Shown one piece after another: positions 1 through 42,246 of a stretch of DNA of 42,246 bases. The translations under genes and the position numbers were made by a program. The notes below the pieces were generated by a model that searched no databases, was not told where the DNA came from, and saw nothing but the letters and a program-made list of their open reading frames with translations. The DNA comes from Flavobacterium sp. (lineage in GTDB: Bacteria; Bacteroidota; Bacteroidia; Flavobacteriales; Flavobacteriaceae): the NCBI GenBank assembly GCA_012270005.1, contig JAAXJD010000157.1, positions 1 through 42,246 of the forward strand, given 5' to 3'. Numbering within the stretch: the first letter of the stretch is position 1; each line of letters begins with the position of its first letter.

Positions 1-249
1 AATAACGGATCATAATAGTGCTCAGAACTTATTTACGATGCTTTATTGTATGCTAATGGCAACAAGCCGTTCTTTACACTATACCCCATGACCTACAAAC
101 AGCCCGGAACCGATAGCTTCTTTCCGGCATGGGTAGCGTACTATAAAGCATTGGGGAAACCCATACCTCAGGGATTGCCGGGCTGTAATCCGGGAGGGAT
201 TTCTAAAAGTGATAAACTAACCGTACTGGGTGATTTATTGCTGCCTTAA
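1..249 (+). pseudogene. 3' end of an unidentified gene, frame broken near its left end
   Basis: The last ~75 codons of a gene that enters from outside the window. Frame 1 reads well from about base 25 (SELIYDALLYANGNKPFF and on to GDLLLP, stop at 247-249) but meets TAA and TAG at 13-18. Frame 2 reads well before that point (TDHNSA). Restoring one base near 24 joins them as TDHNSAQELIYDALLYANG, so a one-base deletion is the simplest reading. The protein is rich in aromatic residues and Pro/Gly, with no motif I can name. TTG at 46 could be called as a start but falls inside the conserved-looking stretch. Function unknown. Confidence 0.45.
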
Positions 250-405
250 TTTCTTATTGCACATCTGTTTCCGTTGATTATTGCTGCTTCTGCTAAAACT
301 TAAGATTTTATTAGTAGGAAAATTTGGCATGGCATTTGGTTGTTGTATTGTATCAAATCAAAAACAATAGTTGTAATTTAATTCCAATTTAAAACAACAA
401 TCATC

Positions 406-1089
406 ATGAAAAAAAACCTACTCGTTGCATTACTGTGCTGTATGGGCTTGGGAGCTTTTGCGCAGCAAAAAGACACACTTAACGTAAACCCTGAGTTTAA
501 ACAGCCTTGGGGACAGTTTTTTATTAGCGCCGGTTATGTAACTGTTCCGCATAAATTAAATGATAAGCTTAAGCAGAGTAACCTGCCACTGATTTCAGAT
601 AACCTGTTTGAACTGGGTATAGGCCTTACCAAAATCCAGGGGCGTTTGCTAACCGATTTAGAATGGGCCAGTGATTATTATAAAGACAAAAAAGTTACCG
701 GCGCCACCGTACGCTCGTTTAATACCGGCATTAAGTGGAGGCCACAGTATATATTTTTTTACAAAAAAGGAATGCTTGCCGCCGCCGGTTTTGATTTGTC
801 GTATATGTATAACACCGTATCTATTTTTGACCCGGGCAATAGCGTAGACTTAAACAATATAGACCCGGCTGATTCCAGGAGTATAAGTTTATATAACAAC
901 AGTTGGTACCTGGGGCCATCGGCCTCATTCGGGTTGTTTCAGGATAAATCAGCTTCTCTAAGGCTAACTACAGGTTACGAATGGAATGTGGCGCGCGCAA
1001 GCTGGCATTCTGACGTGGCTAAGGTGTACAACACTACTAAAGAAGGCGGACAGGGACGCTTTTTTGCTAAACTTATCATAAATTATTAA
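406..1089 (+). CDS. outer-membrane beta-barrel protein, unknown function
   Basis: 227 aa with a clear Sec signal peptide (MKKNLLVALLCCMGLGAFAQ, cleavage after AFAQ). The mature part alternates polar and aromatic residues in short strands (FFISAGYVTV, RPQYIFFYKKG, SLRLTTGYEW) and ends FFAKLIINY, the terminal aromatic being typical of BamA-inserted barrels. It resembles the small porin-like or outer-membrane beta-barrel proteins common in Flavobacteriaceae; substrate or role cannot be read from the sequence. Start is the ATG following an AT-rich leader. Single gene closed by the hairpin at 1119-1148. Confidence 0.7.
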   Translation: MKKNLLVALLCCMGLGAFAQQKDTLNVNPEFKQPWGQFFISAGYVTVPHKLNDKLKQSNLPLISDNLFELGIGLTKIQGRLLTDLEWASDYYKDKKVTGATVRSFNTGIKWRPQYIFFYKKGMLAAAGFDLSYMYNTVSIFDPGNSVDLNNIDPADSRSISLYNNSWYLGPSASFGLFQDKSASLRLTTGYEWNVARASWHSDVAKVYNTTKEGGQGRFFAKLIINY

Positions 1090-1118
1090 TGCCACTGTCT
1101 GACAAATTATCAGTGCGG

Positions 1119-1148
1119 GGCCGGTCTGTAAAGACTGGCCTTTTTTTT
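1119..1148 (+). terminator. Rho-independent terminator of the barrel-protein gene
   Basis: GGCCGGTCT, four-base loop, AGACTGGCC (one G-T pair) followed by eight T. Confidence 0.85.
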
Positions 1149-1190
1149 GCTATATTATTAAGCGTAAAACAACTAATAAAAGAATAGAAG

Positions 1191-1895
1191 ATGTTTGGAG
1201 GATATTATTTACTGATATTAATTATAGGTATAGCCAGCTTTGCCGTAAGTGCAAGGCTCAAGAGCAAGTTTGAACACTATAGCCGCGTGCACCTGCGTAA
1301 CGGTATGAGCGGCGCAGAAATAGCTACTAAAATGCTGCATGATAATGGCATTTATGATGTAAGGGTTATAAGCACACCCGGCCGCCTTACAGACCACTAT
1401 AACCCCGCCGATAAAACGGTTAACCTTAGTGAAGCGGTATATAACGAGCGTAATGCCGCCGCTGCTGCTGTTGCAGCACACGAGGTAGGGCACGCCGTAC
1501 AGCACGCTACTGCATACAGTGCGCTGCAATTGCGCAGTAAGTTGGTTCCGGTTACTAACATAGCCTCACAATTATCTATGCCGTTGCTGTTTATAGGCAT
1601 TTTAATGGGCGCTGTGGTAAAAATGGGCATTGGGTGGTATATAGCGGTGGCTGGTTTCGGGTTAATGGCTATAGCTACTGTTTTTAGCCTTATAACCCTG
1701 CCGGTAGAGTATGATGCCAGTAACCGTGCCCTGGCATGGCTAAAAAATAAAAACATGCTTACCCCACAGGAATACGATGGCGCACAGGACTCACTTAAAT
1801 GGGCAGCGCGTACTTACCTGGTGGCTGCAATAGGTGCCGTAGCTACATTGTTATACTATGGTTTGATGCTTTTTGGCGGCAGATCCAGAGATTAA
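1191..1895 (+). CDS. YugP-type neutral zinc metallopeptidase, membrane bound
   Basis: 234 aa, full length for the Peptidase_Mem_bdg (YugP) family. N-terminal membrane helix at about 4-20, zinc-protease motif HEVGH at residues 97-101 in a helix preceded by an Ala-rich run (NAAAAAVAAHEVGHAVQ), then two strong hydrophobic segments at about 128-170 and a last one at about 208-228. Known from the family: predicted membrane-embedded metalloprotease with the active site near the membrane face; physiological substrate not established. Stand-alone gene, no partner nearby, closed by a strong terminator. Confidence 0.88.
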   Translation: MFGGYYLLILIIGIASFAVSARLKSKFEHYSRVHLRNGMSGAEIATKMLHDNGIYDVRVISTPGRLTDHYNPADKTVNLSEAVYNERNAAAAAVAAHEVGHAVQHATAYSALQLRSKLVPVTNIASQLSMPLLFIGILMGAVVKMGIGWYIAVAGFGLMAIATVFSLITLPVEYDASNRALAWLKNKNMLTPQEYDGAQDSLKWAARTYLVAAIGAVATLLYYGLMLFGGRSRD

Positions 1896-1939
1896 AATTA
1901 TTTCTCTCTATATATCCATATTACGTTTGTAATATAAGT

Positions 1940-1975
1940 AAGGGCTATCTCGGTAAAGAGTAGCCCTTGTTTTTT
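1940..1975 (+). terminator. Rho-independent terminator of the metallopeptidase gene
   Basis: Perfect 8 bp outer stem AAGGGCTA/TAGCCCTT with an inner CTC/GAG, then G and six T. Confidence 0.88.
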
Positions 1976-1988
1976 GCTTTAGATTTTC

Positions 1989-2013
1989 GACTTTTGACTT
2001 TCGACTTTCGACT
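1989..2013. repeat. heptanucleotide tandem repeat GACTTTY
   Basis: GACTTTT, GACTTTC, GACTTTC and a partial GACT in direct 7 bp register, running into the 3' end of the Lrp gene. A second heptad array of different sequence lies at 29281-29360. Confidence 0.7.
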
Positions 2014-2482
2014 AAAGTTGTATTTGTCGTTCTATCTGCTGTTCTAATGATATAAAGGTTTCGGTACGGCTTACCCCCGGTATGGGCTGTATGCGGGTAT
2101 TAAGCAGCTGCATAAGGTGCTCGTTATCCCTACAGATAATTTTTATAAGGATGCTCCAGTTACCGGTGGTGTAGTGGCATTCCAGCACTTCGGGTATTTT
2201 GCGGAGTTCTTTTACAGCCTCTGAGTTGCTCGATGCTTTTTCCAGATAAATGCCCACGAACGCCATAGTGCTGTACCCCAGTACGCGGGTATTTACGGTA
2301 AACTTAGACCCGCTTATAACCCCTGATTGCTCAAGTTTACGCAGGCGCTGGTGTATGGCCGCACCCGATATGCCTATTTTGTTGGCTATTTGCAAAATGG
2401 GTTTACGCGCATCATCCATAAGGTCGCGCAGGATTTCCTTATCTATGCCGTCTATTTCAATTTGGGTTTGATTAATCTTCAT
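2012..2482 (-). CDS. Lrp/AsnC family transcriptional regulator
   Basis: 156 aa, the normal size. N-terminal winged HTH at about residues 10-60 (IDKEILRDLMDDARKPILQI, then the recognition helix around SGAAIHQRLRKLEQSGVI), linker strand, then the RAM ligand-binding domain at about 70-150 with the usual ending (GVSRTETFISLEQ). Members sense amino acids and act as octamers or larger. It sits downstream of and co-directional with a saccharopine dehydrogenase-family gene but is separated from it by a terminator and has its own -7 box, so it is probably an independent unit; a role in lysine or other amino-acid metabolism is inference from the neighbour. Confidence 0.92.
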   Translation of the reverse strand: MKINQTQIEIDGIDKEILRDLMDDARKPILQIANKIGISGAAIHQRLRKLEQSGVISGSKFTVNTRVLGYSTMAFVGIYLEKASSNSEAVKELRKIPEVLECHYTTGNWSILIKIICRDNEHLMQLLNTRIQPIPGVSRTETFISLEQQIERQIQL

Positions 2483-2509
2483 GGTTGGTTTTAAATTACA
2501 TATTTACTA

Positions 2510-2517
2510 CAAATATA
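2510..2517 (-). promoter_or_regulatory. -7 box of the Lrp gene
   Basis: TATATTTG on the minus strand, exact match to the Bacteroidota consensus TAnnTTTG, 27 bases before the ATG. Confidence 0.55.
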
Positions 2518-2560
2518 ATTTTTTTGTAATAAACTGTAGTCTATACAGATTATTTATGTA

Positions 2561-2592
2561 AAAACAAAAACCTCCCCATTAGTAGGGAGGTT
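2561..2592 (-). terminator. terminator of the saccharopine dehydrogenase-family gene
   Basis: AACCTCCC/GGGAGGTT perfect stem with 8 base loop; on the minus strand it is followed by TTTGTTTT. Confidence 0.85.
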
Positions 2593-2621
2593 GTATTTGT
2601 AATTTGCTGATGTAAGGATTT

Positions 2622-3992
2622 TTAACTCGCTACGTTCAGCGGGTTGTATCCTTGGTAAGGCACCTGCTTTTCGTTAAATACTATACCGTAGGTTTCCAGT
2701 TCTTCAAGTATGGGGCCGTATACCTCCTTGGTTATAGGCAGTTGTACCCCTGGGGTGTTTATTTGCCCATTTAGTATTTTTAGCGCCGCGATAGCTACTG
2801 GTAAGCCTACCGTTTTTGCCATAGCGGTATACGTTTGATCCTGGCCTATGCACACCATAGTACTGTCTATCTGCTCTTTTTTGCCGTTAAGCTCATAGCC
2901 AAATTTATGGTACATTACAATCATGTCCTTGTCATCGGGTGCCAGGGTCCACTTATCTGAAAGTATTTTTTCGAGTATTTGCGCAGGCGTAGCGTTATGC
3001 AGGCCAATTTTTTTATTGGGGTTAAATACATCCAGCTCCAGTAGTTTTTCCCACAAAATATCGTCCTGGTCTATTTTAAGGATGTGGCGTAATTTCAGTT
3101 CCACGCTATCGGTAGGGTGGTATGGTAAAAACGAATTGGTAAACTCGCGGTAGCTCATGGTATCGCTGTTTTCCATAACGTACGTATCATCTGTCATGCC
3201 CAGGGTTACAAACATATTCCACGCACGCGAAAATCCAACACGGCGCAGCGTGCCCCTGTATAGTGTGTGTACATCGTCCAGGCCATAAATGCTACGGTAT
3301 TTAAGCGAATCGCGGTTAGCATAACCTTCAAAACGTCCGTAGCCTTCCACGTCCATAAACTCCGTACGGCGAAACAGCTTGTTGTACGGTATGTATTTGT
3401 AGTTGCCTTCGTGTATAAACTTGGCTGCGCCGCCCTGCCCGGCAAGTACTACATTGCGCGGGTTCCATGTAAATTTATAGTTCCACAGGTTGTTGTCGCT
3501 TTCGGGAGCTACAAGGCCGCCGCAAAACGATTCAAACAACAGCATTTTTCCACCTTTGGCACGTATCTCATCAATCACCTTCATGGCGCTCATGTGGTCT
3601 ATGCCGGGATCTAGCCCGCATTCGTTCATAAAAACAAGTCCTGCCTGGCGCACTTTCTCGTCAAGTTCGGCCATTGCGGGGCTTATGTAAGATGCCGTAA
3701 CCATGTGTTTACGGTAGGTAATACAGTCTTTAGCCACTTCGTAGTGCAGGTGAGCCGGTAGCATGCTTATTACTATATCTGCCTTTTTTATTTCTTCATG
3801 GCGCTGCGCTTCGTTAAAAATATCAAAGGCTATAGCACGGGCATTGTGGTGTCCTTTAGTTTTTTGTTTTGCCAGTTCTGCCGAAAGGTCGCCTATGGTA
3901 ATGTGCAGGTTTTCAGCGTCTGACTTTTCTAAAAGGTAATCTATTAGCGAGGTTGCAGAGCGGCCTGCGCCAATAATAAGGAGGTTTCGCAT
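2622..3992 (-). CDS. saccharopine dehydrogenase family protein
   Basis: 456 aa from the ATG at 3992; the open frame extends further upstream but the N-terminal Rossmann strand starts here (MRNLLIIGAGRSATSLIDYL, GxGxxx dinucleotide motif). Residues about 1-130 form the NAD(P)-binding half (SMLPAHLHYEVAKDCI), followed by MNECGLDPGIDHMSA, a signature of the LYS9/LYS1-like C-terminal domain. Family members oxidise saccharopine to glutamate and aminoadipate semialdehyde or lysine; whether this enzyme acts in lysine degradation is inferred from the family and from the adjacent Lrp-type regulator. Divergent from the DUF423 gene with 127 bases between the starts. Confidence 0.87.
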   Translation of the reverse strand: MRNLLIIGAGRSATSLIDYLLEKSDAENLHITIGDLSAELAKQKTKGHHNARAIAFDIFNEAQRHEEIKKADIVISMLPAHLHYEVAKDCITYRKHMVTASYISPAMAELDEKVRQAGLVFMNECGLDPGIDHMSAMKVIDEIRAKGGKMLLFESFCGGLVAPESDNNLWNYKFTWNPRNVVLAGQGGAAKFIHEGNYKYIPYNKLFRRTEFMDVEGYGRFEGYANRDSLKYRSIYGLDDVHTLYRGTLRRVGFSRAWNMFVTLGMTDDTYVMENSDTMSYREFTNSFLPYHPTDSVELKLRHILKIDQDDILWEKLLELDVFNPNKKIGLHNATPAQILEKILSDKWTLAPDDKDMIVMYHKFGYELNGKKEQIDSTMVCIGQDQTYTAMAKTVGLPVAIAALKILNGQINTPGVQLPITKEVYGPILEELETYGIVFNEKQVPYQGYNPLNVAS

Positions 3993-4119
3993 TGTAAGCT
4001 GTTTGTTTGTTCGGGTTTTTTTGCAACACGAAAGTAGTAAATTGTTATATATAATCTTGTGATTTTGTATTGTTAAATGTTGATTAGTGGCTAACTTTAC
4101 GCCACAAAATTTAAAGAAA

Positions 4120-4503
4120 ATGGATAAAAACATATTGGCTACTGCAGCTTTTTTAGGAATGACAGGTATTTTACTGGGTGCTTTTGGGGCACACGGATTA
4201 AAAAAAATCGTGGAACCTGAGTCTGTAGCTTCTTTTGAAACGGGGGTTAGGTACCAAATTTATCATGCACTGTTCCTTTTGTTTATAGGTACAACCACGT
4301 TACTTAACGAGGCGGCCAAAAAACAGATTTTTACATTAGTGGTAACAGGAGTGGTACTTTTTTCTGTTTCTATTTATTTTTTAGCCTTAAAAAAATACAT
4401 TCCGTTTGAAATAAAGAAAATCGGGTTTATTACACCTATTGGAGGATTGTTACTAATAGGGGCGTGGGGGATGCTGTTTTTGAATATAATTAAACAAAAA
4501 TGA
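4120..4503 (+). CDS. DUF423 family membrane protein
   Basis: 127 aa from ATG 4120; a GTG at 4087 is in frame, but the family starts with the helix right after this ATG (ILATAAFLGMTGILLGAFGA). Carries the family signature GAFGAHGLKK and the RYQIYHALFLL segment, with four predicted membrane helices. Related to E. coli YgdD; inner-membrane protein of unknown function. Monocistronic by spacing; pckA follows with its own promoter. Confidence 0.85.
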   Translation: MDKNILATAAFLGMTGILLGAFGAHGLKKIVEPESVASFETGVRYQIYHALFLLFIGTTTLLNEAAKKQIFTLVVTGVVLFSVSIYFLALKKYIPFEIKKIGFITPIGGLLLIGAWGMLFLNIIKQK

Positions 4504-4545
4504 CCATTAGCCTATAATTTTTTATCCATGGTTTGATAAAATTCT

Positions 4546-4553
4546 TATCTTTG
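4546..4553 (+). promoter_or_regulatory. -7 box of pckA
   Basis: TATCTTTG, exact TAnnTTTG, 33 bases before the pckA ATG. Confidence 0.6.
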
Positions 4554-4586
4554 GGCATTGATACAACCCAAACATAAACCCAAACT

Positions 4587-6188
4587 ATGGATAACTACGG
4601 CCTTTTTACGAAAACGATTTCGCTTGAATCCCTAGGAATTACAGGCGCTACAGTAAGGTATCAGTTGTCTCCGGAGGAGCTTCATAACCTAACGATTGAA
4701 AAAGGGCAGGGGGTAGAAACCAGTACTGGTGCCCTGGCCATTAACACAGGAACCTTCACCGGGCGGTCTCCCGAAGACCGTTTTATAGTGAAAGATGCCA
4801 TTACCGAAGACAAAGTCTGGTGGGGTAAGGTAAACATTCCGTTCAGCCCAGAGAAGTTTGATGCGCTTTACAATAAAGTAATGCAGTACCTATCGGGCAA
4901 AGAACTTTTTGTACGCGATGCTTATGTATGTGCCGATCCTAATTACAGGCTTAATGTGAGGGCGGTAAACGAGTTACCATCGGGTAACCTGTTTTGCTAC
5001 AATATGTTTTTAAGGCCCGATGCCGATGAGCTTGATGATTACTCGCCGGAGTGGCACGTAATCTCTGCGCCGGGTTTTCAGGCAGACCCTGAAACCGATT
5101 GCACACGCGGCAAAAACTTTGCTATACTAAACTTTACCAAAAAAATAGCCCTTGTAGGTGGTACAGGTTATACCGGCGAAATGAAAAAGGGTATTTTCTC
5201 TGCGCTTAACTTTATACTTCCGGTAGATAAAGATACCTTCCCTATGCACTGTAGTGCTAACGTGGGTAAAGATGGCGATACGGCTATCTTCTTCGGTTTA
5301 TCGGGTACGGGTAAAACCACGCTTTCGGCAGACCCTGCACGCAGGCTTATAGGCGATGACGAGCACGGATGGACGCACGAAAATACCGTGTTTAACTTTG
5401 AAGGCGGATGCTATGCTAAGGTAATTAACCTTACCGAAGAAAATGAGCCGGATATTTACCGTGCCATTAAAAAAGGCGCCCTGCTTGAAAACATTAAATT
5501 TAAGCCGGGAACAAACGAGGTAGATTATGAAGATGTAAGCATAACGCCAAACACCCGCGTAAGCTACCCTATTGATTTTATTGATAACATACAGTTTGGC
5601 TCTGTGGGCTATAACCCTAAAAATATATTTTTCCTTAGTGCCGACTCATTTGGTATACTGCCTCCTATAAGCAAGCTTACCCCTGGGCAGGCTGCTTATT
5701 GGTTTATATCGGGCTACACCGCCAAGGTGGCTGGTACAGAGGAAGGTGTGAAAGAACCACAACCTAATTTCTCAGCTTGTTTTGGCGCGCCGTTTATGCC
5801 GCTGCACCCTGCTAATTATGACGATATGCTGATAAACTAAATGCGTGAGGCAGGAGTAAATGTATGGCTTATTAATACCGGCTGGACCGGTGGGCCTTAT
5901 GGTGTGGGTAGCCGCATGAAACTGCGCTACACCCGCGAAATGATAACCGCTGCCCTTAATGGCGAACTTGATAATGTAGCATTTGTAAAAGAGCCGTTCT
6001 TCGGGCTGTCTGTGCCGCAGAGCTGCCCAAATGTTCCTACAGAAGTGCTAAACCCAAGGGATACGTGGGAAAGCAAGGAAGCGTATGATGAAAAAGCGCA
6101 TGAACTTGCCGATAATTTTAGAAAAAATTTCACTAAATTTGAGGAGTTCTCAAACTACGAAATTATTGCTGGCGGTCCGCTGGCATAA
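4587..6188 (+). pseudogene. pckA: ATP-dependent phosphoenolpyruvate carboxykinase, interrupted by one in-frame TAA
   Basis: 533 codons, the family length. Converts oxaloacetate plus ATP to phosphoenolpyruvate, the entry step of gluconeogenesis. Motifs are intact: RSPEDRFIV near the N-terminus, P-loop GLSGTGKTTLS starting at residue 237, the metal-binding IGDDEHGW, and after the break NTGWTGGPYGVGSRMKLRYT, which holds nucleotide-binding residues. A single TAA at 5838-5840 (codon 418) splits it; both sides are in the same frame with no indel. Related enzymes usually have Lys in this position (as I recall the family), so AAA to TAA is the likely change. An ATG follows the stop directly, so reinitiation on the 115-codon tail is conceivable. 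The truncated product should be inactive. Own promoter and terminator. Confidence 0.93.
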
Positions 6189-6220
6189 TTGTGGATTTTA
6201 GAATAGATGTTTTTGGAAAG

Positions 6221-6251
6221 GGCTGCCCGGGGACGGGCAGCTATTTTTTTT
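6221..6251 (+). terminator. pckA terminator
   Basis: GCTGCCCG, four-base loop, CGGGCAGC, then TA and eight T. Confidence 0.88.
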
Positions 6252-6294
6252 GCCTAATCCCATCTGCGTGTTTACTATAGCGTACTGTATAAAC

Positions 6295-6323
6295 TAAAAA
6301 ATCCCGCTTTTGGCGGGATTTTT
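6295..6323 (-). terminator. hemD terminator
   Basis: ATCCCGC/GCGGGAT with flanking A and T runs; on the minus strand the stem is followed by a T run. Convergent with the pckA terminator. Confidence 0.85.
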
Positions 6324-6341
6324 ATGTATGTAAGAGTAATG

Positions 6342-7091
6342 TTATTTTGCCTTATTTGCTTCTGCTATATATTTTTCTAAAGCCATAGTCATGCTCGGGG
6401 TTCCCGGAGCGGGTGCCATTATATCTACACGAAGGCCGTGATCCAGCGCTTCTTTTTGTGTTGTAGGGCCAAATACCGCAATGCGCGTATTGTTCTGCTG
6501 AAAATCAGGGAAGTTTTTAAACAGCGATTTTATCCCTGTAGGGCTAAAGAAAGCCAGTACATCATAGTACACGTCTTTAAGATCGCTAAGGTCGCTCATT
6601 ACCGTGCGGTAAAAGGTGCCCGGTGTCCAGTCTACCGTAAGGCTGGTTAGCACCTGCGGCACGTCTTAGTTTAGCTGGTCTGAAGCCGGTATTAAAAACT
6701 TCTCGTCTTTGTATTTTTTAATCAGCGGAGAAAGCTCTGCAAACTCCTTTTGGCCTACATAAATTTTTCTTTTTCTATACACTACATACTTTTGCAGGTA
6801 AAAGGCAATGGCCTCGCTCTGGCAGAAGTATTTAAGGGTTTCCGGTACTTTGTATCGCATTTCTTCGGCCACACGGAAAAAGTGGTCTACCGAGTTTTTG
6901 CTGGTAAGGATTATGGCGGTATAGTTGTTCAGGTCAATTTTCTGAGCCCTCACGTCTTTTGCACTAACACCCTCTACGTGGATAAACGGCCTAAAGTCTA
7001 TTTTTACTTTCAGCTTGTTCTGAATTTCAAAGTACGGTGAATTTTCTACTTTAGGTTCCGGTTGCGAAACCAAAATTGTTTTCACTTTCAT
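6342..7091 (-). pseudogene. hemD: uroporphyrinogen-III synthase, interrupted by one in-frame TAA
   Basis: 249 codons, full length for Bacteroidota HemD, which cyclises hydroxymethylbilane to uroporphyrinogen III in haem synthesis. N-terminal half reads KTILVSQPEPKVENSPYFEI and YTAIILTSKNSVDHFFRV; C-terminal half has the family signature VLAFFSPTGIKSLFKNFPD and IAVFGPTTQKEALDHGLRV. The stop TAA at 6666-6668 (minus strand) comes after ASDQLN and before DVPQVL; both sides stay in frame, so it is a single nonsense change. Lies 15 bases after the DUF4271 gene, the usual Bacteroidota pairing, and is probably cotranscribed with it. Confidence 0.9.
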
Positions 7092-7106
7092 AATATAGTT
7101 TATTAA

Positions 7107-7769
7107 CTAGCGATTGGCAAACCAATAATACAGAAAGAAATAGGGTGCTATTTCAAGTGCGCAAAGATACAAAATAAAATAGAAGATTTTGCTGAGTATT
7201 AAATTTTGATAAATCCTCAGCGAAATAAGATAAGAAAGTATGCTTGCGGCCACTATAAGACCCAGTAAAATGTACAGTACAAAGGCTTTAGGAGCCAGGT
7301 TATAAAACAATATTACGTTTACCGGCAGCAGTAACATGCCTATGTAAGCGCGGTAGGTTACCTTGTGCAGGTTAAACTGCTCATTAAAATCTTCTATGTT
7401 AAAGGCTGTGGCTATAATTTTCTCTATAAGGAATTTAGCCAAAATAAAGGTGGCAATCACGGTAAGCAGCTGTATGTAGCTAAGAAATCCACCGTCTGAA
7501 AACTTAAAGTATACCAGTATAAACCGCAGCAAGAAGGCGTAAGAAATAACCTGTATGGTAAATAAAGATATGGTAAACCAGCTTTGCAGGTTGCTGCTGT
7601 CTTTGTATATTTTTATGTACTTATCAGACCATGCCAGTTTTATAAACTCGCTAAACCTTACCTCAAACACGGCACGGTTTACGGCAATAAGGGAAAAACA
7701 TAACACAAATAGTATGGTGGCCCAGTCGTGGGCTCCGGTTATACGTTCGTGCAGCGTAAAGTTATCCAT
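7107..7769 (-). CDS. DUF4271 family integral membrane protein
   Basis: 220 aa with about six membrane helices (around residues 18-32, 66-88, 98-115, 140-158, 164-185, 195-215). The N-terminal stretch WATILFVLCFSLIAVNRAVF and FSEFIKLAWSDKYIKIYKD match the DUF4271 proteins found directly upstream of hemD in many Bacteroidota. No biochemical function known. Its -7 box ends only four bases before the ATG, so the message may be leaderless or nearly so. Confidence 0.85.
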   Translation of the reverse strand: MDNFTLHERITGAHDWATILFVLCFSLIAVNRAVFEVRFSEFIKLAWSDKYIKIYKDSSNLQSWFTISLFTIQVISYAFLLRFILVYFKFSDGGFLSYIQLLTVIATFILAKFLIEKIIATAFNIEDFNEQFNLHKVTYRAYIGMLLLPVNVILFYNLAPKAFVLYILLGLIVAASILSYLISLRIYQNLILSKIFYFILYLCALEIAPYFFLYYWFANR

Positions 7770-7773
7770 TGCG

Positions 7774-7781
7774 CAAAATTA
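7774..7781 (-). promoter_or_regulatory. -7 box of the DUF4271-hemD operon
   Basis: TAATTTTG on the minus strand, exact consensus. Only CGCA lies between it and the ATG, which places transcription start at or next to the start codon. Confidence 0.5.
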
Positions 7782-7844
7782 GTATTTTTTATAAACGTGC
7801 CCGTTAATTATCATTTAATTGTTTTTTACCCGTTAATAAATAAC

Positions 7845-7852
7845 TATTTTTG
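7845..7852 (+). promoter_or_regulatory. -7 box of the glycosyltransferase-dihydroorotase operon
   Basis: TATTTTTG, exact consensus, 20 bases before the ATG at 7873. Confidence 0.55.
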
Positions 7853-7872
7853 CACAAAATTTTCCCCGGTAC

Positions 7873-8592
7873 ATGAACGATGGTATTGTAATAATTCCTA
7901 CGTATAACGAAATTGAAAACATAGAAGCCATTGTAAGGGCTGTGTTTCAGCTGCCTGTAGCATTCGACCTGCTTGTGGTAGACGACAATTCGCCAGATGG
8001 TACCGCGGCAAAAGTGCGCGAGCTGCAAGCCGAATATCCTAACCTTCACATGGATGTGCGCCAGGGTAAGTCAGGGCTTGGTACAGCATACGTGCACGGT
8101 TTTAAATGGGCAATCCTGCGTAAATACGACTACATCTTTGAAATGGATGCTGATTTTTCGCACAACCCTGCCGATTTGGTAAAGCTATACCAGGCGTGCC
8201 ATATCGGGGCCGACCTTTCTATAGGGTCGCGCTACGTAACAGGGGTTAATGTGGTAAACTGGCCCCTGAGCCGCGTACTTATGAGCTACTATGCCAGCAG
8301 CTACGTAAGGGCGGTTACCGGAATGACCATAAGAGATGCTACCGCCGGGTTTATATGCTACAAACGAAAGGTGCTGGAGAGCGTAAACCTGGACAGGATA
8401 AAGTTTGTGGGGTATGCGTTTCAGATAGAAATGAAGTACCGCGCGTATTGTAACGGGTTTAATATTGTAGAGGTTCCTATAATATTTACAGACCGTACTA
8501 AAGGACAAAGTAAAATGAGCTCGGCTATATTTAAAGAGGCCATATTTGGCGTTATAAGATTGCGCTGGAAAAAGATGCTGAACAGACTATAA
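7873..8592 (+). CDS. polyprenol monophosphomannose synthase-like glycosyltransferase (GT2, DPM1 type)
   Basis: 239 aa soluble GT-A enzyme, no C-terminal membrane helices, so it is the short DPM1 form. Nucleotide-sugar strand VIIPTYNEIENIEAIV, VVDDNSPDGT at about 36-44, and the catalytic metal motif EMDADFSHNP with D92 and D94; further GSRYV and FQIEMKYRA as in dolichyl-phosphate mannosyltransferases. Expected to load a sugar, probably mannose from GDP-mannose, onto a polyprenyl phosphate at the inner face of the cytoplasmic membrane for surface glycosylation. First gene of a tight operon with dihydroorotase (9 bases) and a DUF4296 lipoprotein (26 bases), an arrangement common in flavobacteria. 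Confidence 0.9.
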   Translation: MNDGIVIIPTYNEIENIEAIVRAVFQLPVAFDLLVVDDNSPDGTAAKVRELQAEYPNLHMDVRQGKSGLGTAYVHGFKWAILRKYDYIFEMDADFSHNPADLVKLYQACHIGADLSIGSRYVTGVNVVNWPLSRVLMSYYASSYVRAVTGMTIRDATAGFICYKRKVLESVNLDRIKFVGYAFQIEMKYRAYCNGFNIVEVPIIFTDRTKGQSKMSSAIFKEAIFGVIRLRWKKMLNRL

Positions 8593-8601
8593 CATTACCA
8601 A

Positions 8602-9945
8602 ATGAACAGAACACTGATAAAGAACGCCAGGATTGTAAATGAGGGTACAATTTTTGAAGGCGACCTTTACATTGAAGACAAGATTATAAAGGAGATCGCC
8701 GAAAGCATAAGCCCTAAATCACCAGATGTACGGATTATAGACGCTGAAGGCAGTTTTCTTATACCGGGCGCTATAGACGACCAGGTGCACTTCCGCGAGC
8801 CGGGGCTTACCCATAAGGGTAACATAGAAACCGAATCGCGCGCGGCAGTAGCCGGTGGTGTAACCTCGTACATAGAGCAGCCAAACACGGTACCAAACGC
8901 TGTAACGCAGGAACTGCTGGAACAAAAGTACCAGCGTGCTGCAGAGGTGTCTTATGCTAACTACTCGTTTATGATGGGGGGTACTAACGACAACCTTGAC
9001 GAGCTGCTTAAAACCAATCCGCGTAACGTAGCTGGTATAAAGCTTTTTCTGGGTTCATCTACCGGTAATATGCTGGTGGACGATGAACAGGTGCTCGAAA
9101 AAATATTTAGTAGCACTAGTATGCTTATAGCAGCGCACTGCGAGGATGAGGCTACCATAAGGCATAACCTGGAACAGTTTAAGGCAGAGTACGGCGATGA
9201 TATCCCTGTAAAATACCACCCTGAAATACGCAGTACAGAGGCGTGTTATATATCTTCATCCCGCGCTATAGAGCTGGCTAAGAAAACCGGTGCAAGGCTA
9301 CACGTTTTTCACCTGTCTACGGCTAAGGAAACGGAACTTTTTACAAACAAAATTCCGCTTGAGGATAAAAAGATTACTGCCGAAGTATGTGTGCACCACC
9401 TGTGGTTTACCGATGCTGATTATGCCACTAAAGGTTCGCTTATAAAGTGGAACCCGGCGGTAAAATCGGAAGCCGACAGAGATGCGCTATGGAAAGCCCT
9501 GCTGGATGATCGCATAGATGTAATAGCTACAGACCATGCCCCGCATACACTGGAGGAAAAGAAAAAGCCGTACACGTCTTCGCCAAGCGGAGGGCCACTG
9601 GTACAGCACAGTGTGGTAGCCATGTTTGAGGCGTACCATCAAAAGAAAATATCGGTAGAGAAAATTGTAGAAAAAATGTGCCACAATCCGGCAAAATTAT
9701 TCCGGATAGAAAAGCGCGGTTTTATACGCGAGGGCTATTATGCCGACCTGGTTATTATTAACCCGGGACTGCCGTGGAACGTTAAAAAAGAAAATATACT
9801 GTACAAGTGCGGTTGGTCTCCGTTTGAAGGGATTAACTTTAAATCGCGTATTACCCATACATTTGTAAACGGACAGCTTGTATACAATAACTTTAAGGTA
9901 AAAGACGTTCGCTGTGGCGAAAGGTTGTTATTTAACCGCGAATAA
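8602..9945 (+). CDS. pyrC: dihydroorotase, Bacteroidota type
   Basis: 447 aa amidohydrolase; closes carbamoyl-aspartate to dihydroorotate in pyrimidine synthesis. The metal site is visible: DDQVHFREPGLTHKG (H63), K147 in GIKLFLGSS as the carbamylated bridging lysine, H179 in AAHCEDE, H237 in VFHLST and D311 in ATDHAPHT. The usual first His of the HxH pair is Gln61, which I believe is shared by this Bacteroidota subgroup. Contains the substrate-binding REPG and IEQPNTVPN segments. Some members of this family are mislabelled allantoinase; dihydroorotase is favoured by the length and the REPGLTHKG motif. Confidence 0.9.
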   Translation: MNRTLIKNARIVNEGTIFEGDLYIEDKIIKEIAESISPKSPDVRIIDAEGSFLIPGAIDDQVHFREPGLTHKGNIETESRAAVAGGVTSYIEQPNTVPNAVTQELLEQKYQRAAEVSYANYSFMMGGTNDNLDELLKTNPRNVAGIKLFLGSSTGNMLVDDEQVLEKIFSSTSMLIAAHCEDEATIRHNLEQFKAEYGDDIPVKYHPEIRSTEACYISSSRAIELAKKTGARLHVFHLSTAKETELFTNKIPLEDKKITAEVCVHHLWFTDADYATKGSLIKWNPAVKSEADRDALWKALLDDRIDVIATDHAPHTLEEKKKPYTSSPSGGPLVQHSVVAMFEAYHQKKISVEKIVEKMCHNPAKLFRIEKRGFIREGYYADLVIINPGLPWNVKKENILYKCGWSPFEGINFKSRITHTFVNGQLVYNNFKVKDVRCGERLLFNRE

Positions 9946-9971
9946 TAAACAGAACAAAACAAAGGTTTGCC

Positions 9972-10388
9972 ATGAAAAAACTCCTGTTGGCCTTAGTGCT
10001 GCCTGCGCTGCTGCTTAGTTGCCGTAAAAATGGCGCAGAAAAGCCGGAGCACCTGCTTAGCGAAAAAGTAATGACCGACGTGTTGTACGATATGTCATTA
10101 CTGCAGGCCATGAAATCGTATAATACGGTTTCTATGGAAGAAAAAGGCATTAACCCGCGTACGTACATTTACAAGAAGTATAAGATTGATAGCCTTACGC
10201 TTTCTAAAAACCACCAGTATTACGCATCTGATCTCGAAAAATATGAAAAGATGCTCCACGCGGTGGCTGATAGGATAAGGGCAGAAAAAGACAAAACCCT
10301 GCCTGCAAACTCTAAGAAGCAAAACTCGGGCATAGCACCTGAGGTTAAGCAAAACGATCCGCAGAACAGGTTTCAGCAACTAAAATAA
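9972..10388 (+). CDS. DUF4296 domain lipoprotein
   Basis: 138 aa. Lipoprotein signal peptide with lipobox LLLSC, Cys17 being the acylated residue, followed by a helical DUF4296 domain (EKVMTDVLYDMSLLQAMKSY, then YIYKKYKIDSLTLSKNHQYYASD). Charged, Gln/Lys-rich tail. Last gene of the glycosyltransferase-pyrC operon. Function unknown; likely periplasmic or outer-membrane anchored. Confidence 0.85.
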   Translation: MKKLLLALVLPALLLSCRKNGAEKPEHLLSEKVMTDVLYDMSLLQAMKSYNTVSMEEKGINPRTYIYKKYKIDSLTLSKNHQYYASDLEKYEKMLHAVADRIRAEKDKTLPANSKKQNSGIAPEVKQNDPQNRFQQLK

Positions 10389-10403
10389 GATTTCACTTTA
10401 TAT

Positions 10404-10432
10404 AAAATAAGCTCCTTAAAGGAGCTTATTTT
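10404..10432. terminator. bidirectional terminator
   Basis: AAAATAAGCTCC/GGAGCTTATTTT perfect 12 bp stem with 5 base loop between two convergent genes; it overlaps the stop codon of the epimerase gene. Confidence 0.9.
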
Positions 10433-11433
10433 ATTTTTTGCGTGTAGGTTGCAGCAAGCTGTTCTATGTATTGTAATGTATCTGTAAAGGTGTAGTTTAG
10501 CGTGGTTTTTATTTTAGTGTTGTCAAAAGGCTCTGTGGTAAAGGCTGTTTGCGCCATGTGTTTTGTAAGCAGTCGCTTTCGCATAAGCAGTTTGCTTAGC
10601 AGCCAGTCTACCCGCCATGCCACCGCCATAAGCAATTTAGATGCATATATGGAAGGCCCCTGCTTGTTCATCCCTCTTGCTATGGCATCCAGCATTTCTT
10701 TAAAGTTTACATTTTGTGCCACTACGGTAAAGCGTTCGCCGTTAATGTTGCTGCCCATAAGTAGTATCATGGTGTTTACCACATCGGTTACGGTTACTAT
10801 GCCGCAGTTTCCGTTGGTATAAAAATACTGCCCGCGTTTTACGGCTTTAAAAACAGCACCGCTGCCCTGATCGCCATAACCCGGTCCAAAGATAAGCCCG
10901 GGGTTTACAATAACCACATTAAGTCCTTCCTGCCAGGCGCGCCACACTTCCATTTCGGCACCATATTTTGTAATCTGGTAATCACTGTGGTATACTTCGG
11001 GGTTCCATTCCGTTTCTTCGGTTATGGTGCTGCCGGGTATCGTAGGGTCGCCCAGGGCTGCAATAGAGCTTACGTGACAAAACTTCTCTACGCCAAATGC
11101 CAGTGCGCAGTTTACCATATTAGCGGTACCTTCAATATTTACCTTGCGCAGCAGATCTTCGTCTTTTGGGTCAAACGACACATTTGCAGCGCAGTGATAT
11201 ACGTGTTTAATGCCTGCAAAAGCTTCCTCCAGGCGCGGTATATCATTAATATCTGCGGCTATCCATTCTATTTTTTCAAACAGGGCTGTGGCATTGCTTT
11301 GCGCAAAAAGCCGCTGTGTTTTTTCTATATGCTGTTTGTTGCGGTAAGTGGCCCTTACAGGGGTGTTTCCCTGAGCCAGTGTAAGCAGCAGGTGGCCGCC
11401 TACTAATCCTGTTCCGCCGGTAACTAGTATCAT
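10426..11433 (-). CDS. NAD-dependent epimerase/dehydratase (extended SDR)
   Basis: 335 aa from ATG 11433, chosen because the Rossmann strand begins there (MILVTGGTGLVGGHLLLTLA); the open frame goes 19 codons further upstream without a family match. TGGTGLVG dinucleotide motif, AADINDIPRLEEAF, the active-site S in VSSIAALGD and the YxxxK dyad in YQITKYGAE. Resembles dihydroflavonol-4-reductase/3-beta-HSD-like extended SDRs. Substrate not predictable from sequence. Single gene, convergent with the pyrC operon. Confidence 0.87.
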   Translation of the reverse strand: MILVTGGTGLVGGHLLLTLAQGNTPVRATYRNKQHIEKTQRLFAQSNATALFEKIEWIAADINDIPRLEEAFAGIKHVYHCAANVSFDPKDEDLLRKVNIEGTANMVNCALAFGVEKFCHVSSIAALGDPTIPGSTITEETEWNPEVYHSDYQITKYGAEMEVWRAWQEGLNVVIVNPGLIFGPGYGDQGSGAVFKAVKRGQYFYTNGNCGIVTVTDVVNTMILLMGSNINGERFTVVAQNVNFKEMLDAIARGMNKQGPSIYASKLLMAVAWRVDWLLSKLLMRKRLLTKHMAQTAFTTEPFDNTKIKTTLNYTFTDTLQYIEQLAATYTQKIK

Positions 11434-11544
11434 AGTAACAAATATACAATTTTTACGCTTGCGGCTTGCCGGGCATGCGGTAGTTAACATACATGTTTTG
11501 GCAAATAATGCCGAAAAATATTCCTGAAAGTAGAATAGCCTTTG

Positions 11545-11552
11545 TATTTTTG
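11545..11552 (+). promoter_or_regulatory. -7 box of tyrS
   Basis: TATTTTTG, exact consensus, 22 bases before the ATG. With its flanks (GTATTTTTGC, 11544-11553) it also fits the CTnDOT attB core GTANNTTTGC. Confidence 0.55.
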
Positions 11553-11574
11553 CAACCGCATTAAAATCACTAAT

Positions 11575-12879
11575 ATGAAAAATTTTGTAGCCGAATTACA
11601 ATGGAGGGGCATGGTGCACGACATTATGCCGGGAACTGAAGAGGAACTGCTTAAAGGTATGACGACTGCGTATATAGGGTTTGACCCTACGTCGGACAGC
11701 CTTCACATAGGCAGCCTTGTGCCAATCATCATATTAGTGCATTTGTATCGCAGCGGCCATAAGCCTATTGCCCTTGTAGGTGGTGCCACAGGTATGATAG
11801 GCGACCCGTCGGGCAAGTCAGACGAGCGTAACCTGCTTGATGAAGCTACCCTTGAAAAAAATGTAAACGGTATTAAGGCGGTGTTGTCGCGCTTCCTTGA
11901 TTTTGAATCGAAAGAGGCTAATGCCCCGGTACTGGTAAACAACTACGACTGGATGAAGGAGTTTTCATTCATCAGCTTTGCGCGCGATGTAGGTAAGCGT
12001 ATTACCGTAAACTACATGATGGCAAAAGACTCGGTTAAAAAGCGCCTTAGCGGCGAAGCAGGTATGGGTATGTCGTTTACAGAGTTTACTTACCAGCTTA
12101 TACAGGGATACGATTTTTACCACCTGCACAAAACCTACGGTGCTAAGCTACAGCTGGGCGGCAGCGACCAGTGGGGTAACATAACTACGGGTACAGAACT
12201 TATCCGCCGCATGAATACCGAAGAAGGTAAAAAAGAGGCGTATGCCATGACGTGCCCGCTTATTACTAAGGCAGATGGCAGCAAATTCGGTAAGTCAGAA
12301 GGAGGTAACGTATGGCTTACCGCAGATAAAACATCGCCATATAAGTTTTACCAGTTTTGGGTAAAAACTACCGATGTAGATGCCGAAAAATATATTAAGA
12401 TATTTACATTTCTTCCGGAAGAGGAAATAAATGCGCTTATAGAGGCACACAGGGAAGCGCCGCACTTAAGGCAGCTGCAAAAGAAACTTGCCGAGGAGGT
12501 AACGCGTTTTGTACACGGGCAGGAACAGCTTGATGAGGCCATCCGCCGTAGCGAGTTTGTATTTTCTAAATACAACTATGAGCAGCTTAACGCGCTTAGC
12601 GATGATTTCTTTACAGATATTTTTGGTGAGTTCTTTTATGCCGATGTTACTAAAGAGCAGCTGAGTGAGGAGCAGGACCTTGTAGAACTGCTTGCCGATG
12701 TTACCAAAATATTCCCATCTCGTGGCGAGGCGCGTAAGGGGATTGCGGCAAATGCGGTAGCGGTTAACAAAGAGAAAATCACGGCTGATTACAAAATCAC
12801 CGAAAAAGACCTGGTGCTGGGTAAATACATCCTGGTACAGTTCGGGAAAAACAAATCGTTTGTTTTAACGCTAAAATAA
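11575..12879 (+). CDS. tyrS: tyrosyl-tRNA synthetase
   Basis: 434 aa class I aminoacyl-tRNA synthetase charging tRNA-Tyr. Start set at ATG 11575 (MKNFVAELQWRGMVHDI); the frame is open further upstream but without homology. HIGH-type motif HIGSL starting at residue 44, Tyr-recognition segment GGSDQWGN, KMSKS-type loop KFGKS at 237-241, and a C-terminal S4 RNA-binding domain from about residue 370 (FPSRGEARKGIAANAVAVN). Single gene with its own promoter and terminator. Confidence 0.97.
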   Translation: MKNFVAELQWRGMVHDIMPGTEEELLKGMTTAYIGFDPTSDSLHIGSLVPIIILVHLYRSGHKPIALVGGATGMIGDPSGKSDERNLLDEATLEKNVNGIKAVLSRFLDFESKEANAPVLVNNYDWMKEFSFISFARDVGKRITVNYMMAKDSVKKRLSGEAGMGMSFTEFTYQLIQGYDFYHLHKTYGAKLQLGGSDQWGNITTGTELIRRMNTEEGKKEAYAMTCPLITKADGSKFGKSEGGNVWLTADKTSPYKFYQFWVKTTDVDAEKYIKIFTFLPEEEINALIEAHREAPHLRQLQKKLAEEVTRFVHGQEQLDEAIRRSEFVFSKYNYEQLNALSDDFFTDIFGEFFYADVTKEQLSEEQDLVELLADVTKIFPSRGEARKGIAANAVAVNKEKITADYKITEKDLVLGKYILVQFGKNKSFVLTLK

Positions 12880-12880
12880 A

Positions 12881-12904
12881 AAAAGAGGCTCCGGCCTCTT
12901 TTTT
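12881..12904. terminator. bidirectional terminator between tyrS and the LuxE-like gene
   Basis: AAAAGAGGC/GCCTCTTTT stem, four-base loop, A run on one side and T run on the other. Confidence 0.88.
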
Positions 12905-12931
12905 GTTATATACGGTTGTAGTTTTCAGGAG

Positions 12932-13912
12932 TTACATCACCATAAGGTTGCAGCCCCTTATGTCGCTGTTATCAAAACGGCCCAGTACTTCAAAACTTTG
13001 GTTCGAGTATTTTTTACCTAAATCCTGTGTGGCTATAAACGAACACGAATTATAGTTGGCCAGGTCTATTACGTTTACACCGCCGGTTTTGCCGTAGTCT
13101 ATATAGGTAAGGGCATCTTCCGTATCGCGGATAAGCACATCCATCCACGGGGGGCACTCAAAAATACCATCTCCCAGCGAATATGCCTGCGATAATAGCT
13201 CGGTCATGCCATATTCAGAATGGATCTTACTCACGCCAAAGCCGTTGCATAAAATTTCGTGCAGTTCTTCCCGAATCATTTCCCTGCGTTTGCCTTTCAT
13301 GCCCCCGGTTTCCATAATAATAGTGTTCTTCAGGTTGAAGGATTGTTTTTCTACCAGATCCAGCAATGCGTTGGTAACGCCTATAAGCAGTACGTTTTGG
13401 CCTTCGTTATCCAGTGTGGTTAGCTTTGTTATAAGTTCATCATAGTTGCGCAGGTAAAAGCCGCTGTGTGGGTTATTAGAGCCCTCTATAAGGTCGGCCA
13501 CCATGTAGATGAGCGATGAGCCTTCGCGGTCCAGGTAGGAGGGAAGCAGCGCCAGTACGGCATAGTCTTCTATGTTGCCATAAAACTGCGAAAACGCCAT
13601 ACGGAAGCTCTGCTCGTAATAGCTGAGGTCTGTAACCAGGTGCTTGCTGGTTATGGCTCCGGTAGTTCCGCTACTGGTAAAGGTTTCTTGTACCGGGTCT
13701 GTAGTGCTGAGTACGTTATGCGACTTAAAAAACTGTATGGGTAAAAACGGTATGTCTTGTATGCGTTTTACATTTTGCTTATCGCGTTTCAGCAAGTTGC
13801 AAAACTCCTGGTACACCGCGTTGTTATCGTACTGATGACGGAATACCTTAAGGGTTATTTTTTCAAACTCCTTTTTAGAGGATATCGTAAATATGTCGGC
13901 TGCGCTAACCAA
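12932..13912 (-). CDS. LuxE-like acyl-protein synthetase / acyl transferase
   Basis: 326 aa, LuxE (PF04443)-type member of the adenylating superfamily. Nucleotide-binding motif TSSGTTGAITSKH at about 79-91, then MAFSQFYG, IIMETGGMKGKRREMIREEL and the conserved HSEYGMTELLSQAYS near residue 235. LuxE activates fatty acids as acyl-AMP and transfers them to an enzyme thiol; no lux genes are nearby, so this is likely a bacteroidotal paralogue that activates some other carboxylic acid. Start is TTG at 13912; there is no ATG in frame near the N-terminus, and the -7 box lies just upstream. Confidence 0.82.
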   Translation of the reverse strand: MVSAADIFTISSKKEFEKITLKVFRHQYDNNAVYQEFCNLLKRDKQNVKRIQDIPFLPIQFFKSHNVLSTTDPVQETFTSSGTTGAITSKHLVTDLSYYEQSFRMAFSQFYGNIEDYAVLALLPSYLDREGSSLIYMVADLIEGSNNPHSGFYLRNYDELITKLTTLDNEGQNVLLIGVTNALLDLVEKQSFNLKNTIIMETGGMKGKRREMIREELHEILCNGFGVSKIHSEYGMTELLSQAYSLGDGIFECPPWMDVLIRDTEDALTYIDYGKTGGVNVIDLANYNSCSFIATQDLGKKYSNQSFEVLGRFDNSDIRGCNLMVM

Positions 13913-13929
13913 TGTGTATTTATTTTTTA

Positions 13930-13937
13930 CAAAGGTA
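13930..13937 (-). promoter_or_regulatory. -7 box of the LuxE-like gene
   Basis: TACCTTTG on the minus strand, exact consensus, 17 bases before the TTG start, which supports that start. Confidence 0.55.
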
Positions 13938-13943
13938 ATAAAT

Positions 13944-13972
13944 AAAAAAGCACCGCTTGCGGCGGTGCTTTT
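13944..13972 (-). terminator. terminator of the T9SS cargo gene
   Basis: AAAAGCACCGC/GCGGTGCTTTT stem with a T run following on the minus strand. Confidence 0.87.
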
Positions 13973-13993
13973 AGTATATGGTGTAAAGGCAGC

Positions 13994-15748
13994 TTATTTT
14001 ACTACAAGTTTCCTTGTTGCAGATTGTGCACCTTCAGTAATTTTTACAATGTATACACCGGCAGTAAGGTTTACGTTTACTGCACTGTTTACAGTGTTAC
14101 CGGCAAATACCTGCTTACCAAGTACATCATAAATAGCTACAGCTTTAACGTTGTTGCTGTTAGATGTAATGTTTAGCACGTTACCGTTCATTGGGTTAGG
14201 GAACATCCTAAGGCCGTCTATTTCGTTTTGAGCTACGCTTGAAGTATCTGTAATAACATCAGCTACAGCAGTACCTATCCTTAGCTCATCAAAAGTAATG
14301 TTAGGTGTTTTTGCTGTATCGTCCTGACGTAGTACAAAACCACCAAGGGTAGTAAATGCAGTAGCAGGTGTAAATGTAAGTGTAGGTGTAGCAGTACCGT
14401 TAAATCCGCTAACTGTAGGGTTTATCCATGCATTTATTACGTTGTTTGTAAAGTCATAAGATGCAATTACAAGTACTGTAGAGCCTGCGTTATATAGTGT
14501 AGTAGTGTATGCTGTAGTAGTTGCATCGGTACCTGAACCAATACCAATTACAAACTGATCACCTGATTTTTTGTAGAAAAACTTAGTGGTGTAAGATGCA
14601 ACATCAGTGTTAGATGAAAGGTAACCGGCAAAGTATGTTGCAGTACCATCTGTAGTTACATTTGTTTGGTCTAAATTGATTAGAAATGAGCTATAAACTG
14701 TGCCTGAAGTTGTAGATGTAAATGGCGTAACCGCTTCTTTACCTGCACCACCAAAAAGTGCTGCATTACCTGCAGACGGAAGGTTTGCATAAGTTAAGCC
14801 TGGGCTTGTTATTATTACATCGTCTCCAGAGTTACCTGTCCACCATTTTTCTGAATTAGTAAGTATACTGGCTTCTGCGTAATCAAATGATTCGCTGTAA
14901 GGAAGTGTGTTTACCGGCTTACAGTATACGCCAGTCACTGCAATTGTTTGTGTACAGTCTGCAGAACTTGCAACAGTTACGCTGATGTTAGTATTTTCTG
15001 TAATGCCAGAAATTACAATGTTACCGGCAGCTGTTGTAGCAGGATTGTCTCCACCTACAGTACCGGCGGTAGCGCTTACTACATAAGCAGCATTACCTGC
15101 GCCTGTAAAAGGAATGGTAGCGGTGTAAGTGTCAGTACCGTAAGTGCTGGCATCACAAGCTGTTGTTGGTGTTTGAAGAGCAAGAGTACAGTTAGCAGAT
15201 ACATTTGCTACTTTAACATCGTCTACCCTGTATTGTGTATTTCCGCTTGCCGCTGTACGTGTAAAGCGTAGGCGTAGGTTAGATGTAGAAGGGATAGCGT
15301 TAGTTATAGTAATAAGATTCCATCCTGACGCAGAAGAACGGGTGTATGTTAATGGAGAGTACTGTGTACCATCTGTACTTGTTTCTACAGTAAAACTTGC
15401 AGCGGTGTCTATAGTTCCTGATCCTGATTGTAACTGACCAAATGAAAGCACCAGGTTAGCGCCGTTATAGCTTGCTGTGTTTATACCAGATATTTCAAAG
15501 GTTTGTTCTGCTCCGAAATAGATAGCTCCAGCTCCTGTAGCTCCAGCGTAGCCGCTTGATTGTACATTACCACGAACAGATGATGTTCCGCTGTATGTTA
15601 CTGTGGTGTTTTCGTACTGGGTGTAAGCAGTTACAAGTGGGTAAGGGGATGCGTTTCCACCAGGTCCAAAGCCTTCCGTGTAGATCTATTTTGAAGACGA
15701 AACATAAAAAAAAAAAAGGAACATTGATAGGATGTAAAGTTTTTTCAT
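13994..15748 (-). pseudogene. secreted T9SS type A cargo protein, interrupted by an in-frame TAG after the signal peptide
   Basis: 584 codons from ATG 15748. Codons 1-20 encode a signal peptide (MKKLYILSMFLFFFYVSSSK) that includes a 12-T homopolymer; codon 21 is TAG (15686-15688); then IYTEGFGPGGNASPYP continues in the same frame to the end. The N-terminal ~180 residues look like a jelly-roll domain (IYFGAEQTFEISG, TTVTYSGTSSVRGN, LRLRFTRTAASGNTQYRVDD); a second, LamG-like domain starts near LPYSESFDYAEASILTNSEK. The C-terminus is a Por secretion tail (LRMFPNPMNGNVLNI, ATRKLVVK), the signal for T9SS export and surface attachment. Without the first 20 codons an internal start would give an unexported protein. 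Cargo function unknown. Confidence 0.85.
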
Positions 15749-15774
15749 GTTCTAATTTGTTATTAATCCAACAA

Positions 15775-15782
15775 CAAAGATA
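15775..15782 (-). promoter_or_regulatory. -7 box of the T9SS cargo gene
   Basis: TATCTTTG on the minus strand, exact consensus, 26 bases before ATG 15748; a TTG lies about 23 bases further upstream. Confidence 0.55.
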
Positions 15783-15854
15783 GTAAACAGGAAAAAATAT
15801 AAAAACAATAAGTGGTAAAATTATGATTAATTTAGCAGGTAAGCCCAGTGTTAA

Positions 15855-16190
15855 TTACTTAACAATGAGCTTCCTTGTTTCTGATGCTTCACCTTCTTTT
15901 ACTTTTATGATATAAACGCCCGGTGTAAGGTCTGAAATGTTTAGTTCTTTACCCGAAATAGACGCGGCAAGTATGCGCTTGCCCAGTACGTCGAATATTT
16001 CGATATCTCTGCTTTGGCCAGACTTAGAAGTAATATACAGCTTACCACCACTTACCGGGTTAGGGTAAATGTTAAGGCCTTCTATCGGTTCCTTTCCGGC
16101 AGAAATTCCTGACTTACTTTCCTGTGCCGTTGCAGCCAACGAAAACAGGGTAAACAGGAAAACGGTGATGTAATAGTAGTATTTCTTCAT
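15855..16190 (-). CDS. micro T9SS protein: signal peptide plus type A sorting domain only
   Basis: 111 aa. Sec signal peptide (MKKYYYYITVFLFTLFSLAA, cleavage after TAQ), about 15 linker residues (ESKSGISAGKEPIEG), then a complete Por secretion tail (LNIYPNPVSGGKLYITSKSG, IFDVLGKRIL, DLTPGVYIIKVKEGE, SETRKLIVK). No room for a cargo domain. Expected to be exported, recognised by the T9SS, processed and perhaps attached to the surface. It lies between two T9SS/TonB-system genes on the same strand. Whether it is a remnant of a larger cargo, a peptide product or a modulator of T9SS sorting cannot be told from sequence. Confidence 0.85.
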   Translation of the reverse strand: MKKYYYYITVFLFTLFSLAATAQESKSGISAGKEPIEGLNIYPNPVSGGKLYITSKSGQSRDIEIFDVLGKRILAASISGKELNISDLTPGVYIIKVKEGEASETRKLIVK

Positions 16191-16330
16191 ACGCCATAAA
16201 TCTTGTTGTAAATGTATAAAATTATTTTCAAATACCGTACCAAATTTTGTTATGAAAAAATATTAAAGTTTGCTGATATATTTTAACACTTAAGTTGTGG
16301 AATTGTTTATTTTTTGGCTATAGGTAAAAC

Positions 16331-16358
16331 AAAAAGCGCCGGCAATGCCGGCGCTTTT
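16331..16358 (-). terminator. terminator of the beta-helix lipoprotein gene
   Basis: AAAAGCGCCGGCA/TGCCGGCGCTTTT, 13 bp stem with one-base loop centre, then T-rich on the minus strand. Confidence 0.9.
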
Positions 16359-16377
16359 GTAAACATGAAGTAACGTA

Positions 16378-17559
16378 TTACTTTATAAGTTGTGTACCAT
16401 CTACAACAGACCATGTACCTGAAGTTATAGCAGCTCCTGTAGCAGAGTTGCTTGCAGACCATGAACCTGTAGGCATAGTTACTGTAAACGAAGACGATGC
16501 AGCAAGTATGTCGTGAGTGGTGTTTGTAATTTTAATGTTGTTGATTTTAATCCTTCCGGTGTTAACCTGGTCAGTATTAGTGTTAGCGTCTTGTATTTTA
16601 AGTGCAGCGCCTTCGTATACAGTAGTACCTTCTGTATAGTTACCGTAACCGTCTACTATAATGTTGCTAAAGTCGCCATTACCTTCTTTTTTAAACTGTA
16701 TAGCATCTACCTGTACGTCTCCTGCTACTTCCGGAGTAGTACCGGCAGCCCTTTTTAGGGTGATGTTAGTAATTTTAGGGAAGAACGTATTGTTGTTGTT
16801 AGAAGATTCGATTTCCATACCGAAGTTACCTTTAACAGTTTGGTAAGCGTACCAGTTGCTGTTGTTTTGGCCTTGCCAGCCATCTTGCCAGTCAAAAGCG
16901 TCGTCATAGTTACCGTAAGAGATAAGGTTTGTAGCGCTTACAGTACCACCAAAAAACTCATATCCGTCATCAGCGCCTTTGTAGGCTACCAGGTGATCTA
17001 GTACAGTACCTGTACCACAAGAGTAGAATGTAAATGCGTTGTTTTCTTTAGTACCATCGGCAAGTTTAGCACCTGCGTATTCTACGCGTACATAGTGTAG
17101 TGCACCACCGTTGTGTGCTGCATTTGTACCACCGTAAGTTTGGTTGTTACCGTCTTCTGAAGTAGCTGTTGTAGCACCAGATGCTGCTTTAATAGGCGCA
17201 TCACCGTACATGATTATACCACCCCATGCGCCCGGAGTTTTAGAAGCTTCGGTAAATACTACCGGTGCATCGGCAGTACCGTTAATTATAAGTTTACCAC
17301 CGTTTAGCACTACAAGAGCGTTATCTCCTGTTGATTTATCACAAGTGATTGTAGAACCGGCTTCAAAAGTTACAGTAACACCAGAGGCGATTTTTACAAT
17401 GCCTGAAAGGGTGTAGTTACCGTAAGCAAATGTTTTGTTAGCTGTAATGTTGCCTGAAATAGAACCTTCAACAGGCTGCGGCGTGTTGTCGTCATCGCTG
17501 CTGTTGCATCCTGTAAGTATTGCTCCTGCAAGAACGGCTCCTAAAAGAATTTTTTTCAT
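16378..17559 (-). CDS. surface lipoprotein with parallel beta-helix fold
   Basis: 393 aa. Lipoprotein signal peptide with lipobox LTGC (Cys18), followed by NSSDDDN, an acidic stretch like the flavobacterial lipoprotein export signal, so surface exposure is likely (inference). The body has the short strand-turn repeats of right-handed beta-helices (ASGVTVTFEAGSTITCDKS, LVVLNGGKLIINGTADAPV, AWGGIIMYGDAPI, HYVRVEYAGAKL) and Asn/Asp ladders. Lies directly downstream of a TonB receptor with its own promoter and 11 bp repeat operator. Likely a surface partner of that receptor; ligand unknown. Such proteins are often annotated only as hypothetical. Confidence 0.78.
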   Translation of the reverse strand: MKKILLGAVLAGAILTGCNSSDDDNTPQPVEGSISGNITANKTFAYGNYTLSGIVKIASGVTVTFEAGSTITCDKSTGDNALVVLNGGKLIINGTADAPVVFTEASKTPGAWGGIIMYGDAPIKAASGATTATSEDGNNQTYGGTNAAHNGGALHYVRVEYAGAKLADGTKENNAFTFYSCGTGTVLDHLVAYKGADDGYEFFGGTVSATNLISYGNYDDAFDWQDGWQGQNNSNWYAYQTVKGNFGMEIESSNNNNTFFPKITNITLKRAAGTTPEVAGDVQVDAIQFKKEGNGDFSNIIVDGYGNYTEGTTVYEGAALKIQDANTNTDQVNTGRIKINNIKITNTTHDILAASSSFTVTMPTGSWSASNSATGAAITSGTWSVVDGTQLIK

Positions 17560-17621
17560 AAGTTTTGTTGTTTATTTTTTAGTGTAAATAGTTAAATGTT
17601 TTTCTAAAAATTTTGATGGTT

Positions 17622-17629
17622 CAAAAGTA
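17622..17629 (-). promoter_or_regulatory. -7 box of the lipoprotein gene
   Basis: TACTTTTG on the minus strand, exact consensus, 62 bases before the ATG. Confidence 0.55.
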
Positions 17630-17650
17630 GTTTCGCTATCCCTTAAAACG

Positions 17651-17710
17651 GTTAGGGGATTGTTATTTGATTATTAAAGTAAAGCCACTAAAGCGTTACG
17701 CTAATGTTAC
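17651..17710 (-). promoter_or_regulatory. candidate operator: two pairs of TAAC direct repeats with 11 bp pitch
   Basis: On the coding strand ATAAC (17662-17666) and CTAAC (17651-17655) are exactly 11 bp apart, and GTAAC occurs twice (17706-17710, 17695-17699), again exactly 11 bp apart. The first pair starts 21 bases upstream of the -7 box. The 11 bp direct-repeat pitch is the arrangement bound by PhoB/OmpR-type regulators, and one is encoded 3 kb away. The same motif precedes the TonB receptor. Confidence 0.5.
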
Positions 17711-17735
17711 CAAGGTAAAGTTTAGTGTAAAACAG

Positions 17736-17763
17736 AATAGCCGCCCTGTAGAGGCGGCTATTT
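17736..17763 (-). terminator. terminator of the TonB receptor gene
   Basis: AATAGCCGCC/GGCGGCTATT stem with 7 base loop, followed on the minus strand by CTGTTTTAC. It lies past the true receptor stop at 17822. Confidence 0.8.
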
Positions 17764-17821
17764 AATCCGTATAAATTAATTTCCTGATTTTTTAAATATA
17801 CGAAGTGTTGTTTGCTGTTTG

Positions 17822-20628
17822 TTAAAACGTGTAGTTAACCCCTACTGAGAAACCTACCCCGCGGCGGAATTCTTTCAGTACATAAGAGTCGGCAAAATAT
17901 GTAGCCGCTACGTTTTTACCTTCTTCAAAACGCACCTTAGGGTTAAGTAGGTTGTCTGCACTTACTTTAAAATCAAAGTGCTCGTTTACCTGCTCCACAC
18001 AAGGTCTAGTCGGCTTACCGGCATTTCATAAATGTGGTCCATAGGAAGGCTACCTACACTGTAAATCCTTTTTCCGAATACAGAGTACACAAGCGTAGCG
18101 GTGTTTGTCCAGTTTTCTTTAAGGTTAAACTGGTATTTAAGGTCAGAGTTTATAAGCCACTTACTTGCACCCTGTAGCTGACGCTCTTTGTGTGTTTCTA
18201 TAGATGGAGATACACCGCCGTTACTGTTTACGTATTGGTCTTTTGTTTTTACGTTAGTGTTCATTACAGAGGTGTTAAAGCCCCATGTAAATTTCTTAAG
18301 GCTTTCGCTAAAGCGGGAAAGTTCCATGATAAAATCAGCTTCCACACCATAAAGGGTTGCATCGCCGGTGTTAAAGAACGTTGTTATAGGGCCACCGGCA
18401 TTCGGCTGGTAAGTACGCTCTATGGCGTTGTTTATTTTTTTACCAAAAGCACCTACAGAGAAAGTTTCTGATTTAGATGGGAACCATTCGTACTTAAGAT
18501 CTGCATTATAGTTGTCGCTGTTTACAAGGTAAGGGTTACCACTTACCGATGTACCGTCGGCATTAATGTAGGTAATGGCAAGCATTTCCATTTGTACCGG
18601 CTTAGTGTAGGTTTTACTAAGGGCAAGGCGCAGGTTAGAGTTGTCGTTAAGGCCGTATTTAGCGTTAAGCGATGGCAGTATGTAGCTTTTGTTGAATGTT
18701 TTTTTAATGTAAGGGTCGTTAAACGAACCATTTTCACGGTATTTCGTTTCACGGTTTACCTGCTCTGTACGTATACCACCGTTTATTTCCCACTTATCGT
18801 TAAACTTAAACAGCACATTAGCGTACCCTGCGTTTATAGATTCAAACAGTTTTGATTTGTACTGCGCGTTAGAGGTTTCCCTGTAGTAAAAGTTAGCCTG
18901 GTCAAGGTCTGTATTGTACTGGCTGTCTATGTTGTCTATGTTACTTGTGTAGTAAGCCGGCGCGCCATCGGTACGGAAGGTAGCTGCAAAACGGTAAGAC
19001 GTTTCCATATCTGACCCAAATCCGTTGTAACCTACAGTAAGCAGGTTTTGCTTGTCTTCGCCTTTACCAAATTTAAGGTTGTATTCGGCCATGCCAGAGT
19101 AATACATATTGCTTTTAATATCCAGGTATTGGCGCAGGAAGTTGTTACCTCCGTAAGATCCTATCAGCTGGTTTGTAGCGGGGTCATACGTACCACCAAA
19201 GAACTTACGGTCTGGCTGCTGGTACGATGTGCTCGAAAACGATGCGCCACCACGTACGTACTGGTTTTTATCTTCGGTAACAAAGTACTTACCGGTTAGC
19301 TGTGCAGTTACATAATCACTCTGATCCAGCTGGTTTGTACGCAGCATGTAGTTAGGGTTTATGGTTTGCGCCTCAAGTATACCGTACTGGTCTTTAATAG
19401 AGTTTTCGGTATTTTTCAGGTAAAACACATTAGCGCCCAGGTCTAGCCTTTTTGTTTTGTAGGCAGCACCTATAAGCGCGCTACCGTTAGTTTTGTATTT
19501 ATACTCGCTTGCGTAAAAGTCGTTATAAAAATACACACCCGTGTTTGGTCCGCCAAAAAGGTTACGATCCGCACCTTTGCGTATGGTGTAGCTATTGTCA
19601 AAGTTTAGCGAAACAAGGTATGTAAGCTTAGCGTCGTTTTTAAAGTCGAATTTGCTTGCGTGTAAAAAACCTATGCTACTGTTAAGCGGGCTCTTGTAGC
19701 TGTCTACGTTAAATCCGGAAGGGAACGCCGATTTAGACTGTGCCGGTGTAAGTGTTTTTGCCGAAGGCCTTCCTCCAAAAATACCCGGTAGTTGCCTGTC
19801 GCTGCCTGCAAGGCCAAAGAAGCCCTGAGCACCATGTGCATCGCTATCCAGTTTAAAGTCGGCCAGGTTGTTGTTTGTAGTATAGCCTACACCTACGCTT
19901 ACTTTGGTTACATCTTTAGTTCCTTTAGAAGTGGCAATGTTAAACGTACCACCTGCAAAGTCAGCATAAATATTAGGGTTGAATGTTTTAAATACATCTA
20001 CCACACCTACAATGTCTGTAGGGAAAATATCTAGCGGAAGTACTTTTTTAAACGGGTTGTTAGAGGGTACTGCCAGGTCGTTTACTAAAAGGCTGTTGTA
20101 GCGGTCTTCCAGTCCGCGTACAAAAATACCCCTTGAGTCTACTTTAGTAATACCGGTAATTTTAGTAAGGCCTTCCTCCACATCGCCTATACCTTTACGG
20201 CTAAGTTCCTGTGCACCTATACTCTGTTTAATTTCTACCGCGTTTTTTTGTTCTAAAAGCAGGGCGGTTTCTTTTTCGCGGTTTACCGTTTTTTCTATCA
20301 CCACGTCTTGCAGCTGCACGCTGGTACTGCCCAGTTGCTGGTCTACTGTTTTAGTTTCTCCGGCGGCTACGGTTACTTTAACCTCTTTAGATTCGTATCC
20401 TAAAAAGGCAAATACTATGGTGTAGGTTCCGGCGTTTACTTTAAGTGTATATACACCGTTCTCGTCTGTGTTGGCTGTGTTAGGGTATCCTTTAACCGTT
20501 ACGGTTGCAAAGGGAAGGGCTTCGCCACCAAGGTCTTTATCAGTAACTTTACCGGTTACTGTGCCTTTTTCCTGGGCAAATCCCATTACAAAAGTAAGTA
20601 GTGTTATTACTAACAGTTTAAGTTTCAT
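17822..20628 (-). pseudogene. TonB-dependent receptor, frameshifted 55 codons before its C-terminus
   Basis: About 935 codons. Signal peptide (MKLKLLVITLLTFVMGFAQ), carboxypeptidase-regulatory-like domain at about 20-110 (GTVTGKVTDKDLGGEALPFA, TIVFAFLGYESKEVKVTV), plug at about 120-240 (LTKITGITKVDSRGIFVRGL), then the 22-strand barrel. Translation as written stops at 17986 after RLDLVWSR. The -1 frame from there reads QVNEHFDFKVSADNLLNP and on to FSVGVNYTF, the aromatic barrel end, stop 17822-17824. Losing one C (agccag to agcag at about 17990-17994) explains it. Imports a large or scarce ligand with TonB energy; not SusC-length, and no SusD homologue is beside it, so the beta-helix lipoprotein may be its partner. 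Divergent from the two-component pair. Confidence 0.9.
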
Positions 20629-20650
20629 TGCGTGTTGTTTAAATTCGGTG

Positions 20651-20695
20651 CAAAGATGCTGTGAGGCATTAAACCGAATGTTAGAGAATCGTTAG
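20651..20695 (-). promoter_or_regulatory. TonB receptor promoter with 11 bp direct-repeat operator
   Basis: Near-consensus -7 box CATCTTTG (20651-20658, minus strand) and, 21 bases upstream of it, CTAACGATTCT followed directly by CTAACATTCGG (CTAAC at 20691-20695 and 20680-20684, exact 11 bp pitch). The repeats occupy the -35 region, where PhoB-type activators replace the -35 element. Matches the repeats at 17651-17710. Confidence 0.5.
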
Positions 20696-20723
20696 GTTTG
20701 GATTTAGTATTTATTATTAAATT

Positions 20724-20749
20724 GTTAACAGATTAAATTACGGTTAACA
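20724..20749. promoter_or_regulatory. paired GTTAACA sites upstream of the response regulator
   Basis: GTTAACA at 20724-20730 and again at 20743-20749, 19 bp apart, between the divergent receptor and regulator genes; ATTAA at 20732 is 11 bp from GTTAA at 20743. Possibly autoregulatory, weaker case than the 11 bp CTAAC pairs. Confidence 0.3.
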
Positions 20750-20811
20750 CTCTTTTATCATTTTTTATTATCTTTACCTTTACCACCGCTAAACATTCAT
20801 ATAGCGTCAAG

Positions 20812-21495
20812 ATGAAGAAGAAAGACATTAAGATTTTGTTAGTCGATGATGAACCGGATATCCTTGAAATTGTGGGATATAACCTGTCTCAGGAAGGCTA
20901 CCAGATTGTTACGGCGGTTAACGGTAAAGAGGCCGTAGCCAAGGCAAAAAAAGAAATGCCGCACCTGATTATCATCGATGTGATGATGCCCGAAATGGAC
21001 GGTATGGAGGCAGTAGAAAACATAAGGAAGATACCGGAGCTTGCTAATGTGATTATTACCTTCCTTACGGCCCGTAGCGAGGATTACTCTCAGGTGGCAG
21101 GGTTTGATGCCGGCGCAGATGATTACATAGCCAAGCCTATAAAACCGAAATTACTGGTTAGTAAGGTAAAGGCGTTGCTGCGTAGGCTTAAAGAAGACGA
21201 AAACAAAGAAGATGTACTTAAAGTGGGTAATATAGAAATTAACCGCGAAGAGTATAAAATAGTAATAGAAGACCGCGAAATTGTGCTTCCGCGCAAGGAG
21301 TTTGAACTGTTTTACCTGCTGGCAAGTAAGCCGGGCAAGGTGTTTAAACGCGAAGAAATCCTGGATAAAGTGTGGGGTAACGAGGTTGTGGTAGGAGGCC
21401 GTACCATAGACGTGCACATACGCAAGCTGCGCGAAAAAATAGGCGACGAAATATTTAAAACCATAAAAGGAGTAGGCTACAAGCTTGAAATTTAG
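20812..21495 (+). CDS. OmpR/PhoB family response regulator
   Basis: 227 aa. Receiver domain at 1-125 with acidic pocket VDDEPD at 11-16, phospho-acceptor D56 in IIDVMMPEMDG and the conserved Lys in YIAKPIKPK; winged-helix DNA-binding domain at about 135-227 (LPRKEFELFYLLASKPGKVF, VGGRTIDVHIRKLREKIGD, IKGVGYKLEI). Closest in layout to PhoB. Forms an operon with the histidine kinase: its stop TAG shares the G with the kinase GTG. The direct repeats before the divergent TonB and lipoprotein genes are its likely targets. Phosphate as the signal is suggested by PhoB/PhoR similarity only. Confidence 0.92.
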   Translation: MKKKDIKILLVDDEPDILEIVGYNLSQEGYQIVTAVNGKEAVAKAKKEMPHLIIIDVMMPEMDGMEAVENIRKIPELANVIITFLTARSEDYSQVAGFDAGADDYIAKPIKPKLLVSKVKALLRRLKEDENKEDVLKVGNIEINREEYKIVIEDREIVLPRKEFELFYLLASKPGKVFKREEILDKVWGNEVVVGGRTIDVHIRKLREKIGDEIFKTIKGVGYKLEI

Positions 21496-22538
21496 TGAAC
21501 ATAAAATTTAAAAAGTCATACAGGTTTGCCGTAAAATCGGCCTCGTACATATCGTTATTTTCTGCCGCTATGCTTACAGCATTGCTGTGTTTTATGCATA
21601 CCGTAAACTGGCTTTTTATTTTTGTTTTTACGTTTTCGCTCTTTGTGTTTGCGTTTTTTGTACTGCAATACCGCGTAGAACATTTTATTTACCGCAGGGT
21701 AAAGAAAATTTACGACGATATTTCGCTGCTCGAAGCAAGCCCCATGCGCAGTAAGCCGGTAATGACCGATATGGCTACCCTTACCCGTGAGCTGGAAAAA
21801 TTTGCGCGCGACAAAAAACTCGAAATAGAAACCCTTAAGGTTCAGGAAGAATACAGGCGGGAGTTTTTAGGTAATGTATCGCACGAGCTAAAAACCCCGC
21901 TATTTACCGTTCAGGGCTACCTGCTTACCCTGCTGGACGGCGCCATGAACGACAAAACCCTCCGCAAAAAATACCTGCAACGTGCCGAAAAAGGTGTAGA
22001 ACGCCTTATATACATAGTGCAGGACCTGGATATGATTAGTAAAATGGAGGTGGGCGACCTAAACCTTAACTATACCCGTTTTAATATTGTAGAGCTGATA
22101 CAAAATGTTTTTGACCTGCTGGAAATGAAAGCCGACAGCAAAAACATTATACTGATGTTCGACATGAAGTACATAAAGCCTATAATGGTTTATGCAGACC
22201 AGGATAAGGTGCAGCAGGTGGTTACTAACCTGGTTATGAATTCCATAAAATATGGTAAAGAAGATGGTACTACCGAAATAAGTATAGAAGACCTTGTAAA
22301 CAACAAGGTAATTGTACGCGTAAAAGATAACGGCGAAGGTATAGAGCAAAAACACATACCCCGACTTTTTGAGCGCTTTTACCGCGTAGATAAAAGCGGT
22401 GCCCGCACCGAAGGCGGCTCAGGCCTTGGGCTTGCCATAGTAAAGCATATTATAGAGGCCCACGACGAAAAAATTTACGTAGAAAGTAACTTCGGGCAGG
22501 GGTCAGAGTTTTCATTTACCCTCGAAAAGGCTAAATAA
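21495..22538 (+). CDS. PhoR-like sensor histidine kinase
   Basis: 347 aa, start GTG at 21495 overlapping the regulator stop by one base (translational coupling). Two adjacent membrane helices at about 16-34 and 38-57 with almost no periplasmic loop, so it has no extracytoplasmic sensor domain. HisKA with phospho-acceptor H130 in NVSHELKTPLFTVQGYL, N box VTNLVMNSIKYG, G1 DNGEGI, F box RLFERFYRVDKSGARTEGG, G2 GSGLGLAIVKHI. The minimal sensor resembles E. coli-type PhoR, which reads transporter status. Its 3' end overlaps the convergent glycosyltransferase gene by 27 bases. Confidence 0.92.
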   Translation: MNIKFKKSYRFAVKSASYISLFSAAMLTALLCFMHTVNWLFIFVFTFSLFVFAFFVLQYRVEHFIYRRVKKIYDDISLLEASPMRSKPVMTDMATLTRELEKFARDKKLEIETLKVQEEYRREFLGNVSHELKTPLFTVQGYLLTLLDGAMNDKTLRKKYLQRAEKGVERLIYIVQDLDMISKMEVGDLNLNYTRFNIVELIQNVFDLLEMKADSKNIILMFDMKYIKPIMVYADQDKVQQVVTNLVMNSIKYGKEDGTTEISIEDLVNNKVIVRVKDNGEGIEQKHIPRLFERFYRVDKSGARTEGGSGLGLAIVKHIIEAHDEKIYVESNFGQGSEFSFTLEKAK

Positions 22539-23636
22539 ATCCTTCCATTTACCCAGTCCGTTTATATCCCTTAGTCCTTTATACAACGGGGCTTTTTCTA
22601 AATCCCTAATCCTGAAACTGTCTTGCTTTGCATACGGGGCCAGTGTGGCTTTTTTTAGCTTGCGGGCCAGGTACTCCTGTTCTGCACTGCCCGGCACTGG
22701 GATAAAAAAAGCTTTTTTACACAACTTGGCCAGGTCCATTATATTACTGTAACCTGGGCGACACAGTACCAGCTCGCTGCGGTTTAGTGTTTCTTCCAGC
22801 CCGGCACTGTCCATGTAATTGTATGTGGTAATGTTTCCGTTATGGCTTACGTGCTGGCCATCTTGTATAAGCCCGCGTATAACTACCGCAGTACCTTCGT
22901 ACCCTTGCAGTTCTGCCATAATGCGTTGTTCCAGCTGGGTGCGGTAGGGCTCCGGGCCGCTAAGTAGCACAGCAAGGTCGTACAGGCGGCTCTCGGCGTT
23001 TGTTTTGTGCAGGCGGCTTAGCGTACCTATATATTTAAGGTTAGGTATGGTTTCTTCGGTATGCCCCATTTTGCCCGATAGGTTAGGGCTGTCCTTAACA
23101 TCGGGTACCCAGCATTGGGTAAACTTTTTAAAATATATTCGGTTAATGCGGCTTGCAAGGCCCGATGTATTTCCGCACAGTACATTTACCTGGTGGGTAA
23201 TAATTACTGCGGGCAGGCCCGGGTGGTAAGCCCCAAGGCGCGTGTCTGATATTATGCCCGAAATATTGTACTGTGCCACAAGCTGGCTTACAGCGCGGCG
23301 TTCGCGGCGTATTGCGCTAAACATACGTATTAATTGCGGTACTGATTTGGGGTTTATAAGCGCATCTTTTTTTGTATGCTCTGGCTGATAGTGTGGTAGT
23401 TCGGCAGAGGCAAGGTGCGGAAACTCTTTTTGCAACAGGTGTAACGATGCCCCGTTTGATGCAATTATGGGTTCGTATCCGTGGTTTTCCAGCGCTTCTA
23501 TAATCGGGATGCAGCGTGTGGCGTGCCCTAAGCCAAAATTAAGGGGTGCTACCAATATTTTTTTGCGCGGTTCCAAGTGTGTTATGTTTTTATAAAGAGT
23601 TAGTTCCACGCAATCTAAAATTATTTCAATTCTCAT
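22512..23636 (-). CDS. MurG-like glycosyltransferase (GT28-type fold)
   Basis: 374 aa from ATG 23636. GT-B enzyme: N-terminal ILVAPLNFGLGHATRCIPI (donor/acceptor loop like MurG and the UDP-sugar:lipid transferases), SDTRLGAYHPGLPAVIITHQ, and the C-terminal nucleotide-sugar site VLCRPGYSNIMDLAKLCKKA then PVPGSAEQEYLARKL. Probably transfers a sugar to a lipid or surface glycan; substrate not predictable. Start is uncertain: a TTG at 23576 (giving EPRKKILVAP at the N-terminus) fits the family best, the ATG at 23636 is the nearest ATG, and the frame is open to TTG 23657. Divergent from trmB. Confidence 0.8.
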   Translation of the reverse strand: MRIEIILDCVELTLYKNITHLEPRKKILVAPLNFGLGHATRCIPIIEALENHGYEPIIASNGASLHLLQKEFPHLASAELPHYQPEHTKKDALINPKSVPQLIRMFSAIRRERRAVSQLVAQYNISGIISDTRLGAYHPGLPAVIITHQVNVLCGNTSGLASRINRIYFKKFTQCWVPDVKDSPNLSGKMGHTEETIPNLKYIGTLSRLHKTNAESRLYDLAVLLSGPEPYRTQLEQRIMAELQGYEGTAVVIRGLIQDGQHVSHNGNITTYNYMDSAGLEETLNRSELVLCRPGYSNIMDLAKLCKKAFFIPVPGSAEQEYLARKLKKATLAPYAKQDSFRIRDLEKAPLYKGLRDINGLGKWKDLFSLFEGK

Positions 23637-23674
23637 ATATTTCCCTAATATTACCAAATATTTAAATTTTAACA

Positions 23675-24349
23675 GTGGGAAGCAAGAATAAACTGAAACG
23701 CTTTAAGGAAAACGACACTTTTGGTAACGTACTTCAGCCCTCAAGGGAGGAAGCCGTAGCCGGCGATTTTCCGCTAAAAGGCAAATGGAATGAGGATTTC
23801 TTTAAAAATGATAAGCCCATAGTACTGGAACTAGGCTGTGGCAAAGGCGAATATACTGTAGGCCTTGCCGAACGTTTCCCGGAAAACAACTATATAGGTA
23901 TAGATATTAAAGGTGCCCGCTTTTGGCGTGGTGCCAAAACCGCTGTAGAAAAAGGGCTTACTAACGTGGGGTTCCTTCGTACACAGATAGAACTTATAGA
24001 GCACTTTTTTGCCGAGGGTGAAGTAACCGAGATATGGATTACCTTCCCGGATCCTCAGATTAAGTACAAACGCACCAAGCACAGGCTTACCAATACCGAG
24101 TTTTTGCAGCGTTATAAAAGGATACTGAAGCCTGATGGTGTGGTAAACCTTAAAACCGACAGCGAGTTTATGCACGGGTATACCCTTGGGCTGTTGCATG
24201 GCGAAGGCCACGAGGTTATATATGCAAACCACAACGTGTACCGAAACGAAGGTGCTCCGGAAATGGTAACCGGCATACAAACGTTTTATGAGCAGCAATA
24301 CCTGGAAATAGGTAAGGCTATTACCTACATAAGGTTTAAAATAAAGTAA
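23675..24349 (+). CDS. trmB: tRNA (guanine-N7)-methyltransferase
   Basis: 224 aa; methylates G46 of tRNA with S-adenosylmethionine. SAM-binding motif LELGCGKGEYTVGLAERFP at about 51-69, NYIGIDIKGARFWRGAK, the catalytic/tRNA-binding signature ITFPDPQIKYKRTKHRLT, and LKTDSEFMHGYTLGL. Start is GTG 23675. First gene of an operon with the LysE-type exporter (2 bases between) and the ATL gene. Confidence 0.95.
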   Translation: MGSKNKLKRFKENDTFGNVLQPSREEAVAGDFPLKGKWNEDFFKNDKPIVLELGCGKGEYTVGLAERFPENNYIGIDIKGARFWRGAKTAVEKGLTNVGFLRTQIELIEHFFAEGEVTEIWITFPDPQIKYKRTKHRLTNTEFLQRYKRILKPDGVVNLKTDSEFMHGYTLGLLHGEGHEVIYANHNVYRNEGAPEMVTGIQTFYEQQYLEIGKAITYIRFKIK

Positions 24350-24351
24350 TA

Positions 24352-24993
24352 ATGATTGGTTATGTAATTCCGGTAGTACTGGGTTTTGTTATTTCTTTTG
24401 TAGCTACCGCATTACCGGGATTGCTTAACATGACCGCCGCTAAGGTAAGTCTTAAAGAAGGCCGAAAAAGCGCTAAGATATTTGCCATAGGTGCTGCTAC
24501 CGTGGTATTTGTACAGGCGTATGTAGCGGTAACCTTTGCCCGGCTTATAAGCCGCAACCCCGAGCTTATAGCCGAGCTGCAGGAGGTGGGCGTGGGTATT
24601 TTTGCCATACTTACCATATACTTTTTTTTCTTTGCCAAAAAGAAGGAAAAAAAGAAAAAAGACATGGAGCTAAAAGTACGCAGCAAAACCGGCAACTATC
24701 TTATGGGTGCCATGCTTTCTGCATTAAACTTTTTTCCTATACCGTTTTACGTATTTGTTACCGTATCATTCAGCAGGGGCAGGGCGTTTGATTTTTCTGC
24801 GCTAAATACCTTTTTGTTTGTAGCAGGCATAGTGCTGGGTGCGTATACGGTATTTTACCTGTATATTGTTTCGTTTAGGAAGTTTCAGCATAAGACCGAA
24901 TTTTTTATGCGAAACGTACACTATTTCATAGGTTCGGTTACGGGCATTGTAGCCATTATTACCCTTATAAAAATACTGAGAAACCAACACTGA
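24352..24993 (+). CDS. LysE/RhtB-family amino-acid exporter
   Basis: 213 aa with six predicted membrane helices. N-terminal VISFVATALPGLLNMTAAKV carries the family proline-glycine signature (LPGLLNMTAAK), a charged KKKEKKKKDME loop follows helix 3, and helices 4-6 (ALNFFPIPFYVFVTVS, FLFVAGIVLGAYTVFYLY, YFIGSVTGIVAIITLI) close the protein. Family exports basic amino acids, homoserine or threonine; the substrate is not evident here. Translationally close to trmB. Confidence 0.85.
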   Translation: MIGYVIPVVLGFVISFVATALPGLLNMTAAKVSLKEGRKSAKIFAIGAATVVFVQAYVAVTFARLISRNPELIAELQEVGVGIFAILTIYFFFFAKKKEKKKKDMELKVRSKTGNYLMGAMLSALNFFPIPFYVFVTVSFSRGRAFDFSALNTFLFVAGIVLGAYTVFYLYIVSFRKFQHKTEFFMRNVHYFIGSVTGIVAIITLIKILRNQH

Positions 24994-25013
24994 TTTACCC
25001 TACATTAAACACT

Positions 25014-25346
25014 ATGGCACAGCAAGACGATAATTTTTTTGAAAAAGTATATGCTGTGGCGCGGCTTGTGCCTTACGGGCGCGTTACCAGCTATGGTGCT
25101 ATTGCTAAATACCTGGGAGCCGCAAGGTCGGCCCGGATGGTAGGCTGGGCCATGAACGGCAGCCATGATAAAGATGTGCCGGCGCACCGTGTAGTAAACC
25201 GCGTGGGGCTGCTTACGGGTAAACATCATTTTGAGGGTACTAACCTTATGCAGCAGCTTTTAGAAAGCGAAGGCATAATGGTAAAAGACAACAAGATTGT
25301 AGATTTTGAAAAACACTTTTGGGATCCTGCCACAGAGCTTGCCTAA
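25014..25346 (+). CDS. alkyltransferase-like (ATL) protein, MGMT family without the reactive Cys
   Basis: 110 aa, only the DNA-binding MGMT domain. Helix-turn-helix PYGRVTSYGAIAKYLGAARS with the recognition Arg, then PAHRVVNR (residues 56-63) in place of PCHRV, so the alkyl-accepting cysteine is Ala57. MNGS and GLLTGKHHFEG match ATLs. Known ATLs bind O6-alkylguanine, flip it out and hand it to nucleotide excision repair. Third gene of the trmB operon, 20 bases after the exporter. Confidence 0.9.
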   Translation: MAQQDDNFFEKVYAVARLVPYGRVTSYGAIAKYLGAARSARMVGWAMNGSHDKDVPAHRVVNRVGLLTGKHHFEGTNLMQQLLESEGIMVKDNKIVDFEKHFWDPATELA

Positions 25347-25376
25347 AAAAGCTGCACCTGTACTAACAGGCGCAGC
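25345..25376 (-). terminator. terminator of the HTH regulator gene
   Basis: GCTGC-A-CCTGT/ACAGG-C-GCAGC stem with one mismatch; on the minus strand it runs into six T. It overlaps the ATL stop codon. Confidence 0.8.
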
Positions 25377-25420
25377 CTTAAAAAAATAAGGTTGAGGAGA
25401 AAGTTGTTGGGTGTGTTTTT

Positions 25421-26176
25421 TTAAAATGATTGAAAATAATATTCGGCTGCTTCCTTAGCATCTTTAAACTCCATTTCATAGAACTGCGATAGCCTTTCCA
25501 TAATTTTCCGGTTTATTTTATATACCGAATTTATACCTACGCCATTGGTTTGGGCTATTTCGGCGGCGGGTTTGCCATTTTTCAGCGCCTGTAGTATGGC
25601 ATGCTGTTTTTTGGTAAGTTTTACGTCTGGGGGACTTATGTGTTGTTTTAGCAATTTTGTAAAATCAGCGTGGGCTATACCGTTGATTTTAATTTCGGTA
25701 AAAAAGTTGTAGTTGTCGTTTGGTTTCACGGGCGTTACTACAAAAATCATTTCGGTTACCGTATTAGCGCGCGAGTGGCATACCACCGATGTTTTACAGT
25801 AATGATCGTTTCCCGGTTTTAGTTTTATGGGCACATTTACACACAGATAAATGCCTTCGGGCAGTGGGCGGTTGTTTACCATAGACAAAAAACCAAAAAC
25901 GGCGTCTGTAAACTGGCTGCGGAAACAGCTTTTTATGCGGCCTATCAGGTTAGAGAAGTTGTAATCTTCCACACCCGGAAAATTAGCCCTGTTACCTATA
26001 AACAGTAAACTGTCATCACGCAGGTTGTAGCTCCAGGTAAGGTAGTCGGGTATGTTCCTGTTTTCGTAGCGATGCGCAAAATGATGTTTTTCGTCATCCC
26101 TGTCCGGGACGTGGTGCCGCCTTAAACTGATGTCTTTAAAGCGTGCACCGGTTTTGATGATTTTTTCCTGATGCAT
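25421..26176 (-). CDS. LuxR-type HTH transcriptional regulator with unknown sensor domain
   Basis: 251 aa. The C-terminus from about residue 185 is a LuxR/FixJ-type HTH (LTKKQHAILQALKNGKPAAE, IAQTNGVGINSVYKINRKIM). The N-terminal ~180 residues have alternating strands (YLTWSYNLRDDSLLFIGNRA, YLCVNVPIKLKPGNDHYCKT, MIFVVTPVKPNDNYNFFTEI) reminiscent of a PAS-like fold, a layout common for solitary Bacteroidota regulators, but no ligand site is recognisable. No receiver domain. Faces a 584 base intergenic region; targets unknown. Confidence 0.8.
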   Translation of the reverse strand: MHQEKIIKTGARFKDISLRRHHVPDRDDEKHHFAHRYENRNIPDYLTWSYNLRDDSLLFIGNRANFPGVEDYNFSNLIGRIKSCFRSQFTDAVFGFLSMVNNRPLPEGIYLCVNVPIKLKPGNDHYCKTSVVCHSRANTVTEMIFVVTPVKPNDNYNFFTEIKINGIAHADFTKLLKQHISPPDVKLTKKQHAILQALKNGKPAAEIAQTNGVGINSVYKINRKIMERLSQFYEMEFKDAKEAAEYYFQSF

Positions 26177-26370
26177 TTTGTGTACTGGTTTTAATGGGCA
26201 AAAGTGAGGGTAATTTCAGTGCAAATCAGTATTAGTCTGACACTTTTTTTTGTTGATAAACACGCGAGATATTAACTTTATGCACTATTTAGATAATAAA
26301 TATTTGATAATTATTTAACGTGTTGTGTTTTAGCGAATCAAAACCGAAATCGTTGTCATTAAATTAAATA

Positions 26371-26409
26371 GCCGCATAGTATACAGAGGTATAGCTATGC
26401 GGCACTTTT
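26371..26409 (+). terminator. orphan terminator-like hairpin
   Basis: GCCGCATAG/CTATGCGGC, 9 bp perfect stem with 15 base loop, followed by ACTTTTT. The reverse side is also T-rich. No gene lies upstream on the plus strand, so it may end a small RNA. Confidence 0.5.
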
Positions 26410-26461
26410 TAAATAATTACCCGTTGCAGACTGCAACGAAGTAAGCCCCCATAGGTCAGGG

Positions 26462-26481
26462 TGAAAAAAATATTTTTTTCA
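26462..26481. repeat. 20 bp perfect A/T palindrome
   Basis: TGA(A)6-TATA-like centre-(T)6CA: TG, seven A, TA, seven T, CA; perfectly self-complementary and flanked by GGTCAGGG and TAGCCTGCC, which can extend the stem imperfectly. Confidence 0.6.
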
Positions 26482-26708
26482 TAGCCTGCCCCAAAAAATG
26501 ATGGATTTTACATTAAAACTGAGAGTGATGCAAATCCAATCCAATAGTACAACTGCTTTCCGGGATTAAAGGTTGTACGGTAATACTTGCAAATGTTAAA
26601 AAGTGTTAATTAACATAGGTTAGTATTTACAGTTGTTAAAGTGGTTTTAATGATGAAAAACATAAAATGTATGCTCATAAAAAACTTCGGTAAATAAACT
26701 TTTCATAG

Positions 26709-26716
26709 TATCTTTG
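26709..26716 (+). promoter_or_regulatory. -7 box of the mrp-nfu operon
   Basis: TATCTTTG, exact consensus, 44 bases before the ATG. With flanks GTATCTTTGC (26708-26717) it also matches the CTnDOT attB core GTANNTTTGC. Confidence 0.6.
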
Positions 26717-26760
26717 CAATTTGAAATCAGTCTTAATAAGAGACGATTAGCTTTAAAATT

Positions 26761-27891
26761 ATGAAACTCGACAGAAAAGAAATATTAAAAGCCCTTGAAA
26801 CCATAACGCTGGCCGGAGAGGGACAAAATATGGTAGAAAGCGGTGCCGTGCGCAACGTGCTTACCTTTGGCGATGAAGCCGTTGTAGACCTTGTACTAAC
26901 AAACCCTGCCATGCACATACGTAAGCGTGCTGAAGCCGATATTGTAAAAACCATACACGAGCAGGTTTCGCCTGAAGCTAAGGTAAAGGTAAACGTAAGG
27001 GTAGAAGCTCCTGAAAAACCCGAAATCAAGGGTAAGCAAATACCGGGCATAAGCAATATTATTGCCGTATCGTCTGGTAAAGGTGGGGTAGGTAAATCTA
27101 CCATTACCGCTAACCTTGCCGTTACCCTGGCTAAAATGGGCTTTAAGGTAGGTGTGTTAGATGCCGATATTTACGGCCCTTCTATGCCTATAATGTTTGA
27201 CGTGGAGCGTGCTAAGCCCATATCTGTAATGGTAGACGGAAAGAGCAAAATGAAGCCTATTACCAGCTATGGAGTAGAAATCCTTTCTATAGGCTTTTTT
27301 ACCACGCCCGAGCAAGCCATTATTTGGCGTGGCCCTATGGCGGGTAAGGCGCTGAACCAAATGATTTTTGATGCCGACTGGGGTGAGCTGGATTTCTTAC
27401 TGCTAGACTTGCCACCGGGTACGGGAGATATTCATCTTAGCCTTATGCAGGCGCTGCCTATTACGGGTGCCGTAGTAGTAAGTACGCCGCAGGCTGTGGC
27501 ACTTGCCGATGCTAAGAAAGGTGTAGCTATGTTCCGCCAGGAGGCCATTAACGTGCCGGTACTGGGTATTATAGAAAACATGGCTTACTTTACCCCGGAA
27601 GAACTTCCGGAAAATAAATACTATATTTTTGGCAAAGAAGGTGCTAAAAACCTTGCCGAAGACCTGGATGTGCCGTTCCTGGGCCAGGTGCCTATAGTGC
27701 AGAGCATTCGCGAAGCCGGTGATTATGGCCGCCCTGCTGCCCTGCAAACCGCTACACCGCTTGAAGCTGCCTTTGAAGAACTGGCGCGTAATGTAGTGCA
27801 GGAAACCGTAGACCGTAACGACAGCCTGCCGCCTACCGAAGCGATTAAGATTACTACCATGGCCGGGTGTTCGGCTGTAAAAAAGAAATAA
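26761..27891 (+). CDS. mrp: Mrp/ApbC-type Fe-S cluster carrier ATPase
   Basis: 376 aa. N-terminal DUF59 (MIP18-like) domain at about 1-85, then the ParA/Mrp P-loop ATPase: deviant Walker A GKGGVGKST at 106-114, VLDADIYGPSMP, DLPPGTGDIHLSL. The Cys-x-x-Cys normally found after ENM is absent (ENMAYFTPEELPENKYYIFG); the only late Cys is in MAGCSAV near the C-terminus. Known family role is ATP-dependent loading of Fe-S clusters onto apo-proteins. One base separates its stop from the nfu start, so the NifU-like protein may provide the cluster-binding cysteines (inference). Confidence 0.93.
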   Translation: MKLDRKEILKALETITLAGEGQNMVESGAVRNVLTFGDEAVVDLVLTNPAMHIRKRAEADIVKTIHEQVSPEAKVKVNVRVEAPEKPEIKGKQIPGISNIIAVSSGKGGVGKSTITANLAVTLAKMGFKVGVLDADIYGPSMPIMFDVERAKPISVMVDGKSKMKPITSYGVEILSIGFFTTPEQAIIWRGPMAGKALNQMIFDADWGELDFLLLDLPPGTGDIHLSLMQALPITGAVVVSTPQAVALADAKKGVAMFRQEAINVPVLGIIENMAYFTPEELPENKYYIFGKEGAKNLAEDLDVPFLGQVPIVQSIREAGDYGRPAALQTATPLEAAFEELARNVVQETVDRNDSLPPTEAIKITTMAGCSAVKKK

Positions 27892-27892
27892 T

Positions 27893-28132
27893 ATGACTAC
27901 AGAAGAAATAAAAATCAATGTGGAAAAAGCGCTGGATGAAATCCGCCCGTTCCTGGAATCAGACGGAGGTAACATAAGCCTTATAGACATTGAAGATGAT
28001 AAGCACGTAAAGGTGCGCCTTGAGGGTGCCTGTGTGGGGTGCAGCGTAAATCAAATGACCCTGCGCGCCGGTGTGGAAACCACCATTAAAAAGTACGTGC
28101 CACAAATAGAAACGGTAGTAAATGTGGCGTAA
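27893..28132 (+). CDS. NifU C-terminal domain (Nfu-type) Fe-S scaffold
   Basis: 79 aa, a stand-alone Nfu domain: IRPFLESDGGNISLIDIE, then the cluster-binding GACVGCSVNQMTL with the CxxC pair, and VETTIKKYVPQIETV. Two monomers bridge a 4Fe-4S cluster for delivery to target proteins. Coupled to mrp (one base between) and followed by ferredoxin reductase and ferredoxin, so the block 26.8-29.7 kb is an iron-sulfur/electron-transfer unit. Confidence 0.95.
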   Translation: MTTEEIKINVEKALDEIRPFLESDGGNISLIDIEDDKHVKVRLEGACVGCSVNQMTLRAGVETTIKKYVPQIETVVNVA

Positions 28133-28219
28133 GCCGCTATAATGATTTTTATCATATTTATTTAAAGCGCTTTTTGGCAATTTTGCCACCAAAATCGTTT
28201 TTACCCATTTTTATACGAA

Positions 28220-29272
28220 ATGATTAGTACAGATATACTTATTATAGGTGCAGGGCCCACAGGGCTCTTTGCCGTATTTGAAGCAGGCCTGCTTAAGCTA
28301 AAGTGCCATATTATAGATGCACTGCCGCAACCGGGCGGGCAGCTTGCCGAACTGTATCCTAAGAAACCTATTTTCGATATACCGGGGTATCCTTCGGTAC
28401 TTGCGGGAGATTTGGTTACTAACCTTATGGAGCAAATAAAGCAGTTTCAGCCGGGCTTTACCCTTAACGAACGTGCCGAAACCATAGATAAGCTGGAAGA
28501 CGGTACTTTTATTGTTACTACTAATAAAGGTACTAAGCATCATGCTAAGGCAGTAGCCATTGCGGGTGGTTTAGGTAGTTTTGAACCCCGTAAACCATTG
28601 ATTGATGGTATAGCTAACTATGAAGAAAAAGGTGTAGAGTACTTTGTGAAGAATCCTGAGCAGTTTCGCGATAAGCGTATTGTTATAGCCGGCGGAGGCG
28701 ACTCTGCCCTGGACTGGACGGTTTTCCTTGCCGATGTAGCTGCCGATGTTACACTGGTGCACCGCCGTAATGAGTTTCGTGGCGCGCTGGACAGCGTAGA
28801 GAAGGTGCAGGAACTAAAGAAACTTGGCAAAGTAAACCTGGTTACGCCTGCCGAGATTACTAATGTATTAGGTAACGGTAAGGTAGAGGCTGTGGAGCTT
28901 GATATTGAAGGCGAAAAATCAATCCTGGAAACGGATTATTTTATACCGCTTTTTGGCCTTACGCCAAAGCTTGGCCCTATTGCCGACTGGGGGCTTGAGA
29001 TAGAGAAGAATGCCATTAAAGTTAACAACGCACTGGACTATCAGACCAATATAGAGGGCATATATGCCATAGGCGATGTTAATATTTATCCGGGTAAGCT
29101 AAAGCTTATATTGTGTGGTTTCCACGAAGCTACCCTTATGTGCCAAAGTGTGTACAACCGTATTAACCCCGGTAAAAAGTATGTGCTTAAATATACCACC
29201 GTAAGTGGCGTAGATGGTTTTGACGGTACCCGTAAGGAAGCCGAAAAACAGGTGGTTAAAGCGATAGAGTAG
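28220..29272 (+). CDS. thioredoxin reductase-like ferredoxin-NADP reductase
   Basis: 350 aa FAD flavoprotein of the TrxR-like FNR group (YumC type). FAD motif ILIIGAGPTGLFAVFEAGLL at the N-terminus, LPQPGGQLAELYPKKPIFDI, NADP motif IVIAGGGDSALDWTVFLAD, and C-terminal FAD contact GIYAIGDVNIYPGKLKLILC. The redox CxxC of true thioredoxin reductases is missing, which supports ferredoxin reductase. Transfers electrons between NADPH and ferredoxin; the 2Fe-2S ferredoxin gene follows 96 bases downstream. Confidence 0.92.
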   Translation: MISTDILIIGAGPTGLFAVFEAGLLKLKCHIIDALPQPGGQLAELYPKKPIFDIPGYPSVLAGDLVTNLMEQIKQFQPGFTLNERAETIDKLEDGTFIVTTNKGTKHHAKAVAIAGGLGSFEPRKPLIDGIANYEEKGVEYFVKNPEQFRDKRIVIAGGGDSALDWTVFLADVAADVTLVHRRNEFRGALDSVEKVQELKKLGKVNLVTPAEITNVLGNGKVEAVELDIEGEKSILETDYFIPLFGLTPKLGPIADWGLEIEKNAIKVNNALDYQTNIEGIYAIGDVNIYPGKLKLILCGFHEATLMCQSVYNRINPGKKYVLKYTTVSGVDGFDGTRKEAEKQVVKAIE

Positions 29273-29280
29273 TTTAATTT

Positions 29281-29360
29281 GTTTCAGGTTTCAGGTTTCA
29301 AGTTCTAACTCAGATGTTTTAAGAGTATGAGTGGCTAACTTGAAACCTTAAACCTTAAAC
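29281..29360. repeat. inverted heptad repeat forming a 24 bp stem before the ferredoxin gene
   Basis: Left arm 29281-29304: GTTTCAG, GTTTCAG, GTTTCAAGTT. Right arm 29337-29360: AACTTGAAAC, CTTAAAC, CTTAAAC. They pair over 24 positions with two mismatches and a 32 base loop. Each arm is a 7 bp tandem repeat. The right arm ends 8 bases before the ferredoxin ATG. Confidence 0.7.
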
Positions 29361-29368
29361 CAAAAAAT

Positions 29369-29698
29369 ATGAGTGAGATAAAACTTAAAATAACCGACCG
29401 CGATGGGGTAACCCATGAGGTGGAAGCGCCTACAGACATGGCCATGAACATTATGGAAGTGGTGCGTGCGTATGAGCTGGCACCCGAGGGTACCATAGGC
29501 ATTTGCGGTGGTATGGCCATGTGTGCATCATGCCAGTGTTATGTGCTTAACGATGTTTCGTTACCTGAAATGGGGCCCGATGAGGATGCCATGCTCGCCG
29601 AAGCCTATAACGTAAAGCCAAACAGCAGGCTGGGTTGCCAGATACCCATAACCGAAGAAATAGACGGGCTGGAAATAGCACTTGCCCCACACGAATAA
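29369..29698 (+). CDS. 2Fe-2S ferredoxin, adrenodoxin type
   Basis: 109 aa. Cluster ligands C46, C52, C55 in CGGMAMCASC and C90 in SRLGCQIPI, spaced as in adrenodoxin/FdxA-type ferredoxins (C-x5-C-x2-C-n-C). The acidic helix LPEMGPDEDAMLAEAYNVKP is the partner-binding region. Probably the electron acceptor or donor of the reductase encoded upstream, serving Fe-S assembly or biosynthetic oxygenases. Strong terminator overlaps its stop. Confidence 0.94.
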   Translation: MSEIKLKITDRDGVTHEVEAPTDMAMNIMEVVRAYELAPEGTIGICGGMAMCASCQCYVLNDVSLPEMGPDEDAMLAEAYNVKPNSRLGCQIPITEEIDGLEIALAPHE

Positions 29699-29733
29699 AA
29701 AAATCCCCAAACATTAATGTTTGGGGATTTTTG
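29697..29733. terminator. bidirectional terminator, perfect palindrome
   Basis: AAATCCCCAAACAT and its exact reverse complement, 30 bases with A and T runs outside; ends ferredoxin and the convergent T9SS gene. Confidence 0.92.
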
Positions 29734-29754
29734 TTTTTAGGGTAAGCCCTATTT

Positions 29755-32700
29755 TTATCGTATAAGGCTAAAGTGTCCTTTTATTATACGTCCGTCGGTA
29801 AGTTCAATCACGTACCAGTAGTCAGTGCTGGGTAGCGGGTGTCCGTTAAGGGTACCATCCCACCCCTGGCTGGATGATGGAAGCCCTGCAACCAGCTTGC
29901 CATATCTGTCGAAAATATAAATATTGCTCTTGTAATAGTTACTTGCCGCAATACCGGGAATGTGCCAATAATCGTTAGCGCCATCGCCGTTAGGGGTAAA
30001 AAATTTAGGTATTTGTAATACCCCCACATTTCGTTTTACAATACCACAGCCTTTTGTGTCGTATACGTATATAGTGTGTATGCCGGCAGCTACGTTTTCA
30101 AATAGAGGTTCTGCCTGCCACGGGCCGTTTGGCGCATCAAGGCTGTACAGGTAGGTAGTGTCTACCCCGCCGGTAGGCGTAGCGATTATGGTTACCGTGT
30201 TGTTCTCGGTAAGGTCTGTTACTTCAATATCGTTTATTGTAGCTACGTTACTTGGTGTAACCGTTATGGTGCGTGTTTTATTACAGCCTGTATTTACGTT
30301 TGTTACCGCCACGCTATACACGCCTGGTGTGTTTACGCTAATAAACTGTGTAACGGCCCCGTTAGACCACAGGTAGCGGTACTGGCTGCCCGATATGCCA
30401 GCGGTTAGGGTTATGTATTCGCCTGTGTTAAGGCACACAATGCCGCTATCTTGCTGTACAATGTTTGGCAATGTGTATACCTGTAGGTTGATTACTGCTA
30501 TGGCAAGGCAGGCGTTGTTATTTTCCACGCGCGCGTAAACGGTCTGGTTGTTTGGTACTGTATTAGTAAATAGTACCGGGAGTGCATTTTGTTCTAAAAG
30601 CGCATCCTGCTCGCTGGCGTAGTAGGTAACGGTGTTGCCGGCAGTTTCATAGCCTGCATCGGCCAGGTTAAATTGCTTAAAGCCGTCTTCTGCGGTTACT
30701 TCATCACATTCCGATAGCGTAATGGGGGCATAGCTGGCTGTAGTAACGGTAAGGTTAAGCGTAAGCAACCTGTAACAGCCCGAAGCTACATTTTCCACCT
30801 TTGCAGTTACAGCGTCTGAGTACGCAACAGCATTGGTGTAAGCACCTGTAATTTCATTTATATCCTGCTGTGCGTCTGTTAATGATGGATAATAGCGTAC
30901 CGCAAAGTTAATGTTACCGCCCGTAAACTGGCTGTCGGCTTGTGTAAGGTTGAATTTGGTAATACCATCTGGCGTTACCTGTGGGTCGCACTGGCTCAGC
31001 GATGCCCCTGTTACAACAGGTGGCAGCGCCCTTACGGCAAGGTTTACCGGATACGTGTACACACAGTTGTGTGTTCTGTGCTCTGCCCTAACATACACCG
31101 TAGTACCGTTTGCAGCATAGTAATTTGCAGGAAGCGGGTTAATGTTATTATCGGCATCGTTTTGGCTGGCATGCCATGTAACTGAAAAATCGCTGTTTGC
31201 GATTACGGTGCCCGATGAAGCACTCAGGTTAAACGTAGTACTTCCATTAGTATCATTACCATCGGTTGTATCATCGCAGGCAGCAATTACCGCTACATTT
31301 GCGGCAGGCTTACCCGAAATAATAAGGTTAAATGAACCTAAAGCGTAGCAATCACGGTTTACGTTACTTACAACACCTGTATAAATAACCTGTGGATTTA
31401 CCGTGTTAGTGTAGTCTGTAGCGTTTAGTGGTGCTGTGTTGTCTATAGCGTCTTGCTGGGTAGCGTAGTAGTATACGGTAAAGTTAGCCGGGTTTTGGCT
31501 ACCCAATATTTCGTTCGTTTTACCGCTTAAGTTAACCGAAGCTTTTCCATCAGTATCCGTATCGCAAATTACCATATCGGTAGCGGCATTGGCTACGGGT
31601 GGTACGGTAATGGTTATGTCTTTGTCAATGGTTTCGGTGCCATCCTGGTGGGTAATCACTGCTATAACCTTATAAGTACCCGGTGCAGCATACGTATGCT
31701 GAGGCGTGGTATCTGTAGTAGTAGCAGATCCATCGCCAAAATCCCAAACAACCGATTGTATCTGTTTATTGCTATACAGGCTAAACTTGGTGGGCGACCC
31801 AAAACAGGTAAGCTTTGCCTGTATGCTTGCAGAAAATAAAGATGTTATAAACGGCGGTAACCCGAATATTGAAGCACTGCCTGCGGGTAGGGGTACAGCC
31901 CCAGCCCTGTACGTACAGGCTAGCCCCAGCGCATCAGGGTTGTTAATAACATCTAATGCTGTACCACCATTAACGGCTTTATAAATTTTACCGTTAGGCC
32001 CCAGCTGCAGGGTGGTAGTAGATGAACCATTTGTTAGCCTTACGCCGGTGGTGCTGGCTACAGAAGGGTCTGTAATGGTATACTGCCACAGTTCGCCATC
32101 GCCGCTGCCCGGGTTTTCAGACGATACGTACAGGCGGCTTTCGTCTGGCGAAAACTCTAAACCGTAAGGCTTTTGGTCTTGCTGTACTACCGTGGGGTTA
32201 GATACCGTACCTGTAGCTTTGTCAAAATTGTACAGGTAAACAGATCCGTTATTGTTGTTGCCACCGGTTACCGTGCCGTTTTGTTGGTGGGCTATGGCAA
32301 TGTAGTTCCCTTTAGCCGATGCACGCAAACACCCTATAGCATTGCGGCGGTAACCGCTTATAGTAATATTTGGTGCTATTTGTGTAACCACAGGTGTGGT
32401 GTTAACGCCTGCTGCCGTAACTTCAAAAGCATAAAACTTATCTATAAACTGGCTTATTACCCAAAATCCGCTGCCGTTACCGTTTTTTACAGCTGTTACT
32501 TTTTCTGAGCATTTGTATTTTAACTGGTTAATATCAGCAGGGTCATAGGTAACCAGTTGCACATTGCGCGTGGTAACATCGCCTATGCTGCCGTTAGTGC
32601 CTATTACAGATAAATCTACCACAGAGTAATTAAGCCCGTTGTTAAATCCATCATCCTGATCAGGAACACCTCCGTTAGAATCGCTGTAAATCCCGTTAAA

Positions 32701-33102
32701 CTGGTTAGGGTATACATCGGCGTTTTGCTGGTGCGGCTCATCTACGGTAAAAATGTAGTAAATATTAGGGTTGTCTTTTTTAGGCACTATAATGCACGAC
32801 TGTGTACTACTGGGGTCGCCCAGTAGGCCTGTGCCGCCAAAATAGTTTCCGTTAGGCATTATAATGTGGTTGCGGTCCCATACGGTACGGCCGTCGCTGT
32901 AGAACAGCAGATTTCCGTCTGCATCGCTTATAGAACTGCAACCCTCATTGGTTTGGGTCTGTCCGCCATCAAGCGGACTTACAGAGCCGTCATCGTTAAA
33001 TTTTATACCGGCATTTATACCAAAATACCAGTTGTTAGCTTCCTTTTGGGCATACATGCCTAAGGTAGTTATAAGGAGCAGAAAGGTGACTTTTAATCTC
33101 AA
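29755..33102 (-). CDS. large T9SS type B (gliding-motility C-terminal domain) surface protein
   Basis: 1115 aa. Signal peptide (MRLKVTFLLLITTLGMYAQ); residues about 20-430 form a seven-bladed-propeller-like region (NNWYFGINAGIKFNDDGSVS, PYGLEFSPDESRLYVSSE, LQLGPNGKIYKAVNGGT); a PKD domain at about 440-500 (VVWDFGDGSATTTDTTPQHT); then four modules of ~85-90 residues sharing C-D-...-FNL-...-YY-...-DA-...-VYARVEN-...-C; and the C-terminal CHU_C/type B sorting domain (FFTPNGDGANDYWHIPGI, IYIFDRYGKLV, GWDGTLNGHPLPSTDYWYVI). Exported by the T9SS and probably attached at the surface as an adhesin-like protein; ligand unknown. Confidence 0.9.
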   Translation of the reverse strand: MRLKVTFLLLITTLGMYAQKEANNWYFGINAGIKFNDDGSVSPLDGGQTQTNEGCSSISDADGNLLFYSDGRTVWDRNHIIMPNGNYFGGTGLLGDPSSTQSCIIVPKKDNPNIYYIFTVDEPHQQNADVYPNQFNGIYSDSNGGVPDQDDGFNNGLNYSVVDLSVIGTNGSIGDVTTRNVQLVTYDPADINQLKYKCSEKVTAVKNGNGSGFWVISQFIDKFYAFEVTAAGVNTTPVVTQIAPNITISGYRRNAIGCLRASAKGNYIAIAHQQNGTVTGGNNNNGSVYLYNFDKATGTVSNPTVVQQDQKPYGLEFSPDESRLYVSSENPGSGDGELWQYTITDPSVASTTGVRLTNGSSTTTLQLGPNGKIYKAVNGGTALDVINNPDALGLACTYRAGAVPLPAGSASIFGLPPFITSLFSASIQAKLTCFGSPTKFSLYSNKQIQSVVWDFGDGSATTTDTTPQHTYAAPGTYKVIAVITHQDGTETIDKDITITVPPVANAATDMVICDTDTDGKASVNLSGKTNEILGSQNPANFTVYYYATQQDAIDNTAPLNATDYTNTVNPQVIYTGVVSNVNRDCYALGSFNLIISGKPAANVAVIAACDDTTDGNDTNGSTTFNLSASSGTVIANSDFSVTWHASQNDADNNINPLPANYYAANGTTVYVRAEHRTHNCVYTYPVNLAVRALPPVVTGASLSQCDPQVTPDGITKFNLTQADSQFTGGNINFAVRYYPSLTDAQQDINEITGAYTNAVAYSDAVTAKVENVASGCYRLLTLNLTVTTASYAPITLSECDEVTAEDGFKQFNLADAGYETAGNTVTYYASEQDALLEQNALPVLFTNTVPNNQTVYARVENNNACLAIAVINLQVYTLPNIVQQDSGIVCLNTGEYITLTAGISGSQYRYLWSNGAVTQFISVNTPGVYSVAVTNVNTGCNKTRTITVTPSNVATINDIEVTDLTENNTVTIIATPTGGVDTTYLYSLDAPNGPWQAEPLFENVAAGIHTIYVYDTKGCGIVKRNVGVLQIPKFFTPNGDGANDYWHIPGIAASNYYKSNIYIFDRYGKLVAGLPSSSQGWDGTLNGHPLPSTDYWYVIELTDGRIIKGHFSLIR

Positions 33103-33122
33103 AATTAAAAAATTAAAACCTT

Positions 33123-33130
33123 CAAAAATA
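33123..33130 (-). promoter_or_regulatory. -7 box of the T9SS type B gene
   Basis: TATTTTTG on the minus strand, exact consensus, 20 bases before the ATG. Confidence 0.55.
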
Positions 33131-33231
33131 ACACATTTCCCCTACAAAAAGTTGGTTTTAACACACTTATTTTTTACCTCTCTAATCCGTATTTTCACCT
33201 CTTTTTTAAAAATCTTATTTTATATACTGCC

Positions 33232-33239
33232 TACTTTTG
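33232..33239 (+). promoter_or_regulatory. -7 box of the LytS/LytTR operon
   Basis: TACTTTTG, exact consensus, 17 bases before the ATG at 33257. Confidence 0.55.
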
Positions 33240-33256
33240 TTTAATTTTAATAAATC

Positions 33257-34330
33257 ATGCCAAAGCACCTGCAAAAATACATTGTGCACATTACGGGAAG
33301 CCTCCTGTTTCTTAGTATTCCGGTACTGTCTTCACCGGATCTTACCAATGCGCACACCCACCTGTTTGACATAGCACCGTTCAGGCAGAGTTTTTTTCAG
33401 TACGTACTTTTGTTAGTTTTTTTTTATGTAAATTATTTTTACCTGATACCTCATTTTTATTTCAGGAAGCGGTATTTCTTGTTTGGCCTTGGGCTTGCCG
33501 TGTGCTTCGCGGTAATTTCATTTCTGCCGGATTATGTTTTTCCGTGGAACAGGCAAATGATGTATCCGCCGGGAGGTTTTAGCACCAGTATGCCAAACGG
33601 CATGCCTGCGCCGCAAAGTGGCAATACCATGGCATTTAGCCACCGCCACAGGCCTTTGTTTTTTGGTGCAGGGTTATGGCAGTTTTTGCTGGTGTCTTCC
33701 CTGTCGTTTTTGGTGCGTGTAAACCAGCGCTTGTCTTCTATGAAAAGCGAAAAGCTAAAAACTGAAGTGAGTTACCTTAAAGCCCAGATAAATCCACACT
33801 TTTTATTTAATACCCTTAACAGCCTGTATGCGCTTACCCTTGAAAAAAGCGATGCCGCGCCAAATGCCATACTAAAACTATCAGGGATGATGCGCTACGT
33901 GGTTACCGAAAGCAGCCGCGAACGCGTAGCACTGCAAAGCGAACTGGATTATATACAGAATTATATTAGCTTGCAGCGCCTGCGTATGGATGAGGCTACT
34001 GCATTTACTTATACGATAAGCGGCCCTGTGGCGGGCAGGCACATATCGCCGCTTATATTAATTCCGTTTATAGAGAATGCCTTTAAGTACGGGCTAAACC
34101 CCGAAAAGGAGTCGGCAATACACATTGCCATTTCTATTGAAGCAGACCAGCTCACTATGGTAGTGCGAAACAATAAGGTTATTGCCACGCTGCCCCCGGA
34201 AGAAGTAAGTGGCAGGGGAGTAGAAAACACCCGGCTAAGGCTAGAGTATCTTTACCCGGAAAGGCACAGCCTTAGTATAAATGAAACCGAAGATATATTT
34301 GAAGTTAAACTTATAATACTGCTCGTATGA
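33257..34330 (+). CDS. LytS/YpdA-type sensor histidine kinase
   Basis: 357 aa. Four membrane helices at about 10-26, 45-65, 73-91 and 137-155, a Met/Pro-rich outer loop (MMYPPGGFSTSMPNGMPAPQ), a short coiled coil, then the His_kinase (PF06580) domain with phospho-acceptor H181 in KAQINPHFLFNTLNSLYAL, and a HATPase with PLILIPFIENAFKYGLNPEK and GRGVENTRLRLEYLYP. Overlaps the response-regulator start by four bases (ATGA). The Met/His-rich loop could bind a metal; signal unknown. Confidence 0.93.
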   Translation: MPKHLQKYIVHITGSLLFLSIPVLSSPDLTNAHTHLFDIAPFRQSFFQYVLLLVFFYVNYFYLIPHFYFRKRYFLFGLGLAVCFAVISFLPDYVFPWNRQMMYPPGGFSTSMPNGMPAPQSGNTMAFSHRHRPLFFGAGLWQFLLVSSLSFLVRVNQRLSSMKSEKLKTEVSYLKAQINPHFLFNTLNSLYALTLEKSDAAPNAILKLSGMMRYVVTESSRERVALQSELDYIQNYISLQRLRMDEATAFTYTISGPVAGRHISPLILIPFIENAFKYGLNPEKESAIHIAISIEADQLTMVVRNNKVIATLPPEEVSGRGVENTRLRLEYLYPERHSLSINETEDIFEVKLIILLV

Positions 34331-35010
34331 TTAAAGCCATTGCTATAGATGATGAGCCTCTTGCCCTTAAAGTAATAAGCCATTTTTGTGCTCAGGTAGA
34401 TTACATAGAGCTTTGTAAAACCTTTACCAAAACAGACGAAGCGCTGGCATACCTGGAAAACAATGAGGTAGACCTGCTATTCCTGGATATACAGATGCCG
34501 GGCAAAAACGGGCTTGACTTTTACAAGATGCTGAAGCCCGAAACTATGGTGATTTTTACCACCGCCTACAGTGAGTATGCTGTAGAGGGCTTTAATGTAA
34601 ATGCAGTAGATTACCTGCTGAAGCCTTTTTCGGCAGAACGATTTATTGCTGCTACAGATAAGGCGAGTAAAGAATACCGGGTACGCCGCGAACAGAAAAC
34701 TACAGACAATTACCTGATGCTCCGCGCTGATTATAAACTTCATCGTATAGGTTTTGAAGACATACTGCTTATAGAAGGCTTAGATGATTACATAAGGGTG
34801 CACCTTAAAGGTAAAGCGCCTATTACGGCACGCCTGAGCATGAAGGCAATTTTAGAGCGGTTGCCACAACCAGAGTTTTTACGGGTACACCGGTCTTATA
34901 TTATACCTATGAATAAAGTAAAGAGCCTGTACAACAAAACCATCCAGATTGAGGATTTTGTTATCCCGGTAGGGGATACGTATAAGGATACAGTAGCTAA
35001 ATATTTTTAG
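34327..35010 (+). CDS. LytTR-family response regulator
   Basis: 227 aa. Receiver domain with IAIDDEPLALKVI and phospho-acceptor D54 in LLFLDIQMPGKNGL, Lys in DYLLKPFSAERF; LytTR DNA-binding domain at about 125-225 (IGFEDILLIEGLDDYIRVHL, PEFLRVHRSYIIPMNKVKSL). Partner of the overlapping LytS-type kinase. The target promoter is not evident; the next gene downstream is a secreted protease with its own promoter 60-150 bases on. Confidence 0.94.
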   Translation: MIKAIAIDDEPLALKVISHFCAQVDYIELCKTFTKTDEALAYLENNEVDLLFLDIQMPGKNGLDFYKMLKPETMVIFTTAYSEYAVEGFNVNAVDYLLKPFSAERFIAATDKASKEYRVRREQKTTDNYLMLRADYKLHRIGFEDILLIEGLDDYIRVHLKGKAPITARLSMKAILERLPQPEFLRVHRSYIIPMNKVKSLYNKTIQIEDFVIPVGDTYKDTVAKYF

Positions 35011-35068
35011 TTTACCGCTGTTTACACACCATACACCGCAGCGTTTGATTTGTTATAAAAAAATGTAA

Positions 35069-35076
35069 TATGTTTG
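35069..35076 (+). promoter_or_regulatory. -7 box of the M43 protease gene
   Basis: TATGTTTG, exact consensus, with TTG at 35050-35052 as a candidate -33 element; leaves an AT-rich leader of about 95 bases. Confidence 0.5.
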
Positions 35077-35174
35077 ATTTTTGTTAAATTTAACATTTAT
35101 ATCTAACTGGTATTCAGGTTAAATATGTATTATTGCATCCCTTTTTTAAAATATAATATAAGCACTATCTAAAC

Positions 35175-36572
35175 ATGAAAAATTTTACCACAAAATACGC
35201 CCTTACTGCCCTGTTTCTTATAGGGGCTGCCCTGGGTACTCAGGCACAGGAGTTGCCTAAGGTGTTTGGCCGTACCGTAAAGAGTGTTAACCCCGTAAAC
35301 GGGAAAATCCGTTGTGCCTCTGCCGAATATGAGCAGTACCTTCAGGAAAACGACCCTAAGCGTGCCACCCGAGATGAGTTTGAAGCATGGCTGGCACCGC
35401 TGGTAGAAAAAGAAAGAGAAAAACGCCTAGCAAGCAGGGGAACTACATCTGTTAAGGCAGTGGTTAGCATTCCTGTAGTAGTACACGTAATACACAACGG
35501 CGACGCTGTGGGGTCTAACGAAAATATAGCAGATGCACAGGTGTTGTCTCAAATCACGGTGCTTAACCAGGATTTCAGGCGTATGGTAAATACCCCGGGG
35601 TATAATACTAATGCGGTGGGTGCCGATATAGAAATAGAGTTTTGTATGGCGCAAACTGATCCTAGCGGTAACGCTACTACCGGTATACACCGTGTAAATT
35701 TAAACCGCACCAGCTGGGCAGATGAAACGGTTATAGACTCAAGTGTTAAGCCTTCTACAAGTTGGGATCCTACCCGTTACTTTAATATCTGGGTAGTAAA
35801 CTTTGGCAGTAGCTCAGACCTTTTAGGATACGCGCAGTTTCCAAGTACATCGGGCCTTGGAGGACTTTCTTCTAACGAAGGCGCTGCAAATACAGATGGT
35901 GTTGTAATAGGCTACCAGTATTTTGGTTCGTATGATATTTACCCTAACGGTACGTACGATTCTCAGCAAACGTATATGTATGGCCGTACCGCTACACACG
36001 AAATAGGCCACTGTTTCGGCCTGCTGCACGTGTGTGGTGATGATTTTACCTGTACGGTAAACACGTCAGACTCTGTAAAAGACTACTGCCCTGATACGCC
36101 TGCTACAAATGATTATAACTACGGCTGTACTCCTACAGACTCTTGTACTTCACGTCCAGGGTCAGATATGATAGAGAACTATATGGATTATACCGATGAC
36201 CAGTGTATGAATATATTTACCCTAAACCAAAAAGACCGTATTAATGCGGTTATGAATAACTCTATACGCAGGGTGTCATTAAAAACATCTACAACCTGCC
36301 AGGCGCCATCGGCATCAAGGGCAAGTGATTTACTAAACAGCATTAACCTGTATCCTAACCCTGCTTCGTCTGTGCTAAACATTGCTGTACAGGGCAGTGA
36401 GCTTCCGGATGCTGTTACCGTATACAACAGCCTTGGCCAAACCATGTACAGTGGTAAAGTAAGCAGCGCGGCTAACCTATCGGTAAACGTAGCGTCTTAT
36501 GCTGCCGGTACGTACTTTGTACGCATAGACAAGGGCGACCAAACCCAAACGTTTAAATTCGTTAAAAACTAA
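35175..36572 (+). CDS. secreted M43 (pappalysin/cytophagalysin) zinc metalloprotease with T9SS type A tail
   Basis: 465 aa. Signal peptide (MKNFTTKYALTALFLIGAAL...GTQAQ), N-terminal propeptide-like region to about residue 90, then the protease: IPVVVHVIHNGDAVGSNENI, catalytic HEIGHCFGLLH at 275-285 (zinc ligands H275, H279, H285, catalytic E276), cysteine-rich GDDFTC/DSCTSRPGSDM and the Met-turn ENYMDYTDDQCMNIF. C-terminal Por secretion tail (LYPNPASSVLNIAVQG, AAGTYFVRIDKGD). Exported by Sec and T9SS; expected extracellular endopeptidase. Confidence 0.95.
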   Translation: MKNFTTKYALTALFLIGAALGTQAQELPKVFGRTVKSVNPVNGKIRCASAEYEQYLQENDPKRATRDEFEAWLAPLVEKEREKRLASRGTTSVKAVVSIPVVVHVIHNGDAVGSNENIADAQVLSQITVLNQDFRRMVNTPGYNTNAVGADIEIEFCMAQTDPSGNATTGIHRVNLNRTSWADETVIDSSVKPSTSWDPTRYFNIWVVNFGSSSDLLGYAQFPSTSGLGGLSSNEGAANTDGVVIGYQYFGSYDIYPNGTYDSQQTYMYGRTATHEIGHCFGLLHVCGDDFTCTVNTSDSVKDYCPDTPATNDYNYGCTPTDSCTSRPGSDMIENYMDYTDDQCMNIFTLNQKDRINAVMNNSIRRVSLKTSTTCQAPSASRASDLLNSINLYPNPASSVLNIAVQGSELPDAVTVYNSLGQTMYSGKVSSAANLSVNVASYAAGTYFVRIDKGDQTQTFKFVKN

Positions 36573-36598
36573 ACTATACATACCGGTTCTTGGGAACT

Positions 36599-36628
36599 AA
36601 AAAGCGGGAAGATTGCTTCCCGCTTTTT
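36599..36628. terminator. bidirectional terminator
   Basis: AAAAAGCGGGAAG/CTTCCCGCTTTTT, 13 bp stem with four-base loop between convergent genes. Confidence 0.92.
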
Positions 36629-37423
36629 TTATATTTCTATGTTAACGGTAAAGCCTTCATAAGACCTTACGTTTAGCACGGTGCCGTCTTCAAAAATAAG
36701 GTATTGCCCTTTTATGCCTACTAGCGTACCGCTGTATCTTGGGGTATTGCTAAGGTTAAGGCTGTTTATTTTTGCAGGATAGTGCAGTACAGGGTAATCA
36801 AGGGTGTACAAAACCTCCGGAGTGGTATCAAAAAACGGAGCCGCTTCATCGGGCAGCAGCGCTTTTGTTTCGTGGCGTTTTGCCAGCAGGTCAAACGGGG
36901 TAATGTTATTCATCAGCATTTTTTTCCAGTTTATTTTATCTGAAAAATACTGCTTCAGCGCCACTTCGGTAATACCGGCCAGGTAACGGTTAGGTACTTC
37001 TATGAGTGGTGTGGCACAGCTGGCGCCCTGGTCTATCCATCTGGTGGGTACCTGTGTTTTGCGTGTAACGCCCACCTTCATGTCGCTGCTGGCGGCAAGG
37101 TACACCACGTGGGGCTGTAATTGTACGCGGCTTTCGTAATCCAGGTCGCGGTCGGCTATGCCTAGGTGTGCGGTGCTTAGCTCCGGGCGCATAATCCAGT
37201 CGCCGGCTTCGGGCCTGCTGTAAAAGCAGTCGTAGCAAAAGCCCTGGCGCCATATTTTTTTTGATTTGCCGCAGCTAAGGCATTGGTAGCCTGTAACGTT
37301 TATAGAAAAGGGCTGGCCCAGTAGCTGGTTCATGTGTATAAAACCATCGTTAAAAACCAGGTAATACTGAATCGGTTTGCCCGGTTCGGTTTGCATTTTT
37401 GTAAGTACGCCTTGGTATTGCAT
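36629..37423 (-). CDS. DUF2797 family zinc-ribbon protein
   Basis: 264 aa from ATG 37423; the frame is open 20 codons further up but those are hydrophobic, non-conserved and overlap the promoter. Zinc ribbon C48-x2-C51 and C63-x2-C66 (YQCLSCGKSK, GFCYDCFYSR), followed by HVVYLAASSDMKVGVTRKTQ and RWIDQGASCATPLIEVPNRY, GIY-YIG-like in character, the DUF2797 signatures. Function unknown. Divergent from the GH3 gene with 40 bases between the starts. Confidence 0.87.
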   Translation of the reverse strand: MQYQGVLTKMQTEPGKPIQYYLVFNDGFIHMNQLLGQPFSINVTGYQCLSCGKSKKIWRQGFCYDCFYSRPEAGDWIMRPELSTAHLGIADRDLDYESRVQLQPHVVYLAASSDMKVGVTRKTQVPTRWIDQGASCATPLIEVPNRYLAGITEVALKQYFSDKINWKKMLMNNITPFDLLAKRHETKALLPDEAAPFFDTTPEVLYTLDYPVLHYPAKINSLNLSNTPRYSGTLVGIKGQYLIFEDGTVLNVRSYEGFTVNIEI

Positions 37424-37435
37424 GTAAAAAATCAC

Positions 37436-37457
37436 TATTTTTAGGGCAATAAAGATA
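37436..37457. promoter_or_regulatory. overlapping divergent promoters of DUF2797 and GH3
   Basis: TATTTTTA on the plus strand (37436-37443) toward GH3 and TATCTTTA on the minus strand (37450-37457) toward DUF2797, both 7/8 to the -7 consensus, in a 40 base spacer. Confidence 0.4.
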
Positions 37458-37463
37458 TAAAAT

Positions 37464-38996
37464 ATGGCCTTGCCAATTATCAATTCTATTGCTTCGTGGA
37501 TTCTTAAAAAACGTATTCACGACATGGAGTTGTTCCTTAAGTACCCTAACGAGGTACAGGAAGAACTGCTGTTACAACTTGTAACCACTGCAAAAGACAC
37601 ACTTACAGGAATAAAATATGATTTTTCATCGGTTATTAACTACCGCACCTTTGCAGAAAGGGTGCCCGTAAGTACCTATGAAGATTTAGAACCTCTTATA
37701 GAGCGCACGCGCTGTGGGGAGCAAAACGTGTTTTGGCCAACACAGATAAAATGGTTTGCCAAAAGTAGTGGAACCACTAATGCCAAGAGCAAATTTATAC
37801 CTGTAAGCCCCGAAGCGCTGGAAGACTGCCACTATAAAGCAGGTAAAGATATGCTGTGCCTGTATCTTAACAATAACGAAGAATCTCAGCTATTCACCGG
37901 CAAAAGCCTGCGTTTGGGCGGTAGTAAGCAGTTATATGAAGATAACAACAGTATCTTTGGCGACCTGTCGGCTATACTTATAGACAATATGCCTTTCTGG
38001 GCTGAGTTTAGCAGTACGCCAAGTAACAAGGTGTCGCTTATGGGCGAATGGGAAACCAAGCTCGCTGCGATTGTAGAGGAAACGGTTAATGAAAATGTAA
38101 CCAGCTTTGCCGGGGTACCCAGCTGGATGATGGTGCTTATGAACCGTGTGCTTGAAACCACCGGAAAGCAAAACCTGCTGGAGGTGTGGCCTAACCTGGA
38201 AGTGTACTTTCATGGAGGGGTAAGTTTTGAGCCCTACCGCACGCAGTATCGTAACCTTGTGCCAAACGACAGCTTTAAGTATTACGAAATATACAATGCC
38301 TCAGAAGGGTTCTTTGCTATACAAGACAGTAATTACAGCAAGGATTTATTGCTAATGCTGGATTACGGCATCTTCTACGAGTTTATCCCTATGGATACGT
38401 ACGGTACCGACAGGCAGCGTGTAATTCCGCTGAGTGAGGTTGAGGAAGGTAAAAACTACGCTGTGGTCATTACTACTAATGCCGGTTTGTGGCGTTACCA
38501 GGTGGGCGATACCGTAAGGTTTACCAGCCTGTACCCGCATCGTATACGCGTTACGGGGCGTACCAAGCACCACATTAACGTGTTTGGCGAGGAGCTTATG
38601 GTAGAGAACACCGATAAGGCACTGGCAAAAGCCTGCGAGGAAACCGGTGCCGAAGTGCTCGATTATACCGTAGCGCCTGTGTTTATGGAGGGCAAGGAAA
38701 AAGGTGCCCACGAGTGGATTGTAGAGTTTAAGAAGCATCCGGCAGATGTAGAAGCGTTTAGGGAGCGGCTTGATTTAGCGTTGCAAACCGTAAACAGCGA
38801 TTACGAAGCCAAGCGATATAATAACATGACCCTTAATAAGCTGGTGCTGAATATAGCCCGGGAACGGCTGTTTTACGACTGGCTTAAGGAACGCGATAAG
38901 CTAGGAGGCCAGCACAAAATACCGCGTCTTAGTAACGAAAGGGCGTATTTAGAGCAACTGCTTGCCCTGCAGGTAGAAGATGGGAGCGTGGCCTAA
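37464..38996 (+). CDS. GH3-family acyl-adenylate/amide synthetase
   Basis: 510 aa, full length for bacterial GH3 (PF03321). ATP motif KSSGTTNAKSKFIPVS (SSGTT at 101-105), acyl pocket region FAGVPSWMMVLMNRVLE, the second ATP motif YEIYNASEGFFAIQD, and the hinge/C-terminal domain RVTGRTKHHINVFGEELMVE. Plant GH3 enzymes join hormones such as jasmonate and auxin to amino acids; the bacterial substrates are unknown, though an acyl-adenylate intermediate is expected. Single gene. Confidence 0.93.
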   Translation: MALPIINSIASWILKKRIHDMELFLKYPNEVQEELLLQLVTTAKDTLTGIKYDFSSVINYRTFAERVPVSTYEDLEPLIERTRCGEQNVFWPTQIKWFAKSSGTTNAKSKFIPVSPEALEDCHYKAGKDMLCLYLNNNEESQLFTGKSLRLGGSKQLYEDNNSIFGDLSAILIDNMPFWAEFSSTPSNKVSLMGEWETKLAAIVEETVNENVTSFAGVPSWMMVLMNRVLETTGKQNLLEVWPNLEVYFHGGVSFEPYRTQYRNLVPNDSFKYYEIYNASEGFFAIQDSNYSKDLLLMLDYGIFYEFIPMDTYGTDRQRVIPLSEVEEGKNYAVVITTNAGLWRYQVGDTVRFTSLYPHRIRVTGRTKHHINVFGEELMVENTDKALAKACEETGAEVLDYTVAPVFMEGKEKGAHEWIVEFKKHPADVEAFRERLDLALQTVNSDYEAKRYNNMTLNKLVLNIARERLFYDWLKERDKLGGQHKIPRLSNERAYLEQLLALQVEDGSVA

Positions 38997-39036
38997 CTTT
39001 AACACAGCTCCAAAAATATTTGGCCTGTAGTTTGCT

Positions 39037-39044
39037 TACTTTTG
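39037..39044 (+). promoter_or_regulatory. -7 box before the small lipoprotein and GAF genes
   Basis: TACTTTTG, exact consensus, 18 bases before ATG 39063. Confidence 0.55.
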
Positions 39045-39062
39045 TAGCATAAAACTTTTGTT

Positions 39063-39242
39063 ATGAAGAAGATACAAATGCCGGCTAAAAAGTTTATAAT
39101 GATTTGTGGTGCTACGCTGCTGCTGTTTTCGGCGTGCAGCCCGGTACACCGCTACGGTTGTAACAGGCGTTGCCGTATATCGCTGTCTGCAGTAATACCC
39201 CAAAATGGGGTGCATGCGCAGCATGTGTATACTAATGGATAA
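39063..39242 (+). CDS. 59 aa Cys-containing small lipoprotein
   Basis: Short gene starting MKKIQMPAKKFIMICGATLL with lipobox LLFSAC (predicted acylated Cys at residue 26), then SPVHRYGCNRRCRISLSAVI and a short polar tail ending YTNG. A -7 box stands 18 bases upstream, which supports expression. Positively charged mature peptide with two more cysteines. 39 bases separate it from the GAF gene, so cotranscription is likely. Function unknown. Confidence 0.6.
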   Translation: MKKIQMPAKKFIMICGATLLLFSACSPVHRYGCNRRCRISLSAVIPQNGVHAQHVYTNG

Positions 39243-39281
39243 AAAACTGTTTTTCAGGATTATATTTACTAACTTTATTGT

Positions 39282-39890
39282 ATGAAGGTAAAATACCACG
39301 GACTTACCGAAGAATTTGACCAAAAGCGGCTGAAGGCGCTGCGGCAGTATGATATACTGGATACGTTTCCGGAGCAGGATTATGATGACATGACCCGGCT
39401 TGCGGCTATCATTTGCGATACGCCTATTGCCCTGGTTAGCCTGATAGACAAAGACCGCCAGTGGTTTAAATCCAGGCATGGTTTAGGTGCCGAAGAAACG
39501 CACAGGCAACATTCGTTCTGCTCGCATGCTATAATTTCGCCCGATGAGCCTTTTATAATAGAAGATTCGCGCCTGGACGACAGGTTTAAGGATAACCCTT
39601 TGGTTACCGGTGCGCCAGATGTTATTTTTTATGCCGGCATACCGCTAAAAAGTCATGACGGGTATGGTATAGGTTCGTTTTGTGTTATAGATAATGTACC
39701 CCGTAAACTTAATGACAAGCAAATGGAGGCGCTTAAAATACTGGCAAGGCAGGTAACCAACCTGCTTGAAATGCGCAGGGCTAAAGCCGAAATGGATATT
39801 AAAGCCGAATTGCTGGAATTAAAAACAAAGAAACTAGAGGAAACTGTAGCTAAAAAAGTAGCGGAAGCGCTAAAAAAGCAACAGGGTTAA
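39282..39890 (+). CDS. GAF domain protein with C-terminal coiled coil
   Basis: 202 aa. GAF domain at about 20-160 (LAAIICDTPIALVSLIDKDR, GLGAEETHRQHSFCSHAIIS, EDSRLDDRFKDNPLVTGAPD, FYAGIPLKSHDGYGIGSFCV), typical of the free-standing bacterial GAF sensors, followed by a charged heptad-like helix (MRRAKAEMDIKAELLELKTK and KKLEETVAKKVAEALKK). No kinase, cyclase or HTH output domain, so it should act by dimerisation or partner binding. Ligand unknown. Confidence 0.9.
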   Translation: MKVKYHGLTEEFDQKRLKALRQYDILDTFPEQDYDDMTRLAAIICDTPIALVSLIDKDRQWFKSRHGLGAEETHRQHSFCSHAIISPDEPFIIEDSRLDDRFKDNPLVTGAPDVIFYAGIPLKSHDGYGIGSFCVIDNVPRKLNDKQMEALKILARQVTNLLEMRRAKAEMDIKAELLELKTKKLEETVAKKVAEALKKQQG

Positions 39891-39904
39891 TGGGTATATG
39901 AAAG

Positions 39905-39928
39905 AGCTGCATCAGGCAGCTTTTTTTT
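39905..39928 (+). terminator. terminator of the GAF gene
   Basis: AGCTGC, five-base loop, GCAGCT running into eight T. Confidence 0.88.
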
Positions 39929-40037
39929 GCATAAAAAGATTAATAAAGCCTAAATCGGCTAATAAAGAGTAGTTTACAAGAGTGGAGAACTCTATCGGTA
40001 ACGATTTAGTAATGGTGCTTACTGCACTTGCTTTCAC
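39912..40037 (-). CDS. possible small protein (41 aa) or gene remnant at the element boundary
   Basis: Minus-strand frame from GTG 40037 to TGA 39912: begins VKASAVSTITKSLPIEFSTL, continues VNYSLLADLGFINLFMQKKA. The frame stays open further upstream to about 40090 (ICINDLQGNQ before the GTG), so it could be the tail of something longer. Composition looks protein-like, but there is no recognisable family, and its end lies in the GAF terminator. The intergenic stretch 39891-40260 otherwise holds a hairpin and the fragment at 40100-40258. Confidence 0.3.
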   Translation of the reverse strand: MKASAVSTITKSLPIEFSTLVNYSLLADLGFINLFMQKKAA

Positions 40038-40061
40038 TTGATTACCTTGTAAATCATTAAT

Positions 40062-40071
40062 GCAAATGTAA
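40062..40071 (-). other. candidate att core of the conjugative element
   Basis: Reads TTACATTTGC on the minus strand, 9 of 10 to the CTnDOT attB core GTANNTTTGC. It lies between chromosomal genes on the left and the element-type genes on the right, beside a strong hairpin. The other element end is not in the window, so this is a proposal only. Confidence 0.3.
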
Positions 40072-40072
40072 T

Positions 40073-40112
40073 AAAAAATGGGTAGAGTACATTAGTGCTT
40101 TACCCATTTTTT
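40073..40112. terminator. bidirectional terminator-like hairpin at the element edge
   Basis: AAAAAATGGGTA/TACCCATTTTTT, 12 bp perfect stem with 16 base loop; overlaps the stop of the minus-strand fragment at 40100. Confidence 0.8.
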
Positions 40113-40258
40113 CGCCCTTTCCTTTCTACTGAAATATCAATAAAATCTCCCCACTGGGGGTATTCTGTGATATTGGTTTCAATATTATTCCCAAATTTTG
40201 GCATATCAACAATAGATGCAGCTCCGAAACAAATTGTGAGAACTTCTAAACGACTATG
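40100..40258 (-). pseudogene. C-terminal fragment of an unidentified protein
   Basis: 52 codons open on the minus strand, reading SRLEVLTICFGAASIVDMPK, then FGNNIETNITEYPQWGDFID and ISVERKGRKNG, stop 40100-40102 in the hairpin. It reads like a genuine protein end (Trp, Gly/Pro turns, acidic loop) but has a TAG at 40259-40261 directly in front and no plausible start, and the DNA beyond is the start of rteC. Best explained as a truncated gene at a recombination joint, with its natural terminator preserved. Family not recognised. Confidence 0.45.
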
Positions 40259-40260
40259 CT

Positions 40261-41106
40261 ATGGAAATCGTGTTGAATAAGATATTAGCGCAAATTCATC
40301 ATCAGGAAGATAAATTTTCTTCTCAAAAGATGCCAACGGCGGAAGAGGCTTATCAAATGACCCTGTTCCTAAAGGAAATGTTGTTCAATATAAAAGCCCA
40401 AGTCGTACAGGATGGATTTACAAATGAACAGCAAGAAATTGACTTTTTCAAGAACATTAAACCACAAATCTTAGGGAAGCTCATTTACTATAATAAAGTC
40501 TTCCGCATCGAAACTACCTGCCCTGTGAGCAATGGCAAAATACACCAAAGCTATTATGAGAACCTATTAAAAACCCTCAAATTACAATATAAAGAAACTA
40601 TTTGCAATGAGGATTTTTACAGATACTACCGTGCAGGCAGAATAGACCGTGACCATAGTTATTTCAGGCTCGGACAAATCAATTACCACGATGGATTAAA
40701 GAGTGGTGTATTTGAAATTGACCTTAGCTTTTCAACATATTTTGATAACAAAATAGCCCACATTATAGCGAATGAATTACTTTATACTTATATGCTTACT
40801 AAAATCAGCCCCGAAGAAAATCCAGATTTGATTTTATTAAATGGAGAAGCAAACAAGGATATTTCGTGGACAAATTCTCAAAATGCACTTATCGAACTGA
40901 TATATGCTCTTTATGCTTCTAATTCCATTGCACACGGAAAAATCGGCATCCGAAAATTAGCTTTGATTTTTCAAGTGCTATTCCGAACTCCCTTAAACGA
41001 TATACATCACTCTTTCCACCGAATGAAAACAAGGGCAGGTTCCCGAACGGCATTTTTAGACCAGCTCAAAATATCCCTCGAAGAATATATGGATAAAGAC
41101 CTTTAG
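40261..41106 (+). CDS. rteC: RteC-like regulator of conjugative-transposon excision
   Basis: 281 aa, full length for RteC. Matches the family in the N-terminal helical region (EEAYQMTLFLKEMLFNIKAQ), the middle RYYRAGRIDRDHSYFRLGQI and GVFEIDLSFSTYFDNKIAHI, and the C-terminal DNA-binding end WTNSQNALIELIYALYASNS, then KLALIFQVLFRTPLNDIHHS and RTAFLDQLKISLEEYMDKDL. In CTnDOT, RteC activates the promoter of the xis2c-xis2d-orf3-exc operon. Here it is followed by two Xis-like genes across a 252 base gap with a terminator and inverted TTGGCA repeats. Start ATG 40261. Confidence 0.92.
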   Translation: MEIVLNKILAQIHHQEDKFSSQKMPTAEEAYQMTLFLKEMLFNIKAQVVQDGFTNEQQEIDFFKNIKPQILGKLIYYNKVFRIETTCPVSNGKIHQSYYENLLKTLKLQYKETICNEDFYRYYRAGRIDRDHSYFRLGQINYHDGLKSGVFEIDLSFSTYFDNKIAHIIANELLYTYMLTKISPEENPDLILLNGEANKDISWTNSQNALIELIYALYASNSIAHGKIGIRKLALIFQVLFRTPLNDIHHSFHRMKTRAGSRTAFLDQLKISLEEYMDKDL

Positions 41107-41131
41107 CTACATTAAAAAACGGTATGTCCAG

Positions 41132-41159
41132 AGCAGTACACAAAATGTACTGCTTTTTC
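41132..41159 (+). terminator. rteC terminator
   Basis: AGCAGTACA, five-base loop, TGTACTGCT followed by TTTTC. Confidence 0.85.
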
Positions 41160-41171
41160 TTTGCCCATATC

Positions 41172-41317
41172 TGCCAATTGGCAAATGCTCTCAAAACTTC
41201 ATTACAAAATATCCAAAATCCCCTAAAATCCTTATTAAACAAGGGTTTTCACTAATTGTAAAAATTTTCAAAAAACCGCCAAACCAATTGGCAAGGCTTG
41301 GCAGACAAACACTGCCA
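41172..41317 (+). promoter_or_regulatory. candidate RteC operator: repeated TTGGCA/TGCCAA elements
   Basis: A perfect palindrome TGCCAATTGGCA lies at 41172-41183. About 100 bases on, just before the excision-gene promoter, are GCCAA (41278-41282), CCAATTGGCA (41284-41293), TTGGCA again (41298-41303, 10 bp after the previous one) and TGCCA (41313-41317). The cluster ends 8 bases before the weak -7 box. In CTnDOT RteC binds inverted half-sites upstream of this promoter; the match here is by position and symmetry only. Confidence 0.5.
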
Positions 41318-41324
41318 CCTTTCA

Positions 41325-41332
41325 CAATTTTG
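41325..41332 (+). promoter_or_regulatory. weak -7 box of the excision operon
   Basis: CAATTTTG, 7/8 to TAnnTTTG, 26 bases before ATG 41359; a non-consensus box suits a promoter that needs an activator. Confidence 0.4.
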
Positions 41333-41358
41333 CATAGCGAACTTTAAAAAGCTGTGCA

Positions 41359-41712
41359 ATGAAAATAATAACCATTGAAGAAGAAGCGTGGCAACAGCTA
41401 AACAGCCGTATCAATGCCATTGCCGACTACCTGAAAAGATTGGATGATAGAAGCTATGATGACCTGTGGGTCAATAACCACGAGGTATGCCAATACCTGC
41501 ATATCAGCGAAAAGACCTTATGGCGCATGCGCACCAAAGGCGAGATTGCTTATTCAAAAATCTACGGTCAGTATTTCTACACCATAGGAGCAATTAAGGA
41601 TATGCTCAATGCCAATGCCATACAGAGCAGTGATGAATTTGTGCAGGAGCTTATGGCAAAAGGCAAAAGCTATATCGAAAAAGGCAGAAAGCTAAAGGCA
41701 GACAAAAAATAG
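41359..41712 (+). CDS. excisionase-like HTH protein (Xis2c position)
   Basis: 117 aa. N-terminal helix ITIEEEAWQQLNSRINAIAD (coiled-coil-like), then a MerR/excisionase-type winged HTH (HTH_17): LWVNNHEVCQYLHISEKTLW, RMRTKGEIAYSKIYGQYFYT; basic tail ending KLKADKK. First gene after the RteC-type operator; in CTnDOT the same slot holds xis2c, needed for excision. Paralogous in layout to the next gene, which lies 25 bases downstream. Confidence 0.85.
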   Translation: MKIITIEEEAWQQLNSRINAIADYLKRLDDRSYDDLWVNNHEVCQYLHISEKTLWRMRTKGEIAYSKIYGQYFYTIGAIKDMLNANAIQSSDEFVQELMAKGKSYIEKGRKLKADKK

Positions 41713-41737
41713 GTATGAACCCTTAAAGTATATTCCT

Positions 41738-42028
41738 ATGAATATTGACAGAATGGAATTTTTGGCGTGGATGGAACGCTTAATGGGTCGCCTTGATATA
41801 CTGGGCGATAATATAGACGAGTTGCAAAAGAAACGCAACAGTATAGATGGCGAGGAACTGCTCGATAATCAGGATTTGCTTCAAATGCTGAAAATAAGCA
41901 ACCGCTCTCTGCAACGGTATCGCTCCATTGGCAAACTACCTTATTATACGATAAGTGGAAAATTGTATTACAAGCTATCTGATGTACATCAGTTCATAAG
42001 AGAGAGTTTTAACCCTCCCTCAAAATGA
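41738..42028 (+). CDS. excisionase-like HTH protein (Xis2d position)
   Basis: 96 aa. Same architecture as its upstream neighbour: short N-terminal helix (FLAWMERLMGRLDILGDNID), then HTH_17: LLDNQDLLQMLKISNRSLQR, YRSIGKLPYYTISGKLYYKL, SDVHQFIRESF. Corresponds to xis2d, a directionality factor that works with the integrase in CTnDOT excision. 99 bases separate it from the DUF3945 gene. Confidence 0.85.
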   Translation: MNIDRMEFLAWMERLMGRLDILGDNIDELQKKRNSIDGEELLDNQDLLQMLKISNRSLQRYRSIGKLPYYTISGKLYYKLSDVHQFIRESFNPPSK

Positions 42029-42127
42029 ACGCCAATGAAAGACAAAGGCTGCCTTTGAGTGCCAAATTGAGCAATACAGCCAACGCTTCATTTACATTCG
42101 GCAGTGAATTTTTAAAACTTTCAAAAT

Positions 42128-42246
42128 ATGAGCGAAGAAATCACAAACAAACAGGAAATGCCCGAACAATTATCGGACATATTATTGGTGCTGGATAAAG
42201 AAAAAATGAAAATCCAAGCCGTAAAGAGTATTGACGAGAACGGAAA
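42128..42246 (+). CDS. DUF3945 domain protein, 5' part only
   Basis: The window ends 39 codons into this gene: MSEEITNKQEMPEQLSDILL, then VLDKEKMKIQAVKSIDENG. This start is characteristic of the DUF3945 proteins encoded between xis2d and the topoisomerase gene (exc) in Bacteroidota conjugative transposons. Role in excision or DNA processing not established. Confidence 0.8.
   Translation, partial: MSEEITNKQEMPEQLSDILLVLDKEKMKIQAVKSIDENG

Follow-up and report, generated by a model that had tools for sequence, protein, structure and literature searches.

A candidate flavobacterial Pho box of NTAAC direct repeats at 11-bp pitch near a PhoB-like regulator gene

Pho boxes and related operators

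The Pho box of Escherichia coli replaces a −35 element, and the PhoP box of Bacillus subtilis, which consists of TTAACA-like repeats at a pitch of about 11 bp, belongs to another phylum and another sigma factor than the repeats described here and is not known to have outer-membrane targets. Riemerella anatipestifer, from which a related motif is known, is a flavobacterium in the wide sense. In the E. coli box, two 11-nt direct-repeat units are bound by PhoB head-to-tail (PMC4415409, in the passages considered), an arrangement that resembles the one found here. The E. coli core is CTGTCAT, whereas no core of this type was found in the window (the whole 42,246-nucleotide stretch of Flavobacterium sp. 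DNA that was analysed) or in the aligned relatives, where the core is NTAAC and lies 25 nt before the Bacteroidota −7 TTTG, with up to six conserved register positions. A nearly identical core occurs in the cyanobacterial SphR Pho box, where at least three 8-bp repeats, CTTAACCT, stand in tandem before pst and phoA; since they are separated by 3-bp linkers, the TTAAC cores also recur at a pitch of 11 bp (PMC1906773, in the part considered). That box, however, differs in phylum, promoter type, and target set, the targets here being a TonB receptor and a surface lipoprotein. The box of E. coli ArcA likewise comprises two to five direct repeats, mostly 11 bp apart from centre to centre (PMC3798270, in the part considered), but ArcA is a redox regulator with other targets.

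The DAP-seq motif of R. anatipestifer PhoP has the core TTTAACA, which partly anticipates the present box, and shift assays with this protein involved moxR, a TonB-receptor gene and its own promoter (PMC9603813). The protein was described there as ArcA-like and linked to aerotolerance and virulence; its text contains neither "direct repeat" nor "Pho box", and the portions considered give neither a pitch nor a distance to the −7 element nor any association with phosphate genes. The moxR sites of the present scan arose independently of that result. In marine plcP clusters, with Flavobacteria among the groups, PhoB sites were predicted at plcP, a box-bearing gene here as well; the passages considered specify neither a consensus nor the pitch or place in the promoter, and they leave the phyla of the marked sites unstated (PMC4796936). 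B. fragilis PhoB shifts a pstC promoter, the passages concerned giving no motif. In the open-access literature searched, which leaves most subscription journals outside, no Bacteroidota Pho box with a defined pitch and promoter position was found, and the nearest precedents in the parts considered are the Riemerella TTTAACA motif and the unspecified plcP Pho boxes (PMC9603813, PMC4796936).

Genes and repeats in the window

A preliminary description of the window had placed a PhoB/OmpR-type regulator beside a TonB receptor, and this was borne out. The ORF at 20812-21495 (+ strand) encodes a PhoB-like response regulator with a receiver (PF00072) and a winged-helix Trans_reg_C domain (PF00486), the presumed binder of the boxes. 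Its two best NCBIfam models were TIGR02154 PhoB (214.5 bits) and NF053854 (210 bits), with scores below the equivalog cut-offs of 296.2 and 270 bits, respectively. The adjoining ORF (21495-22538, + strand) codes for a PhoR/PnpS-like sensor histidine kinase with HisKA and HATPase_c domains, the best models of which, PnpS and PhoR, were both under cut-off. Divergent to the regulator gene lies the gene of the TonB-dependent receptor (17986-20628, − strand; PF13715, PF07715, PF00593), and the gene of an FI/FII/FIII-type lipoprotein without a Pfam match occupies 16378-17559 on the same strand. The receptor reading frame is broken near its 3′-end.

Comparison of the window ORFs with the locus tags in Table 1 of PMC8115612 showed the same gene order as at the F. 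johnsoniae phoBR locus, with the receptor and the FII lipoprotein alongside; as judged by gene order alone, the receptor is the counterpart of Fjoh_0545 and the lipoprotein that of Fjoh_0546. In the "FC" column of that table, read here as log2 in keeping with the text of the paper, the receptor and the lipoprotein next to phoBR have values of 8.02 and 9.91 under Pi depletion, and the OprP gene at this locus showed no induction (−1.3). Among the phosphatases of F. johnsoniae, PhoX responds most strongly to Pi depletion.

Direct reading of the sequence confirmed three TAAC pairs with a pitch of exactly 11 bp, all in the same orientation relative to the genes, as had been claimed. On the + strand they read GTTAG at 20680 and 20691, GTTAG/GTTAT at 17651/17662 and GTTAC at 17695/17706, which correspond to CTAAC-N6-CTAAC, ATAAC-N6-CTAAC and GTAAC-N6-GTAAC on the − strand, on which the receptor and lipoprotein genes also lie. 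The statement that the two target promoters are divergently placed was wrong, as they stand in tandem.

In the receptor promoter, the putative Pho-box core (20680-20695, − strand), which matches in sequence and geometry, is made up of a distal (20691-20695) and a proximal half-site (20680-20684), the latter at the −33 region. Two upstream in-register half-sites lie at 20713-20728 (− strand), TTAAC at offset −33 (20724-20728) and ATAAT at offset −22 (20713-20717). The distance from the proximal TAAC to the TTTG of the −7 element CATCTTTG (20651-20658, − strand; consensus TAnnTTTG) is exactly 25 nt. The same 25 nt separate the core of the lipoprotein promoter, ATAAC-N6-CTAAC (17651-17666, − strand; recognised by sequence, geometry and matrix), from the TTTG of its −7 element TACTTTTG (17622-17629, − strand), so both genes have a fixed −35/−33 placement, as judged from the −7 element. 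The second lipoprotein pair (17695-17710, − strand; offsets −33 and −44) lies 44 bp (4 × 11) upstream of the first, and thus all four half-sites fall into one 11-bp register. On the + strand, TTAAA-N6-TTAAC at 20733-20748 is a candidate box for autoregulation of the phoB-like gene, to which its conservation points, and TATCTTTA (20769-20776) is a possible −7 element of this gene.

The bare pair count in the window is uninformative, because VTAAC-N6-VTAAC occurs four times (the three pairs above and one within an ORF, 14976-14991) compared with 1.67 ± 1.41 in shuffles, 13 of 100 of which reach four, and several other TAAC spacings are equally or more frequent. TAAC-N7-TAAC-N25-TTTG, on the other hand, has two matches in the window, the receptor and the FII lipoprotein promoters, against 0.03 expected, and none of 100 shuffles contained two. 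It is the position and geometry of the pairs, not their number, that are above chance.

Conservation and distribution of the boxes

The receptor/phoB intergenic regions of Flavobacteriaceae were compared in a non-redundant set of 38, the window's included. Eighty phoB loci had been fetched, from which two (L059 and L083) were too short; the other 78 and the window gave 79 loci, 55 with a divergent ORF, of which a crude receptor pattern caught 40, reduced to 38 by redundancy removal. This pattern overlooked several likely receptors, among them L037, L045, L066 and L074, which are therefore absent from the set. The spacing spectrum of the 38 regions contained 47 pairs at 11 bp versus 0.7 ± 0.8 in 300 shuffles, with further peaks at 22, 33 and 44. 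TAAC/TAAC/TTTG at the window spacing was present with at most one mismatch in 36 regions, the other two being without an anchor. The alignment logo revealed conserved columns at six register positions, and in-register columns were conserved beyond the anchors at −33, −22, −9/−8 and +22 to +25, which include the upstream half-site offsets of the receptor. A Pho box is expected to consist of at least two head-to-tail units at 11-bp pitch, and such units are present both in the window and in its relatives. On the phoB side, the pattern TTAAATTACnGTTAA was found with at most one mismatch in 24 of the 38 regions, including that of the window.

In the window's own genome, TAAC-N7-TAAC-N25-TTTG had seven sites versus one for the reversed pattern, and the genes following them encode two TonB receptors (that of the window and a second one), the FII lipoprotein, a porin (PF07396), a phosphoesterase (PF12850/PF00149), a MauE-type protein and an HTTM protein. 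The proposal withstood the genome-wide test suggested in the preliminary description: in 101 Flavobacterium genomes, the same promoter frame gave 347 pitch-11 and 70 pitch-13 sites, pitch 11 being about five times as frequent. Since related genomes do not contribute their sites independently, the chance probabilities given here are too small. The pitch-11 count is barely above its own reversed control (316), and the reversed controls hardly differ between the pitches (280 for pitch 13), thus only the pitch comparison is informative. The high reversed count probably comes from the different composition of the reversed words; the reversed pattern was dropped as the N25 control and pitch 13 was used instead. 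A three-half-site pattern, modelled on the receptor promoters and counted before whatever downstream gene, had 67 matches in 65 of 199 Flavobacterium genomes and three in the reversed control, while the strict −7 form TAnnTTTG was not enriched in 16 relatives (10 matches vs. seven in the reversed control). In a class-wide sample of 295 genomes outside the window's order, seven three-half-site matches were obtained versus three in the reversed control; the genes at the seven include one for a PhoB-like protein that shares 63% identity with the window regulator, a PlcP-like gene, and genes for an OprP-type porin and a TonB receptor.

From the lists of 347 pitch-11 and 70 pitch-13 sites, the first 60 and the first 40, respectively, were inspected for downstream genes; three of the latter 40 were lost at contig ends, leaving 37 controls. 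Placement outside ORFs of at least 150 aa with an ATG ORF start within 350 nt downstream was found for 42 of 60 pitch-11 but only five of 37 pitch-13 sites. The anticipated association with phosphate genes was also observed, as homologues of phosphate genes or the receptor followed 20/60 and 0/37 sites, respectively. These 20 comprise 11 TonB receptors, three Pit, two DUF47 and one each of PhoA, OprP, PlcP-like and FII; the receptor sites were identified by homology, not by adjacency to phoB site by site, and two of them (L218 and L248) are distant, with 26% identity, and probably not the phoB-linked receptor. Two further porins, L216 and L239, were recognised by eye only and stand outside the count; L239 has no ATG start. 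Another 11 of the 60 sites precede moxR, which is no classical phosphate gene, and 29 precede another gene or no ATG ORF; without moxR, phosphate genes and receptors form the largest recognised group (20/49). The boxes thus precede phosphate-acquisition genes genome-wide, with PhoX and many FII homologues as exceptions.

A matrix trained on 36 receptor promoters was applied to 618 other upstream regions, and phosphate genes, which make up 37 of the 618, accounted for seven of the ten highest-scoring regions and for 17 of the first 25. None of six Flavobacterium PhoX upstream regions, some with uncertain start codons, had a box above the 95th percentile. Among the 44 ORFs homologous to the lipoprotein across the 80 phoB loci, 16 exceeded the 95th and three the 99th percentile. 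PF12849, used as the pstS marker, gave 30 loci, one of which (L346) had no usable frame; 13 with weaker scores (L351-L363) were set apart by eye as a second PBP-like group, which may be TonB-associated and which served as comparison (2/13 above the 95th percentile, AUC 0.49). One of its members, L361, in which two pairs at exactly 11 bp occur, could be a genuine pstS. Inside the window the matrix separates poorly: the best sites are the receptor (12.7, itself in the training set) and FII lipoprotein promoters (12.4), and four intra-ORF sites score 11.1-11.8, the third-best site of the window (11.8) among them. The second lipoprotein pair ranks 7 and the candidate phoB box, with its weak score, 12.

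A proposed operator and its alternatives

The pitch-11 excess and the tie to phosphate genes support the flavobacterial counterpart of the Pho box, with the core TAAC-N7-TAAC, that the preliminary description had suggested. Judging from sequence, the repeats are very probably a Pho box, most likely bound by the adjacent PhoB-like regulator under low phosphate in class II activation. The operator would be an array of head-to-tail NTAAC half-sites at 11-bp pitch, a single turn of the DNA, most likely occupied by the regulator as tandem dimers when phosphate is scarce. With the proximal half-site at −33, a fixed 25 nt ahead of the TTTG in the sigma-A −7 element, PhoB, if bound, would replace the contact at the −33 consensus and recruit RNA polymerase. 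Extra in-register half-sites (offsets −11 to −44) may provide cooperative or graded binding. Predicted targets in the own genome are the receptor, the FII lipoprotein, the OprP-type porin, the PlcP-like metallophosphoesterase, and probably phoB itself.

It is unlikely, though worth weighing, that the boxes belong to another OmpR-family regulator, e.g., an RprY-like one, and that the phosphate genes share them partly or via cross-talk. The own genome encodes eight Trans_reg_C proteins (E up to 1e-8), moxR is preceded by the same geometry, and 11-bp repeats are common to other family members such as E. coli ArcA (PMC3798270). The Riemerella "PhoP", which binds its TTTAACA motif at moxR (PMC9603813), could be the counterpart of PhoB or of RprY, and in the double mutant the level of pstS was raised 8-fold instead of being lowered (PMC5399024). 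Nevertheless, phosphate genes and receptors lead the recognised non-moxR sites, and the conserved receptor-promoter array sits in the phoB intergenic region. Moreover, in one genome (G052) just two regulators of this kind pass the E cut-off, PhoB and one similar to the own genome's RprY-like protein (RprY as best NCBIfam model, below its cut-off), yet its porin (12.5) and pstS (13.5) upstream regions score above the control 95th percentile of 10.6.

We regard it as quite improbable that the arrays are repressor sites or an AT-rich UP-like element instead of activator sites. Long arrays do cover the promoter, and in the part of PMC9603813 considered, 34 genes bound directly by the Riemerella "PhoP" were up and 16 down in the phoP mutant, but the F. 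johnsoniae counterparts were induced, not repressed, by Pi depletion (PMC8115612, in the part considered), the proximal half-site at −33 leaves the −7 element free, and exactly spaced TAAC words would be superfluous in an UP-like element. Chance TAAC spacings in AT-rich DNA, with the genes regulated otherwise, e.g., by the ECF sigma factors present in some Pi-induced F. johnsoniae clusters (PMC8115612, Table 1, as far as considered), would fit the lack of an excess of bare pairs in the window but are scarcely credible, being largely refuted by the pitch spectrum, the fixed N25 to the −7 element, the column conservation outside the anchors and the pitch-13 control.

Bacteroidetes are prominent in phosphorus mobilisation around roots, and phosphate depletion in F. 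johnsoniae activates TonB receptors and surface lipoproteins of unknown function (PMC8115612, in the part considered). With a usable operator, the regulon would become readable from sequence. The results suggest that phosphate control may extend to the ArcA-like motif of Riemerella and to the moxR/bat link. More speculatively, and with rather less chance of being right than wrong, the NTAAC/11-bp/25-nt code could serve the entire class Bacteroidia as its Pho box, with half-site number ranking genes in the starvation response and moxR/bat as an ancient core member; if true, this membership would connect phosphate sensing with aerotolerance or with control of the envelope.

TAAC pairs and promoter geometry in the window

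As the preliminary description had proposed, three TAAC pairs (20680/20691, 17651/17662 and 17695/17706) lie on the minus strand at exactly 11-bp pitch, 5′ of the genes for the TonB-dependent receptor (17986–20628, minus) and the lipoprotein (16378–17559, minus; two pairs). These targets had also been called divergently placed; they are in tandem, and it is the receptor gene that is divergent to the phoB-like regulator gene (20812–21495, plus). A distance of 44 bp between the lipoprotein pairs places all four of their half-sites in one 11-bp register. Bare TAAC pairs showed no excess in the window (4 observed vs 1.67 ± 1.41 in shuffled sequences, with at least 4 in 13 of 100 shuffles), and several spacings besides 11 bp were equally or more frequent. 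At both genes exactly 25 nt separate the proximal TAAC from the TTTG of the −7 element, and the composite of TAAC pair, N25 and TTTG occurred twice against an expectation of 0.03, two matches being found in none of 100 shuffles. For exceeding chance, the composite, which the preliminary description had not mentioned, is the decisive feature.

The receptor ORF stops early, at 17986, and a receptor-like C-terminal stretch goes on in another frame immediately downstream (17833–18013, minus), which indicates that, near 18,000, either the gene has a frame break or the assembly is wrong. Downstream of the lipoprotein gene, the 13994–16190 region (minus) encodes two proteins that carry type IX secretion tails (PF18962) and may belong to the phosphate cluster. 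A gene at 4587–6188 (plus), presumably for a phosphoenolpyruvate carboxykinase-like protein, is split by a single in-frame TAA (5838–5840), either genuine or a sequencing error.

Conservation and genome scans

The loci, taken around the closest homologues of the regulator, were the best 80 of at least 580 candidates encoding a relative, and their titles include Kordia, Allomuricauda, Cellulophaga, Maribacter, Salegentibacter, Flagellimonas, Zobellia and Mesonia. The 38 receptor/phoB intergenic regions left as non-redundant, counting the window's, contain 47 TAAC pairs at 11 bp vs 0.7 after shuffling, a measure of conservation and not of independent origin, because the regions share descent. 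Spacings of 22 (15), 33 (42) and 44 bp (37) were also strong, as were those of 19 (29), 30 (14) and 52 bp (23), attributable to another conserved cluster closer to phoB. In the 36 of these 38 regions that could be anchored and aligned, columns outside the anchors were conserved at −33, −22, −9/−8 and +22 to +25, in 11-bp register; spacer columns were mostly variable, with exceptions such as −27 and −5.

The window's own genome contains seven TAAC-N7-TAAC-N25-TTTG matches vs one in the reversed control (16 vs 3 at fixed spacing with one mismatch allowed; 3 vs 0 for TAnnTTTG with a gap of 20–24). They precede the genes of the receptor, the lipoprotein, an OprP-type porin (PF07396), a second TonB receptor, a calcineurin-like phosphoesterase whose Pfam type (PF12850) is the one listed for F. 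johnsoniae PlcP, a MauE-type protein and an HTTM protein. Flavobacterium akiainvivens, whose regulator (97%) is the closest named relative among the matches listed, gave six matches vs none reversed, two of the six inside ORFs; the receptor was found again, together with an alkaline phosphatase (PF00245). In both genomes a MauE/DoxX-type gene follows the box TAACATCTCATTAAC with its −7 element at a distance of 25 nt (1501–1544 in each fetched locus, L001 and L104), and the intervening sequence has diverged; this gene is possibly another target.

The three-half-site form modelled on receptor promoters, TAAC-N7-TAAC-N7-TTAC-N14-TTTG, matched 67 times, in 65 of 199 genomes of the genus, vs 3 times in the reversed control. 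The two-half-site form supported the expected genome-wide enrichment, with 347 matches at pitch 11 (95 of 101 Flavobacterium genomes) vs 70 at pitch 13 (52 of 101). In the reversed controls pitch barely mattered (316 and 280). The reversed control alone would have suggested no enrichment; pitch 11 vs 13 is the informative contrast. Among the first 60 listed pitch-11 sites, 46 fell outside any ORF of ≥150 aa vs 13 of 37 usable pitch-13 sites, and 42 vs 5 were also followed within 350 nt by the start of an ATG ORF (one-sided Fisher 3.5e-8, overstated because the genomes are related).

Beyond the family, 295 genomes of the class, 11 from the window's order, yielded seven matches to three exact TAAC half-sites in seven genomes, all of other orders, vs three reversed, a count that is weak alone. 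Four precede genes for a PhoB-like regulator (63% identity to the window regulator over 225 positions), a PlcP-like phosphoesterase, an OprP-type porin and a TonB receptor; the others precede an aldose-epimerase gene, a short protein and no ATG ORF.

Genes downstream of the boxes

The suggested tie to phosphate genes was also supported. By blastp against reference proteins, named from Pfam except for the lipoprotein (without a Pfam match) and PstC (position after pstS), the 60 pitch-11 sites preceded TonB receptor (11), moxR (11), Pit (3), DUF47 (2), PhoA, OprP, PlcP-like and FII-type surface lipoprotein genes (1 each), other genes (16) or no ATG ORF (13); none of these named classes stood behind the 37 pitch-13 controls (12 other, 25 without an ATG ORF). 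A matrix built from 36 receptor promoters, the window's included, was run over 618 further upstream regions in the 80 loci, and the comparison was kept within this set because phoB-flanking loci are rich in phosphate-class genes. Such genes filled seven of the first ten ranks and 17 of the first 25 (37 of 618 overall). In the window the two promoters ranked first and second (12.7 and 12.4), with four ORF-internal sites close behind (11.8–11.1), so the matrix alone is not specific.

When genes were chosen first (FII-type from the 80 loci; porin, pstS and PhoX from family searches), the control 95th and 99th percentiles were exceeded by 15 and 5 of 30 porin, 8 and 3 of 16 pstS, 16 and 3 of 44 FII-type and none of 6 PhoX upstream regions, and by 2 and 1 of 13 in a PBP-like comparison group. 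Phosphate genes thus often, though not always, carry the box, and none was seen at PhoX in six regions. In two Aquimarina loci (L054, 4689–5816, plus; L065, 4696–5823, plus) boxes scoring 18.4 and 18.1 precede a membrane-protein gene, which we take to resemble a ChrA-type transporter; in L054 a pit-like gene is close by.

The predicted binder and known Pho boxes

The top models for the adjacent regulator are two PhoB equivalogs, with scores under both cut-offs, and its own genome encodes eight regulators carrying this DNA-binding domain (E up to 1e-8). At the same E-value one Flavobacterium genome (G052) has only two, PhoB and an RprY-like regulator, yet upstream of its porin and pstS genes the scores exceed the control 95th percentile. 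On these grounds PhoB is the likely candidate binder. A candidate box facing phoB, TTAAA-N6-TTAAC (20733–20748), is weaker than those of the receptor and lipoprotein and recurs with at most one mismatch in 24 of the 38 regions. Because TTAA is self-complementary, the 11-bp repeat of this element (20733–20748 and 20724–20738) is readable on both strands, and phoB, the receptor or both of them might be its target. Phosphorylated PhoB would occupy the tandem half-sites in head-to-tail order, the proximal one, at −33, would substitute for the −33 contact, and extra in-register half-sites would raise occupancy.

The core of the window box is close to the cyanobacterial Pho-box core, and the Bacillus PhoP box is a further known comparison. 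In published work, a Pho box consists of two direct repeats of 11 nt (PMC4415409), ArcA sites commonly have three to five repeats of 11-nt type (PMC3798270), the cyanobacterial repeats are CTTAACCT (PMC1906773), and the F. psychrophilum −7 consensus is TAnnTTTG (PMC9723704, where the available text does not mention PhoB). In B. fragilis, PhoB shifts a pstC promoter fragment of 512 bp, in a paper that does not use the word consensus (PMC3547664); putative Pho boxes were placed at plcP clusters of marine bacteria, with no consensus in the accessible text (PMC4796936); and the available sections of PMC3160421 and PMC7533571 contained no Bacteroidota Pho boxes. In F. johnsoniae, published data give Pi-depletion induction of 3.06 for phoB, and of 8.02 and 9.91 for the phoBR-adjoining receptor and FII lipoprotein (“FC” read as log2); the main text contains neither “motif” nor “promoter” (PMC8115612).

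The TTAAC-N6-TTAAC-N25-TTTG promoter is conserved before moxR in same-genus genomes (L201, L205, L206, L210, L214, L223, L228, L237, L247, L252 and L257), and these sites were found independently of PMC9603813. That report describes an ArcA-like DAP-seq core, TTTAACA, for Riemerella PhoP, which reportedly binds moxR; its shift assays covered moxR, the promoter of the regulator itself and a TonB-receptor gene, and moxR was lowered by log2 2.03 in the phoP mutant (PMC9603813). In a Riemerella double mutant pstS rose 8-fold, at odds with simple activation (PMC5399024). The Riemerella motif partly foreshadows the window box. The main point of the Pho-box reading holds: the element is real and conserved and looks functional, and as a predicted operator it adds a new, well-defined member to the known class of Pho boxes.
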